A program made the translations under genes and the position numbers. The notes beneath the pieces were generated by a model. It searched no databases. It was not told the origin of the DNA and worked only from the letters and a program-made list of their open reading frames with translations. Below, piece after piece: positions 1 to 34,890 of a stretch of 34,890 bases of DNA (position 1 is the stretch's first letter; every line of letters begins with the position of its first letter). This DNA comes from a virus, in IMG/VR virus record IMGVR_UViG_3300032046_000110, positions 1-34,890 of that record. One strand, given 5' to 3'.

Positions 1-127
1 ATCGATCCTGCGCCGCTCAATCCCTCGAATTGGTACTTGCGATATTTCAGCGCTTCCGCTTCGAGCTGCACCAGTTGGCCGGTGATGCCCTCCGGCCCCG
101 TTCCCACCGCTCCGGGGTTGTCATACC
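1..127. repeat. Terminal direct repeat (assembly overlap of a circular genome), left copy
   Basis: The first 127 bases are identical to bases 34764-34890. The connector gene reads in frame across the join once one copy is removed, which shows that the molecule is circular or circularly permuted. The length of exactly 127 suggests a k-mer overlap left by the assembler rather than a biological terminal redundancy. Confidence 0.95.
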
Positions 128-344
128 AGTACACCAGGACCATGCCCGCGGCGATCTTGGCAGTCGGGTAGATCTCCGCATCGGCGGCCCAATCGTGTCC
201 GGTTGCATTGAGCAGGTACTGGTCCACGAGCGGCAGCAATTGCAGCATCGCCGCGTCGGTCGCTTCCGTGCGGACGAAGATGGCGCCTTCGGCAGCGGTC
301 AGGATATGGTTGGCCGTGACAGGAGTTCCGATAAATGTCGTCAT
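1..344 (-). CDS. Head-tail connector protein (gp6-like), 5' part, continues across the circle join
   Basis: This is the N-terminal part of a 179-residue protein that starts with ATG at 344, runs down to base 1 and continues at 34763 down to 34568. The start overlaps the stop of the gene at 341-916 as ATGA, which fixes it. The N-terminal half has the alternating helical pattern of the HK97 gp6 / phi29-independent connector family (the 'phage_connect_1' type): an acidic helix, a QYLLNATGHDW-like stretch, then an AAGMVLVYWYDNP helix. The family forms a ring under the portal. Its neighbours (head closure, gp10-like and tail terminator genes next downstream) are the usual neck genes. The C-terminal half is in the entry ending at 34890. 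Confidence 0.75.
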   Translation of the reverse strand, partial: MTTFIGTPVTANHILTAAEGAIFVRTEATDAAMLQLLPLVDQYLLNATGHDWAADAEIYPTAKIAAGMVLVYWYDNPGAVGTGPEGITGQLVQLEAEALKYRKYQFEGLSGAGS

Positions 345-916
345 GCCGTCACCGTAAATGCTTCCGGGTTGGTGAAGCTGTAACCGGCCAGTTGCTTCCA
401 GCCGTAATAATTCCCCGCGTCGAGCATGAATTTCACCAGACCATTGTCGTCGGTCAGCCCGCGTGCGATAATATGCAAACCGGCGATATCTGTTGTCACC
501 CACACGTCCACGCCGTCGAGCGGATCCGTCCCATCATTCACGGTCACCTCCCAGCTGATTGAACCAGCTCCGAGAGTTTGCACATCGTCAATGTCGGTAC
601 TAAATACCCGAATAATGATCGCTTGGTCGTCCCACTCTTCCCCGGCCGCATCATGGCACGCAATGAGGATGGGATATTTCTGGTCGTCCACTGTCAATTC
701 GGCAGCCGTCAACGGGAGTTCGTACAATCCAGTCGAACCGATTTCCGTAGGTATCGCCGTAGCGGGGTTGCTGACATCCCACGCCCCGCCGGTATGCCTG
801 CAAACCTTGAAGTCGCCAGCCGCCAAAGTCGCCCCGGATATTCGACCTGCACTGCCCGCAGCAAGCAATGGGAAGGTAATCTGAGCGGCCACGCCTTGTT
901 TCAGAAAGATTTCCAT
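341..916 (-). CDS. Putative virion decoration or fibre protein, two beta-domains
   Basis: This 191-residue protein starts at ATG 916, which overlaps the stop of the upstream gene (TAATG). Residues 1 to about 115 look like a beta-sandwich that opens with FLKQGVAAQITFPLL. Residues 120-191 resemble a transthyretin-like / carboxypeptidase-regulatory fold: a VTVNDGTDPLDGVDVWVTTD strand pair, a TDDNGLVKFML turn and a final TNPEAFTV strand. Such domains are common on virion surfaces, where they bind glycans or decorate the capsid. It lies between the repeat fibre gene and the connector, inside the head operon, so a head- or neck-attached structural role is inferred. I do not recognise a named family for the whole protein. 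Confidence 0.55.
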   Translation of the reverse strand: MEIFLKQGVAAQITFPLLAAGSAGRISGATLAAGDFKVCRHTGGAWDVSNPATAIPTEIGSTGLYELPLTAAELTVDDQKYPILIACHDAAGEEWDDQAIIIRVFSTDIDDVQTLGAGSISWEVTVNDGTDPLDGVDVWVTTDIAGLHIIARGLTDDNGLVKFMLDAGNYYGWKQLAGYSFTNPEAFTVTA

Positions 917-2466
917 TACCCAGCTCCTCTTCCAATGCCTTCTCCAACACCAGCAAGCATGTTGTGTCCTAAACTTTTGTAGTAAGGCTTGAGTTCGATT
1001 ACTTGCGCCAAGTCTGTCTCTATGACCTGATCAACCGGGATCCATTTGGAAATCGAAACTGGTTGCGCTAAATCTGTCTCTACTATCTGACCAATCTCAA
1101 GCCATTTAGAAATCGAAACCGTTTGTGCTGCATCGGCCTCTGCAGCTTGTCCCACCACGAGGGCGCCAAACTCAACGATCTTCTGAGCTGAATCGGTCTC
1201 CTGTGATTGGCCTATTTGCTTGATTTTGAGTGCGTTAAAGTCTTGAGCAAAATCTGTTTCGGTAATTTGGCCGACTGGAAATTTCTTGGTTATCGAAACT
1301 GACTGCGCTAAATCGGTCTCTGCAACCTGCCCGACTGGCAGCCTCTTGAGAATGGACAAACTTTGGGTGCTGTCCGCTTCAGTCGTTTGAGCGACCGCTT
1401 TACTTTTCAGCTTTCCGACTATCTGAGATAGATCGGTCTCGACTGCTTGAACGACCGAAACCCTTTTGTTTGGAAACAGCGATTGAGCGAGTTCAGTTTC
1501 CCCAACCTGCTCAACCACCACTATCTTGACTTTCGCAGGTGTTATGACTTGAGACGCATCGGTTTCCGTGGTTTGCCCTATCAAACGTTGTTTGAGCTTA
1601 CCGACTATCTGCGAAAGATCGGTTTCACCAATTTGCCCAACGGCGACATTCTTGACCACGTAGGGAACGATCGAGAAGACAGAATCGTTCTCGGCCTGGA
1701 TACCGATGGCTTTGTACTTTGCCCTTGCCATCACCTGCACCGAGTCGGTTTCCGCAGTCTGTTTCGCCGATCTGTTCTTCGGTCTCCAAAGTATGATCTG
1801 GGGCGTGTCTGTCTCAGTGGCCTGCCCAACCCCAACAATTTGACCAAAGACTACCGTTCTCGAAAGTTCAACCCACGGATCAAGGTCAGTTGTGAGGTCA
1901 GCTGTCAAAGCATAGTCTGCCGTAGCACTTGGGTCTCCCCATCTCATCCGCACAATGTCAAGCGTTGGGGTAACACCGTGAACGCCAATCTCAATGATGA
2001 TGCGGTCACCGATTTGCGATGAGAAGTTCGTCGCCCCATCTGTTCGTGCGCTATGAATACGTGTTGCAATAGTGGCAAGAGAGGTCGGATATTCGGTACT
2101 TGTCGCATGGTAAAGTCCTATCACTCCCCTAATTGTTCCACCGTCGCCGCTCACGACTCGCACAACATAGGCCAAGTGTGTGTCAACTTGAGCAGCATTT
2201 TCGGCGACCTTGATAACCATCGAAACAGTATCGGAGGTCGTCCAGTTGTAAGCTGCCGCAAGTGGTTGAGACTGATATTGCCACCAGCACCACTGCTGCG
2301 TCAGTGCAGCAGCCCAGGTCCTGTCATCCGAAGCGAGTGCCGTGTTCGACTTAGTCGGCTTGGTGAGCAGGCGGACCAAACCACCCGTCAGCTCCCAATT
2401 CGTATTTACTGCTAGCGAAGCAAGCGGGGGCGTGCCGGATGTAGGCAGATATAGTCGTGTTGCCAC
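916..2466 (-). CDS. Repeat-containing fibre-like structural protein (14 ETDxAQ repeats)
   Basis: This 516-residue protein has two parts. Residues 1 to about 208 form a beta-rich domain that looks like a lectin/jelly-roll module. Residues 212 to about 492 are 14 consecutive repeats of about 20 residues with the pattern [VI]GQxxETDxAQxxxxxKxxx. A short Gly-rich tail ends it (GVGEGIGRGAG). Regular 20-residue repeats with invariant E-T-D and Q suggest a stalk or beta-solenoid, probably a trimeric fibre. It is encoded between the capsid genes and the connector, so it may be a head or neck fibre that contacts the host surface. Start ATG 2466 lies just below the stop of the upstream gene. The function is inferred. 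Confidence 0.6.
   Translation of the reverse strand: MATRLYLPTSGTPPLASLAVNTNWELTGGLVRLLTKPTKSNTALASDDRTWAAALTQQWCWWQYQSQPLAAAYNWTTSDTVSMVIKVAENAAQVDTHLAYVVRVVSGDGGTIRGVIGLYHATSTEYPTSLATIATRIHSARTDGATNFSSQIGDRIIIEIGVHGVTPTLDIVRMRWGDPSATADYALTADLTTDLDPWVELSRTVVFGQIVGVGQATETDTPQIILWRPKNRSAKQTAETDSVQVMARAKYKAIGIQAENDSVFSIVPYVVKNVAVGQIGETDLSQIVGKLKQRLIGQTTETDASQVITPAKVKIVVVEQVGETELAQSLFPNKRVSVVQAVETDLSQIVGKLKSKAVAQTTEADSTQSLSILKRLPVGQVAETDLAQSVSITKKFPVGQITETDFAQDFNALKIKQIGQSQETDSAQKIVEFGALVVGQAAEADAAQTVSISKWLEIGQIVETDLAQPVSISKWIPVDQVIETDLAQVIELKPYYKSLGHNMLAGVGEGIGRGAG
981..1833 (-). repeat. Tandem 60-bp coding repeat array (14 units)
   Basis: On the minus strand a unit of about 60 bp encoding roughly GQxxETDxAQ repeats 14 times with diverged sequence. 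Units 4 and 7 share an extra block (ETDLSQIVGKLK), and units 12 and 13 share SISKW, which indicates past duplication of single units. The array could contract or expand by recombination. Confidence 0.8.
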
Positions 2467-2476
2467 TTATCCGCCA

Positions 2477-2935
2477 CTACGAAGCTCGATAGAAACCTTC
2501 AGCGTTGATCTGCGCCACGATGTCACTTCCATCCGGGGTAACCACGAAATCGTGATAGGTCAGGGGGATGATCGCCGTGTCCGCCGAAGTTGCTGGATCA
2601 TACCCTATCACCAATGCTCCAACGGCGTTGCCCGTCGCTGCGGTCCAGGTGATGTCCGGTATGTCCGCATCCATCCAGTTGTTGGTGTAATCCGGCAGGA
2701 GCGCACCAATCTCCGCATCGGTCAAATACTTGCGACCCATCGTGGTCTGTTCGTTGGTCGCCCCGTCCAGGACCTCCGCCATGCTCACAGAGTCTTCCAG
2801 GGCCGATTTCGCTTCCAAACCGGATGACTCCAGCGGCACAATAACCAGGCGCGCTGTGGCCGGATCGTTGTCATTGACGCGAGTGTAGAACTCGGCAACA
2901 CGTCCTTTTGCGATGTTGAACACGAAGTCAGTCAT
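2477..2935 (-). CDS. Hypothetical head-region protein
   Basis: This 152-residue protein starts at ATG 2935. The start is chosen because AAAGGAGAT sits at the right distance upstream. In-frame codons further upstream lie inside the tandem hairpin repeat. It begins MTDFVFNIAKGRVAEFYTRV, which resembles the N-terminus of small phage proteins encoded just after the major capsid protein and annotated as head or decoration proteins. The remainder is acidic with an AEIGALLPDYTNN segment and a likely beta-rich C-terminus. It ends with TAG. It lies between the capsid block and the repeat fibre gene, so a virion role is likely, but I do not recognise a family. Confidence 0.55.
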   Translation of the reverse strand: MTDFVFNIAKGRVAEFYTRVNDNDPATARLVIVPLESSGLEAKSALEDSVSMAEVLDGATNEQTTMGRKYLTDAEIGALLPDYTNNWMDADIPDITWTAATGNAVGALVIGYDPATSADTAIIPLTYHDFVVTPDGSDIVAQINAEGFYRAS

Positions 2936-2950
2936 TTCTATATCTCCTTT

Positions 2951-2998
2951 ATGGTAGCGCAATCGGCTACCATTATGGTAGCGCAATCGGCTACCATT
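2951..2998. repeat. Two tandem 24-bp units, each a small inverted repeat
   Basis: The unit is present twice without a gap. Each unit contains GGTAGC and GCTACC arms (6 bp, 8 bp with the flanking AT) around a 7-base loop. The pair lies directly upstream of the ribosome binding site for the gene starting at 2935. It could be a twin operator or a pair of RNA hairpins in the leader of that gene. Confidence 0.8.
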
Positions 2999-3008
2999 AT
3001 TTCTTCCT

Positions 3009-3040
3009 GCCGAGTAGGTGCTGCCGAAGGCTTACTCGGC
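3009..3040. repeat. Dispersed motif A, copy 1 (partial), with inverted arm
   Basis: Bases 3009-3023 match the first 15 bases of the dispersed 20-bp motif (plus-strand form gccgagtaggtgctg). Bases 3033-3040 repeat the first eight bases in inverted orientation (tactcggc), so this copy can form an 8-bp hairpin. It lies in the noncoding gap of about 260 bp between the genes at 3197-3397 and 2477-2935. Confidence 0.7.
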
Positions 3041-3089
3041 GCACGCTTGGGACCAATCAAGAAGTTGGTCATCGGTCAGCGCTCTTTCA

Positions 3090-3126
3090 CCCTCCCCCAA
3101 ATCGTGCCCTCCGATTTGGGGGAGGG
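3090..3126 (-). terminator. Perfect 15-bp hairpin downstream of the capsid block
   Basis: Arms 3090-3104 and 3112-3126 are perfect inverted repeats around a 7-base loop. The C/G-rich base of the stem ends in CCCTCCCCC. There is no U tract, so it is not a classical intrinsic terminator. It may slow or process the transcript after the capsid genes. A related hairpin lies at 32488-32522 after the major tail gene. Confidence 0.45.
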
Positions 3127-3196
3127 CCAGGGAGGGGGCCGAATCCCTGCCGCCATCGGGGAAGGTCCGACGACGGCAGGTGCTCTCACGAATTTT

Positions 3197-3397
3197 TTAC
3201 GCTTTGACTTTTGGCGTGACGGGCGTTGGATTGGCGACAGGTTTCTTAGTATCAACCTTGGCAGATGGTTTGGCATTGCCAGTCACCGGCTTGCGGCTGA
3301 TCTCTTTCCATCCCGCAGCGAGATATTCAGTTACTTTCTCGCCAGGCACGTTCATACTGTCGAATCCGCGTTCCATTAACACTAAATCTTCAGCCAT
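3197..3397 (-). CDS. Small hypothetical protein after the major capsid gene
   Basis: This 66-residue protein starts at ATG 3397 behind a clear CGGAGG site, 12 bases after the capsid stop. Residues 1-33 carry the pattern MERGFDSMNVPGEKVTEYLA followed by AGWKEI. The rest is a Lys/Pro/Ala/Val-rich, probably disordered tail (KPVANPTPVTPKVKA). Short proteins with an 'aGWkei' box encoded right behind phage capsid genes are common, but their role is unknown to me. It probably belongs to the head operon as an accessory or neck component. Confidence 0.6.
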   Translation of the reverse strand: MAEDLVLMERGFDSMNVPGEKVTEYLAAGWKEISRKPVTGNAKPSAKVDTKKPVANPTPVTPKVKA

Positions 3398-3409
3398 GTC
3401 AGCCTCCGG

Positions 3410-4561
3410 TTAGCCAAGCAAGATGGCGACATGCTCGGGCTTGAACACCTTGACGCCCCATGCAATAGACACGTGGTAGACGATCATGCGAAAGCCCGGG
3501 TAAGCGGCAAAGTCAAAGACCAGGCCGCTGACGGGATCCTCGACCACCATGTGATCGATCGCCAGGTCGCCTTCCTTTGGGACGGCGGGCAGGCGGGTGG
3601 CCAACAGGATGGCATTGCGGCAGAAACCGACGTTGGCGGCATGGGTGGCGATAAAAGTGATGGCCACATCGTTCGCCAGGGTTTGCCTCAGCCCGGGCTG
3701 GGCCAGCACGATGTCGCCATCGCCATCCCCGGCAAAGCCGGTGGCGACCACGTACTTATTCGTGTCACCTGCAAAGGTGATCACGTCGCCGGCCAGGAAT
3801 GTTCCTGTGCCAACTTCCACGTGGATGGTCGTGTCGCCGATGGCGTATCCACCGATAAGGTCCACGTTATAGGTGGCGCCGGTGCCTTTGGTGAAGGTCT
3901 TGACCTGGGCGGATTCGCGAATGGCAAAGCCGTGCAGGTCAAGTAGGGTTCCACGCCGCAGGAGCGACGTGTCGCCGGCCTCGTTGGCCTTGGTCAACTG
4001 CGCCAGGGTGCGCAATGCCGCCCCGGCCGTGGTATTGATGACCAAATGGCGGTCCGACGCAGGCGTGCCGTTGTCATCCAGGATCTTCTTGACATTAGCA
4101 GGATCGATCAGACTGGATGCGAACGGGGTCGTAGCAGCCGCCCCATAGGCACGCGATGCGCCTTTATGAGATGCATCGGCCAGATCGGCCTCGATCTCGT
4201 TGACGGCTGCACGGATTGCCTGCGCAATCTGGTCCTGTTGGATCGTCAGGAAACCGGGACCATAATCCATCGCCTTCTGCTCTTCCCCGCTCCAGGAAAA
4301 CGGGAAATAGCGGGACTTGCTGATGGTGACGTCTTTATTCGTGATCGTTTGATCCGCGGCGGACGGCAGCGCCATCGCAGGCGTGACATTACCTCCCGCA
4401 GCGTTCGCGGGGGTTGCTGGGCCGCGCAGGGTTTGGCCGATTGCCACCTGGTCGGCTCTGGAATCACGTGCCACTGCGGGAATGAACCCGACCAGCTCGC
4501 GGCTGACAACATCCAGCGCGGCGTAGATGTCGGGGATTAAGTTGGTAAGTGAGTTTGCCAT
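3410..4561 (-). CDS. Major capsid protein (P22 coat-like, HK97 fold)
   Basis: This 383-residue protein starts at ATG 4561 with AGAGGT upstream. The opening MANSLTNLIPDIYAALDVVS, the AVARDSRADQVAIGQT block and the long DQTITNKDVTISKSRYFPFSW strand resemble P22 gp5-like major capsid proteins. A segment around residues 225-275 (NVDLIGGYAIGDTTIHVEV, then FLAGDVITFAGDTNKYVV) looks like an inserted beta-barrel domain in the position of the P22 I-domain. The C-terminus (YHVSIAWGVKVFKPEHVAIL) fits the family's end. It follows portal, protease and scaffold-like genes in the canonical head order. The combination of a P22-like coat with an HK97-like portal and ClpP-type protease is somewhat mixed. Confidence 0.85.
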   Translation of the reverse strand: MANSLTNLIPDIYAALDVVSRELVGFIPAVARDSRADQVAIGQTLRGPATPANAAGGNVTPAMALPSAADQTITNKDVTISKSRYFPFSWSGEEQKAMDYGPGFLTIQQDQIAQAIRAAVNEIEADLADASHKGASRAYGAAATTPFASSLIDPANVKKILDDNGTPASDRHLVINTTAGAALRTLAQLTKANEAGDTSLLRRGTLLDLHGFAIRESAQVKTFTKGTGATYNVDLIGGYAIGDTTIHVEVGTGTFLAGDVITFAGDTNKYVVATGFAGDGDGDIVLAQPGLRQTLANDVAITFIATHAANVGFCRNAILLATRLPAVPKEGDLAIDHMVVEDPVSGLVFDFAAYPGFRMIVYHVSIAWGVKVFKPEHVAILLG

Positions 4562-4597
4562 TGGAATTTACCTCTTTTCATCAGGATATCATCGTTG

Positions 4598-4966
4598 CTA
4601 CTCATCAACGACTTTGCCGCCAGAAAGCGCGAACTTTCGCTTTTCCACGGCATTGAGCGCCTCGAAATCGGGGCGCTTCATCTGCCCCGGCGTTTCGGGC
4701 GCTTCGGGGTTGGGGGGGATGGTGGAAACGGGGACGAAGTTCATCGCCACGTCGCTGGGCCGGGCCGCCTTCTTGAGCGACTCGTACAGATTCAGGGCTT
4801 CGTCGGCCTTGTTCTGAGCCTCGTCCAGCGCGGGGCGCAGAGCAAGCGCCTTCTCTTTTCCTTCGTCCGTTCCCTCTTGGAAGTGCGCATCAACTTCGTT
4901 TGCGATGCGTTTCACTTCCGCATCCGTCGCAATGACGGCGTCGTGATAGGGCTTCAAGTCAAGCAT
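4598..4966 (-). CDS. Scaffold-like head protein
   Basis: This 122-residue acidic protein starts at ATG 4966 with AAAGGAG upstream, overlaps the stop of the protease gene and ends with TAG before the capsid gene. Residues 1-70 are predicted helical with a heptad-like pattern (ATDAEVKRIANEVDAHFQEG, then the DEAQNKADEALNLYESLKK block). The rest is Pro-rich, then a FEALNAVEKRKFALSGGKV box. Position between protease and coat gene plus the coiled-coil character suggest a scaffolding protein. It could also be a detached delta-domain. The assignment rests on position and composition only. Confidence 0.55.
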   Translation of the reverse strand: MLDLKPYHDAVIATDAEVKRIANEVDAHFQEGTDEGKEKALALRPALDEAQNKADEALNLYESLKKAARPSDVAMNFVPVSTIPPNPEAPETPGQMKRPDFEALNAVEKRKFALSGGKVVDE

Positions 4967-5798
4967 GGGGAATCTCCTTTTTTAATATTAGTTGAACTCG
5001 TTCTCGGAGGATCTGCGCCTCGCGTTCGTTGTCCGCTGCGGCAGGATTGTTGCGAAGTGCTGGAGCTTGCGCAGCAGAGTCCGCCGCGGGCAGGACATTG
5101 ACTTGGGATATCGCCTGCATCAGTGCAGGCGGGACATTTGCATAATTGCGCAGGCAGTTGACGAATGCCATATTGCTTACGCTGGTCTGGCCGCCCGACA
5201 GGATCTCATCTGCAAAGCCATACTCCACGGCCTTGTGCGCGCTCATCCAGGTCTCGTCAGACATCATGAGAGAGATTTCTTCTTCGTCCAATCCGGTTTT
5301 GGCGGCGTACGCCGGAACGATGCCGTCCTTGATTTCCTGCAGATTGTCGCGAATTTCGCCGAGCGTTTCGATATCTAACATGGCTATAAATACCACCACC
5401 GCGGGATCGTGGATCATCATGTAAGCTGTGTCCATCATCTGCACCTTCTTGCCCGCGATCGCCACGATCACCGCCGAACTGGCTGCCACGCCGTCCACCC
5501 TTACTGTGATCTCGCCCGGATAATCGGTCATGATGGCCCGCATCGCCGAGGCGGCGAACACATCCCCGCCGGGCGAATTGATTTTGAGCAAGATCGGCCC
5601 GCCTTGTCCAAATCTATACAAATCTTCTTTGAACTTCTTGGGGGTGATTTCATCGCCTAGCCAGGAATACTCCGAGATCGCGCCGTAGAGTTCTAGTTCG
5701 ACCTGGCCGCTCTCGCTTTCGGCGGCATTCACGAAACGCCAGAACGGCTCATAGGGCTGGGCGTTTCCATCGAAACAGCGGAAGGGCATTTTTTGCAT
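4959..5798 (-). CDS. ClpP-like (S14) prohead protease
   Basis: This open frame has 279 residues from ATG 5798. Catalytic residues of a ClpP-fold serine protease are visible: the oxyanion strand INSPGGDV (73-80), Ser107 in GVAASSAV, His130 in MMIHDPA, and Asp181 in SDETWMSAHKAVEYGFADE. The C-terminal 80 residues are Ala-rich and probably a cleaved or scaffold-like tail. It matures the prohead by cleaving capsid components. It follows the portal gene. The frame continues upstream for another 93 codons to a GTG at 6077, interrupted only by one TAG at 5910-5912 (see the next entry). The ATG at 5798 may therefore be an internal start or only the apparent one. Confidence 0.85.
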   Translation of the reverse strand: MQKMPFRCFDGNAQPYEPFWRFVNAAESESGQVELELYGAISEYSWLGDEITPKKFKEDLYRFGQGGPILLKINSPGGDVFAASAMRAIMTDYPGEITVRVDGVAASSAVIVAIAGKKVQMMDTAYMMIHDPAVVVFIAMLDIETLGEIRDNLQEIKDGIVPAYAAKTGLDEEEISLMMSDETWMSAHKAVEYGFADEILSGGQTSVSNMAFVNCLRNYANVPPALMQAISQVNVLPAADSAAQAPALRNNPAAADNEREAQILRERVQLILKKEIPHA

Positions 5799-5909
5799 GG
5801 CTTTATTCTCTGCTTTCTCTTTGGCCGGCTCGAAAGATTTGCCATCATGCGCCCGGCAGTGCTTGCGAGCCTGGGCCTCGGTCCAGATTGTTTTCTTATA
5901 CCGATGAGC

Positions 5910-6077
5910 CTATGTATCCGAAGTATCATCCTTGCGGTAGCCAATGATCAGATCATACGGTTTGCCAGTGGCTTTGTAGCCATCGATATCATTTGTATCT
6001 TTTACGTGTTTACGGATAAAGCGAATAAATTGGTCCGGGTCCAATAAACGGCAACTGTGCTCTGTGGGATATGGCAC
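5910..6077 (-). CDS. N-terminal domain of the protease gene, ended by an in-frame amber codon
   Basis: From GTG 6077 (AAGGAAGG six bases upstream) the frame reads VPYPTEHSCRLLDPDQFIRF and on to DDTSDT, then TAG at 5910-5912. After the TAG the same frame continues without another stop (AHRYKKTIWTEAQARKHCRA, then the HDGKSFEPAKEK block) straight into ATG 5798 of the protease. The PYPTEH...DPDQF opening and the W-T-x-x-x-A-R-x-H...FEPA ending are the two halves of a small domain common at the N-terminus of phage prohead proteases. The domain is therefore split by a stop. Possible reasons are a CAG-to-TAG mutation, regulated readthrough or a sequencing error. TAG terminates many other genes here, so a recoded genetic code is unlikely. 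Confidence 0.65.
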   Translation of the reverse strand: MPYPTEHSCRLLDPDQFIRFIRKHVKDTNDIDGYKATGKPYDLIIGYRKDDTSDT

Positions 6078-6125
6078 ATCACACCTTCCTTAGATATTCG
6101 GCGGTTCGAGATTTAGGATATGGCA

Positions 6126-7361
6126 TTATTTGCCTCCTGCCTGCTCGGCCGCCGCGGCAGGCAGGCCGATCGGTGAGATATTATTCGCCATGTAATAGCG
6201 ATCGCCCTCGGGATAGGCGCCCACGTCGTCCTTCTCGCGCGCCTCGTTGGGGGTCATGATACCGTTCTGGATGCGCTTCGCCATCGCCTCGGCGCGCGCC
6301 CGGCTGTCCATTCGCAGGAGCGATTCCCGGATGAACTTGAAATAGGTATCTGCTTGCTCATCCTGGCTCAGCCAGCGGATGCGCGCCGCTTCCTCCCACG
6401 GCACCAGGTAGGCGTCCAAGGTGCCTTGCAGGTATTCGATGTATTTCTGTTCGTTGCTGTTATAGGCCTGCTTACCCCGGTTGAGCATATGCTCGGGCAG
6501 GCCGAAGAAGTTGCAAATATCCTGGTCCGTGGCGTCGATGCTCTCCAAAAATTGCGCGTCTTTCAACTGGATGTCGATCGGCTCGAATTTCGTGATCTTG
6601 CTGTCGAACACCGCCAGGCGGTAGGCATTCTCGCTTCCGCTCATCGCCTTCTCATAAGCCTCGCGCACGATCTGGCGTTTCTCTTTGTCGAGCTCGCCGT
6701 TCAACTGGATATAAGCAGCCGGTAGGAAACCTTGTGAATAGAGCATGCTCTGCGTCTTGCGCGCCGCCAGTTGCCGCCCGAATGTCTCGCGCGCAAAGGT
6801 GATCACCCCGCGCCCCACGAAGCCGGTCGAGTCCGGATTGATCGACAAATGCAGGATCTCCACAGCGGGTATGAATTCGGTCTTGCCGTTGCTGAACGTA
6901 TGCCGGTACCAAAGATTGCCCCCCGTGTCGAAGACCGGCGAGGTGCGGTCGGCGGGCAGGACCAATAGCTGCCTGGGGCCGACCATCGGCTGCCAGACGT
7001 AGGCATTGCCGTAAAAAATTTGCCACTCGATGACCGCTTTTTTGAATTGGAAAGGCGTCCACCCCCAAGTGTTCGGCGAGACCTGCAGCAGGTACGCCAT
7101 ATTCCGTGTGACTTCGTCGGGTTGGACCTGTTGGATGTTTCGCCCCTCACGCTTGATCATTTGAAATGGCATCTTTGCGACGTCGTCAGAGATGATGTTC
7201 TTGGCCCGATATGCCGTGGCGATCGCCAGCGATCCGCTGACCGTCACCCTCTCCCCCGATTTCGTCTCGTAGCCGCGCCGCATCTCGTAATCAACCCGCG
7301 GGGTCGCCTGCGGATCTTCCTTGATTTTGGGGGAACCGCTTAGCAAACTACTCAGCAACAT
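6126..7361 (-). CDS. Portal protein (HK97 family)
   Basis: This 411-residue protein starts at ATG 7361 inside the end of the upstream membrane-protein gene. Family features in order: VSGSLAIATAYRAKNIISDD near residues 41-60, VAKMPFQMIKREG, the LQVSPNTWGWTPFQFKKAVI helix near 92-111, GNAYVW, a Gly-Arg-Gly turn in GFVGRGVITFARETFG, and the C-terminal NFFGLPEHMLNRGKQAYNSN box. It is the portal ring at the capsid vertex through which DNA is packaged by the terminase encoded upstream. Length and order (portal, protease, scaffold, coat) fit HK97-like siphoviruses. Confidence 0.92.
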   Translation of the reverse strand: MLLSSLLSGSPKIKEDPQATPRVDYEMRRGYETKSGERVTVSGSLAIATAYRAKNIISDDVAKMPFQMIKREGRNIQQVQPDEVTRNMAYLLQVSPNTWGWTPFQFKKAVIEWQIFYGNAYVWQPMVGPRQLLVLPADRTSPVFDTGGNLWYRHTFSNGKTEFIPAVEILHLSINPDSTGFVGRGVITFARETFGRQLAARKTQSMLYSQGFLPAAYIQLNGELDKEKRQIVREAYEKAMSGSENAYRLAVFDSKITKFEPIDIQLKDAQFLESIDATDQDICNFFGLPEHMLNRGKQAYNSNEQKYIEYLQGTLDAYLVPWEEAARIRWLSQDEQADTYFKFIRESLLRMDSRARAEAMAKRIQNGIMTPNEAREKDDVGAYPEGDRYYMANNISPIGLPAAAAEQAGGK

Positions 7362-7521
7362 GCTTAGCCTTTTCCTTTGCGATCAGCACGCCGAAAACGA
7401 TCAGCATCACGCCCGCTGTGATCCATGTGGCGATGGCGCTCAAAAGCGAAAGCCCATACAGGATGCAGGCGCATCCCGCCAGGAGAAGAAGATCATCAAA
7501 AAAACGCAAGAACAATTTCAT
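7348..7521 (-). CDS. Small two-helix membrane protein, holin candidate
   Basis: This 57-residue protein starts at ATG 7521 (ATGA overlap with the upstream stop) and overlaps the portal start. It holds two hydrophobic helices, about residues 11-30 (LLLLAGCACILYGLSLLSAI) and 33-48 (WITAGVMLIVFGVLIA), then a basic/acidic tail (KEKAKHVAE). Size and topology fit a class II holin, but nothing more specific can be read. It is translationally coupled to the 99-residue membrane protein upstream, and the two may act together in the envelope. Confidence 0.6.
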   Translation of the reverse strand: MKLFLRFFDDLLLLAGCACILYGLSLLSAIATWITAGVMLIVFGVLIAKEKAKHVAE

Positions 7522-7817
7522 TCCGTTGTCCTCTTTCGATTGCGTTCTTGCGAACGTGCATCATGCGCAGTCAGTATGCCGCTGAAACGGGCAACCTCGA
7601 TGGCAGTAGCCTTGATTTCATCGCCCAGTCGGATAGCCAGGTCGGCCATCGCTTTGCTGGTTTCCTCGCGCTGCTGTGTTAAAAATGCCTGCCATTGGAT
7701 ATCCCGCTGTTCGAGCGTTTTTAGGAAACGGTCTACGATCTTGATCGTAAACCAGATAAATATGCCCACCAGTGGAACCTGGACGAGCAGACTAATGTAA
7801 TCGCTTGCGTTTCCCAT
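7518..7817 (-). CDS. Single-pass membrane protein with cytoplasmic helix
   Basis: This 99-residue protein starts at ATG 7817 behind GAGAGGTG. Residues 8-28 are a membrane helix (ISLLVQVPLVGIFIWFTIKI). Residues 30-80 are a long charged helix (FLKTLEQRDIQWQAFLTQQR). This architecture is common among small phage membrane proteins annotated as holin-like or as inner-membrane accessory proteins. It is the first gene after the promoter at 7936-7963 and the structured leader at 7831-7914, so its expression should depend directly on that leader. Confidence 0.6.
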   Translation of the reverse strand: MGNASDYISLLVQVPLVGIFIWFTIKIVDRFLKTLEQRDIQWQAFLTQQREETSKAMADLAIRLGDEIKATAIEVARFSGILTAHDARSQERNRKRTTE

Positions 7818-7830
7818 CTGCACCTCTCGC

Positions 7831-7870
7831 AAAACAAAAACGCCCAACGACTCGTTTGAGTCGTTGGACG
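7831..7870 (-). terminator. Intrinsic terminator in the head-operon leader
   Basis: On the minus strand a 13-bp stem (one G-U pair) with loop AAAC at 7841-7870 is followed by TTTTTGTTTT at 7831-7840. This is a strong Rho-independent terminator placed between the promoter and the first gene (7817) of the head operon. Transcription of the operon must pass it, so it implies attenuation or antitermination. Confidence 0.85.
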
Positions 7871-7914
7871 CATCACTTCCAACTATCGTCCCGGTCGAAA
7901 ATACCAGGACTGCA
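7831..7914 (-). ncRNA. Leader RNA element, copy 1 (candidate attenuator or antitermination site)
   Basis: In RNA order this element has a TGCAG box (7910-7914), hairpin 1 made of GTCCTGG (7904-7910) and CCGGGAC (7888-7894), a spacer ending AGTGATGC, and the terminator hairpin with its U tract. A second copy at 12583-12661 keeps the TGCAGTCCTGGT, GACCGGGAC and AGTGATGC segments while the terminator stem has a different sequence but the same fold. The 5' (A)TGCA can pair with TGC(G/A) after the spacer, closing hairpin 1 as a short P1 helix. I do not recognise it as a known riboswitch class. Confidence 0.65.
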
Positions 7915-7935
7915 TAAATTGTTCTTACGATCTAA

Positions 7936-7963
7936 AGTATAACCCATTCAAAGATTTTGTCAA
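7936..7963 (-). promoter_or_regulatory. Sigma70-type promoter for the head operon
   Basis: On the minus strand TTGACA (7958-7963) and TATACT (7936-7941) are separated by 16 bases, close to consensus. Transcription would start near 7930, about 15 bases before the leader RNA element, and run into the head and tail genes. Confidence 0.8.
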
Positions 7964-8005
7964 TAGACCTATCTTAGAGAATCTTTGCCACAGAAACAGT
8001 CAATT

Positions 8006-8275
8006 TCAACCAATGATTTTGGCGGCGCAATCAGTATCGAAATGAACCCAGCCAACCACACGAGATAAAAACTTAGGCGAGCCCTTGGGAATTTTCATCC
8101 AGCAAATATGACAACGCCCGGCGCGCTGGGTACGTTCTCTGCCTGGAACGATGACCATTTTACCGCCTTGGTATTCTTCGCGGTAGTAATCCAGCGATCG
8201 CAGGAAACAGAACTCGTGAACGGTCAACAAGCCGCGGTTGAGAAAGTTTATGTGAAGATCAAGATCAAATATCAT
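8006..8275 (-). CDS. Small zinc-finger-like protein after the large terminase
   Basis: This 89-residue protein starts at ATG 8275, overlapping the terminase stop (TGATG). The N-terminal half begins MIFDLDLHINFLNRGLLTVH. The C-terminal half has Cys-x2-Cys (CHIC), then HFDTDC with a further Cys, plausibly a treble-clef zinc site. Small zinc proteins beside the terminase often have HNH-related or packaging-accessory roles, but no HNH core is visible here. The gene ends about 40 bases before the head-operon promoter, so it closes the packaging operon. Confidence 0.6.
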   Translation of the reverse strand: MIFDLDLHINFLNRGLLTVHEFCFLRSLDYYREEYQGGKMVIVPGRERTQRAGRCHICWMKIPKGSPKFLSRVVGWVHFDTDCAAKIIG

Positions 8276-11202
8276 CACATCCCCCAATCCTCGTCCAGGA
8301 TACCAGACAGATCGCTTTCCTTCAGCGATTGGCTTCGCACCATCGCCGTAATGATGGCGGCCAGTGGATCGATGCGCCTCGTGTCGCCTGCCTTCTTCTT
8401 TGAGAGCATGATGTTCTCTTTTGTATCCACAATCTCCCTGGCATTGCCGACCGCCCAACGTAAGAGCGGTGAGCCGTCATGCACCAGCTTGCCGCTGGCC
8501 ACCAGCTCACGGAATGTCTTGGTCGGCTCGCTCAAGATCTTCATCCACTGTGCAATCTCGACCGTGATGTAGCCCATTTCCGCCATTTCGATGGCGAAGT
8601 GAGTGGCGTTGTATGGGTCATAAGCAATCTCGTGCACCTTCCAGCCATACTCCCGCTCGCAATACTGGATATATTCCTGCACCTTCCGATAGTCAGTTAC
8701 ATCGCCCTCGGTGATGGTCAGCCAGCCATCCCGCGCCCAATCCCGATAGGGAATCTTGTCCAGCTTCTCGTGACGGTCCACTCCCCCCTCGGGGATGAAC
8801 CCATATGTGCAGACCGCCACCCGCTCGTCCTCCAGCAGGAAGACATTCCCAGCCGCTGTCAGATCGATCTTCTTCGACAGGTCCAGGCCGGATAACGTCA
8901 ATCGGCCCTTCGTCAGTTCCAGGAACTCCTCGCGCGAGACCGCGCACTGGTCCCATTTCGACAAGTTATCCCCCAGGGCAGGCGTCAGATATTCACCCAT
9001 ATAGGTGCTCTCGTTTCCATGCACCCAGATGTTCAGGTTCTTGACCCGGAACGTGCGGATCTTGGCCGGATCCTTCGAGCCAAAGGCTTCGTCGTGCATG
9101 TCTCGCAGCTCCTTCCTCATCACCTGGTTGCTCATCATCAGCGGGTTGGCCTTCGTCCAGTTCTTCGGGTCGTGCTCATCGTCGCCCTCGTCCAGCTCGC
9201 GGATCATCACGAAATAGCGCTCGTTTTTTACCTGGCCCTTCAGGATCATCTTGCAGTATTCGTATTCGTGATGGCAGGGGCTTTCCGTGTCCATGCCTGC
9301 GGTGGTGATGATCAGCATCAGAGGCTGGGCACGCTGGCCCTTGGCCGATGAGATTTGATCGTATATCTCGGATGTGGGATGGGCGTGGTACTCGTCCACG
9401 AACGCGCAGGATGGGGAAAACGCATCCTTGTTCTTGACCTCCCCGCTGAATGCTACCATCTCGCCGCCGCGTGACTTGTGGTTGATCTCGAACTTTCCGA
9501 TCTTGAGCCGGGCGCGGATATCCCGGCTCTGCTCGGCCATTTCCTTGGCCGAGTTGAACAGCACACGCGCCTGCCTTTTATCCACGGCAGTACAATAAGT
9601 TTCGGGTGACGCCTCCATGTCTCCGACCATCATGTACAGCCCGATCCCCGCCCCACGCGTGGTATTGTGCGTAGGTATCATGGTTTCGCCTACTAGATAT
9701 AGTTTCGATTGGGAATCAACCTGGATACAACGAACAGGCTTGCTCGGTATGGGATTCACGGCCACGATCTGCCTCATACTTGCTCTTGTACTTGTTGCCG
9801 GAGCATTCTTTTGCCGGCTCCGTTTCCTTTCAAGGCGGAATACCTCCTGTCCTTGATATGCCCAAAATTGGATTTTGAAGCATGTGCCACAGTCCTTTCC
9901 ATACAAAAGCGCACGACCCACTGATTGGGTTGGCTTATATCCCAGCGAACAAAGCAATTCGATGACATCTTCCGCCAGCAACGCATTGGTCGTCGAGAAA
10001 CTGCATTGTCCCGCCGGGCTAATCGTCCCGTCTGTATCCAAGAGACCCTGTAGCAATGCCTGTCTCTGTTCAATGGATGCTCTCAAATAGGGCATCGGAA
10101 TATGTTTGTTGTTGCGCAGATTTAATGCGCTTAACTTATGACCAAATGAATTCGTCGGGTCATTCCTAGCACCTTCTGGCGTACTTAAAGAGAACAAACC
10201 ACAGTTGCCGGGACGCGATTTAGTCTCATGAATAGGTACACCAGTCTTGGCAATTTCCTCCACAATTTGTATATCACTATAGCCAATAGTAATGCGCGCT
10301 CCAGTCGAATGCCCATCCCCAAGCCAACACCCCAGGGCATACGGGTTTATTGGAAGTTCCTTAGCAGGTAATGTCAAAGGCTCGGCCACCCGGATCCGGT
10401 GATTCCATTCAACGCGTCCATGCGTTTTGTTGAATGGAGTATCAACACTCAGCGTTCGTGCAATCTCTTCGGTTGTGTGTATAAAATCAATCGAAGTGAA
10501 TCTTTTGCTATGTGGACGATGTGTCTTTTTCATGTCGGTGTGCCATAGATGTCCTGCATCAGCCACAATCTTGGCGCCATCGGAGAACGTCAACTCGTAG
10601 CAGGTATGGCCGACCATTACATCCGACGTGTAAATCACCCTGGTTATCTGCCCTCTCTCGTCAAATAGTTTATCTCCCACTTTGACGTCAGCCATGCGTA
10701 CCCAACCATCAGGCGTTGGTAATAGAGTAGAAAGGGCCATCGCCTTCGCATTCTTACGCGCCTCGGTAACGTAGGCTTTGCGGAAACGCCGTACGCCTAC
10801 CGTACGGCCGTTGCGCCCGATTTTTTCCCTCCGCGAGATCCATCCAAAAATACACGATACTTCGAACCGGTGCGACGCGATGAGTCTAATGGGTTTCCCC
10901 GCCAGGCGACCCTTGACGTGGTTCAGGCTTGCAAACCAATCCACCGCCACGAGGTCCGCTTGGGCGCCATCGAACACCCACTCGAACCTGGGATCCTTCT
11001 TCGGGACAACTTGCCTCGTCGCCTTTTTGATCCGCTTCGCCAGATCCTTCGGGAGCTGTCCCGCCCGTGCCAGGTCCCGCAGATGGCGCAGGCAGGCCAA
11101 TCGCTCCATGTTGCCTACATTTCGCTTGCGCTCCACGGCCTCGATGGCATATAAGGTCGCCGGGTGTACCGAGTAGGTGCTGCGCATCGTGATCTGGGCC
11201 AT
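8275..11202 (-). CDS. terL: Large terminase subunit, interrupted by an intein
   Basis: This 975-residue precursor starts at ATG 11202, coupled to the small-subunit stop (TGATG). Removing residues 154-513 (intein) leaves a 615-residue HK97-type terminase. The ATPase Walker A is restored only after splicing (RKNAK joined to TTRGAGIG). Walker B is FVDEYHAH (about residues 601-608), and IITTAGMDTES is the coupling motif. The RNase H-like nuclease shows acidic residues in LSGLDLSKKIDLTA, YDPYNATHFAIE and RRIDPLAAII. It drives DNA into the prohead through the portal and cuts the concatemer. Copy 2 of dispersed motif A lies at codons 6-12 and encodes MRSTYSV. The terminase order (HNH, small, large) is typical of cos or headful HK97-like phages. 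Confidence 0.93.
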   Translation of the reverse strand: MAQITMRSTYSVHPATLYAIEAVERKRNVGNMERLACLRHLRDLARAGQLPKDLAKRIKKATRQVVPKKDPRFEWVFDGAQADLVAVDWFASLNHVKGRLAGKPIRLIASHRFEVSCIFGWISRREKIGRNGRTVGVRRFRKAYVTEARKNAKAMALSTLLPTPDGWVRMADVKVGDKLFDERGQITRVIYTSDVMVGHTCYELTFSDGAKIVADAGHLWHTDMKKTHRPHSKRFTSIDFIHTTEEIARTLSVDTPFNKTHGRVEWNHRIRVAEPLTLPAKELPINPYALGCWLGDGHSTGARITIGYSDIQIVEEIAKTGVPIHETKSRPGNCGLFSLSTPEGARNDPTNSFGHKLSALNLRNNKHIPMPYLRASIEQRQALLQGLLDTDGTISPAGQCSFSTTNALLAEDVIELLCSLGYKPTQSVGRALLYGKDCGTCFKIQFWAYQGQEVFRLERKRSRQKNAPATSTRASMRQIVAVNPIPSKPVRCIQVDSQSKLYLVGETMIPTHNTTRGAGIGLYMMVGDMEASPETYCTAVDKRQARVLFNSAKEMAEQSRDIRARLKIGKFEINHKSRGGEMVAFSGEVKNKDAFSPSCAFVDEYHAHPTSEIYDQISSAKGQRAQPLMLIITTAGMDTESPCHHEYEYCKMILKGQVKNERYFVMIRELDEGDDEHDPKNWTKANPLMMSNQVMRKELRDMHDEAFGSKDPAKIRTFRVKNLNIWVHGNESTYMGEYLTPALGDNLSKWDQCAVSREEFLELTKGRLTLSGLDLSKKIDLTAAGNVFLLEDERVAVCTYGFIPEGGVDRHEKLDKIPYRDWARDGWLTITEGDVTDYRKVQEYIQYCEREYGWKVHEIAYDPYNATHFAIEMAEMGYITVEIAQWMKILSEPTKTFRELVASGKLVHDGSPLLRWAVGNAREIVDTKENIMLSKKKAGDTRRIDPLAAIITAMVRSQSLKESDLSGILDEDWGM
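9664..10743 (-). mobile_element. Class 3 intein with LAGLIDADG homing endonuclease in TerL
   Basis: This 360-residue insertion begins with Ala (AMALSTLLPTPDGW) instead of Cys or Ser, and ends MIPTHN before Thr. The class 3 signature is complete: Trp67 in block B (DAGHLWHT), Cys339 in block F (VRCIQVDS) and Thr358 in block G (PTHN). The endonuclease has two LAGLIDADG helices, PYALGCWLGDG and ALLQGLLDTDG. Alignment of the 14-residue start with known class 3 inteins puts the junction after Lys153. The intein therefore sits between the Walker A Lys and the two Thr, and the enzyme cannot bind ATP until splicing occurs. Confidence 0.9.
11168..11187 (-). repeat. Dispersed motif A, copy 2 (start of TerL)
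   Basis: This is a full 20-bp copy (minus strand ATGCGCAGCACCTACTCGGT) within the first codons of the large terminase gene, read in the frame MRSTYSV. Confidence 0.85.
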
Positions 11203-11660
11203 CAGTCGAACTTCTTTCCGAACTTGTCGTGGTGCTCATCTGCGCGCTTCTTCACCAGCCGCACTCGCGCGCTGGGGTTGAACCCCAATTTATCGGCATA
11301 TGATGCGATGATCCGCGACCAGACTTGCAGCTCCTTGATGTCATCCATAGATTTTGGCCTACGGCTTGCTGCCTCGCGATATTGCACATACGCATTACAA
11401 TAGACGGCCAGCATTTCGGTGTCCAGAACATCCAAGAGTTCAGCGGTCGCATTCAGCCCCGCGACTTCCTTCAGTTTTCGCATCCATACTCTACGCGCCT
11501 CGGGACTCAGCCAATCGGGCGGCTTCAGCTTGACGGGTACCTTTCGTTTTAGCTTCCCAGCGGCCTCCTGGCGCGCAGAAACCTCGGCCGCGGTCCAGTG
11601 CTTCCCCCCACCCTTTTGGCCGATCTCCATCGTTTCTGATGCTACCGCTTTTGCCGGCAT
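11202..11660 (-). CDS. terS: Small terminase subunit (P27 family)
   Basis: This 152-residue protein has a Lys-rich N-terminus, then the P27-type core PPDWLSPEARRVWMRKLKEV (about 48-67). That core is followed by LNATAELLDVLDTEMLAVYC, the helical YVQYREAA block and the end IIASYADKLGFNPSARVRLV. This LSPEARRVW...LD...L..YC..Y pattern is characteristic. It recognises the packaging site on phage DNA and recruits the large subunit, whose start overlaps its stop. The ribosome site is weak. ATG 11660 is the first in-frame Met after the upstream gap. Confidence 0.88.
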   Translation of the reverse strand: MPAKAVASETMEIGQKGGGKHWTAAEVSARQEAAGKLKRKVPVKLKPPDWLSPEARRVWMRKLKEVAGLNATAELLDVLDTEMLAVYCNAYVQYREAASRRPKSMDDIKELQVWSRIIASYADKLGFNPSARVRLVKKRADEHHDKFGKKFD

Positions 11661-11742
11661 CTAAAAAATCTCAGCTTTTATTAGGGATATAATCTCGCGT
11701 TTGTTAGCCTCGCCGGTCTTGAACTCCTTTTCAAAACTTTTT

Positions 11743-12096
11743 TTACCCCCTATACTTCGAGCCGTCGGCATAATGTTTTTTATTGTGACATCGCTTGCAC
11801 AATCCTTGGAGGTTGCTCCAATCGTCCGTGCCGCCCTGACTACGTGGGAGGATATGATCCGGTACGATGGCCGGGACACGTGGACTATGTAACCCAAATG
11901 GATTGACACACAATGGATGCGCCTTGAGAAACGGATCGCGGACCCTTGTCTTCCAGTTCCAGCCATAACCACGAGTAGACGCGGAAGGACGATCGTCCAC
12001 TGCCCGCGGACGTGGATGCCGCGGGCAGTCTTGACCGGGTTGTACCAGGATGGGGCATCCAGGCACACGGCACGGATGCGGCGAGCGTTTAGGCAT
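11743..12096 (-). CDS. HNH endonuclease (packaging-associated)
   Basis: This 117-residue protein starts at ATG 12096 (eight-base overlap with the membrane gene upstream). An alternative ATG lies 24 bases earlier. It opens with a CRVPGCPILV zinc knuckle and continues with STRGYGWNWKTRVRDPFLKA. The HNH core is VPDHILPRSQGGTDDWSNLQ followed by LCKRCHNKKH, with Cys pairs that would hold a structural zinc. Such nucleases next to terminase genes, as HK97 gp74, assist DNA cutting at packaging. The spacing to the terminase genes supports that role. Confidence 0.88.
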   Translation of the reverse strand: MPKRSPHPCRVPGCPILVQPGQDCPRHPRPRAVDDRPSASTRGYGWNWKTRVRDPFLKAHPLCVNPFGLHSPRVPAIVPDHILPRSQGGTDDWSNLQGLCKRCHNKKHYADGSKYRG

Positions 12097-12556
12097 TCTT
12101 GCCGCTGTATGATGCACCAATCAGCGGCACCCCGGCAGCTTTGAGAGCGTTATGCGCGGATTGCGATCCAGTGATCTGGACGATAAATCCGAGCACGAAT
12201 AGGATGACCATCGCAATCTGTCCGGCATATCCGTCCAGGATATTCATTGTCAGGTCAGGACGGAAGACGCCGAAGATTACCAGCGCGATGAACGCGGCCA
12301 GGTTCATACCGGCTGCCCATTTATTGGCGGTGCCATCCTTCACCAAGCCGGTCAACTTGAGCAGGTTGACCAGCGCGGCTATCAGCTTCGAGATGCCGAT
12401 TAGCGACGCAAACCCTAGAACGATGGTGATTACCACATTCAGCACATCAGGCGGGAGCGGCATGTCAGCCGCCGGCGCCGCATAGACTGTGGCCGGCAAT
12501 AATGCCGCCAGTGCAATAACCAGCAAAACGGTTAGGATCAGGATAGTGCGTTTCAT
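12089..12556 (-). CDS. Multi-pass membrane protein, holin candidate
   Basis: This 155-residue protein starts at ATG 12556, chosen because AAAGGAG lies seven bases upstream. It opens with a signal-like helix (MKRTILILTVLLVIALAALL) ending in an Ala-x-Ala-like TVYAAP site. Three further hydrophobic helices follow (about 36-52, 78-95 and 108-126), separated by short loops such as KLTGLVKDGTANKW. It is the first gene of the packaging operon, behind leader copy 2. Late expression and small size fit a holin, but an endolysin is not adjacent (it lies at 15676-16590). A secreted or envelope role cannot be excluded. Confidence 0.6.
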   Translation of the reverse strand: MKRTILILTVLLVIALAALLPATVYAAPAADMPLPPDVLNVVITIVLGFASLIGISKLIAALVNLLKLTGLVKDGTANKWAAGMNLAAFIALVIFGVFRPDLTMNILDGYAGQIAMVILFVLGFIVQITGSQSAHNALKAAGVPLIGASYSGKNA

Positions 12557-12582
12557 TTTCAATCTCCTTTTCAAATTGGTTG

Positions 12583-12661
12583 AAACAAAAACACCCGACG
12601 CCACAATAGCGCCGGGTGCATCACTCTCGACAGATGTCCCGGTCTAGCACCAGGACTGCAA
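12583..12661 (-). ncRNA. Leader RNA element, copy 2, with intrinsic terminator
   Basis: This matches copy 1 at 7831-7914. It has the TGCAG box at 12656-12660, hairpin 1 from GTCCTGG (12650-12656) and CCGGGAC (12636-12642), an AGTGATGC spacer end, then a 10-bp terminator stem (12592-12601 with 12609-12618, loop TATTGTG) and TTTTTGTTT (12583-12591). The terminator stem sequence differs from copy 1 while its structure and U tract are kept. It lies immediately upstream of the packaging-operon gene that starts at 12556. Confidence 0.65.
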
Positions 12662-12704
12662 ATGATATTCAGTTGTCGTTTTGCCCTTTCCTCCTTTCGA
12701 ATTG

Positions 12705-12710
12705 ATTATA
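12705..12710 (-). promoter_or_regulatory. Possible -10 box (TATAAT) for the packaging operon
   Basis: A perfect TATAAT preceded by TGATG lies about 45 bases before leader copy 2, the same layout as the stronger promoter before copy 1. No good -35 hexamer is visible, so this promoter may need an activator. Confidence 0.45.
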
Positions 12711-12728
12711 CATCACTCAGCGGAAATT

Positions 12729-12956
12729 CTACCTATCCATTGTCTTATAGATATTCCGCGTACGTTTTGATGGATGGCGCTTTCTATTTTTCGGCATCTT
12801 CTGCCGTTGATCTACATAATTCTTTGTCTTCTTGAAAACATTTCGATTGCTCTCGAATACTGGTTGATATGGGACCTCGACGATGGTCTTTTTCGATTCA
12901 GATCTTACAAACAAACCTTTCAACCACAGCCAAAAACGATTGAAGATATTTTTCAT
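12729..12956 (-). CDS. Small basic hypothetical protein
   Basis: This 75-residue protein starts at ATG 12956 (overlap with the upstream stop). It opens with an aromatic amphipathic helix (MKNIFNRFWLWLKGLFVRSE). The second half is strongly basic (KKTKNYVDQRQKMPKNRKRH). It is the last gene of the early operon, directly before the late leader region. It could bind nucleic acid or the membrane. No family is recognised. Confidence 0.5.
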   Translation of the reverse strand: MKNIFNRFWLWLKGLFVRSESKKTIVEVPYQPVFESNRNVFKKTKNYVDQRQKMPKNRKRHPSKRTRNIYKTMDR

Positions 12957-13243
12957 TTTGGTTCCAGGTTAAGTATCATCTCGATCAGACCGAACATTGC
13001 ATCCTCGCCAATTATCCAATCATGCAATTTCCCACAGACCGTGCAGCGAATGCTGTCCATGCTCCCGATCACCTTCCCACGCAGCATCGGCAGTTCGGCC
13101 GGCGCGTCGCAACGTGCGACCGACGTCTCGTAAAGCATCAAGGCCAACACCTTATGTTCTCCGACCTTGATTATCTTGACCTCGCCGAGGGAGTGGTCGT
13201 CTTTTTGTTGCCGCGGCCAGAACCTGCGCTCATTCGCTGGCAT
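12953..13243 (-). CDS. Small hypothetical protein with a Cys-x2-Cys pair
   Basis: This 96-residue protein starts at ATG 13243, which overlaps the end of the helicase-loader-like gene. It starts MPANERRFWPRQQKDDHSLG. The middle is a beta-hairpin-like stretch (VKIIKVGEHKVLALMLYETS). Near the end lies a single Cys-x2-Cys (IRCTVCGKLHDW), as in half a zinc ribbon, then IGEDAMFGLIEMIL. The overlaps on both sides put it in the replication operon. Function unknown. Confidence 0.5.
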   Translation of the reverse strand: MPANERRFWPRQQKDDHSLGEVKIIKVGEHKVLALMLYETSVARCDAPAELPMLRGKVIGSMDSIRCTVCGKLHDWIIGEDAMFGLIEMILNLEPK

Positions 13244-13586
13244 GTTCCACCGCCGTTTCCGTGGAAACGAATTGAATTGAGCATTTCTTCCAATAAAACC
13301 GATCCAACCAATTCTCGATACACACTTCGATGGTTTGCCCGCGTGAGCCGCCCGTCTCCTGCAGCATGATCGCCCAGATCTCGTTGATCTGCGGAAAGAA
13401 CTTGCATTCCCGCTTACATCGCTCGATTGCCCGCTCCAGCAACCCCTGCGGGATAATGTCCAATGCCTTTGCATACTCCTGTATCCTTTCTCCCTCCGCC
13501 TCTGGCACTTTCCCGAATGCCGTCCAGAGCGATGTCAGTGTATCAATCCATTCCTGGAGCGCTTCCGTTCTCACGTCATTTTCCAT
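13230..13586 (-). CDS. Helicase-loader-like replication protein
   Basis: This 118-residue protein starts at ATG 13586, overlapping the stop of the DnaD-like gene. It is mostly helical: TEALQEWIDTLTSLWTAFGK, a GERIQEYAKALDIIPQGLLE helix pair, AIERCKRECKFFPQINEIWA, then a less regular tail. The 'F-P-x-I-x-E-I' box after two helices is typical of phage replicative-helicase loader/inhibitor proteins of the G39P type. It follows the initiator gene directly, as loader genes usually do. The likely job is to bring the host helicase to the origin. The family assignment is tentative. Confidence 0.55.
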   Translation of the reverse strand: MENDVRTEALQEWIDTLTSLWTAFGKVPEAEGERIQEYAKALDIIPQGLLERAIERCKRECKFFPQINEIWAIMLQETGGSRGQTIEVCIENWLDRFYWKKCSIQFVSTETAVEHASE

Positions 13587-14292
13587 AGAGTTTTAGCACC
13601 ACCTCTCTCCCAATTTCCTTTGCCGATTTTCCACGTCTCGGAGATTTTTCCGATTTGATCTTTGACAATATAAATCCTTCCGCCTTCCAGCGTTTCAAGA
13701 TCGCCTCGACATATTTCCAGTTGCGTTTATTATTCGTGACCGCCTCGGTCATGGCCACTTTGATCCACTCTGCCGGATAGGTCTGCTCGGCGTCTTTCAA
13801 GGTATCGGCAATCATGGGCGTCAGCAATCCGAAATTATTTTCGTAAAGTTCGAAAATGTTGGCCCTACCAGTAGAAGAGGTTAATTGATGGTTAAGAGGA
13901 TGGTTAAAGGACGGTTCGGGTGCAGTGGGCTGCACCCCTTCGTGCATATTTCTGCACCCCTCAGCGTCTTTTTCTGCACCCTCTTGGATCATATCTTGCA
14001 CCGGTGCAAATTCTGCACCCCCCACAATACACCCCCCACATATAGGGATGCGCCACCGGTTTGTGCCATGTGTGCCATGACCATCAGCGATCAATAATCC
14101 AGCCTTTTCAAGCGACTTGGTGATTGACTGGACGGATCGTTCGCTGTAGCCTGTCTTTTCAACAATGGTTTTCACGGCAGGGTAGATGCTTGAACCATCA
14201 TGGTTTGCATGGTCAGCATAAGCCAGCAGGACAAATTTCTCGTCCCGCCCTATTTTTAAATCCCAAACAGCGCCCATCACCTTGACGCTCAT
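13576..14292 (-). CDS. Replication initiator-like protein (wHTH plus DnaD domain)
   Basis: This 238-residue protein has two domains. Residues 1-75 form a winged helix (LKIGRDEKFVLLAYADHANH, then SSIYPAVKTIVEKTGYSERS, then a SVQSITKSLEKAGLL recognition helix). Residues 140-210 match the DnaD/DnaB_2 domain (IFELYENNFGLLTPMIADTL, then the AEWIKVAMTEAVTNNKRNWK block and YVEAILKRWKAEG). The linker region (85-125) is Cys/Glu-rich and is encoded by the iteron array at 13918-14021. Proteins of this build bind the phage origin, often within their own gene, and recruit a helicase loader, here plausibly the next gene. Confidence 0.8.
   Translation of the reverse strand: MSVKVMGAVWDLKIGRDEKFVLLAYADHANHDGSSIYPAVKTIVEKTGYSERSVQSITKSLEKAGLLIADGHGTHGTNRWRIPICGGCIVGGAEFAPVQDMIQEGAEKDAEGCRNMHEGVQPTAPEPSFNHPLNHQLTSSTGRANIFELYENNFGLLTPMIADTLKDAEQTYPAEWIKVAMTEAVTNNKRNWKYVEAILKRWKAEGFILSKIKSEKSPRRGKSAKEIGREVVLKLYGK
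13918..14021 (-). other. Candidate replication origin: iterons spaced 22 bp
   Basis: Repeats with core CTGCACC(C) on the plus strand start at 13930, 13952, 13974, 13996 (as TTGCACC, part of the palindrome TTGCACCGGTGCAA) and 14013. The first four are exactly 22 bp apart. An inverted copy (GGGTGCAG) lies at 13918-13925. A spacing of 22 is not a multiple of three, so the repeats are read in different frames and are not a protein repeat. They lie in the linker of the initiator gene, the usual place for a theta-type phage origin. Confidence 0.6.
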
Positions 14293-14909
14293 TCGCTATT
14301 CCTCTCTGCTCGTCGCCCGCCGCGCCCATAGCGCCGGACCGGGGCCGGCGCAGGGTTGGCGGCAGCCTCCAGCCGGCGCAAAGTCTCTACGGCCTCCATC
14401 AGCCAGGCTGGAATATGATGCACGCGTTTGAACTTTCGGCCACAGGAGTTGCAGACCGGCTTCAGACTCAATCGTTCTTGAGTCTCACGCCGGGCCGGCT
14501 CATAGTCCTGTAGAGCAATTCGTTGGGCAAGCCCCGGATTTGGCCGGCCATCTTTGGTAAGCACTCCGCAATCCACCGAGGTTTTCGGCCAGGAATTCAA
14601 TTCTGCATGTTTTTCACGCAGGATTCGAGCCAGATGGGACAATGTCCGGATTTCCAATTTGCGCCGCTCCTGAATGCCTTTACAAGCCATAAAGACGGCT
14701 GGATTCGGGCTTTGGCGCGCCGCATGGTCACATGTCCGCAACACCGCACATTCGCTTCCATCCAGTGTCACTACATGAGGATAAATAGCCCGACAAGCCT
14801 CGCACCATTTCATCAATTCCGTCTGCTCGTTTACCAGGATGCGCGGCTGTTCTGTTGTCAGCGTTGCCTGCCGCGCCACTCCCAAAAATTGATTGACTGC
14901 TGCGCTCAT
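14289..14909 (-). CDS. Hypothetical protein with two zinc-binding Cys pairs
   Basis: This 206-residue protein starts at ATG 14909. CEAC (about residue 36) and a later Cys, with TCDH, suggest a first metal site. CNSCGRKFKRVHH near residue 155 suggests a second, with Cys and His ligands. The middle (IQERRKLEIRTLSHLARILR) is helical, and the C-terminus is Ala/Arg-rich (APAPVRRYGRGGRRAE) as in nucleic-acid-binding tails. It directly precedes the initiator gene and overlaps its start (ATGA). A DNA- or RNA-binding role in replication is plausible. No family recognised. Confidence 0.55.
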   Translation of the reverse strand: MSAAVNQFLGVARQATLTTEQPRILVNEQTELMKWCEACRAIYPHVVTLDGSECAVLRTCDHAARQSPNPAVFMACKGIQERRKLEIRTLSHLARILREKHAELNSWPKTSVDCGVLTKDGRPNPGLAQRIALQDYEPARRETQERLSLKPVCNSCGRKFKRVHHIPAWLMEAVETLRRLEAAANPAPAPVRRYGRGGRRAERNSE

Positions 14910-15109
14910 CTCACAATCTCCTCGACAATGAATGCACTCTTCGTTCTCGGCCAGTAATAAACCTTCATGGCGCCGTAAAACGCCGCCCAGGCCTGAACTT
15001 CATCTTCCTCGATGGGCGATTTTTGCAGCATGCCGCCGTATGGCAGCCGGTTGAGCCGTTCCAAAACGATCAATTCAGGCCGAGTCGGTACTGCGTCCAA
15101 ATCATTCAT
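14906..15109 (-). CDS. Small hypothetical protein
   Basis: This 67-residue protein starts at ATG 15109, preceded by GAAGGAAG. An upstream GTG at 15124 is an alternative. It reads MNDLDAVPTRPELIVLERLN and later VQAWAAFYGAMKVYYWPRTK, rich in aromatic residues, then SAFIVEEIV. The stop overlaps the next gene's start. No recognised family. It is the first gene after the 15142-15181 hairpin. Confidence 0.5.
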   Translation of the reverse strand: MNDLDAVPTRPELIVLERLNRLPYGGMLQKSPIEEDEVQAWAAFYGAMKVYYWPRTKSAFIVEEIVR

Positions 15110-15141
15110 TCTTCCTTCTCTCACCCTGTCTTCCCACGGGA

Positions 15142-15181
15142 GGCCGGGACTTGGGTTACCAGCCCGTACTGCGTCCCGGCC
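15142..15181 (-). promoter_or_regulatory. 9-bp perfect inverted repeat in a noncoding gap
   Basis: Arms 15142-15150 and 15173-15181 (GGCCGGGAC and its complement) enclose a 22-base loop that itself has GGG and CCC arms. It lies in the 91-base gap between a very small ORF (15201-15299) and the gene starting at 15109. There is no U tract, so an RNA processing or regulatory hairpin is more likely than a terminator. Confidence 0.5.
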
Positions 15182-15200
15182 TTTGAAGGAGAAAAGCCGG

Positions 15201-15299
15201 TTATCCAGGCCGGCCGAAGGCTGCTCTTACACAGCCTCCATCCGGTCTGATGTTGCGGCTGCCGATCTCTATGTGATATCCTCCTCCTTCTGTGATCAT
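15201..15299 (-). CDS. Very small ORF coupled to the wHTH gene
   Basis: This 32-codon frame starts at ATG 15299, overlapping the upstream stop as TAATG. It reads MITEGGGYHIEIGSRNIRPD and then GGCVRAAFGRPG before TAA. The only evidence is the coupling and the absence of another gene here. It may simply be untranslated spacer. Confidence 0.3.
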   Translation of the reverse strand: MITEGGGYHIEIGSRNIRPDGGCVRAAFGRPG

Positions 15300-15667
15300 T
15301 AGATCAACTCCATCTGAACCGCCTCGCCGAATTGCATCCGGGCCGCCCTCAGCAGAGCCTGGCGGGTTTCGTTCATATCGGCGATCTTGGCCCCGAACTC
15401 GGCCCGGTCGAATTCCTGGAACTCCGCCAACGTTTCCGCCAGGTAGTAACCGCCATTCACCCCCGGCATGGCGCAGATCAAATGTCCCTGCCGGCGCAGC
15501 TGCTTGATGCACTCCCGCATTGCTCGCTCGTGCACGTTGTAACCTAAGATATTCAGCCTTTTTACCAAATGGCCGCGTCCGATCGCTCTCTGTCGGCCCT
15601 GGTGACAAGCCAGCACACACAGCACTGCCGTTTCCAATCCGGCGGGGTAGGATGAATAATCCGACAT
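15299..15667 (-). CDS. Winged-helix-like DNA-binding protein
   Basis: This 122-residue protein starts at ATG 15667 with a GAGGATT site eight bases upstream. Residues 16-72 form a helix-turn-helix with a wing: LETAVLCVLACHQGRQRAIG, then GHLVKRLNILGYNVHERAMR (recognition helix ECIKQLRRQGHLICAM) and GGYYLAET as the wing hairpin. The C-terminal helix is charged (EFQEFDRAEFGAKIADMNET). It lies between the endolysin and replication genes. It might regulate the middle or late switch, but this is a guess. Confidence 0.6.
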   Translation of the reverse strand: MSDYSSYPAGLETAVLCVLACHQGRQRAIGRGHLVKRLNILGYNVHERAMRECIKQLRRQGHLICAMPGVNGGYYLAETLAEFQEFDRAEFGAKIADMNETRQALLRAARMQFGEAVQMELI

Positions 15668-15675
15668 GAGAATCC

Positions 15676-16590
15676 TCAATCCACGAATACTGCCAGGCTT
15701 TGCCCAGCGTAAAACAGCGCAATCCAATTGCCATCCACGAGCCTGGCCCATAGTTCAGTGCCGATATATCTCGTCTCTAATACCTGAGCCTTCGTGCCAT
15801 AGACCAGAACCCGCACAACCTTATAAATCGTCCCGGCGCCAGCGCGCACTCGCAGCCAGGGGAAGGCAATAATTTTCACGGTCCTGTTTTTGTTGACAGT
15901 GGGGGGAATAACCGGCGTACCATCCAAAACCAGCCAGGCTTCCAGATCCGCCGCCGTGCCGGGGAAAACATTGATATCCATCGCCCGGCTCGATCCCGGC
16001 AGGATGATCCTGTCGCCACTGCATTGCCACATCCGCACCGCTCCTGGCGCTTTATTTGCATTTATAGGCGGCCATGTGAGCTTCCCGATCTTCGTCCGCA
16101 GTTCGTCCCAACTGAGCGTAATACGGCTGTCCGGATACATCGAATATGGGTACTGCGCCCACCAGAATTCCGCTTTCGGCCAAATCGAAACTTCCGCCAG
16201 GAACCACTCGCCGGTATAAATGTGTGCCCGCCATATCTTTTGCACCCGTTCCATGAAATCGCCGAGCTGCCCCGCATATACTGCTGCCGAATAACCGCTC
16301 TTGCGTACCTCCACATCGATCGCAACCGCCGGGCAAAGATTTGGCATGTGCATCGCCAGCCAATCATAATTATCCTTGCCGGTCACCCACGGATTGTAGA
16401 CGAAGTACGGCCAGCGCAGGAATCCCTCTGCCTCCGCCCACTGCTTCGAAAAGCCTGCGTCCATGTGGTGCCCGCCTGACATGTCGTTCAGCCGGATCAC
16501 CAGTCCGCCCACGCCCCCGGCGAACAGCGCCGCCTCGTCAATCTCTAACTGGCCTTCCCAAACATCCAGCACCAAGGTGTAATTGTTCAT
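15676..16590 (-). CDS. Endolysin: GH25-type lysozyme with C-terminal SH3 domain
   Basis: This 304-residue protein starts at ATG 16590 with AGGAG nine bases upstream. The glycosidase barrel shows LVLDVWEGQLEIDEAALF (first catalytic-strand Asp), PYFVYNPW, AVAIDVEVRKSGYS (the Asp/Glu pair of GH25 enzymes), HIYTGEWF, FWWAQYPY and MWQCSGD. Residues 245-304 look like a bacterial SH3 domain (FPWLRVRAGAGTIYKVVRVL, then ALFYAG) for cell-wall binding. It cleaves the glycan strand of peptidoglycan. It has no signal peptide, so a holin is needed. The gene is in the early half of the genome, about 3 kb from the nearest holin candidate. Confidence 0.82.
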   Translation of the reverse strand: MNNYTLVLDVWEGQLEIDEAALFAGGVGGLVIRLNDMSGGHHMDAGFSKQWAEAEGFLRWPYFVYNPWVTGKDNYDWLAMHMPNLCPAVAIDVEVRKSGYSAAVYAGQLGDFMERVQKIWRAHIYTGEWFLAEVSIWPKAEFWWAQYPYSMYPDSRITLSWDELRTKIGKLTWPPINANKAPGAVRMWQCSGDRIILPGSSRAMDINVFPGTAADLEAWLVLDGTPVIPPTVNKNRTVKIIAFPWLRVRAGAGTIYKVVRVLVYGTKAQVLETRYIGTELWARLVDGNWIALFYAGQSLAVFVD

Positions 16591-16623
16591 CGGATTTATT
16601 CTCCTGCTTCTTATTTATTTATC

Positions 16624-18474
16624 TTAAGCCGAAATAACAATAGTCTGTCCATCCAGGCCTTCGTATTCGGTCATGCCTTCCAGGAAAGACTGATCCAATT
16701 CCAGCCAGTTCTCCGGGATCTTTACGCCCCAGGTTTTCGCCACGCCCTGCAGATGCTTCGCCGTGGCCAGCGGCCCGTTCTTCCGGATCGAGTGACCGAT
16801 AATATTATTCAGCGCCCACTCGGCCATCTCTTGCCGCAGAAGCTCGAGCTTTTTCCCTTTGCTGGCTTTCTCGAATTCCTTATCAATATCTTTTCGGAGT
16901 AGCGCCAGCAGAGGTTCGACTTTGTCCATGCCGGCAAAGGCAGGGGCAAAAACAGGAACAGCCACGATCTCGATGAAATTGTCGCTTTGTTTCCGGTTCT
17001 CCCATTCGATATTTCGGCGCCGGCTCTCTTCTGCATATTTATTTCCCTGCTCGTTGGGAGCGTTCGCCTTCTTGCTCTGTTCGATCAGTTCATGGGCTGT
17101 CTTGCCGACCACTATCGCCTGTACGGTGTAGCTGTCGGTGAAATCATGTTTATTGCCGTACGTGTTCGGGGACGAGCTGTATTTCGCCTGCAGGCAGATG
17201 TCGACTTGGGCGTCCCAGATCTTCTCAAATTTGCTTTTGTCGCTCCATTGCTTTTTGAGCGTATAGGTCTCCTTCCCATGCTCCTGCGGATCGTAGATCG
17301 GAAGATTGAGCTCTTTCGACATCCGCTGAAGTTCGGCCTGGTTCCAGGCCTTGATCTTGCGCCTGTGGCAGGCCGCGAAGGCGCAGTAATGTGTCTTGTC
17401 CACCCGGGCATAGAACGGGCAAGCTGTGCAGGCCGGCGGATCGATAAAATGCACCAGTCGCTCGATATCATTCTCTGGAGCGCCATCGGTGATCAATTTC
17501 TGTACAAGCTCTGGCTTCCTGAGACAAAGTACCTCGTTCCACTTTCTTAGACTGGCTCGCATCTCGGCCGCCGAAGGTTCCCAGCCAAGCGCCTTGGCTT
17601 CCTCGGCTTCACTGACCACGGGCAGCAGGTCGTTTGGGAAGTTATCTTTGCTCGTGGCCAGCGGCCAGAGCCCCACCCCCGCCTGCGGCGCTTCCTGGTC
17701 CCGCCAGGAGCTCCACATCTCGATGCCCTTGGTGTTGAACTTCAGCTGCTGGTTGACAACCGACTCCACGTCGGCGTTCGGCTTGGAGAGTTTCTCGGCC
17801 GCCTTTTTCACCGCTCCCTCGCCGGCCACCCGCTGGACGGTAAGAAGCTTGCGAGCCGTTCCGACCGTCATCTCGCCGGCTGCCAATTTCTCCTGTACCG
17901 CTGCCGGCAGGTCCAGCAGGCGCACCGTTCCGCGCACCGTGGCATCGTTCACGCTGAATAATTCTCCCGCCTGCCGGCTGGTAGCGTGGAACTCGTCCAT
18001 GTAGCGTTTCATGGCGGCCGCCAATTCCACCGGGTTCAGATCCTTGCGATAGATATTCTCGGAGATCGCCATCTCGAACATCCGCTGGTCGGTCAGGTCC
18101 TGCACCTCTAGTGGCATGGTGTTGAAATCACGCCCAGCTTTTCCTGCTGCATGAACCCACTCGATCAATTCCGGCCGTGAGGTGCCGGCACCTTCGGCTT
18201 TATTGCCATCTTCCAATCCGCTTTGAATGCTGGCCAACAGTCGGAACGCTTCCAGCCGCCGGTGGCCAATGGCCAATTGGAATATAGTCCCCTTAACAGA
18301 AGATGGTGAGATAGGGGTAGGACGCCCCACCGGGATCTGCATCAGCCCATCCCGGGCAATCGAAATCGCCAATTCCTCAATGGCCGCCGGATCAATTGCC
18401 CTCCGTGACTGCCAGGGATTGGGCTCGATCAGGTCGAGCCGGTACGTGCCGAGTAGGTGCTGTGCATCAGTCAT
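16624..18474 (-). CDS. ParB-like nuclease/partition domain protein
   Basis: This 616-residue protein starts at ATG 18474, overlapping the stop of the upstream gene. An N-terminal ParB/Srx domain is clear: YRLDLIEPNPWQSRRAIDPA, IEELAISIARDGLMQIPVGR, then FQLAIGHRRLEAFRLL. The central HTH follows (ISENIYRKDLNPVELAAAMK, then QAGELFSVNDATVRGTVRLL). A Cys-rich stretch (PPACTACPFYARVDKTHYC, then FAACHRRK) may bind zinc. The C-terminal half is charged and helical. Copies of motif A and motif B lie inside the coding region. It may be a partition-like or DNA-modification accessory protein. Its size, with no ParA nearby, makes a simple plasmid-partition role doubtful. Confidence 0.75.
   Translation of the reverse strand: MTDAQHLLGTYRLDLIEPNPWQSRRAIDPAAIEELAISIARDGLMQIPVGRPTPISPSSVKGTIFQLAIGHRRLEAFRLLASIQSGLEDGNKAEGAGTSRPELIEWVHAAGKAGRDFNTMPLEVQDLTDQRMFEMAISENIYRKDLNPVELAAAMKRYMDEFHATSRQAGELFSVNDATVRGTVRLLDLPAAVQEKLAAGEMTVGTARKLLTVQRVAGEGAVKKAAEKLSKPNADVESVVNQQLKFNTKGIEMWSSWRDQEAPQAGVGLWPLATSKDNFPNDLLPVVSEAEEAKALGWEPSAAEMRASLRKWNEVLCLRKPELVQKLITDGAPENDIERLVHFIDPPACTACPFYARVDKTHYCAFAACHRRKIKAWNQAELQRMSKELNLPIYDPQEHGKETYTLKKQWSDKSKFEKIWDAQVDICLQAKYSSSPNTYGNKHDFTDSYTVQAIVVGKTAHELIEQSKKANAPNEQGNKYAEESRRRNIEWENRKQSDNFIEIVAVPVFAPAFAGMDKVEPLLALLRKDIDKEFEKASKGKKLELLRQEMAEWALNNIIGHSIRKNGPLATAKHLQGVAKTWGVKIPENWLELDQSFLEGMTEYEGLDGQTIVISA
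18173..18198. repeat. Dispersed motif B, copy 1 (in the ParB-like gene)
   Basis: A palindrome with core GGTGCCGGCACC and flanks GGCCGTGA / TTCGGC. It encodes AEGAGTSRP in an insertion-like loop between ParB motifs. Confidence 0.7.
18448..18467 (-). repeat. Dispersed motif A, copy 3 (start of the ParB-like gene)
   Basis: A full copy (minus strand ATGCACAGCACCTACTCGGC) lies at codons 3-9 of the ParB-like gene, read in the frame AQHLLG, different from the frame used in TerL. Confidence 0.85.
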
Positions 18475-19018
18475 GGCGCGCCTCGCTTTCCGGCTCCATG
18501 CCCTGGCGGCTGCCTTTGGCGCCGGTGACTCGCTGCCGGCCGGCTTTGGGGTGATGCAGGATCGTCCCAGGCTCGAACTCGCCCCTGGCCAGGCGGAGGT
18601 TCTTTTCCTCGATCGTGATCTGTTCGGAGACGTATCCATCCGAGCTCGGCAAGAATACCCGCCAGGCCTTTATCGGCCCGTACTTCTTCCTTTGAAGGTT
18701 GGGCGGCCGAGTAGGTGCTGTGCATATAACTGCTGATTGATCGGAGCTCTGCCTTGCACTTTTCCACCGGCGTGCGGGACGTATTTGCGTTGCTCTGCCT
18801 TGCAATTTTCCACCGTTGCGCGGGACATATTTGCGCTTTTCGTTCCCGCCGAACAAAGCCTCCAATGCCGCAGCCTGGCGTTCGTCATTGACTATCAGAT
18901 CGAAGGTCTCTGCGATCTCGATGCGATTCCCGCCGCAGGCTGCTTCCAGGCCTGCAATCACCGCATTCAGGTCGTCCCGGCTGATTGGCGCCGTGATATG
19001 TATCTTTTGCTCGTTCAT
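18467..19018 (-). CDS. Hypothetical protein rebuilt by repeats (mosaic)
   Basis: This 183-residue protein starts at ATG 19018. Its first 50 residues (MNEQKIHITAPISRDDLNAV, then the ERQAAALEALFGG block) look like an ordinary small folded protein. The middle is a 46-bp duplication (18746-18837) in which the second unit is read in another frame, then motif A copy 4 (VICTAPTRP). The C-terminal 75 residues (KKYGPIKAWRVFLPSSDGYV, then QITIEEKNLRLARGEFEPG) again look native. It may be two former genes fused by repeat expansion. No family recognised. Confidence 0.5.
   Translation of the reverse strand: MNEQKIHITAPISRDDLNAVIAGLEAACGGNRIEIAETFDLIVNDERQAAALEALFGGNEKRKYVPRNGGKLQGRATQIRPARRWKSARQSSDQSAVICTAPTRPPNLQRKKYGPIKAWRVFLPSSDGYVSEQITIEEKNLRLARGEFEPGTILHHPKAGRQRVTGAKGSRQGMEPESEARHD
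18706..18725 (-). repeat. Dispersed motif A, copy 4
   Basis: A full copy inside the gene at 18467-19018, read in the third frame (CTAPTRP). With copies 2 and 3 this shows that all three frames are used. Confidence 0.85.
18746..18837 (-). repeat. 46-bp tandem duplication
   Basis: Units 18746-18791 and 18792-18837 are close copies with a few substitutions. The period of 46 shifts the reading frame, so one unit encodes KRKYVPRNGGKLQGRA and the other TQIRPARRWKSARQSS. Confidence 0.75.
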
Positions 19019-19065
19019 GGTTTCCTTCATTTCTGGTTTGAACGGACTTGCTTTGCTCAGCACTT

Positions 19066-19084
19066 ACCGAGTAGGTGCTGCGCA
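19066..19084 (-). repeat. Dispersed motif A, copy 5
   Basis: A 19-base copy lies in the gap between the tRNA gene and the ATG at 19018. It ends 10 bases from the tRNA 3' end. Confidence 0.8.
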
Positions 19085-19093
19085 CTCGGCAGG

Positions 19094-19166
19094 TAGCGGG
19101 AGGCAGATTCGAACTGCCGACCTCCGGGTTATGGGCCCAGTGAGCTGACCTCTGCTCTATCCCGCA
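19094..19166 (-). tRNA. tRNA-Met (CAT), initiator-like
   Basis: This is a 73-base cloverleaf: acceptor TGCGGGA/TCCCGCT, D stem GAGC/GCTC, anticodon stem CTGGG/CCCGG with loop CCCATAA (anticodon CAT), T stem GGCAG/CTGCC with loop TTCGAAT, discriminator A. CCA is not encoded (ACCT follows). The first acceptor pair is a T-T mismatch, three G-C pairs stand next to the anticodon loop, and D-stem pair 11-24 is A-T. All three are hallmarks of bacterial initiator tRNA. Confidence 0.85.
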
Positions 19167-19171
19167 TCGGT

Positions 19172-19363
19172 TTATTTCTGTTTGACGCGCTCGACCTGTT
19201 TATAGTTCAGGTCAAGATGGGGCGATTGGTGTTCTCCCTTCTGATGGATTTCTGCGCCTGTCTTTCGACAGACTTGTTCTAATTCGTGCGGCGTATCCGC
19301 TGTGACGACTGCCCAGGATTTCGTGCCGCTGTGTTTCGGAGGAGAAATGTGAATTGGGGTCAT
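19172..19363 (-). CDS. Small hypothetical protein
   Basis: This 63-residue polar protein starts at ATG 19363 with an ATGA overlap with the upstream gene. It reads MTPIHISPPKHSGTKSWAVV and later PHELEQVCRKTGAEIHQKGE, His- and Lys-rich. It ends five bases before the tRNA gene, which is probably processed from the same transcript. No family recognised. Confidence 0.5.
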   Translation of the reverse strand: MTPIHISPPKHSGTKSWAVVTADTPHELEQVCRKTGAEIHQKGEHQSPHLDLNYKQVERVKQK

Positions 19364-19686
19364 TGCTTTTCTACCTTCATCCCTTTCGGTCTCGGTCCGG
19401 CGGGACCATCCGCATCACCAAAGGGATCCTCGCGTACTGCAAACAAAATCTTTCGGGCCTGTTCCAATCGCAACTGGTCTGCGCTCAGGTTCATCTCTGC
19501 GTCGAGGATGACGGCCAGGGCATTCAGCAAGTTATTTTCGGCATTTTGCGGCAGCCGCTTCCTGCCGGCTTCCAAATCCTTGCGCAGCTCCGCAATCTCT
19601 CTGCGCAAATTGCATACGCCGTAATATGCGGCTGCCAATAAAACGCCAGCGAGTATCCCGATAAGTAGAACAACGATGATGTCCAT
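19360..19686 (-). CDS. Membrane-anchored coiled-coil protein (spanin-like build)
   Basis: This 108-residue protein starts at ATG 19686 (TAATG overlap). It has one N-terminal membrane helix (MDIIVVLLIGILAGVLLAAA), then a long charged helix (RREIAELRKDLEAGRKRLPQ, then LDAEMNLSADQLRLEQARKI). The architecture is that of an Rz-type inner-membrane spanin or of a generic phage membrane anchor. A monoderm or atypical host would not need a spanin. The tiny TM protein upstream is coupled to it. Assignment is by shape only. Confidence 0.5.
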   Translation of the reverse strand: MDIIVVLLIGILAGVLLAAAYYGVCNLRREIAELRKDLEAGRKRLPQNAENNLLNALAVILDAEMNLSADQLRLEQARKILFAVREDPFGDADGPAGPRPKGMKVEKQ

Positions 19687-19775
19687 TAGTGTGTCAGCGC
19701 CAGGATGATCAGCACGATGATGCAGATGCCGAGAAGTATAAAAATGACTTCGAGAAAAGCTGAAAATTTACGCAT
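19686..19775 (-). CDS. 29-residue single-helix membrane peptide
   Basis: It starts at ATG 19775 and reads MRKFSAFLEVIFILLGICII then VLIILALTH. Its stop overlaps the next start (TAATG) and its own start lies inside the end of the upstream gene. This tight coupling on both sides supports it despite its size. Confidence 0.5.
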   Translation of the reverse strand: MRKFSAFLEVIFILLGICIIVLIILALTH

Positions 19776-20046
19776 TCGGTGTTACTCTATAAGCATGAAA
19801 TCTATCTTGCCCAAAAACCGCCGAAGGTGCCGGCACTTTCAGGCCGAAGGTGCTGGCACTTTCAGCCGGCAATTCCTGCACCTGTTCTTCATATCGCTTC
19901 AGCAGCTGCAGCATCACCGACGCGCTGGAATTCCAGCGCTCGAGCGCCGCGGCAGCCTCGGCCGGGTCGTCGAATGTGACCCGCCGGACCGCTATCCGCA
20001 CGCCCGGGACCTGCGTCTTACCGAGTAGGTGCTGCGCATATTTCAC
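19768..20046 (-). CDS. Hypothetical protein containing motifs A and B
   Basis: This 92-residue protein starts at ATG 20046. Residues 4-9 (AQHLLG) come from motif A copy 6. The core is TQVPGVRIAVRRVTFDDPAE followed by the helix AAALERWNSSASVMLQLLKR. Residues 59-79 are encoded by a tandem pair of motif B (ESASTFGLKVPAPSAVFG). The native part is thus only about 55 residues. Function unknown. Confidence 0.5.
   Translation of the reverse strand: MKYAQHLLGKTQVPGVRIAVRRVTFDDPAEAAAALERWNSSASVMLQLLKRYEEQVQELPAESASTFGLKVPAPSAVFGQDRFHAYRVTPNA
19820..19870. repeat. Dispersed motif B, tandem copies 2 and 3
   Basis: Two units (GCCGAAGGTGCCGGCACTTT and GCCGAAGGTGCTGGCACTTT) start at 19820 and 19843, a 23-bp period that shifts frame. 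They lie within the 3' end of the 92-residue gene. Confidence 0.7.
20020..20039 (-). repeat. Dispersed motif A, copy 6
   Basis: A full copy at codons 3-9 of the gene starting at 20046, the same position relative to the start codon as in the ParB-like gene. Confidence 0.85.
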
Positions 20047-20420
20047 GGCCGACTGCCTTCTCCTTGCTTTTGCCAGGAGGATCCAATCGCAGCGCCCAGG
20101 TCATGGAAGTCATTCGTGCTCGGCGTTTCCGGGACATTCACGCTGTATCCCGAAGGTGCCGGCACCTCACGGCCGGCCGGCTCTTGCCGAGTAGGTGCTG
20201 CGCACAGGGCATTCTCGACCTTCCCGGCAATCGTATGGCCGGACGGATCGAAGCGCACCATCGCCTGGAAATAATGGATATATGTCACATGGGTGTCATA
20301 TCCCACAACCTCAACTAACGGGTTGCCCCACAGATCCCAGCCATCAGCCAGGCGCTCAGTTACTATATAGCTCAGCTCATTACTAGTAGGACATTCTATG
20401 AGTCTATATTGATGTGCCAT
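20043..20420 (-). CDS. DUF1737-like small protein with repeat-derived tail
   Basis: This 125-residue protein starts at ATG 20420 (GAGAGATG upstream). Residues 3-40 (HQYRLIECPTSNELSYIVTE, then RLADGWDLWGNPLVEV) match the pattern of DUF1737, a small beta-alpha domain in which a Tyr-x-hydrophobic strand is followed by a helix and Gly-Trp-x-x-x-Gly. Residues 75-100 come from motifs A and B (CAAPTRQEPAGREVPAPSG). The tail is polar. Role unknown. It sits among small early genes. Confidence 0.5.
   Translation of the reverse strand: MAHQYRLIECPTSNELSYIVTERLADGWDLWGNPLVEVVGYDTHVTYIHYFQAMVRFDPSGHTIAGKVENALCAAPTRQEPAGREVPAPSGYSVNVPETPSTNDFHDLGAAIGSSWQKQGEGSRP
20151..20204. repeat. Motif B (copy 4) next to motif A (copy 7)
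   Basis: Motif B occupies 20151-20174 (CGAAGGTGCCGGCACCTCAC) and motif A 20186-20204, separated by 11 bases. It is the only place where both stand side by side, which suggests that they may belong to one larger element. Confidence 0.7.
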
Positions 20421-20430
20421 CTCATCTCTC

Positions 20431-20568
20431 CTACAAAGCCAGTCGCTCGGCCAGCCAGAAAGCGAATAAGCAAATGCCCATGCATCCGGCCGCCAGGAGC
20501 CCCAGAACGAAATAGACAATGCCCCAGGCTAATATTTGACCCCTGTCGATTTCATTATTTTCGATCAT
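20431..20568 (-). CDS. 45-residue single-helix membrane protein
   Basis: It starts at ATG 20568 (GGAGAATTTTCA upstream) and reads MIENNEIDRGQILAWGIVYF, then a hydrophobic helix (VLGLLAAGCMGICLFAFWLA) and ERLAL before TAG. It overlaps the end of the nucleotidyltransferase gene by 14 bases. Function unknown. Confidence 0.55.
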   Translation of the reverse strand: MIENNEIDRGQILAWGIVYFVLGLLAAGCMGICLFAFWLAERLAL

Positions 20569-21112
20569 TGAAAATTCTCCTTCTATGCGTAGCACCTATT
20601 CGGTCAAACCGCCAACCTGTCGGGACTTTCGCCCCGCGTTCGGCTGGTGCCACGCCTTCCAATTCCAGCAGCCGCAGGAAGTCCTCTTCCTCCGGCATGG
20701 GCAGCGATTCACCATCGCGGAAAACCTGCCCATTCTGCACCAGGCAGTTCGACGGCAGCCGACCTCCCGCAGATCGTTTCGACACGATCCAGTGCGAAAA
20801 ATCCGCCGGGCCGGTGCGGAGGGTGAACAGCACGCCCCACTGCGCCGGCGGTCGCACCAGGAACAGGTCCAGGTTGATCCCTTTGAGCAAAAAAATCTTT
20901 TTGTATCGTGAGCCGTCTTTCAGGAAGATGGCGCCGGGCAGCAGCGTGGGCAGCATTGCATCGGCGAAATCGTTGGGAATGGTGACGATCTCGATGTCGC
21001 CTACTTCGGGTTCACCGCGGCGGATGCTGCCGGCGATCTCGATCCGCACACACTGCGGAGCCAGCAAATCTACAACCTTCTCGGCAATTGCCCTGGCGCG
21101 TTCTAATTCCAT
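20555..21112 (-). CDS. Solitary PolX-type nucleotidyltransferase
   Basis: This 185-residue protein starts at ATG 21112, two bases after the upstream stop. It keeps the catalytic palm of family X DNA polymerases: ARAIAEKVVDLLAP helix, then IAGSIRRGEPEVGDIEIVTI (Gly-Ser...Arg-Arg-Gly and the Asp-x-Glu metal ligands), the third acidic residue in NLDLFLV, RTGPADFSHWIV, and the thumb-type ending PEEEDFLRLLELEGVAPAER. The N-terminal 8-kDa domain, HhH motifs and PHP domain of bacterial PolX are absent, so length is about a third of the usual. It may fill gaps or add nucleotides. Motif A copy 8 interrupts the last codons. Confidence 0.8.
   Translation of the reverse strand: MELERARAIAEKVVDLLAPQCVRIEIAGSIRRGEPEVGDIEIVTIPNDFADAMLPTLLPGAIFLKDGSRYKKIFLLKGINLDLFLVRPPAQWGVLFTLRTGPADFSHWIVSKRSAGGRLPSNCLVQNGQVFRDGESLPMPEEEDFLRLLELEGVAPAERGAKVPTGWRFDRIGATHRRRIFNDRK
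20585..20604 (+). repeat. Dispersed motif A, copy 8 (inverted)
   Basis: The form ATGCGTAGCACCTATTCGGT is on the plus strand here, opposite to the other eight copies, with two substitutions. It lies in the last codons of the nucleotidyltransferase gene. Confidence 0.75.
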
Positions 21113-21113
21113 C

Positions 21114-21368
21114 TCAGGTATCCCATTCTTCATCGGTCTCGTATGTTCCATCGGGGTTGATATTCAATTTGCCCCGGCAATCCGGAAACCGATTGCAGCC
21201 CCAGAACGGCTCCCAATCTTTCCCTGGCGGAGGCCTTCGAAGCACCATTTTTGCCCCGCAGTCTGGGCAGGAAGGCTCAGGTTTTGTGCGAACAACTCTT
21301 GTGGTCCGGGCATGGATTGCAAAAAGCGCAGCGATACCCGGGGAGTATGGGGCTAAAGATACTGGCAT
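21114..21368 (-). CDS. Topoisomerase-type zinc finger protein
   Basis: This 84-residue protein starts at ATG 21368 next to the RHH stop. The zinc ribbon is Cys-x2-Cys (SCPDCGAKMVLRRP), then FWGCNRFPDCRGKLNI with Cys-x5-Cys. This is the C4 finger found in topoisomerase I C-termini and in stand-alone phage proteins. The N-terminal 28 residues (MPVSLAPYSPGIAALFAIHA) have no counterpart. It probably binds single-stranded DNA in early replication. Confidence 0.75.
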   Translation of the reverse strand: MPVSLAPYSPGIAALFAIHARTTRVVRTKPEPSCPDCGAKMVLRRPPPGKDWEPFWGCNRFPDCRGKLNINPDGTYETDEEWDT

Positions 21369-21370
21369 GA

Positions 21371-21601
21371 TTACTTTTCCTCCCCCGAAATGTACACCAC
21401 CGGCACAGACTGCCCACCCGCCGGCCTGGGCAATTCCTCGATCTTTACCACATCCATGCCGGTGCGCCTTGCAAACTCCTGCCGGATCAATTTCCGGACG
21501 AACTTGGAGCGGTCGAGGTCATCATTGGCCACCATTTGATCCAGAAGTGTGGTCATCCCGACCGGAATTTTTAGGCTGATGGTTATCATTTCTTCGGACA
21601 T
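21371..21601 (-). CDS. Ribbon-helix-helix regulator
   Basis: This 76-residue protein starts at ATG 21601 with AAGGAG upstream. ITISLKIPVGMTTLLDQMVA is the beta-strand plus helix A, and DLDRSKFVRKLIRQEFARRT is helix B of a CopG/Arc-like fold. The tail (VKIEELPRPAGGQSVPVVYI) is polar. It is the first gene of the early operon, transcribed from the promoter at 21646-21674 away from the XRE repressor. It could be the Cro-like partner in the lysis-lysogeny switch. Confidence 0.75.
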   Translation of the reverse strand: MSEEMITISLKIPVGMTTLLDQMVANDDLDRSKFVRKLIRQEFARRTGMDVVKIEELPRPAGGQSVPVVYISGEEK

Positions 21602-21633
21602 CGGTAACTCCTTGCTAATAAGTCAGAAATATA

Positions 21634-21645
21634 TGCTCGCTGGCA
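21634..21645. promoter_or_regulatory. Putative repressor operator
   Basis: TGCTCGCTGGCA has TGC/GCA half sites and lies just downstream of the -10 box of the early promoter, over the start point. Only one copy is visible, so the assignment is tentative. Confidence 0.4.
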
Positions 21646-21674
21646 AGTATATATAAATATTATTAATTTGTCAA
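21646..21674 (-). promoter_or_regulatory. Early sigma70-type promoter
   Basis: On the minus strand TTGACA (21669-21674), a 17-base AT-rich spacer and TATACT (21646-21651) form a near-consensus promoter that drives the RHH gene and the long early operon. Confidence 0.85.
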
Positions 21675-21711
21675 GAGGTCAGTTTTCAATGACGCGATGG
21701 TCGGAGGTCTT

Positions 21712-22116
21712 ATGCTAACATCTTGCTTGATGACAAAATTTACTGACTGGCTGGAAAGTGAATTGAAATCTAAGAATATGTCCCCGGCTGATTTGGCCCG
21801 AGCCACAAGGAAGGATCAAAGCATTGTTAGTAGAATTTTACGAGGTGAACGGGAACCAAGGCCTCAAACATTAAATGCTATTGCCCATGCCTTGAAAATT
21901 TCCCCCGAAGAAATCTACCGGGCAGCCGGCCTTTTACCTCCCAAGCCCGATGCCGAGGAACTCATAGAGCAAGCCGAGCACATCATCAATAATTATAAGT
22001 ATCCTGAAACCAAAAGGCGTGCCCTGGCCTATCTTGAATTTTTGAGAGAGGAAGAAGAAAAGGCGGAGTACCGTGCCAAACCCGCTCGCCGCCCTACTGT
22101 GTCTGAGCCAGGCTGA
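21712..22116 (+). CDS. XRE-family repressor (CI-like)
   Basis: This 134-residue protein starts at ATG 21712 because GGAGG lies four bases before it. ATG 21730 is an alternative. The helix-turn-helix spans residues 10-65: WLESELKSKNMSPADLARAT, then KDQSIVSRILRGEREPRPQT, then LNAIAHALKISPEEIYRAAG. The C-terminal part is a charged helix (AEELIEQAEHIINNYKYPET, then RRALAYLEFLREEEEKAEYR) without a peptidase domain, so RecA-dependent self-cleavage is not expected. It is divergent from the early operon and heads the lysogeny genes. Confidence 0.85.
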   Translation: MLTSCLMTKFTDWLESELKSKNMSPADLARATRKDQSIVSRILRGEREPRPQTLNAIAHALKISPEEIYRAAGLLPPKPDAEELIEQAEHIINNYKYPETKRRALAYLEFLREEEEKAEYRAKPARRPTVSEPG

Positions 22117-22339
22117 TCAGCGCCGTTTCCTGCATTACTGCCGTTGGTTGCAAGTCTGTGAATATTTTTATACCCCCAGGCCGGTTGCTTTTGCGCTGCG
22201 CGCCACAGCCTTTATGTTTGCCCTGCTATTTATCATGCCGGCCCATCCGATTGCCATCCCTGCAGTGATCGGCGGCGGTCTGGCGTTCGCTCTGCTTATC
22301 TATCAAAGGAAGGGAGTAAATCATGCAAACAATTTTTGA
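22073..22339 (+). CDS. Small membrane protein in the lysogeny operon
   Basis: This 88-residue protein starts at GTG 22073 (GGAG upstream), overlapping the repressor gene by 44 bases in another frame. It starts MPNPLAALLCLSQADQRRFL, then has two hydrophobic helices (AFALRATAFMFALLFIMPAH and AIPAVIGGGLAFALLIYQRK). It overlaps the next gene by 17 bases. A superinfection-exclusion or anchoring role is possible but unproven. Confidence 0.5.
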   Translation: MPNPLAALLCLSQADQRRFLHYCRWLQVCEYFYTPRPVAFALRATAFMFALLFIMPAHPIAIPAVIGGGLAFALLIYQRKGVNHANNF

Positions 22340-22895
22340 TAAAATAATCAACTTCTGGAAGACCGGCAAAAACGGCAAGAAAATAATCATCATTACCGCC
22401 ATTGTCATCCTTGTCTGTCTATGTTGTGGATCCATGATCATCTATAGCAACACTATTCCAAAACCGCCCCCCACATCCACGGCCACATTCACATATACCG
22501 CCACACTCACACTGGTGCCCACCATCACAGAAACGCCAACAATCACCAGCACACCTACGATCACTCTTGTACCCACCATCACAGACACGCCAACGATTAC
22601 CCTTACGCCAACGATTACCCTTACGCCAACAATAACATTGACCAAAACGCCAACCATCAACCCATTGACCCTGCCGCATGAGGACGGTTTCTACCTGGTC
22701 GGTGTGGATATCGCCCCAGGCGTTTGGCGTTCACAGGGCATTGGTGACAACTGCTATTGGGAGATTACTACGAAAACTGGCGATATTATCAATAACCATT
22801 TTGGAATGGCCGGCGGAACCGCATATATTTCTACATCTGCCTACCAGATTAGTTTTGAACGTTGCGGAACTTGGATTTATTTGGGGCCTCCCTAA
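22323..22895 (+). CDS. Surface-exposed TM protein with TPT-rich linker, probable lysogenic conversion gene
   Basis: This 190-residue protein starts at ATG 22323 behind GGAAGGGAG. Residues 20-40 are a membrane helix (KKIIIITAIVILVCLCCGSM). Residues 47-116 are a Thr/Pro/Ile linker (TPTITLTPTITLTPT units at 12-18-bp DNA period). Residues 120-190 form a small beta-domain with Gly-Val-Trp, Asn-Cys-Tyr-Trp and Cys-Gly-Thr-Trp boxes (APGVWRSQG...CYWEITTKTGD...RCGTWIYLG), a pattern seen in secreted bacterial proteins. The two Cys may pair. TPT linkers like this are frequent in Chloroflexota exoproteins. Placed with repressor and integrase, it is likely expressed in the lysogen at the cell surface. 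Confidence 0.65.
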   Translation: MQTIFDKIINFWKTGKNGKKIIIITAIVILVCLCCGSMIIYSNTIPKPPPTSTATFTYTATLTLVPTITETPTITSTPTITLVPTITDTPTITLTPTITLTPTITLTKTPTINPLTLPHEDGFYLVGVDIAPGVWRSQGIGDNCYWEITTKTGDIINNHFGMAGGTAYISTSAYQISFERCGTWIYLGPP

Positions 22896-22904
22896 AAAGG
22901 TGAA

Positions 22905-22955
22905 ATGATCGCCCCTCCCTTTCCCCCCGGCGACCGGGTCGCCGGCTACTTTCGC
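22905..22955 (+). repeat. Direct repeat of 23187-23237, containing a palindrome
   Basis: The two segments match over about 45 of 51 bases with an offset of 282. Within them ggcgaccgggtcgcc is a perfect 7-bp inverted repeat around one base (22929-22943 and 23211-23225). The layout resembles a serine-integrase att site or an integrase operator. Confidence 0.75.
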
Positions 22956-23003
22956 ATTAAAGCACACCGTCCCCTTGCGGGGACGGGGCGGCGGGCGCAG
23001 TAG
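22905..23003 (+). pseudogene. Truncated duplicate of the integrase start
   Basis: ATG 22905 reads MIAPPFPPGDRVAGYFRIKA and reaches TAG at 23001. The first 17 residues match the integrase start (MTIPPFPPGDRVAGYFRDSG). After FR the similarity ends. It has its own AAAAAGGTGA upstream, while the full gene has no clear ribosome site. Confidence 0.7.
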
Positions 23004-23031
23004 CGCTAATCGCACTTTTGCTTACGAGGGT

Positions 23032-23137
23032 AAAGCGGACTTAGCATGATTAATATAGCACATCTTTACTTAAAAGTCAACCAAAGTGTGGACCCGGAGG
23101 GGGTCGAACCCTCATAAGCGAATGCTAAGTCCGCTTT
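23032..23137. repeat. 16-bp inverted repeat shared between the tRNA anticodon arm and upstream DNA
   Basis: AAAGCGGACTTAGCAT stands on the plus strand at 23032-23047 and on the minus strand at 23122-23137, inside the tRNA-like gene. A second shared block (GCTTACGAGGGT at 23020-23031, GCTTATGAGGGT in the tRNA) is present in the opposite order, so the upstream copy is a permuted piece of the tRNA. Confidence 0.8.
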
Positions 23138-23156
23138 GTTCCCATCAACCGGGCCC
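23089..23156 (-). tRNA. tRNA-like gene, apparent anticodon TAG, atypical
   Basis: This is a 68-base cloverleaf: acceptor GGGCCCG/CGGGTCC (one G-T pair), a 3-bp D stem TTG/CAA, anticodon stem GCGGA/TTCGC with loop CTTAGCA, a four-base variable loop, T stem GAGGG/CCCTC with loop TTCGACC, discriminator A, no CCA. Anticodon TAG would mean Leu(CTA), but the long variable arm of tRNA-Leu is missing and position 37 is C. It could be a degenerate tRNA, an att-site remnant or an unusual tRNA. Confidence 0.6.
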
Positions 23157-23186
23157 ACGCCTTGATTGTATATAAAAAACGGCAAT

Positions 23187-24848
23187 ATGACAATCCCTCC
23201 CTTTCCCCCTGGCGACCGGGTCGCCGGCTACTTCCGTGACTCCGGCGGCGACGAGCAGGATCTCTCCATCGAACGCCAGGTGGCCGAGTTCCGCCGCTGG
23301 CTGGCCGAAAACGACCTGCATGAAGGCGAGCTCTTTACCGATGCCGCCCAACCCGGGTCTAGCACGGTCGGCCGGGCCGGCTTCCAGTCCATGCTGCGCC
23401 ACTTCCGCTCCGGCGATATCCCCGAGACCGGCCTGGTCATCTGGCGCTCCAACCGTTTCGGCAGAAACACCAACGAGTCCCAATTCTACAAAGCCGACAT
23501 CCGCCGCCGCGGTTATATCATCTACTCCCTGACCGACAAGATCCCCACCGATCGCTACGGCCAGGTCATCGAATATCTGCTAGACTGGAAAGACCAGGAG
23601 TTTCTCGAGACCCTCAGCGAAGACGTGGCCTCCGGCCTGCGCCACATCGTCGAGGCCTACGGCGCCATGCCCGGCACACCACCGCGCGGCTTCCTGCGCC
23701 AGCCGATCACCGTCGGCGCCCGCCGCAGCGGGCAGCCCCACATCCTGCACCGCTGGGTCCCCGATGAGACCATGATCCCGCTTGTCCGCCGCGCCTACCA
23801 GATGCTCCTGGATGGCGCATCATTGATAAAAATCCAGACCGTCACCGGCCTGTATCCCTCGCTCAACTCCTGGGCCACCTTCTTCCGCAACCCGCTCTAC
23901 AAAGGCGTCCTGCATTTCAAGGACCTGGTCATCGAGAATTACTGCGAGCCGGTCGTGGACCCGCTCACCTGGGAACGGGCGCAGCGCATCCTCGACCTGC
24001 GCGGAGGTCGCCGGCATCTCAACGCCGATGACCCATCCCTGGGCGCAGCCGAGCAGGCCCGCCGCATCGCCCAGCATCCCCGCCGCATGGCCAGCCCCTG
24101 GCTGCTCTCCGGCCTGGCCCGCTGCGCCCGGTGCAGCGCTCCGCTCAACGGCCACGTCATCCTCGATCATACATACTATGAGTGCAGTCGATCGGTCCGC
24201 CGCAAGGATTGCAATGCCCGCAAGATCCCATCCGCCCCACTCGAAGCAGCCGTGCTCGATCAGATACGTAAGCTTTTGGCCAGCCCCGAAACGTTGCAGG
24301 CCTACCAGTCCGATCATTTGGCTGATTACGAGCGCGCCGTCAGCGAATTCCCCGCCCGCCGGCAGGAGTTGGTCGCCCGCCTGGCCAACCTGCGGAGGCA
24401 GATATCCCGTCTCGCCGCTGCTGTCGCCGACCACGGCCATTCCCCCGCCCTGCTCGATAAACTTACCGTCCTGGAGACCCAAGAGTATGAACTCAAAGAT
24501 GAACTTGCCCAGCTCGATATCCTCCTGCAGGCCAGGCCCGAGCCGCTCGGTCCGCGCCGCATCCAGCATTTGTCCGAACGCTTCGAAGCCATCCTATCCA
24601 CCGGCAGCCCGGAAGAACAACGCAAGGCCCTGGCCGGCTGGATCCCGAAACTACTTGTTGAACGCCAGGACAAGCACAGCATCCTGGTCTACATGGAAGT
24701 CTACGTTCCCCCGCTCCCCGGCCCCGATCCACCCGGCGGCCGTCGAAAACTAACGCAACATCCCCCCTCTGCTTGGGGGCACCTGCTCGTAACGTTAGAA
24801 ATCACCATCCCGATCCTCCGCAAGCAATCTGTCCGCTTAACCTCCTAG
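23187..24848 (+). CDS. int: Large serine recombinase (integrase)
   Basis: This 553-residue protein starts at ATG 23187. A TTG 21 bases upstream is an alternative, and no clear ribosome site is seen. The resolvase domain shows the nucleophile in VAGYFRDSGGDEQDLSIERQ (Ser18, followed by the D-E-Q...S-I-E-R-Q helix) and catalytic Arg in VIWRSNRFGRN. The recombinase domain follows (GTPPRGFLRQPITV, then FFRNPLYKGVL). A zinc ribbon has Cys-x2-Cys (RCARCSAPLNGH) and CSRSVRRKDC. A long coiled coil (PARRQELVARLANLRRQISR) precedes the C-terminus. It integrates the phage at attB and excises it, the latter with a directionality factor not identified here. The gene overlaps the convergent tail-fibre gene by 12 bases. 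Confidence 0.92.
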   Translation: MTIPPFPPGDRVAGYFRDSGGDEQDLSIERQVAEFRRWLAENDLHEGELFTDAAQPGSSTVGRAGFQSMLRHFRSGDIPETGLVIWRSNRFGRNTNESQFYKADIRRRGYIIYSLTDKIPTDRYGQVIEYLLDWKDQEFLETLSEDVASGLRHIVEAYGAMPGTPPRGFLRQPITVGARRSGQPHILHRWVPDETMIPLVRRAYQMLLDGASLIKIQTVTGLYPSLNSWATFFRNPLYKGVLHFKDLVIENYCEPVVDPLTWERAQRILDLRGGRRHLNADDPSLGAAEQARRIAQHPRRMASPWLLSGLARCARCSAPLNGHVILDHTYYECSRSVRRKDCNARKIPSAPLEAAVLDQIRKLLASPETLQAYQSDHLADYERAVSEFPARRQELVARLANLRRQISRLAAAVADHGHSPALLDKLTVLETQEYELKDELAQLDILLQARPEPLGPRRIQHLSERFEAILSTGSPEEQRKALAGWIPKLLVERQDKHSILVYMEVYVPPLPGPDPPGGRRKLTQHPPSAWGHLLVTLEITIPILRKQSVRLTS

Positions 24849-26309
24849 CAGAATATAGTGGATGCTTCGAGTGCCGCCCATACGATTTTCAATGTAAATT
24901 TTTCCATCTGTATAAGCGGAAATATTGAGTTTGCCATCAGTTCCGGTTGTGCCAGTAAGAACACCTGTGTAGGTCAATAAGTTTGCACCGCCAGCAAGTT
25001 TAGTCATTCTATTAACGGTTGGGGAAACACGATATGCTAGCAAGCCATCCGCATTATCAAAGTTAGAGCGCATCTCAATCAGGATCATGCCTAACTGGTT
25101 CGCGGGCGTGAACGAAATGGCCGTATCATCGGCGATGTCGGCTGGCGTTGTTCCCTGAACAGAGCGTAAACCGAAGATCAGGTCGCCGGTCATAGTATCG
25201 CCAGCAATGTTGACCGCGCCCAAGTTTGTTCTCGCATTCGCCGCTGTACTCGCACCAGTGCCGCCTTCGGTTATGGCAAGATCGGTGCTAAGTGCTAACT
25301 GGTTGATCTGGGCCAAGGAGGTGACATAAATCTCTCCTAGAGTAAGCGGGGAATCGCCCAATAACATCCCTCCACTAGAAAGGTCTGCGGAAGCCAAAAA
25401 TCCATATCCATCAAGTAGGCGAACATCATCAATATAGACGGGGGCGGAGCCAGCGGCGAGCTTGAAATATATTCTTACTTTTGCCGTAGTTGCCGGATAA
25501 TGACCGACAAGTAAAAACTTTTGCCAATAATTAATATCTGTTCCAGCTATCCCTGGCCCAATAGCATTTGCCCAACCCAATAACACATCGCCAGATGTGT
25601 AGCAAATGATTGCCGCCTCAACCGCACAATCTGTAGCAGTTGGATACATCCAAAAGGACAATAATCCATCACGTTCTGATACAGAAATAAAACCTGATGC
25701 AATTTCGTCATTGGTAGCCATACGGAGGCTATATATCCCGCCATGAGCATAAGCGCTACTTGCTGTCGGGGAACCGTACCAGGTTGTCCATCCCGTAAGA
25801 CCGTTCTCAAAACCCGGATTGGTCACGGTCTTCTCTATATATTTGAACGAGACAAAACCCGTGCCGTAACCAGGGATGAGTTCAATTGCCCCAATTACAG
25901 AACCGTTATCAAATTCCAAGAATGTGCCGACTTTGCCAATCTTTATTCCATTCTCGTCCAATATCACCGCCCCCATTCCTGCCATCAATTGCGCAGTAAG
26001 AGAGTTCGCGCCCCATGTGAGTACTCCGAGTTTAGTTCCCCCGATATGGTAGATAGTCCCCCCGAACGATTCGCCATCTGAAGAGATGAATGTGCCGATT
26101 GCGTCGGCTTCGGTCGGCTCGCTTCCGGCGGACAGCGCCAGGAAACGCCCAGCGCGCTGGTCCCCCATCCTTGGTGCAGCCTCGGCCAGTTCGTTGAATT
26201 CGAGCACCGCCCGCTCCAGCGACAGGATGCGCTGCTTCAATTCATAGACCTCATTCCGCAAATCGGTCGGATCCATCAGGAGATTGAGTTCAGCGCTTTT
26301 CCTAGTCAT
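24837..26309 (-). CDS. Tail fibre / receptor-binding protein
   Basis: This 490-residue protein starts with a coiled coil (LRNEVYELKQRILSLERAVL, residues 18-40) typical of trimeric fibres, then a region with GTFISSDGESFGGTIYHIGG and a short beta stretch. Residues 165-300 look like a carbohydrate-binding beta-sandwich (TVTNPGFENGLTGWTTWYGS ... VRIYFKLAAGSAPVYIDDVR). Residues 345-370 carry the phage fibre box ITEGGTGASTAANARTNLGA, seen in many fibres ahead of a C-terminal tip. The last gene of the tail operon is the usual place for the host-recognition protein. Confidence 0.8.
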   Translation of the reverse strand: MTRKSAELNLLMDPTDLRNEVYELKQRILSLERAVLEFNELAEAAPRMGDQRAGRFLALSAGSEPTEADAIGTFISSDGESFGGTIYHIGGTKLGVLTWGANSLTAQLMAGMGAVILDENGIKIGKVGTFLEFDNGSVIGAIELIPGYGTGFVSFKYIEKTVTNPGFENGLTGWTTWYGSPTASSAYAHGGIYSLRMATNDEIASGFISVSERDGLLSFWMYPTATDCAVEAAIICYTSGDVLLGWANAIGPGIAGTDINYWQKFLLVGHYPATTAKVRIYFKLAAGSAPVYIDDVRLLDGYGFLASADLSSGGMLLGDSPLTLGEIYVTSLAQINQLALSTDLAITEGGTGASTAANARTNLGAVNIAGDTMTGDLIFGLRSVQGTTPADIADDTAISFTPANQLGMILIEMRSNFDNADGLLAYRVSPTVNRMTKLAGGANLLTYTGVLTGTTGTDGKLNISAYTDGKIYIENRMGGTRSIHYILLGG

Positions 26310-27336
26310 GGAGATATCCTATCAAATTTAGCAGTACACTTTCATCTGATTCGTCGTAAACCATGCTCAGTATGCGCATGTCGCCTCGCCAGCCCCGGAT
26401 GCCGCCGGGCAGTCTCAGGTTTGCTGCGTGCACGAGTGCCGTGTTACCCGGGTCCAGATGCTGGAATTCGCCTGCTTTATTAAATACTTTGACATTCAGG
26501 ATCAACTGCGGATATCTGGAGGCTGCCAGGGATGCCCGCGTGTTCGCCTCCAGCGTGGTCATCTCTGTCACGTTCTGGAACTGCACCACTGTGCTGCGCA
26601 GTTTATACAATGTCCGGGATGCGGCATCTTCGAAAGGTTCGGTTTGCAGCCGGCTCTGCCTGGTGCTTTGGCTGCTGATGCCCGTAACCTGGTTGTAGAT
26701 TTGTCCATCCACGCTGGCGCTGACGATCTGCATATTGGCTTTTTTGCCATCGTGCAGTAACAGATTGACGTTTTTCCCCGCCGGTCCCAGGTCCACATAA
26801 ATGTACAGGCGGTTGGCTTGATCGCGCTCCGGCCGGAACACCATCTCGGTCGCCGTTTTCTCGAGCAGCGCCATCAATTGGTCCCACAGCGGCTTCTGCT
26901 CGATCGTTTCCTGGCGCACTGTTGGATCCACGCCGTCTGTTTTCCCCAATCTCAGGAAAAGATCATCCTCCGCATTGGCCAGCTTGATGATCTCGTCCAT
27001 GATATCCGCCACGTTACCAGAGATGGTCAACACATCCGCCGGAGTGCGCATCGTGAATAAGTGCTCTGTCGGATAAAGCGTCACCTCCACCGGCAGGGTT
27101 GCCGTCCAGGGTGTATCGATCACGCCCACCCACGGCGGCAGTTCCGCATGCTGCACCTCCACCATCCTGCCAAACTGCAGCCAGTGTTTTTGTGCCGTAT
27201 TGTCATCGATGGTGATGCTCGTCCCGCCTCCGCTTTGCACGTTGGCGTCGCCATAGATTATCCAACTGCGATTGCAGATTGCCTCCATCTCATCCACACT
27301 ATAATTATCCGCGCCAAAAAGGACGATCCGGCTCAC
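26302..27336 (-). CDS. Baseplate / tail tip protein
   Basis: This 344-residue protein starts at ATG 27336 and overlaps both neighbours. It contains WVGVIDTPWTATLPVEVTLY, a DEIIKLANAEDDLFLRLGKT helix, QLMALLEKTATEMVFRPERD, and VNLLLHDGKKANMQIVSASV. This pattern resembles the gp37-like or hub-type siphovirus tail proteins that follow the distal tail protein. The C-terminus (HLDPGNTALVHAANLRLPGG) is beta-rich. It likely forms part of the tail tip that carries the fibre encoded next. Confidence 0.65.
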   Translation of the reverse strand: MSRIVLFGADNYSVDEMEAICNRSWIIYGDANVQSGGGTSITIDDNTAQKHWLQFGRMVEVQHAELPPWVGVIDTPWTATLPVEVTLYPTEHLFTMRTPADVLTISGNVADIMDEIIKLANAEDDLFLRLGKTDGVDPTVRQETIEQKPLWDQLMALLEKTATEMVFRPERDQANRLYIYVDLGPAGKNVNLLLHDGKKANMQIVSASVDGQIYNQVTGISSQSTRQSRLQTEPFEDAASRTLYKLRSTVVQFQNVTEMTTLEANTRASLAASRYPQLILNVKVFNKAGEFQHLDPGNTALVHAANLRLPGGIRGWRGDMRILSMVYDESDESVLLNLIGYLHD

Positions 27337-29285
27337 AAGTGCCTCCGGTACCAGGAGAGCGCCACCGCCAGCGTCCCCGCGCCCGGGCTGGTGATCTCCA
27401 GCTCGTTCGTGCCCGGCTTCAGCCGCAGCCAGACCGAGCGTGATTCATCGTCCAGTAGGAGGGCGCGGTGTGCGCCATGTTTGTCATAAGTGGCTCGGTA
27501 ATTTTCCCCATCGAGCAGAAACGATACGACCCTGTATTCTGTGCTCAGCCGCATCGGATAGTACAATTCCACCTGGTCATCGTTCTCGTTATTGACCAGA
27601 TCGAGATCCATCGCATAGTTCGATTTTTCCGCTCCCAGGCTGGAGGTCGGCAGGTTCGCCGTGACAAATTCCACCGTTACTGCCGTCGCCTGCAGACTGG
27701 CATAGGCGTTGAACAGCAACGCCAGGGAGGGCGACACGCAGAAGCGCACGTGCTTGGTGCCGCTTGCCATCGCCGCATCGGCGTGGTTCCAGGCCGTCCA
27801 GGTGCTCACTGACGCCGGCGTGGCCTCGTTCCAAACGTTGTACCAATTGACTTTATCGGCAGATCTCTGCAATGCCGCCGTGGCGGGCCAGCGCACGGTC
27901 GAGCGGTATTTATGGCCCGCTGCCGACACTTCCGCAATCCCACCCGGGCTCGAGAGCGACCAGGCCAGCGTTCCGCTGGCCGGCAGCCACGGTCCGGCAA
28001 TACTGTACCAGCATCCCAGCTTCATCCCAACGACTGGAGCGCCGCTTTCCCCGTCTTGGGTGATCCAGAATAATTTCGAGACATTCCCGGAGCATTGGAT
28101 GTATTTCATCCAACTTCCCGGACGGACCGGGTAGAGCGGGTCATAAAAAACGCTGTTGGCGTCATAGACCCAGGAATTGTTGTCAGAAGCGGATAGATTA
28201 AAAACCGGTTTCCGATTGTTATAATTTGGATCCACTGCCGCAGGCTGTTCCGCCGCCGGGTTCCCATAGCAAACAATGAGCGGGGTTTCGATGAACAAGA
28301 ACTCGTCGTCAATGCTGTGCGCCTGCAGGGTGGTATCGAAAACTCCGCGCTGGTCCACAGCCAGCCGGTAATTTACAATGTCTTTGCTTTCATAATGGAT
28401 CCATTCCGTGCCGTGATAAAGCACTCCGCTGGCCGGCAGTGAAAGAATGCTTAAGCCGCTTGCATCCTTTTGCTTCGCGAATTCGATATAATCGATATCT
28501 CCGCTGTCCGCGATGGCCGTGCGCAGCGTCAGGCTGTATCCCGGCCCAATGTGCACATTGAACCAGATGTGAGTGTGGTCGGTATTCGGATCCTCGACCC
28601 AGCGATGGAGTTGGTTGCCGCTGCCGTTGAAGATGCGCAGATCGTAGCAGTCCGCCCGCATTTTCGCCGCCGTCACCAGCGCCGCCGTGTCCATCACGAT
28701 GCACCACGGACGATTACCATAGTCTATCCCCACCACGTTGACCAGGCGGTAGAGCTTCTGGTAGAGATAGATCCCGCTCGGCGCGGCCGTGGCCGTGAAG
28801 CTGGCGATCAGCCTCGTCTCGTCATCCCCGTGCACCGTGATCGCCTTCGTTCCGCCCGTGCCGCTCACCGCCCAGGTGTCCGTTTCCACGGAAACGCTGC
28901 GCCAGGCTGTCTCACCGGTCACCAGCATGGCGGTGAAATGCTGTGGATGATCTGGGTCCTGGATCAGGTTCTGGACACGGCAGGAGAGCTGGTACAACAC
29001 ACCTTCGTCCCGGAAGGTGGCCTTTAGGAGCCCCTCCGTCCCCCGCCGGAACCAGGATTTCAACTGGCCCACCAGGGCATCCCGGTTGGCTGTCACGAGG
29101 ATCGTGATCGAGATCGGCACGGAACGGTTCTCGACCGTGTACGTGCCCGCATCCACCGAGTCGGCCATTGCCTCCTCGATGAATACCACATTCGCTGCCG
29201 GCAGGCTGTTGGGCGTCAGGTAAATGGACTTATAGTTAGCGTTGTTGATGTCGTGCCCATCGAAGCTCTCCAGGATGATCAACAT
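27333..29285 (-). CDS. Distal tail protein with an internal DUF2341-like domain
   Basis: This 650-residue protein starts at ATG 29285, overlapping the tape measure stop (TAATG). A longer frame upstream lies inside the tape measure gene and is not used. Residues 1-130 fit a Dit-like N-domain (SVPISITILVTANRDALVGQ, then FRRGTEGLLKATFRDEGVLY). Residues 165-300 match DUF2341: RPWCIVMDTAALVTAAKMRA, CYDLRIFNGSGNQLHRWVED, THIWFNVHI, then IVCYGNPAAEQ. Residues 330-500 form further beta domains. The end returns to VWLRLKPGTNELEITSPGAG, a common Dit closing strand. The insert could give the tail tip a carbohydrate-binding arm. Confidence 0.75.
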   Translation of the reverse strand: MLIILESFDGHDINNANYKSIYLTPNSLPAANVVFIEEAMADSVDAGTYTVENRSVPISITILVTANRDALVGQLKSWFRRGTEGLLKATFRDEGVLYQLSCRVQNLIQDPDHPQHFTAMLVTGETAWRSVSVETDTWAVSGTGGTKAITVHGDDETRLIASFTATAAPSGIYLYQKLYRLVNVVGIDYGNRPWCIVMDTAALVTAAKMRADCYDLRIFNGSGNQLHRWVEDPNTDHTHIWFNVHIGPGYSLTLRTAIADSGDIDYIEFAKQKDASGLSILSLPASGVLYHGTEWIHYESKDIVNYRLAVDQRGVFDTTLQAHSIDDEFLFIETPLIVCYGNPAAEQPAAVDPNYNNRKPVFNLSASDNNSWVYDANSVFYDPLYPVRPGSWMKYIQCSGNVSKLFWITQDGESGAPVVGMKLGCWYSIAGPWLPASGTLAWSLSSPGGIAEVSAAGHKYRSTVRWPATAALQRSADKVNWYNVWNEATPASVSTWTAWNHADAAMASGTKHVRFCVSPSLALLFNAYASLQATAVTVEFVTANLPTSSLGAEKSNYAMDLDLVNNENDDQVELYYPMRLSTEYRVVSFLLDGENYRATYDKHGAHRALLLDDESRSVWLRLKPGTNELEITSPGAGTLAVALSWYRRHL

Positions 29286-31813
29286 TAGTAGCGCCTCCCC
29301 TTGATGGCCGCTCCCAGGCTTCCGGGCGTCTGCGATTGCTGGAAATACACCGGCGCGTAGAACGCAAAATGCTCGCTGCGTGTGGATACAGCCGCCGCCG
29401 TCGTGAGCACGCCCTGCCCGAAGAGCAGGTATGGATTGATCTCGGTCGTCAGCGAGCGCATCGCATGCGCCAGTTGATTCTCCAGGTCGGGCATGCCCTT
29501 GGCAATTCCCAGCCAGATGCCGGCCGGGATCATCATTCCCACAGTCTCCGCGAAAAGCAGAGACGGAGATTCTATGCCCAATATATTTTTGATCTCCCCC
29601 CAGATTTGCAATGCAAATCCTCTGATCTGCTCCCAAAACCACGGCAACTGCCCCGCGATCCCATCCCAAATGCCTTTTAGGATGTCTGTGCCGGCTTGCA
29701 GGATGGCTGGTAAGCTTTCCGTCAACACTGTGATGATGGTATTGATGATCTGCGGGACAGCCGCGATCAGCACCGGCAGCGCACTGACTATGCCAGAGAT
29801 GAGTGAAATGATGATCTGCGGCGCCATTGCTACCAGTTCCGGAAGTAAATCAGTCAACACATCAAGGATTGTTTCGATGATCTGCGGGACGGCCGCGATC
29901 AAGATCGGCAGAGCCCCGAGGATGCCGGTGATCAATGACGTGATCACTTGCGGCGCCATTTCCACCAGTAAGCCTAGTAGACTGATCAACACCGAGATAA
30001 TAGTTTCGATGATCAAAGGGATGGCCTCGACCAATAGGGGTATTGCACCGACGATCCCATTAATGAGTGTGAGGATAATCTTGGGCGCCATCTTCAGCAG
30101 CATTGGCAGCATTTTAATCAGCGTATCGCAAAGAGCGATCAAAATCTGCGGCACAGCCTCGATCAGGATCGGCAGCGCCGCCATCAAACCCTGCACCAGT
30201 CCCAAGATGAGCTCTAAGGCCGCCTGGAGCAGCATCGGCAAATTCTCAATGATCGTGGTGATGATCAGTATGAGCATCTGCACAATAGCCGGGATGAGCG
30301 TGGGCAGCGCAGCTGCAATCCCCTGCACCAGGGTGATGATCATCTGGAAGGCTGCTCCGATCAGCGAAGGCAGCGCTCCGATAATAGCTGTCACCAGCGC
30401 CATCACAATCTGGATAGCCGCCCCAACTAACATAGGTAGGTTTGCTACCAGGAAGCCTACCAGCGCCGTAATGATACCCACCGCCGCCGTTATCAGGGTC
30501 GGCAGCGCCCCGATTAGAGCCGTCAGGACGGACTGCACCAGCCCCAACGCGGCGCTGGCCAGGGCTGGCAGTTGCTCCGCCAGATCGGTGGCGATCTTCC
30601 CCAGCAGCCCGCCCAGTCCTGTGGCCATCTTGCCGATATCGCCATCGGCTCCCTGGACGAATCCCACCACCTCCTTGAGATAGCCCTGCACCTGCCCAGA
30701 AATTCCGGACATGGCCGGGATGAACGCCATCCCGATCTGCGCCAGCACCCCCTGAAAGCCCATCTTCAGGCCGTCCAGTTGATCCTGGAATGCCGCCGCG
30801 GCCTGCACAGATTCCTCGGACATGACCGCGCCCATGTTGTGCGCTTCGTCGCTCAGCCGCCTCAGTTCATCCGATCCAGCCGCGATCAGCGGGTTGAGCT
30901 CTTGCGCTGATTTGCCGAAGAGTTGCATCGCCAGCGCATCCCGCTCGGTCGGGTTCTCGATCTTGCCCAGCGCGTCGATCGTTGATGCAAAAACGGCCTG
31001 GCTGTTTAGCAAGTTCCCTTTTGCGTCTGTGACGCTGACGCCCAAAGTTTTGAACGCCTTGGCCTGCTCGCCCGTGCCGTCCTGCGCCTCCGCCATCGAG
31101 CGGATCAGCCTCACATTGGCCCCCGTGATCGTATCCAAGTCAACGCCCAGGATTTTTCCGGCGAAGCCCAGCTCCTGCAGCCGGGTAGTCGAGATACCGG
31201 TCTTGACCGACATATCCGCCAGGTCGTCAGCAGTCTTGGCCGCATTGAGCGCCAGGCCGGCCATTGCAGCTACCGCTGCGATTGCTGCCCCGCCCACCAT
31301 TGCCAGGCCCACCACGGCGGCCTTGGCCACCGCACCCACCCCCCCTAGAATAGTTTTGAACGTCTCGACTTTTGACCCGCTTTTCTCGACTTTTTCCCCC
31401 ATCTCCTTCGCTGAATCTCCTGTTTCTTCGCTTTCGGCGCTCACGTCGGAGAGCTTCGTCTTCGTGCCGGCAAGTTCGGTTTGCATTTTACCGAGCGTCT
31501 CTGTCTCTTTATTGAGCTTGATCTCCAGGTCCTGCGCTGCTCGGCTGGTGATCCCTTTCTCCGCCGCCACGCGCTCATACTCAGCGCGTATTGCCCCTAC
31601 CTTTGATTTCTGGATTTCAATTTGACTGGTCAGGCTCTTGATCCGCATCTCCAGCCCACTGGCGTTGCCCGCCCAGTCCTGCAAGCCGGCCGCGCCGGCC
31701 CGGAAGCCGCTCTCCAATACCCGCAGTTCCCGGTTGGCCGCAGCCAGTCCGGTCTTGAAATCGGTGGTATCAATTCCTAACTTTCCTGCGAGTTTAGAAA
31801 CTTCTTCGCCCAT
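29285..31813 (-). CDS. Tape measure protein
   Basis: This 842-residue protein has a long coiled coil at residues 1-140 (LGIDTTDFKTGLAAANRELR, then QIEIQKSKVGAIRAEYERVA). A hydrophobic region follows at 155-195. The conserved GISTTRLQELGFAGKILGVD and LGVSVTDAKGNLLNSQAVFA boxes are phage tail tape measure signatures. Residues 400-700 repeat a roughly 35-residue unit (ALPILIAAVPQIIETILDVL, then PELVAMAPQIIISLI). It sets tail length; at about 0.15 nm per residue a tail near 125 nm is expected. The gene follows the chaperone pair and precedes the distal tail gene, as in other siphoviruses. Confidence 0.92.
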   Translation of the reverse strand: MGEEVSKLAGKLGIDTTDFKTGLAAANRELRVLESGFRAGAAGLQDWAGNASGLEMRIKSLTSQIEIQKSKVGAIRAEYERVAAEKGITSRAAQDLEIKLNKETETLGKMQTELAGTKTKLSDVSAESEETGDSAKEMGEKVEKSGSKVETFKTILGGVGAVAKAAVVGLAMVGGAAIAAVAAMAGLALNAAKTADDLADMSVKTGISTTRLQELGFAGKILGVDLDTITGANVRLIRSMAEAQDGTGEQAKAFKTLGVSVTDAKGNLLNSQAVFASTIDALGKIENPTERDALAMQLFGKSAQELNPLIAAGSDELRRLSDEAHNMGAVMSEESVQAAAAFQDQLDGLKMGFQGVLAQIGMAFIPAMSGISGQVQGYLKEVVGFVQGADGDIGKMATGLGGLLGKIATDLAEQLPALASAALGLVQSVLTALIGALPTLITAAVGIITALVGFLVANLPMLVGAAIQIVMALVTAIIGALPSLIGAAFQMIITLVQGIAAALPTLIPAIVQMLILIITTIIENLPMLLQAALELILGLVQGLMAALPILIEAVPQILIALCDTLIKMLPMLLKMAPKIILTLINGIVGAIPLLVEAIPLIIETIISVLISLLGLLVEMAPQVITSLITGILGALPILIAAVPQIIETILDVLTDLLPELVAMAPQIIISLISGIVSALPVLIAAVPQIINTIITVLTESLPAILQAGTDILKGIWDGIAGQLPWFWEQIRGFALQIWGEIKNILGIESPSLLFAETVGMMIPAGIWLGIAKGMPDLENQLAHAMRSLTTEINPYLLFGQGVLTTAAAVSTRSEHFAFYAPVYFQQSQTPGSLGAAIKGRRY

Positions 31814-31831
31814 TGGGGAGCTCCTGTTTCT

Positions 31832-31851
31832 GCCAAGTAGGTGCTGCGCAT
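31832..31851 (-). repeat. Dispersed motif A, copy 9
   Basis: A full copy (minus strand ATGCGCAGCACCTACTTGGC, one change) lies in the 45-base gap between the chaperone frame-2 stop and the tape measure start. Confidence 0.85.
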
Positions 31852-31858
31852 GGAAACG

Positions 31859-32095
31859 CTACAGCCAGTCAGCTTGGTCCGCAAAGACCTGCTCTTCCTG
31901 CGTTTGCCTTCCCGCCCTCCCTTTCCAATGCGGGTAATACAGAATCAACGGCAAGAGGATATCGATATCTGTCTGGGCCAGATCGATCGGCGACCAATGG
32001 AACGCATCCACTAACATGCAGGTTAAATCCAGCAGCCAGTTCCCGCCGTCGTCTACCGGGATTTCCGGAGTTTCGGCGGAATGGTAGGGTTTGCC
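31859..32095 (-). CDS. Tail assembly chaperone, frameshift extension (T part)
   Basis: This frame lies in the -1 frame relative to the chaperone gene at 32053-32424 and ends at TAG 31859-31861. From about 32090 it reads PYHSAETPEIPVDDGGNWLL, then CMLVDAFHWSPIDLAQTDID and IILYYPHWKGRAG-like text, typical of gpT-type extensions. It has no own start or ribosome site, so translation by a ribosomal frameshift is expected. A candidate slip site GGCAAAC lies at 32089-32095, but it is not a canonical heptamer. Confidence 0.65.
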   Translation of the reverse strand, partial: GKPYHSAETPEIPVDDGGNWLLDLTCMLVDAFHWSPIDLAQTDIDILLPLILYYPHWKGRAGRQTQEEQVFADQADWL

Positions 32096-32424
32096 GAGAC
32101 GATCGTCCCAGAGCGGGCGATTATGGTCTGTAGCACTGTCATGATCTCGGATACATCCGCTCCGCTGCGCAGCTGCTCGACCGTGAACTGATTGCCAAAA
32201 AACTCCACCACCAGCTCGAGCAGCGCGTTGACCTGCTCGACCTCCGCGCGGATCGGTTTTTGCCACCACCAGCGCCGTTTTTTCTCTGGGATATCCGAGA
32301 GTGCTTCCTGCAGCTGCACCGCCGCGATCAACATCGCGAAGGTGATCACCCTTTGCTGATATTCATGCTTGGCTTCCTGCGTCTCCGGGTCATATAACGT
32401 CAACTTGATCGGTTCGAGCAGCAT
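32053..32424 (-). CDS. Tail assembly chaperone (G part)
   Basis: This 123-residue protein starts at ATG 32424 behind AAAGGAT. It reads MLLEPIKLTLYDPETQEAKH, then the helices RVITFAMLIAAVQLQEALSD and AEVEQVNALLELVVEFFGNQ followed by FTVEQLRSGADVSEIMTVLQ. This helical profile (L-E-P...Y-D-P...E..L..L..V..F...F) is that of gpG-like chaperones located between major tail and tape measure genes. It binds the tape measure protein during tail assembly. Confidence 0.75.
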   Translation of the reverse strand: MLLEPIKLTLYDPETQEAKHEYQQRVITFAMLIAAVQLQEALSDIPEKKRRWWWQKPIRAEVEQVNALLELVVEFFGNQFTVEQLRSGADVSEIMTVLQTIIARSGTIVSANPTIPPKLRKSR

Positions 32425-32487
32425 AATTCATCCTTTCTGCCTGCCAGGCAGTAGCGCAGGTAGACCAATATTTCCCCTTCCCCTTTT

Positions 32488-32522
32488 CCCTCTCCAAATG
32501 GTGTTTTTCCATTTGGGGAGGG
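32488..32522 (-). terminator. 14-bp hairpin after the major tail gene
   Basis: Arms 32488-32501 and 32509-32522 pair over 14 bases with one G-U pair and a 7-base loop. The arm sequence (CCCTCTCCAAATGG) is related to the hairpin at 3090-3126. It stands in the 129-base gap between the major tail gene and the chaperone gene and may lower downstream expression. Confidence 0.5.
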
Positions 32523-32553
32523 GTAGGGGTAGGGCTAGGTGTGAAGGTCAAGT

Positions 32554-33465
32554 CTACGCCGTGGCGAAATCGTAGACGGTGTCGACCAGGGTCTGTCCGT
32601 ACATGTCCACTATGCCGGCCAAAACGATATGATACGTCTTGGCGGCGGTCAGGCTGGGATGGCCCAGCGTGAGGACTGTGCGGGCGGCGTTGAACGTGCG
32701 TGTGAGCGTGATCGGCGCAGCCGTATCGACGCGCACCAGGGAAACGCCATTCTCGACGTTCCCGGCCAGCGGATTGCTGAAGGTCAGCGTAATCGCCACG
32801 GTGACGGATTGGGCCGAGGCGCCATCTACTGGCGAAGGCGTGCAGGTCAACGCATCCGGGGTGCCGGCCACAGGTACCTGGACGGCATCGAACCAGGTCG
32901 AGCCATCGAAATCGGTGGCATCCTCGTCTCCCACCACGCTCTTGACCGCAGCGGTCACGCCATCCAGGACGAATTCATGGGTGGTCTTGATCGCCGTGAA
33001 GCCGATCTTGGTGGTCTTCGGCTCCGGGGTATCTCCCTTGGTGGCCTGCTCTTCGTCCGGGCCGCTGAACTTGCCCTTCAGATACTGGAAATATTTATAT
33101 TTCCCGTTGCTCTTCACCGAGCGGAACGAAAGCGCCACGTCCGGCGGCACGCCTCCGTTATCGAACATGCGCCCGGTGGCGGCGTCGAACTCCCTGCCCA
33201 GCACCAGGGCCAGCATCGAGAGTGGGATGGCGGTGACCTCGAGATCGACCTTGGTTTCGCCCTCGCTGATCAGAATGTCGAAGGGCCCATCTTCGGCATA
33301 CTGGGTCTTGGAATTTCTGGTCGGTTTGTGGCTGGCGCTCACCGCCGGCGCGAACGCCTGCGTTGCGCCTGCGGCATACGCGTCGGCATCGTCCTGGGTC
33401 ACCAGGGCGATGTACAAATCGCGCAGGCCGACAACGGATTTCTTTTCTGCAGCTTGTATGGTCAT
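32554..33465 (-). CDS. Major tail protein with C-terminal Ig-like domain
   Basis: This 303-residue protein starts at ATG 33465 with AGGAG upstream. Residues 1-190 match a phi13-type tail tube protein: VVGLRDLYIALVTQDDADAY, HKPTRNSKTQYAEDGPFDIL, SEGETKVDLEVTAIPLSMLA, then KYFQYLKGKFSGPDEEQATK. Residues 205-303 form a Big_5-like domain (CTPSPVDGASAQSVTVAITL, then FSNPLAGNVENGVSLV and DMYGQTLVDTVYDFA) that would stick out from the tail tube. This is the most abundant tail component, and its gene is followed by a hairpin. Confidence 0.85.
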   Translation of the reverse strand: MTIQAAEKKSVVGLRDLYIALVTQDDADAYAAGATQAFAPAVSASHKPTRNSKTQYAEDGPFDILISEGETKVDLEVTAIPLSMLALVLGREFDAATGRMFDNGGVPPDVALSFRSVKSNGKYKYFQYLKGKFSGPDEEQATKGDTPEPKTTKIGFTAIKTTHEFVLDGVTAAVKSVVGDEDATDFDGSTWFDAVQVPVAGTPDALTCTPSPVDGASAQSVTVAITLTFSNPLAGNVENGVSLVRVDTAAPITLTRTFNAARTVLTLGHPSLTAAKTYHIVLAGIVDMYGQTLVDTVYDFATA

Positions 33466-33477
33466 GATCTTTTACTC

Positions 33478-33822
33478 CTATTCGAGATAGCGGTATTCTT
33501 TCGCCAGGCCGAAGTGCCCTGTTTCGGGGTCCTTCATCAGTTGGCGTGAATTACCTTTTTGGAAGCCTGCGGCTGTCATCGCCCCGTCCACTTTGGGCAG
33601 GGAGTCCAGGCCGCTGCGGCTGTAAATGGATACCTGGATCAAATATGAGCGTTCGGTCTCGGCATCGTCGGCATGCTGTTCGGGCGGGCTGACGACCAGT
33701 TGATAAGCCAGGTACGTATCAGGCAGCGTCCCATCCGCGCTCAGGTAGGGCGCCAGTGCGTACGGCACGGCCGGGGAGAGCGTTTCCAAAGCATCTGAGA
33801 CGCGTGCAAAGATGCTTGTCAT
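33478..33822 (-). CDS. Tail terminator / tail completion protein
   Basis: This 114-residue protein starts at ATG 33822, overlapping the gp10-like stop. It reads MTSIFARVSDALETLSPAVP, YLAYQLVVSPPEQHADDAET, YLIQVSIYSRSGLDSLPKVD, then GHFGLAKEYRYLE. The pattern (short helix, Y-x-x-Y/V strand, Q-V-x-I-Y-S strand, final Arg/Tyr strand) fits the DUF3168-like tail terminators. Position directly before the major tail gene supports it. Confidence 0.75.
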   Translation of the reverse strand: MTSIFARVSDALETLSPAVPYALAPYLSADGTLPDTYLAYQLVVSPPEQHADDAETERSYLIQVSIYSRSGLDSLPKVDGAMTAAGFQKGNSRQLMKDPETGHFGLAKEYRYLE

Positions 33823-34214
33823 GCCACTCCCAAACTGGTCAAGATTTCTTTCATCTTGCTCCGCCAGCGACTGCGCATGTTCGCGAAGCTTGGCCGGATG
33901 AACGGCTCGGCCGCCTGGCGCGGCACGCCGAACTCTTTGTAGATGCCCGCCGGATCCGATGATGTATCTGCTCCGAGTTCGACAAAGGTAAAATTGCCTT
34001 CCCGCTGGGCTTCGGTTTTGAACAGCGTGCGCTCGGTCGCGCCGGTCCAGGTCTCGCTGCTCGCGCGCAGCAGCCGGTGCATTTCGGCCTCCACGATCGG
34101 GGCGCTCTCGTTCAGCGCCTGGGCAACTGCCTCATCCACGTCGATCCCGGCGGCGGCGATCTTCTCCAGATATTCATCCAGCCCGCTCAGGCTGCAAATG
34201 CCCTTTACCGGCAT
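33819..34214 (-). CDS. HK97 gp10-like neck protein
   Basis: This 131-residue protein starts at ATG 34214. It reads SGLDEYLEKIAAAGIDVDEA, then VEAEMHRLLRASSETWTGAT and FVELGADTSSDPAGIYKEFG, then EPFIRPSFANMRSRWRSKMK. The Y-x-E-F-G plus F-x-R-P box is the hallmark of the HK97-gp10 family, which links connector and tail. It stands between head closure and terminator genes. Confidence 0.85.
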   Translation of the reverse strand: MPVKGICSLSGLDEYLEKIAAAGIDVDEAVAQALNESAPIVEAEMHRLLRASSETWTGATERTLFKTEAQREGNFTFVELGADTSSDPAGIYKEFGVPRQAAEPFIRPSFANMRSRWRSKMKEILTSLGVA

Positions 34215-34215
34215 C

Positions 34216-34566
34216 CTACACCGTGCCTTTCACCCGCTCGACCACCATCTCCAGCCAGTGGTTGCGGCCCTGCACCGGATCCAGCGAGATTATTTGCCAG
34301 GCTGCGCCATCCTTCAGCACACGCCAGGTCGTCAGCACGTCCGTGCGGTGTCGGATGGTCACCACCGCGCGCTGGCTCGATTGCAGAGCCTCGCTGGATA
34401 CCATTTCCTGCCCGTGTGCATTGACCCAGCGCGCCCAGACGGTTGGGTTCGTTGTGGCGTTTGCCCAGCCGGGCACCTGCGCGGCGCCGTCGTCTTTCGT
34501 GATCGTCGGGCTTTGGAGCGTGATGCGGGTGCGCAGATCGCCTGCGTTGACGTTATATTCAGCCAT
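34216..34566 (-). CDS. Head closure protein (head-tail adaptor)
   Basis: This 116-residue protein starts at ATG 34566. AGDLRTRITLQSPTITKDDG, then VWARWVNAHGQEMVSSEALQ and AVVTIRHRTDVLTTWRVLKD match the SPP1 gp16-like adaptor: 'dLR.RItlq', 'vwArv...G.E', 'vtiRyR.d'. It closes the connector after packaging. The gene ends with TAG and is followed at once by the gp10-like gene. Confidence 0.88.
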   Translation of the reverse strand: MAEYNVNAGDLRTRITLQSPTITKDDGAAQVPGWANATTNPTVWARWVNAHGQEMVSSEALQSSQRAVVTIRHRTDVLTTWRVLKDGAAWQIISLDPVQGRNHWLEMVVERVKGTV

Positions 34567-34567
34567 G

Positions 34568-34890
34568 TCATACGCTCACATCCTCGGCCGGGCTTTTCAG
34601 CACCACCACATACAGATTGTCCGATAGATCGCTGCCAGACGTTTGCCAGATCTGATCATCTGCGCTGATCTCGGTCTCGAATTTCGCAGATTGATCGCCG
34701 CTCGCGCCGTAGATTCCGACAAGTTTGATCACATCGTCACCCTCGCGCGCACCGGGCAGCAGGATCGATCCTGCGCCGCTCAATCCCTCGAATTGGTACT
34801 TGCGATATTTCAGCGCTTCCGCTTCGAGCTGCACCAGTTGGCCGGTGATGCCCTCCGGCCCCGTTCCCACCGCTCCGGGGTTGTCATACC
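34568..34890 (-). CDS. Head-tail connector protein, 3' part
   Basis: This is the C-terminal part of the protein that starts at 344. Within this copy the codons run from 34890 down to the TGA at 34568-34570; the segment 34764-34890 duplicates bases 1-127. It reads TGQLVQLEAEALKYRKYQFE, then GAGSILLPGAREGDDVIKLV and an Ig-like end (KFETEISADDQIWQTSGSDL, then YVVVLKSPAEDVSV). The late beta-domain goes beyond the usual connector and may be a surface decoration. Confidence 0.75.
   Translation of the reverse strand, partial: YDNPGAVGTGPEGITGQLVQLEAEALKYRKYQFEGLSGAGSILLPGAREGDDVIKLVGIYGASGDQSAKFETEISADDQIWQTSGSDLSDNLYVVVLKSPAEDVSV
34764..34890. repeat. Terminal direct repeat, right copy
   Basis: Identical to bases 1-127; see the entry for the left copy. 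The unique circular genome is 34763 bp. Confidence 0.95.

Follow-up and report, generated by a model that had tools for sequence, protein, structure and literature searches.

The stretch of DNA analysed here, a 34,890-nt IMG/VR virus record referred to as the window, carries two copies of a leader RNA on its minus strand (7914-7834, site A; 12660-12583, site B), and the anatomy of this leader is that of an attenuator/antiterminator switch. Together with its relatives it almost certainly constitutes a real structured RNA family in which an antiterminator hairpin and an intrinsic terminator are mutually exclusive. We predict with good confidence that the family gates the packaging and head operons of the phages that carry it. 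Each copy probably serves as a transcription-attenuation switch heading a phage operon, with c1, a small CxxC protein, as the most likely factor. The RNA family, its alternative folds, their covariation, and the position and number of the elements per genome were all established computationally.

Read on the minus strand, the site A copy consists of TGCAGTCCTGGT-ATTTTCG-ACCGGGAC-GATAGTTGGAAGTGATGC and its terminator (7914-7834), and the site B copy of TGCAGTCCTGGT-GCTAG-ACCGGGAC-ATCTGTCGAGAGTGATGC and its terminator (12660-12583). The combined leader motif, AGTCCTGGT-N4-12-ACCGGGAC-N4-20-GTGATGC, occurred exactly twice, at 7911-7870 and 12657-12618 on the minus strand, compared with no occurrence in 100 dinucleotide shuffles, which bears out the sequence-only reading that had noticed two matching copies with a common hairpin 1. 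The intrinsic terminators which that reading had placed behind the copies were also recovered: they rank as the strongest two within 5-16 kb, and their stem sequences are unlike each other. Its "closing P1 helix" (TGCA with TGCR) held as a pairing but not as a closing helix, since the 3' half lies in the loop of hairpin 2 and a pseudoknot describes it better; the overlap of hairpin 2 with the terminator, the key part of the element, was absent from it. Both copies have a sigma70-like promoter upstream, including the strong one previously assigned to copy 1, and a gene start close downstream. Copy 1 (site A) stands about 20 nt ahead of the gene starting at 7817, which leads into the portal operon, and copy 2 (site B) about 30 nt ahead of the gene starting at 12556, which leads into HNH, TerS, and TerL. 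The copies therefore do precede the packaging and head operons, as proposed, with the amendment that the first genes themselves encode small membrane or holin-like proteins and the packaging and head genes follow behind them.

Table 1. Features of the two leader copies and neighbouring genes in the window (position 1 is the first letter of the window).
Feature	Position	Strand	Remarks
Site A promoter (copy 1), TTGACA-16-TATACT	7936..7963	-	
Site A pseudoknot 5' strand, TGCA	7911..7914	-	
Site A hairpin 1, GTCCTGGT-ATTTTCG-ACCGGGAC	7888..7910	-	
Site A hairpin 2 (antiterminator), GTTGG-AAGTGATGCGT-CCAAC	7863..7883	-	3' arm doubles as terminator 5' arm
Site A intrinsic terminator and U tract	7834..7871	-	
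First gene after site A, 99 aa, small membrane protein c44	7518..7817	-	leads into portal operon
Portal protein	6126..7361	-	PF04860
Site B -10 box (copy 2), TATAAT	12705..12710	-	without a good -35
Site B pseudoknot 5' strand, TGCA	12657..12660	-	
Site B hairpin 1, GTCCTGGT-GCTAG-ACCGGGAC	12636..12656	-	
Site B hairpin 2 (antiterminator), TGTCG-AGAGTGATGCACC-CGGCG	12610..12632	-	
Site B intrinsic terminator and U tract	12583..12619	-	
First gene after site B, 155 aa, holin-like membrane protein c4	12089..12556	-	relative matches Phage_holin_1 only below cut-off
Terminase small subunit (TerS)	11202..11660	-	
Terminase large subunit (TerL) with intein	8275..11202	-	
c1, small CxxC protein, 96 aa, candidate trans-acting antiterminator	12953..13243	-	upstream of site B; role inferred

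Hairpin 2 (GTYGG, a loop with a TGATGC core, CCRAC) is formed by a 4-7 nt arm lying 3' of hairpin 1, which pairs with the terminator's 5' arm around a loop of 9-13 nt; the loop core is conserved as TGATGC or ATGAGC. This overlap was present in 52 of the 52 copies analysed and was built from 20 different 5-nt arm pairs (e.g., GTTGG/CCAAC, GATGG/CCATC, GACGG/CCGTC, TTCGG/CCGAA, GGAAG/CTTCC, GGCGG/CCGCC). When halves were swapped between copies and the chimeras re-optimised, the pairing score of hairpin 2 fell from 5.05 to a mean of 4.32, with a maximum of 4.66 in 1000. The GCA of the UGCA at the 5' end of the leader pairs with TGC in loop 2 as a pseudoknot, for which inspection revealed the compensated versions GUG/CAC in L167, GUC/GAC in L175:14919 (the automatic triplet table registers both of these one position off), and GCU/AGC in L200; in about nine divergent copies, one of the three pairs is lost. 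Counted over both hairpins and the pseudoknot (17 pairs, 41 distinct rows, in an alignment fitted to hairpins 1 and 2 and not to the pseudoknot), 97.8% of the cells were paired, compared with 91.0% after shuffling and at most 44% in slid controls. Two-sided changes affected 11 pairs versus 3.2 in shuffled alignments, with no comparable value in the slid controls, and the covariation score reached 0.260 versus 0.124 +/- 0.008 upon shuffling. Folding predictions assigned hairpin 2 a median probability of 0.98 in RNA truncated behind it and approximately 0 in the full-length leader, at predicted free energies of about -5 kcal/mol for hairpin 2 and about -28 kcal/mol for the terminator. Because the terminator wins in the full leader, hairpin 2 appears to be a metastable antiterminator that needs something to hold it for readthrough to occur.

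The 52 sense copies, most of them close relatives, came from IMG/VR contigs and Anaerolineales prophages, and 19 records held exactly two on the same strand. Pattern scans of viral and genome contigs yielded 30 distinct true copies, including one (L023) in a prophage of a Candidatus Villigracilaceae genome (Anaerolineae), and already at this stage six contigs carried two; as the patterns fixed much of hairpin 1, they account for some of its invariance in the 30-copy set. Of the pattern-scan copies, 27 served to build a covariance model (R1), which, run over whole records, detected exactly two copies, both on one strand, in 13 records other than the window. Applied to 400 Anaerolineales genomes, the model gave strong copies in seven, two of which had clear pairs; these strong matches occurred exclusively in phage or prophage settings, none before a metabolic gene. 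In these distant copies hairpin 1 differs widely in sequence, yet its arms still pair (CCCTTGG/CCGAGGG, CTCCTGG/CCGGGAG, GTCCCCA/TGGGGAC, AGCCCGA/TCGGGCT, GGTCGCA/TGCGACC). A draw across the whole phylum gave a good score solely for a prophage that was already known, and two further phylum-wide hits, L210 and L211 (31 and 34 bits), were set aside because they look like ordinary terminators, as do most of the weak covariance hits at about 23-34 bits (e.g., L115-L118). Pattern hits lacking the promoter-hairpin-terminator unit were likewise rejected (L005, L007-L015, L017, L018, L020-L022, L024, L028, L029, L034, L042, L046, L047, L050, L052, L053, L055, L057-L070, and L072-L078); most look like chance matches within genes.

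The homologues with compensatory changes and the location before packaging and head operons in relatives, both of which the sequence-only reading had proposed to look for, were thus found, and its notion of a new paired attenuator or antitermination RNA is supported as anatomy by the covariation, the exclusive antiterminator and terminator, and the two copies per phage. No support emerged for its suggestion of a riboswitch with a metabolite ligand. Consistent with its failure to recognise any riboswitch consensus, Rfam 15 at the gathering score returned only tRNA matches and none to the leader, and in evalue mode only chance-level matches; our literature searches found no description of such an element.

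A -10 box with at least five of six matches lay upstream of 82% of the copies, compared with 34% in shuffles, and the promoters of site B lack a clear -35. Gene maps of 25 phage or prophage regions revealed a recurring order of upstream genes, c1, site B, a holin-like gene, HNH and/or TerS, TerL, site A, small membrane proteins, portal, and head genes, in which site B precedes the holin-like/HNH/TerS/TerL operon and site A lies between TerL and portal. The gap between element and gene amounts to a few tens of bases in nearly all copies. Judging from their functions, the genes behind the elements are probably late genes, and the position of the two elements suggests that packaging and head genes may be switched on together. 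Only 11 other strong sense terminators were found over the 25 regions, one being the second element of G358 and most others lying just upstream of an element; this scarcity within the operons argues for leader-proximal attenuation over processive antitermination.

Several further observations were made on these regions. The G358 region (L174, G358:C1:3004001-3020000) comprises an integrase-like gene with an element immediately behind it, genes for a membrane protein and for TerL-like and portal-like proteins, and a second element, and it has neither early genes nor c1; it might be a satellite-like or degraded prophage and might depend on a helper. In G020 (15620-19134) and similar regions in relatives, two genes that look ParB-like and DNA methylase-like by eye lie between two TerS paralogues, the block being situated between site B and TerL. 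Site B transcripts would start near GAAAGGAGG (window 12700-12660, minus strand), which has no start codon behind it and is followed in site B leaders by a conserved CAAYTGAATAT stretch; its counterpart in L033 is GAAAGGAGGTGATCC, which we take, from the known 16S sequence, to be complementary to the 3' end of 16S rRNA. The TerL gene of the window (8275-11202, minus strand) is interrupted by a LAGLIDADG intein, with the ATPase match resuming at residue 518, and a relative (G002/L006) has a very similar intein. The 17-mer GCGCAGCACCTACTCGG occurs nine times in the window at two mismatches or fewer, where none is expected (3010, 11169, 18449, 18707, 19067, 20021, 20187, 20587, and 31833), eight times on the minus strand and in some cases near ORF starts. 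The window further encodes tRNA-Met and tRNA-Leu (19092-19166 and 23088-23156, both on the minus strand), the tRNA-Leu gene adjoining a large serine-recombinase-like ORF (23166-24848).

The c1 proteins measure 71-129 aa and share an invariant His, a CxxC (CxxxxC in some), and a Trp. By profile, c1 was detected in 22 of the 25 regions, equal to 22 of the 23 that reach upstream of site B: two of the regions without it begin downstream of site B, which leaves G358, despite its two elements, as the one true absence. It usually lies no more than 2.5 kb upstream of site B, with a distance of about 16 kb in G301. Among the 400 Anaerolineales genomes, c1 was present in 16, versus six of the seven with strong elements (hypergeometric P ~1e-8), and divergent elements missed by the first search were found beside c1 in G052, G048, and G416; several other c1 genomes yielded no detectable element. 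Within a genome, hairpin 1 is more alike between the two copies than in permuted pairs (distance 0.204 versus 0.306, 0/5000) and more alike than at the same site across genomes, and loop 2 is likewise more alike than in chance pairs; within-genome resemblance of the terminators is weak or none. One shared factor may therefore read both leaders of a genome, the likeness of hairpin 1 counting in favour. The distance between c1 proteins correlated with that between hairpin 1 sequences given the TerL distance (r 0.62, 0/5000 permutations). For site A alone, TerL distance and c1 distance follow the leader equally well, and some of the c1 signal may therefore stem from linkage and shared ancestry.

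Comparisons of c1 with known proteins pointed to no established family. It matched nothing in Pfam or PHROG and was found in none of 50,697 isolated phage records, and single-protein searches of viral contigs returned close relatives only. The AlphaFold2 model of c1 (pLDDT 75, a moderate confidence) consists largely of beta structure plus a C-terminal helix and had no significant match among solved folds; weak BIR-domain matches (E 0.006) to solved structures were taken as chance around the CxxC region, and Foldseek and VIA-align returned nothing beyond marginal PC4/Pur-like matches, with Z no higher than 2.4. In a library of viral models, c1 matched one unnamed protein (E 4e-4). We regard c1 as a candidate trans-acting factor and consider the odds of that role about evenly balanced.

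We envisage the following sequence of events. RNA polymerase would start about 10-60 nt upstream of the leader; hairpin 1 would form first, then hairpin 2 and the pseudoknot while the 5' arm of the terminator emerges. By default, the far more stable terminator would displace hairpin 2, and transcription would end before the first gene. Upon a signal, a trans-acting factor would clamp hairpin 1, hairpin 2, and the pseudoknot and thereby block the terminator; readthrough would then turn on the packaging (site B) and head (site A) operons together, presumably late in infection. The factor would most likely be c1, whose gene closes the upstream block and immediately precedes site B, in much the way that the Q gene of lambda precedes pR'-tR'.

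The most serious competitor to this attenuation switch is action in cis without a phage protein, by a put-like RNA that binds RNA polymerase and makes the adjacent terminator ineffective. Two copies per genome near promoters, with two hairpins in compact tertiary contact, would suit such a mode, and HK022 has two put RNAs of about 70 nt, each with two stem-loops, that need no dedicated protein (PMC9378689). Nevertheless, hairpin 2 and terminator exclude each other in every copy, an overlap not required for put action; a persistently modified polymerase would have hardly any further strong terminators to pass; and hairpin 1 follows the divergence of c1, all of which makes this explanation improbable. 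We regard it as quite unlikely that a host factor or small ligand stabilises hairpin 2 in the manner of a riboswitch and couples the operons to the state of the cell. The compact pseudoknotted fold before an expression platform does resemble many riboswitches, but the strong matches in the 400 genomes are restricted to phages and prophages and never precede a metabolic gene, Rfam gave no match, and the stem sequences drift together within a genome, unlike a fixed ligand pocket.

Slightly less probable still is that the elements are stand-alone terminated small RNAs, or insulators against readthrough from upstream, that precede genes by position only. Each unit does have its own promoter and terminator, but in nearly all copies the next gene begins no more than a few tens of bases away, and an insulator has no need for hairpin 2 or the pseudoknot, yet both covary. 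In many copies CAG TCC TGG comes after TTG or ATG, which could be read as the opening of a Trp-containing leader peptide; attenuation by such a peptide is nonetheless scarcely credible, because the reading frames are of unequal length, no Shine-Dalgarno sequence is suitably spaced, and the codons are altered in divergent copies (CCCTTGG, GTCCCCA, AGCCCGA) whose base pairs are kept. The c1-dependent attenuation switch thus accounts best for the leader as a whole. There is about an even chance that it represents an undescribed two-part control, in which a pseudoknotted RNA antiterminator, present twice per genome, and a new small CxxC RNA-binding protein replace, in phages of Anaerolineales, the DNA-bound Q strategy of lambdoid phages and open two operons simultaneously.

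Little is known about regulation in phages of the largely uncultivated Chloroflexota, and the hosts in question are uncultivated. Our analysis provides a covarying RNA family together with a named candidate regulator, and the family can be used as a marker for finding such prophages. If the proposal is true, it would add a further independent way of gating phage structural operons, by RNA attenuation as opposed to a DNA-bound or N/nut factor.

In lambda, a regulator gene is followed by a promoter with a short terminated leader and then by the operon. A similar layout recurs here: in 22 of the 23 regions, a gene (c1, whose regulatory role is putative) precedes a terminated leader. The Q proteins of lambda and phage 21 exert late antitermination at pR'-tR' (PMC6606751); Q recognises DNA (the QBE) and modifies polymerase, whereas the conserved part of the phage leader is RNA that overlaps the terminator, c1 showed no Pfam or PHROG match that would place it in the Q family, and two such operons are present here as opposed to one under Q. 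The put RNAs of HK022 are similarly short two-hairpin RNAs, two per genome, near promoters (PMC9378689), but they serve early operons, with no described overlap with a terminator arm and no partner gene, and their long bulged stems, as described there, were not seen in the phage leaders. The parallels to HK022 put and lambda N/Q that the sequence-only reading had drawn hold as analogies, homology to any of them not having been found (put being compared by description). In conAn of pLS20-type plasmids, a small protein and an RNA element act at the start of a mobile element's long operon (PMC8955417), resembling the element described here and c1 in its putative role; conAn is processive over many internal terminators, whereas the phage operons have hardly any strong terminators other than those of the leaders.

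BglG/SacY-type ribonucleic antiterminators, in which a protein-stabilised hairpin excludes an overlapping terminator (PMC3369931), share this exclusion with the phage leader, but they control carbohydrate transport through a PTS-regulated protein, and no sequence or protein relation to the phage system was seen. The target leaders of ANTAR proteins (EutV, NasR, AmiR) carry two hairpins in tandem, of which the second overlaps an intrinsic terminator on the terminator's 5' side, and such leaders occur at several places in a regulon (PMC3369931); the phage leader likewise has two hairpins with the second overlapping the 5' arm of the terminator. The ANTAR loops are hexanucleotides with A1 and G4, whereas loop 1 of the phage leader is variable and mostly 4-8 nt long, loop 2 comprises 9-13 nt with the conserved TGATGC/ATGAGC core, and a pseudoknot is present; a search for ANTAR-domain proteins gave no match in 10 records, with none in the control genomes either. 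As neither the ANTAR loop signature nor homology to Q proteins was found, the system is not filed as ANTAR or Q. By analogy, the leader is best regarded as acting like an ANTAR- or BglG-type antiterminator set in a Q-like genetic layout.
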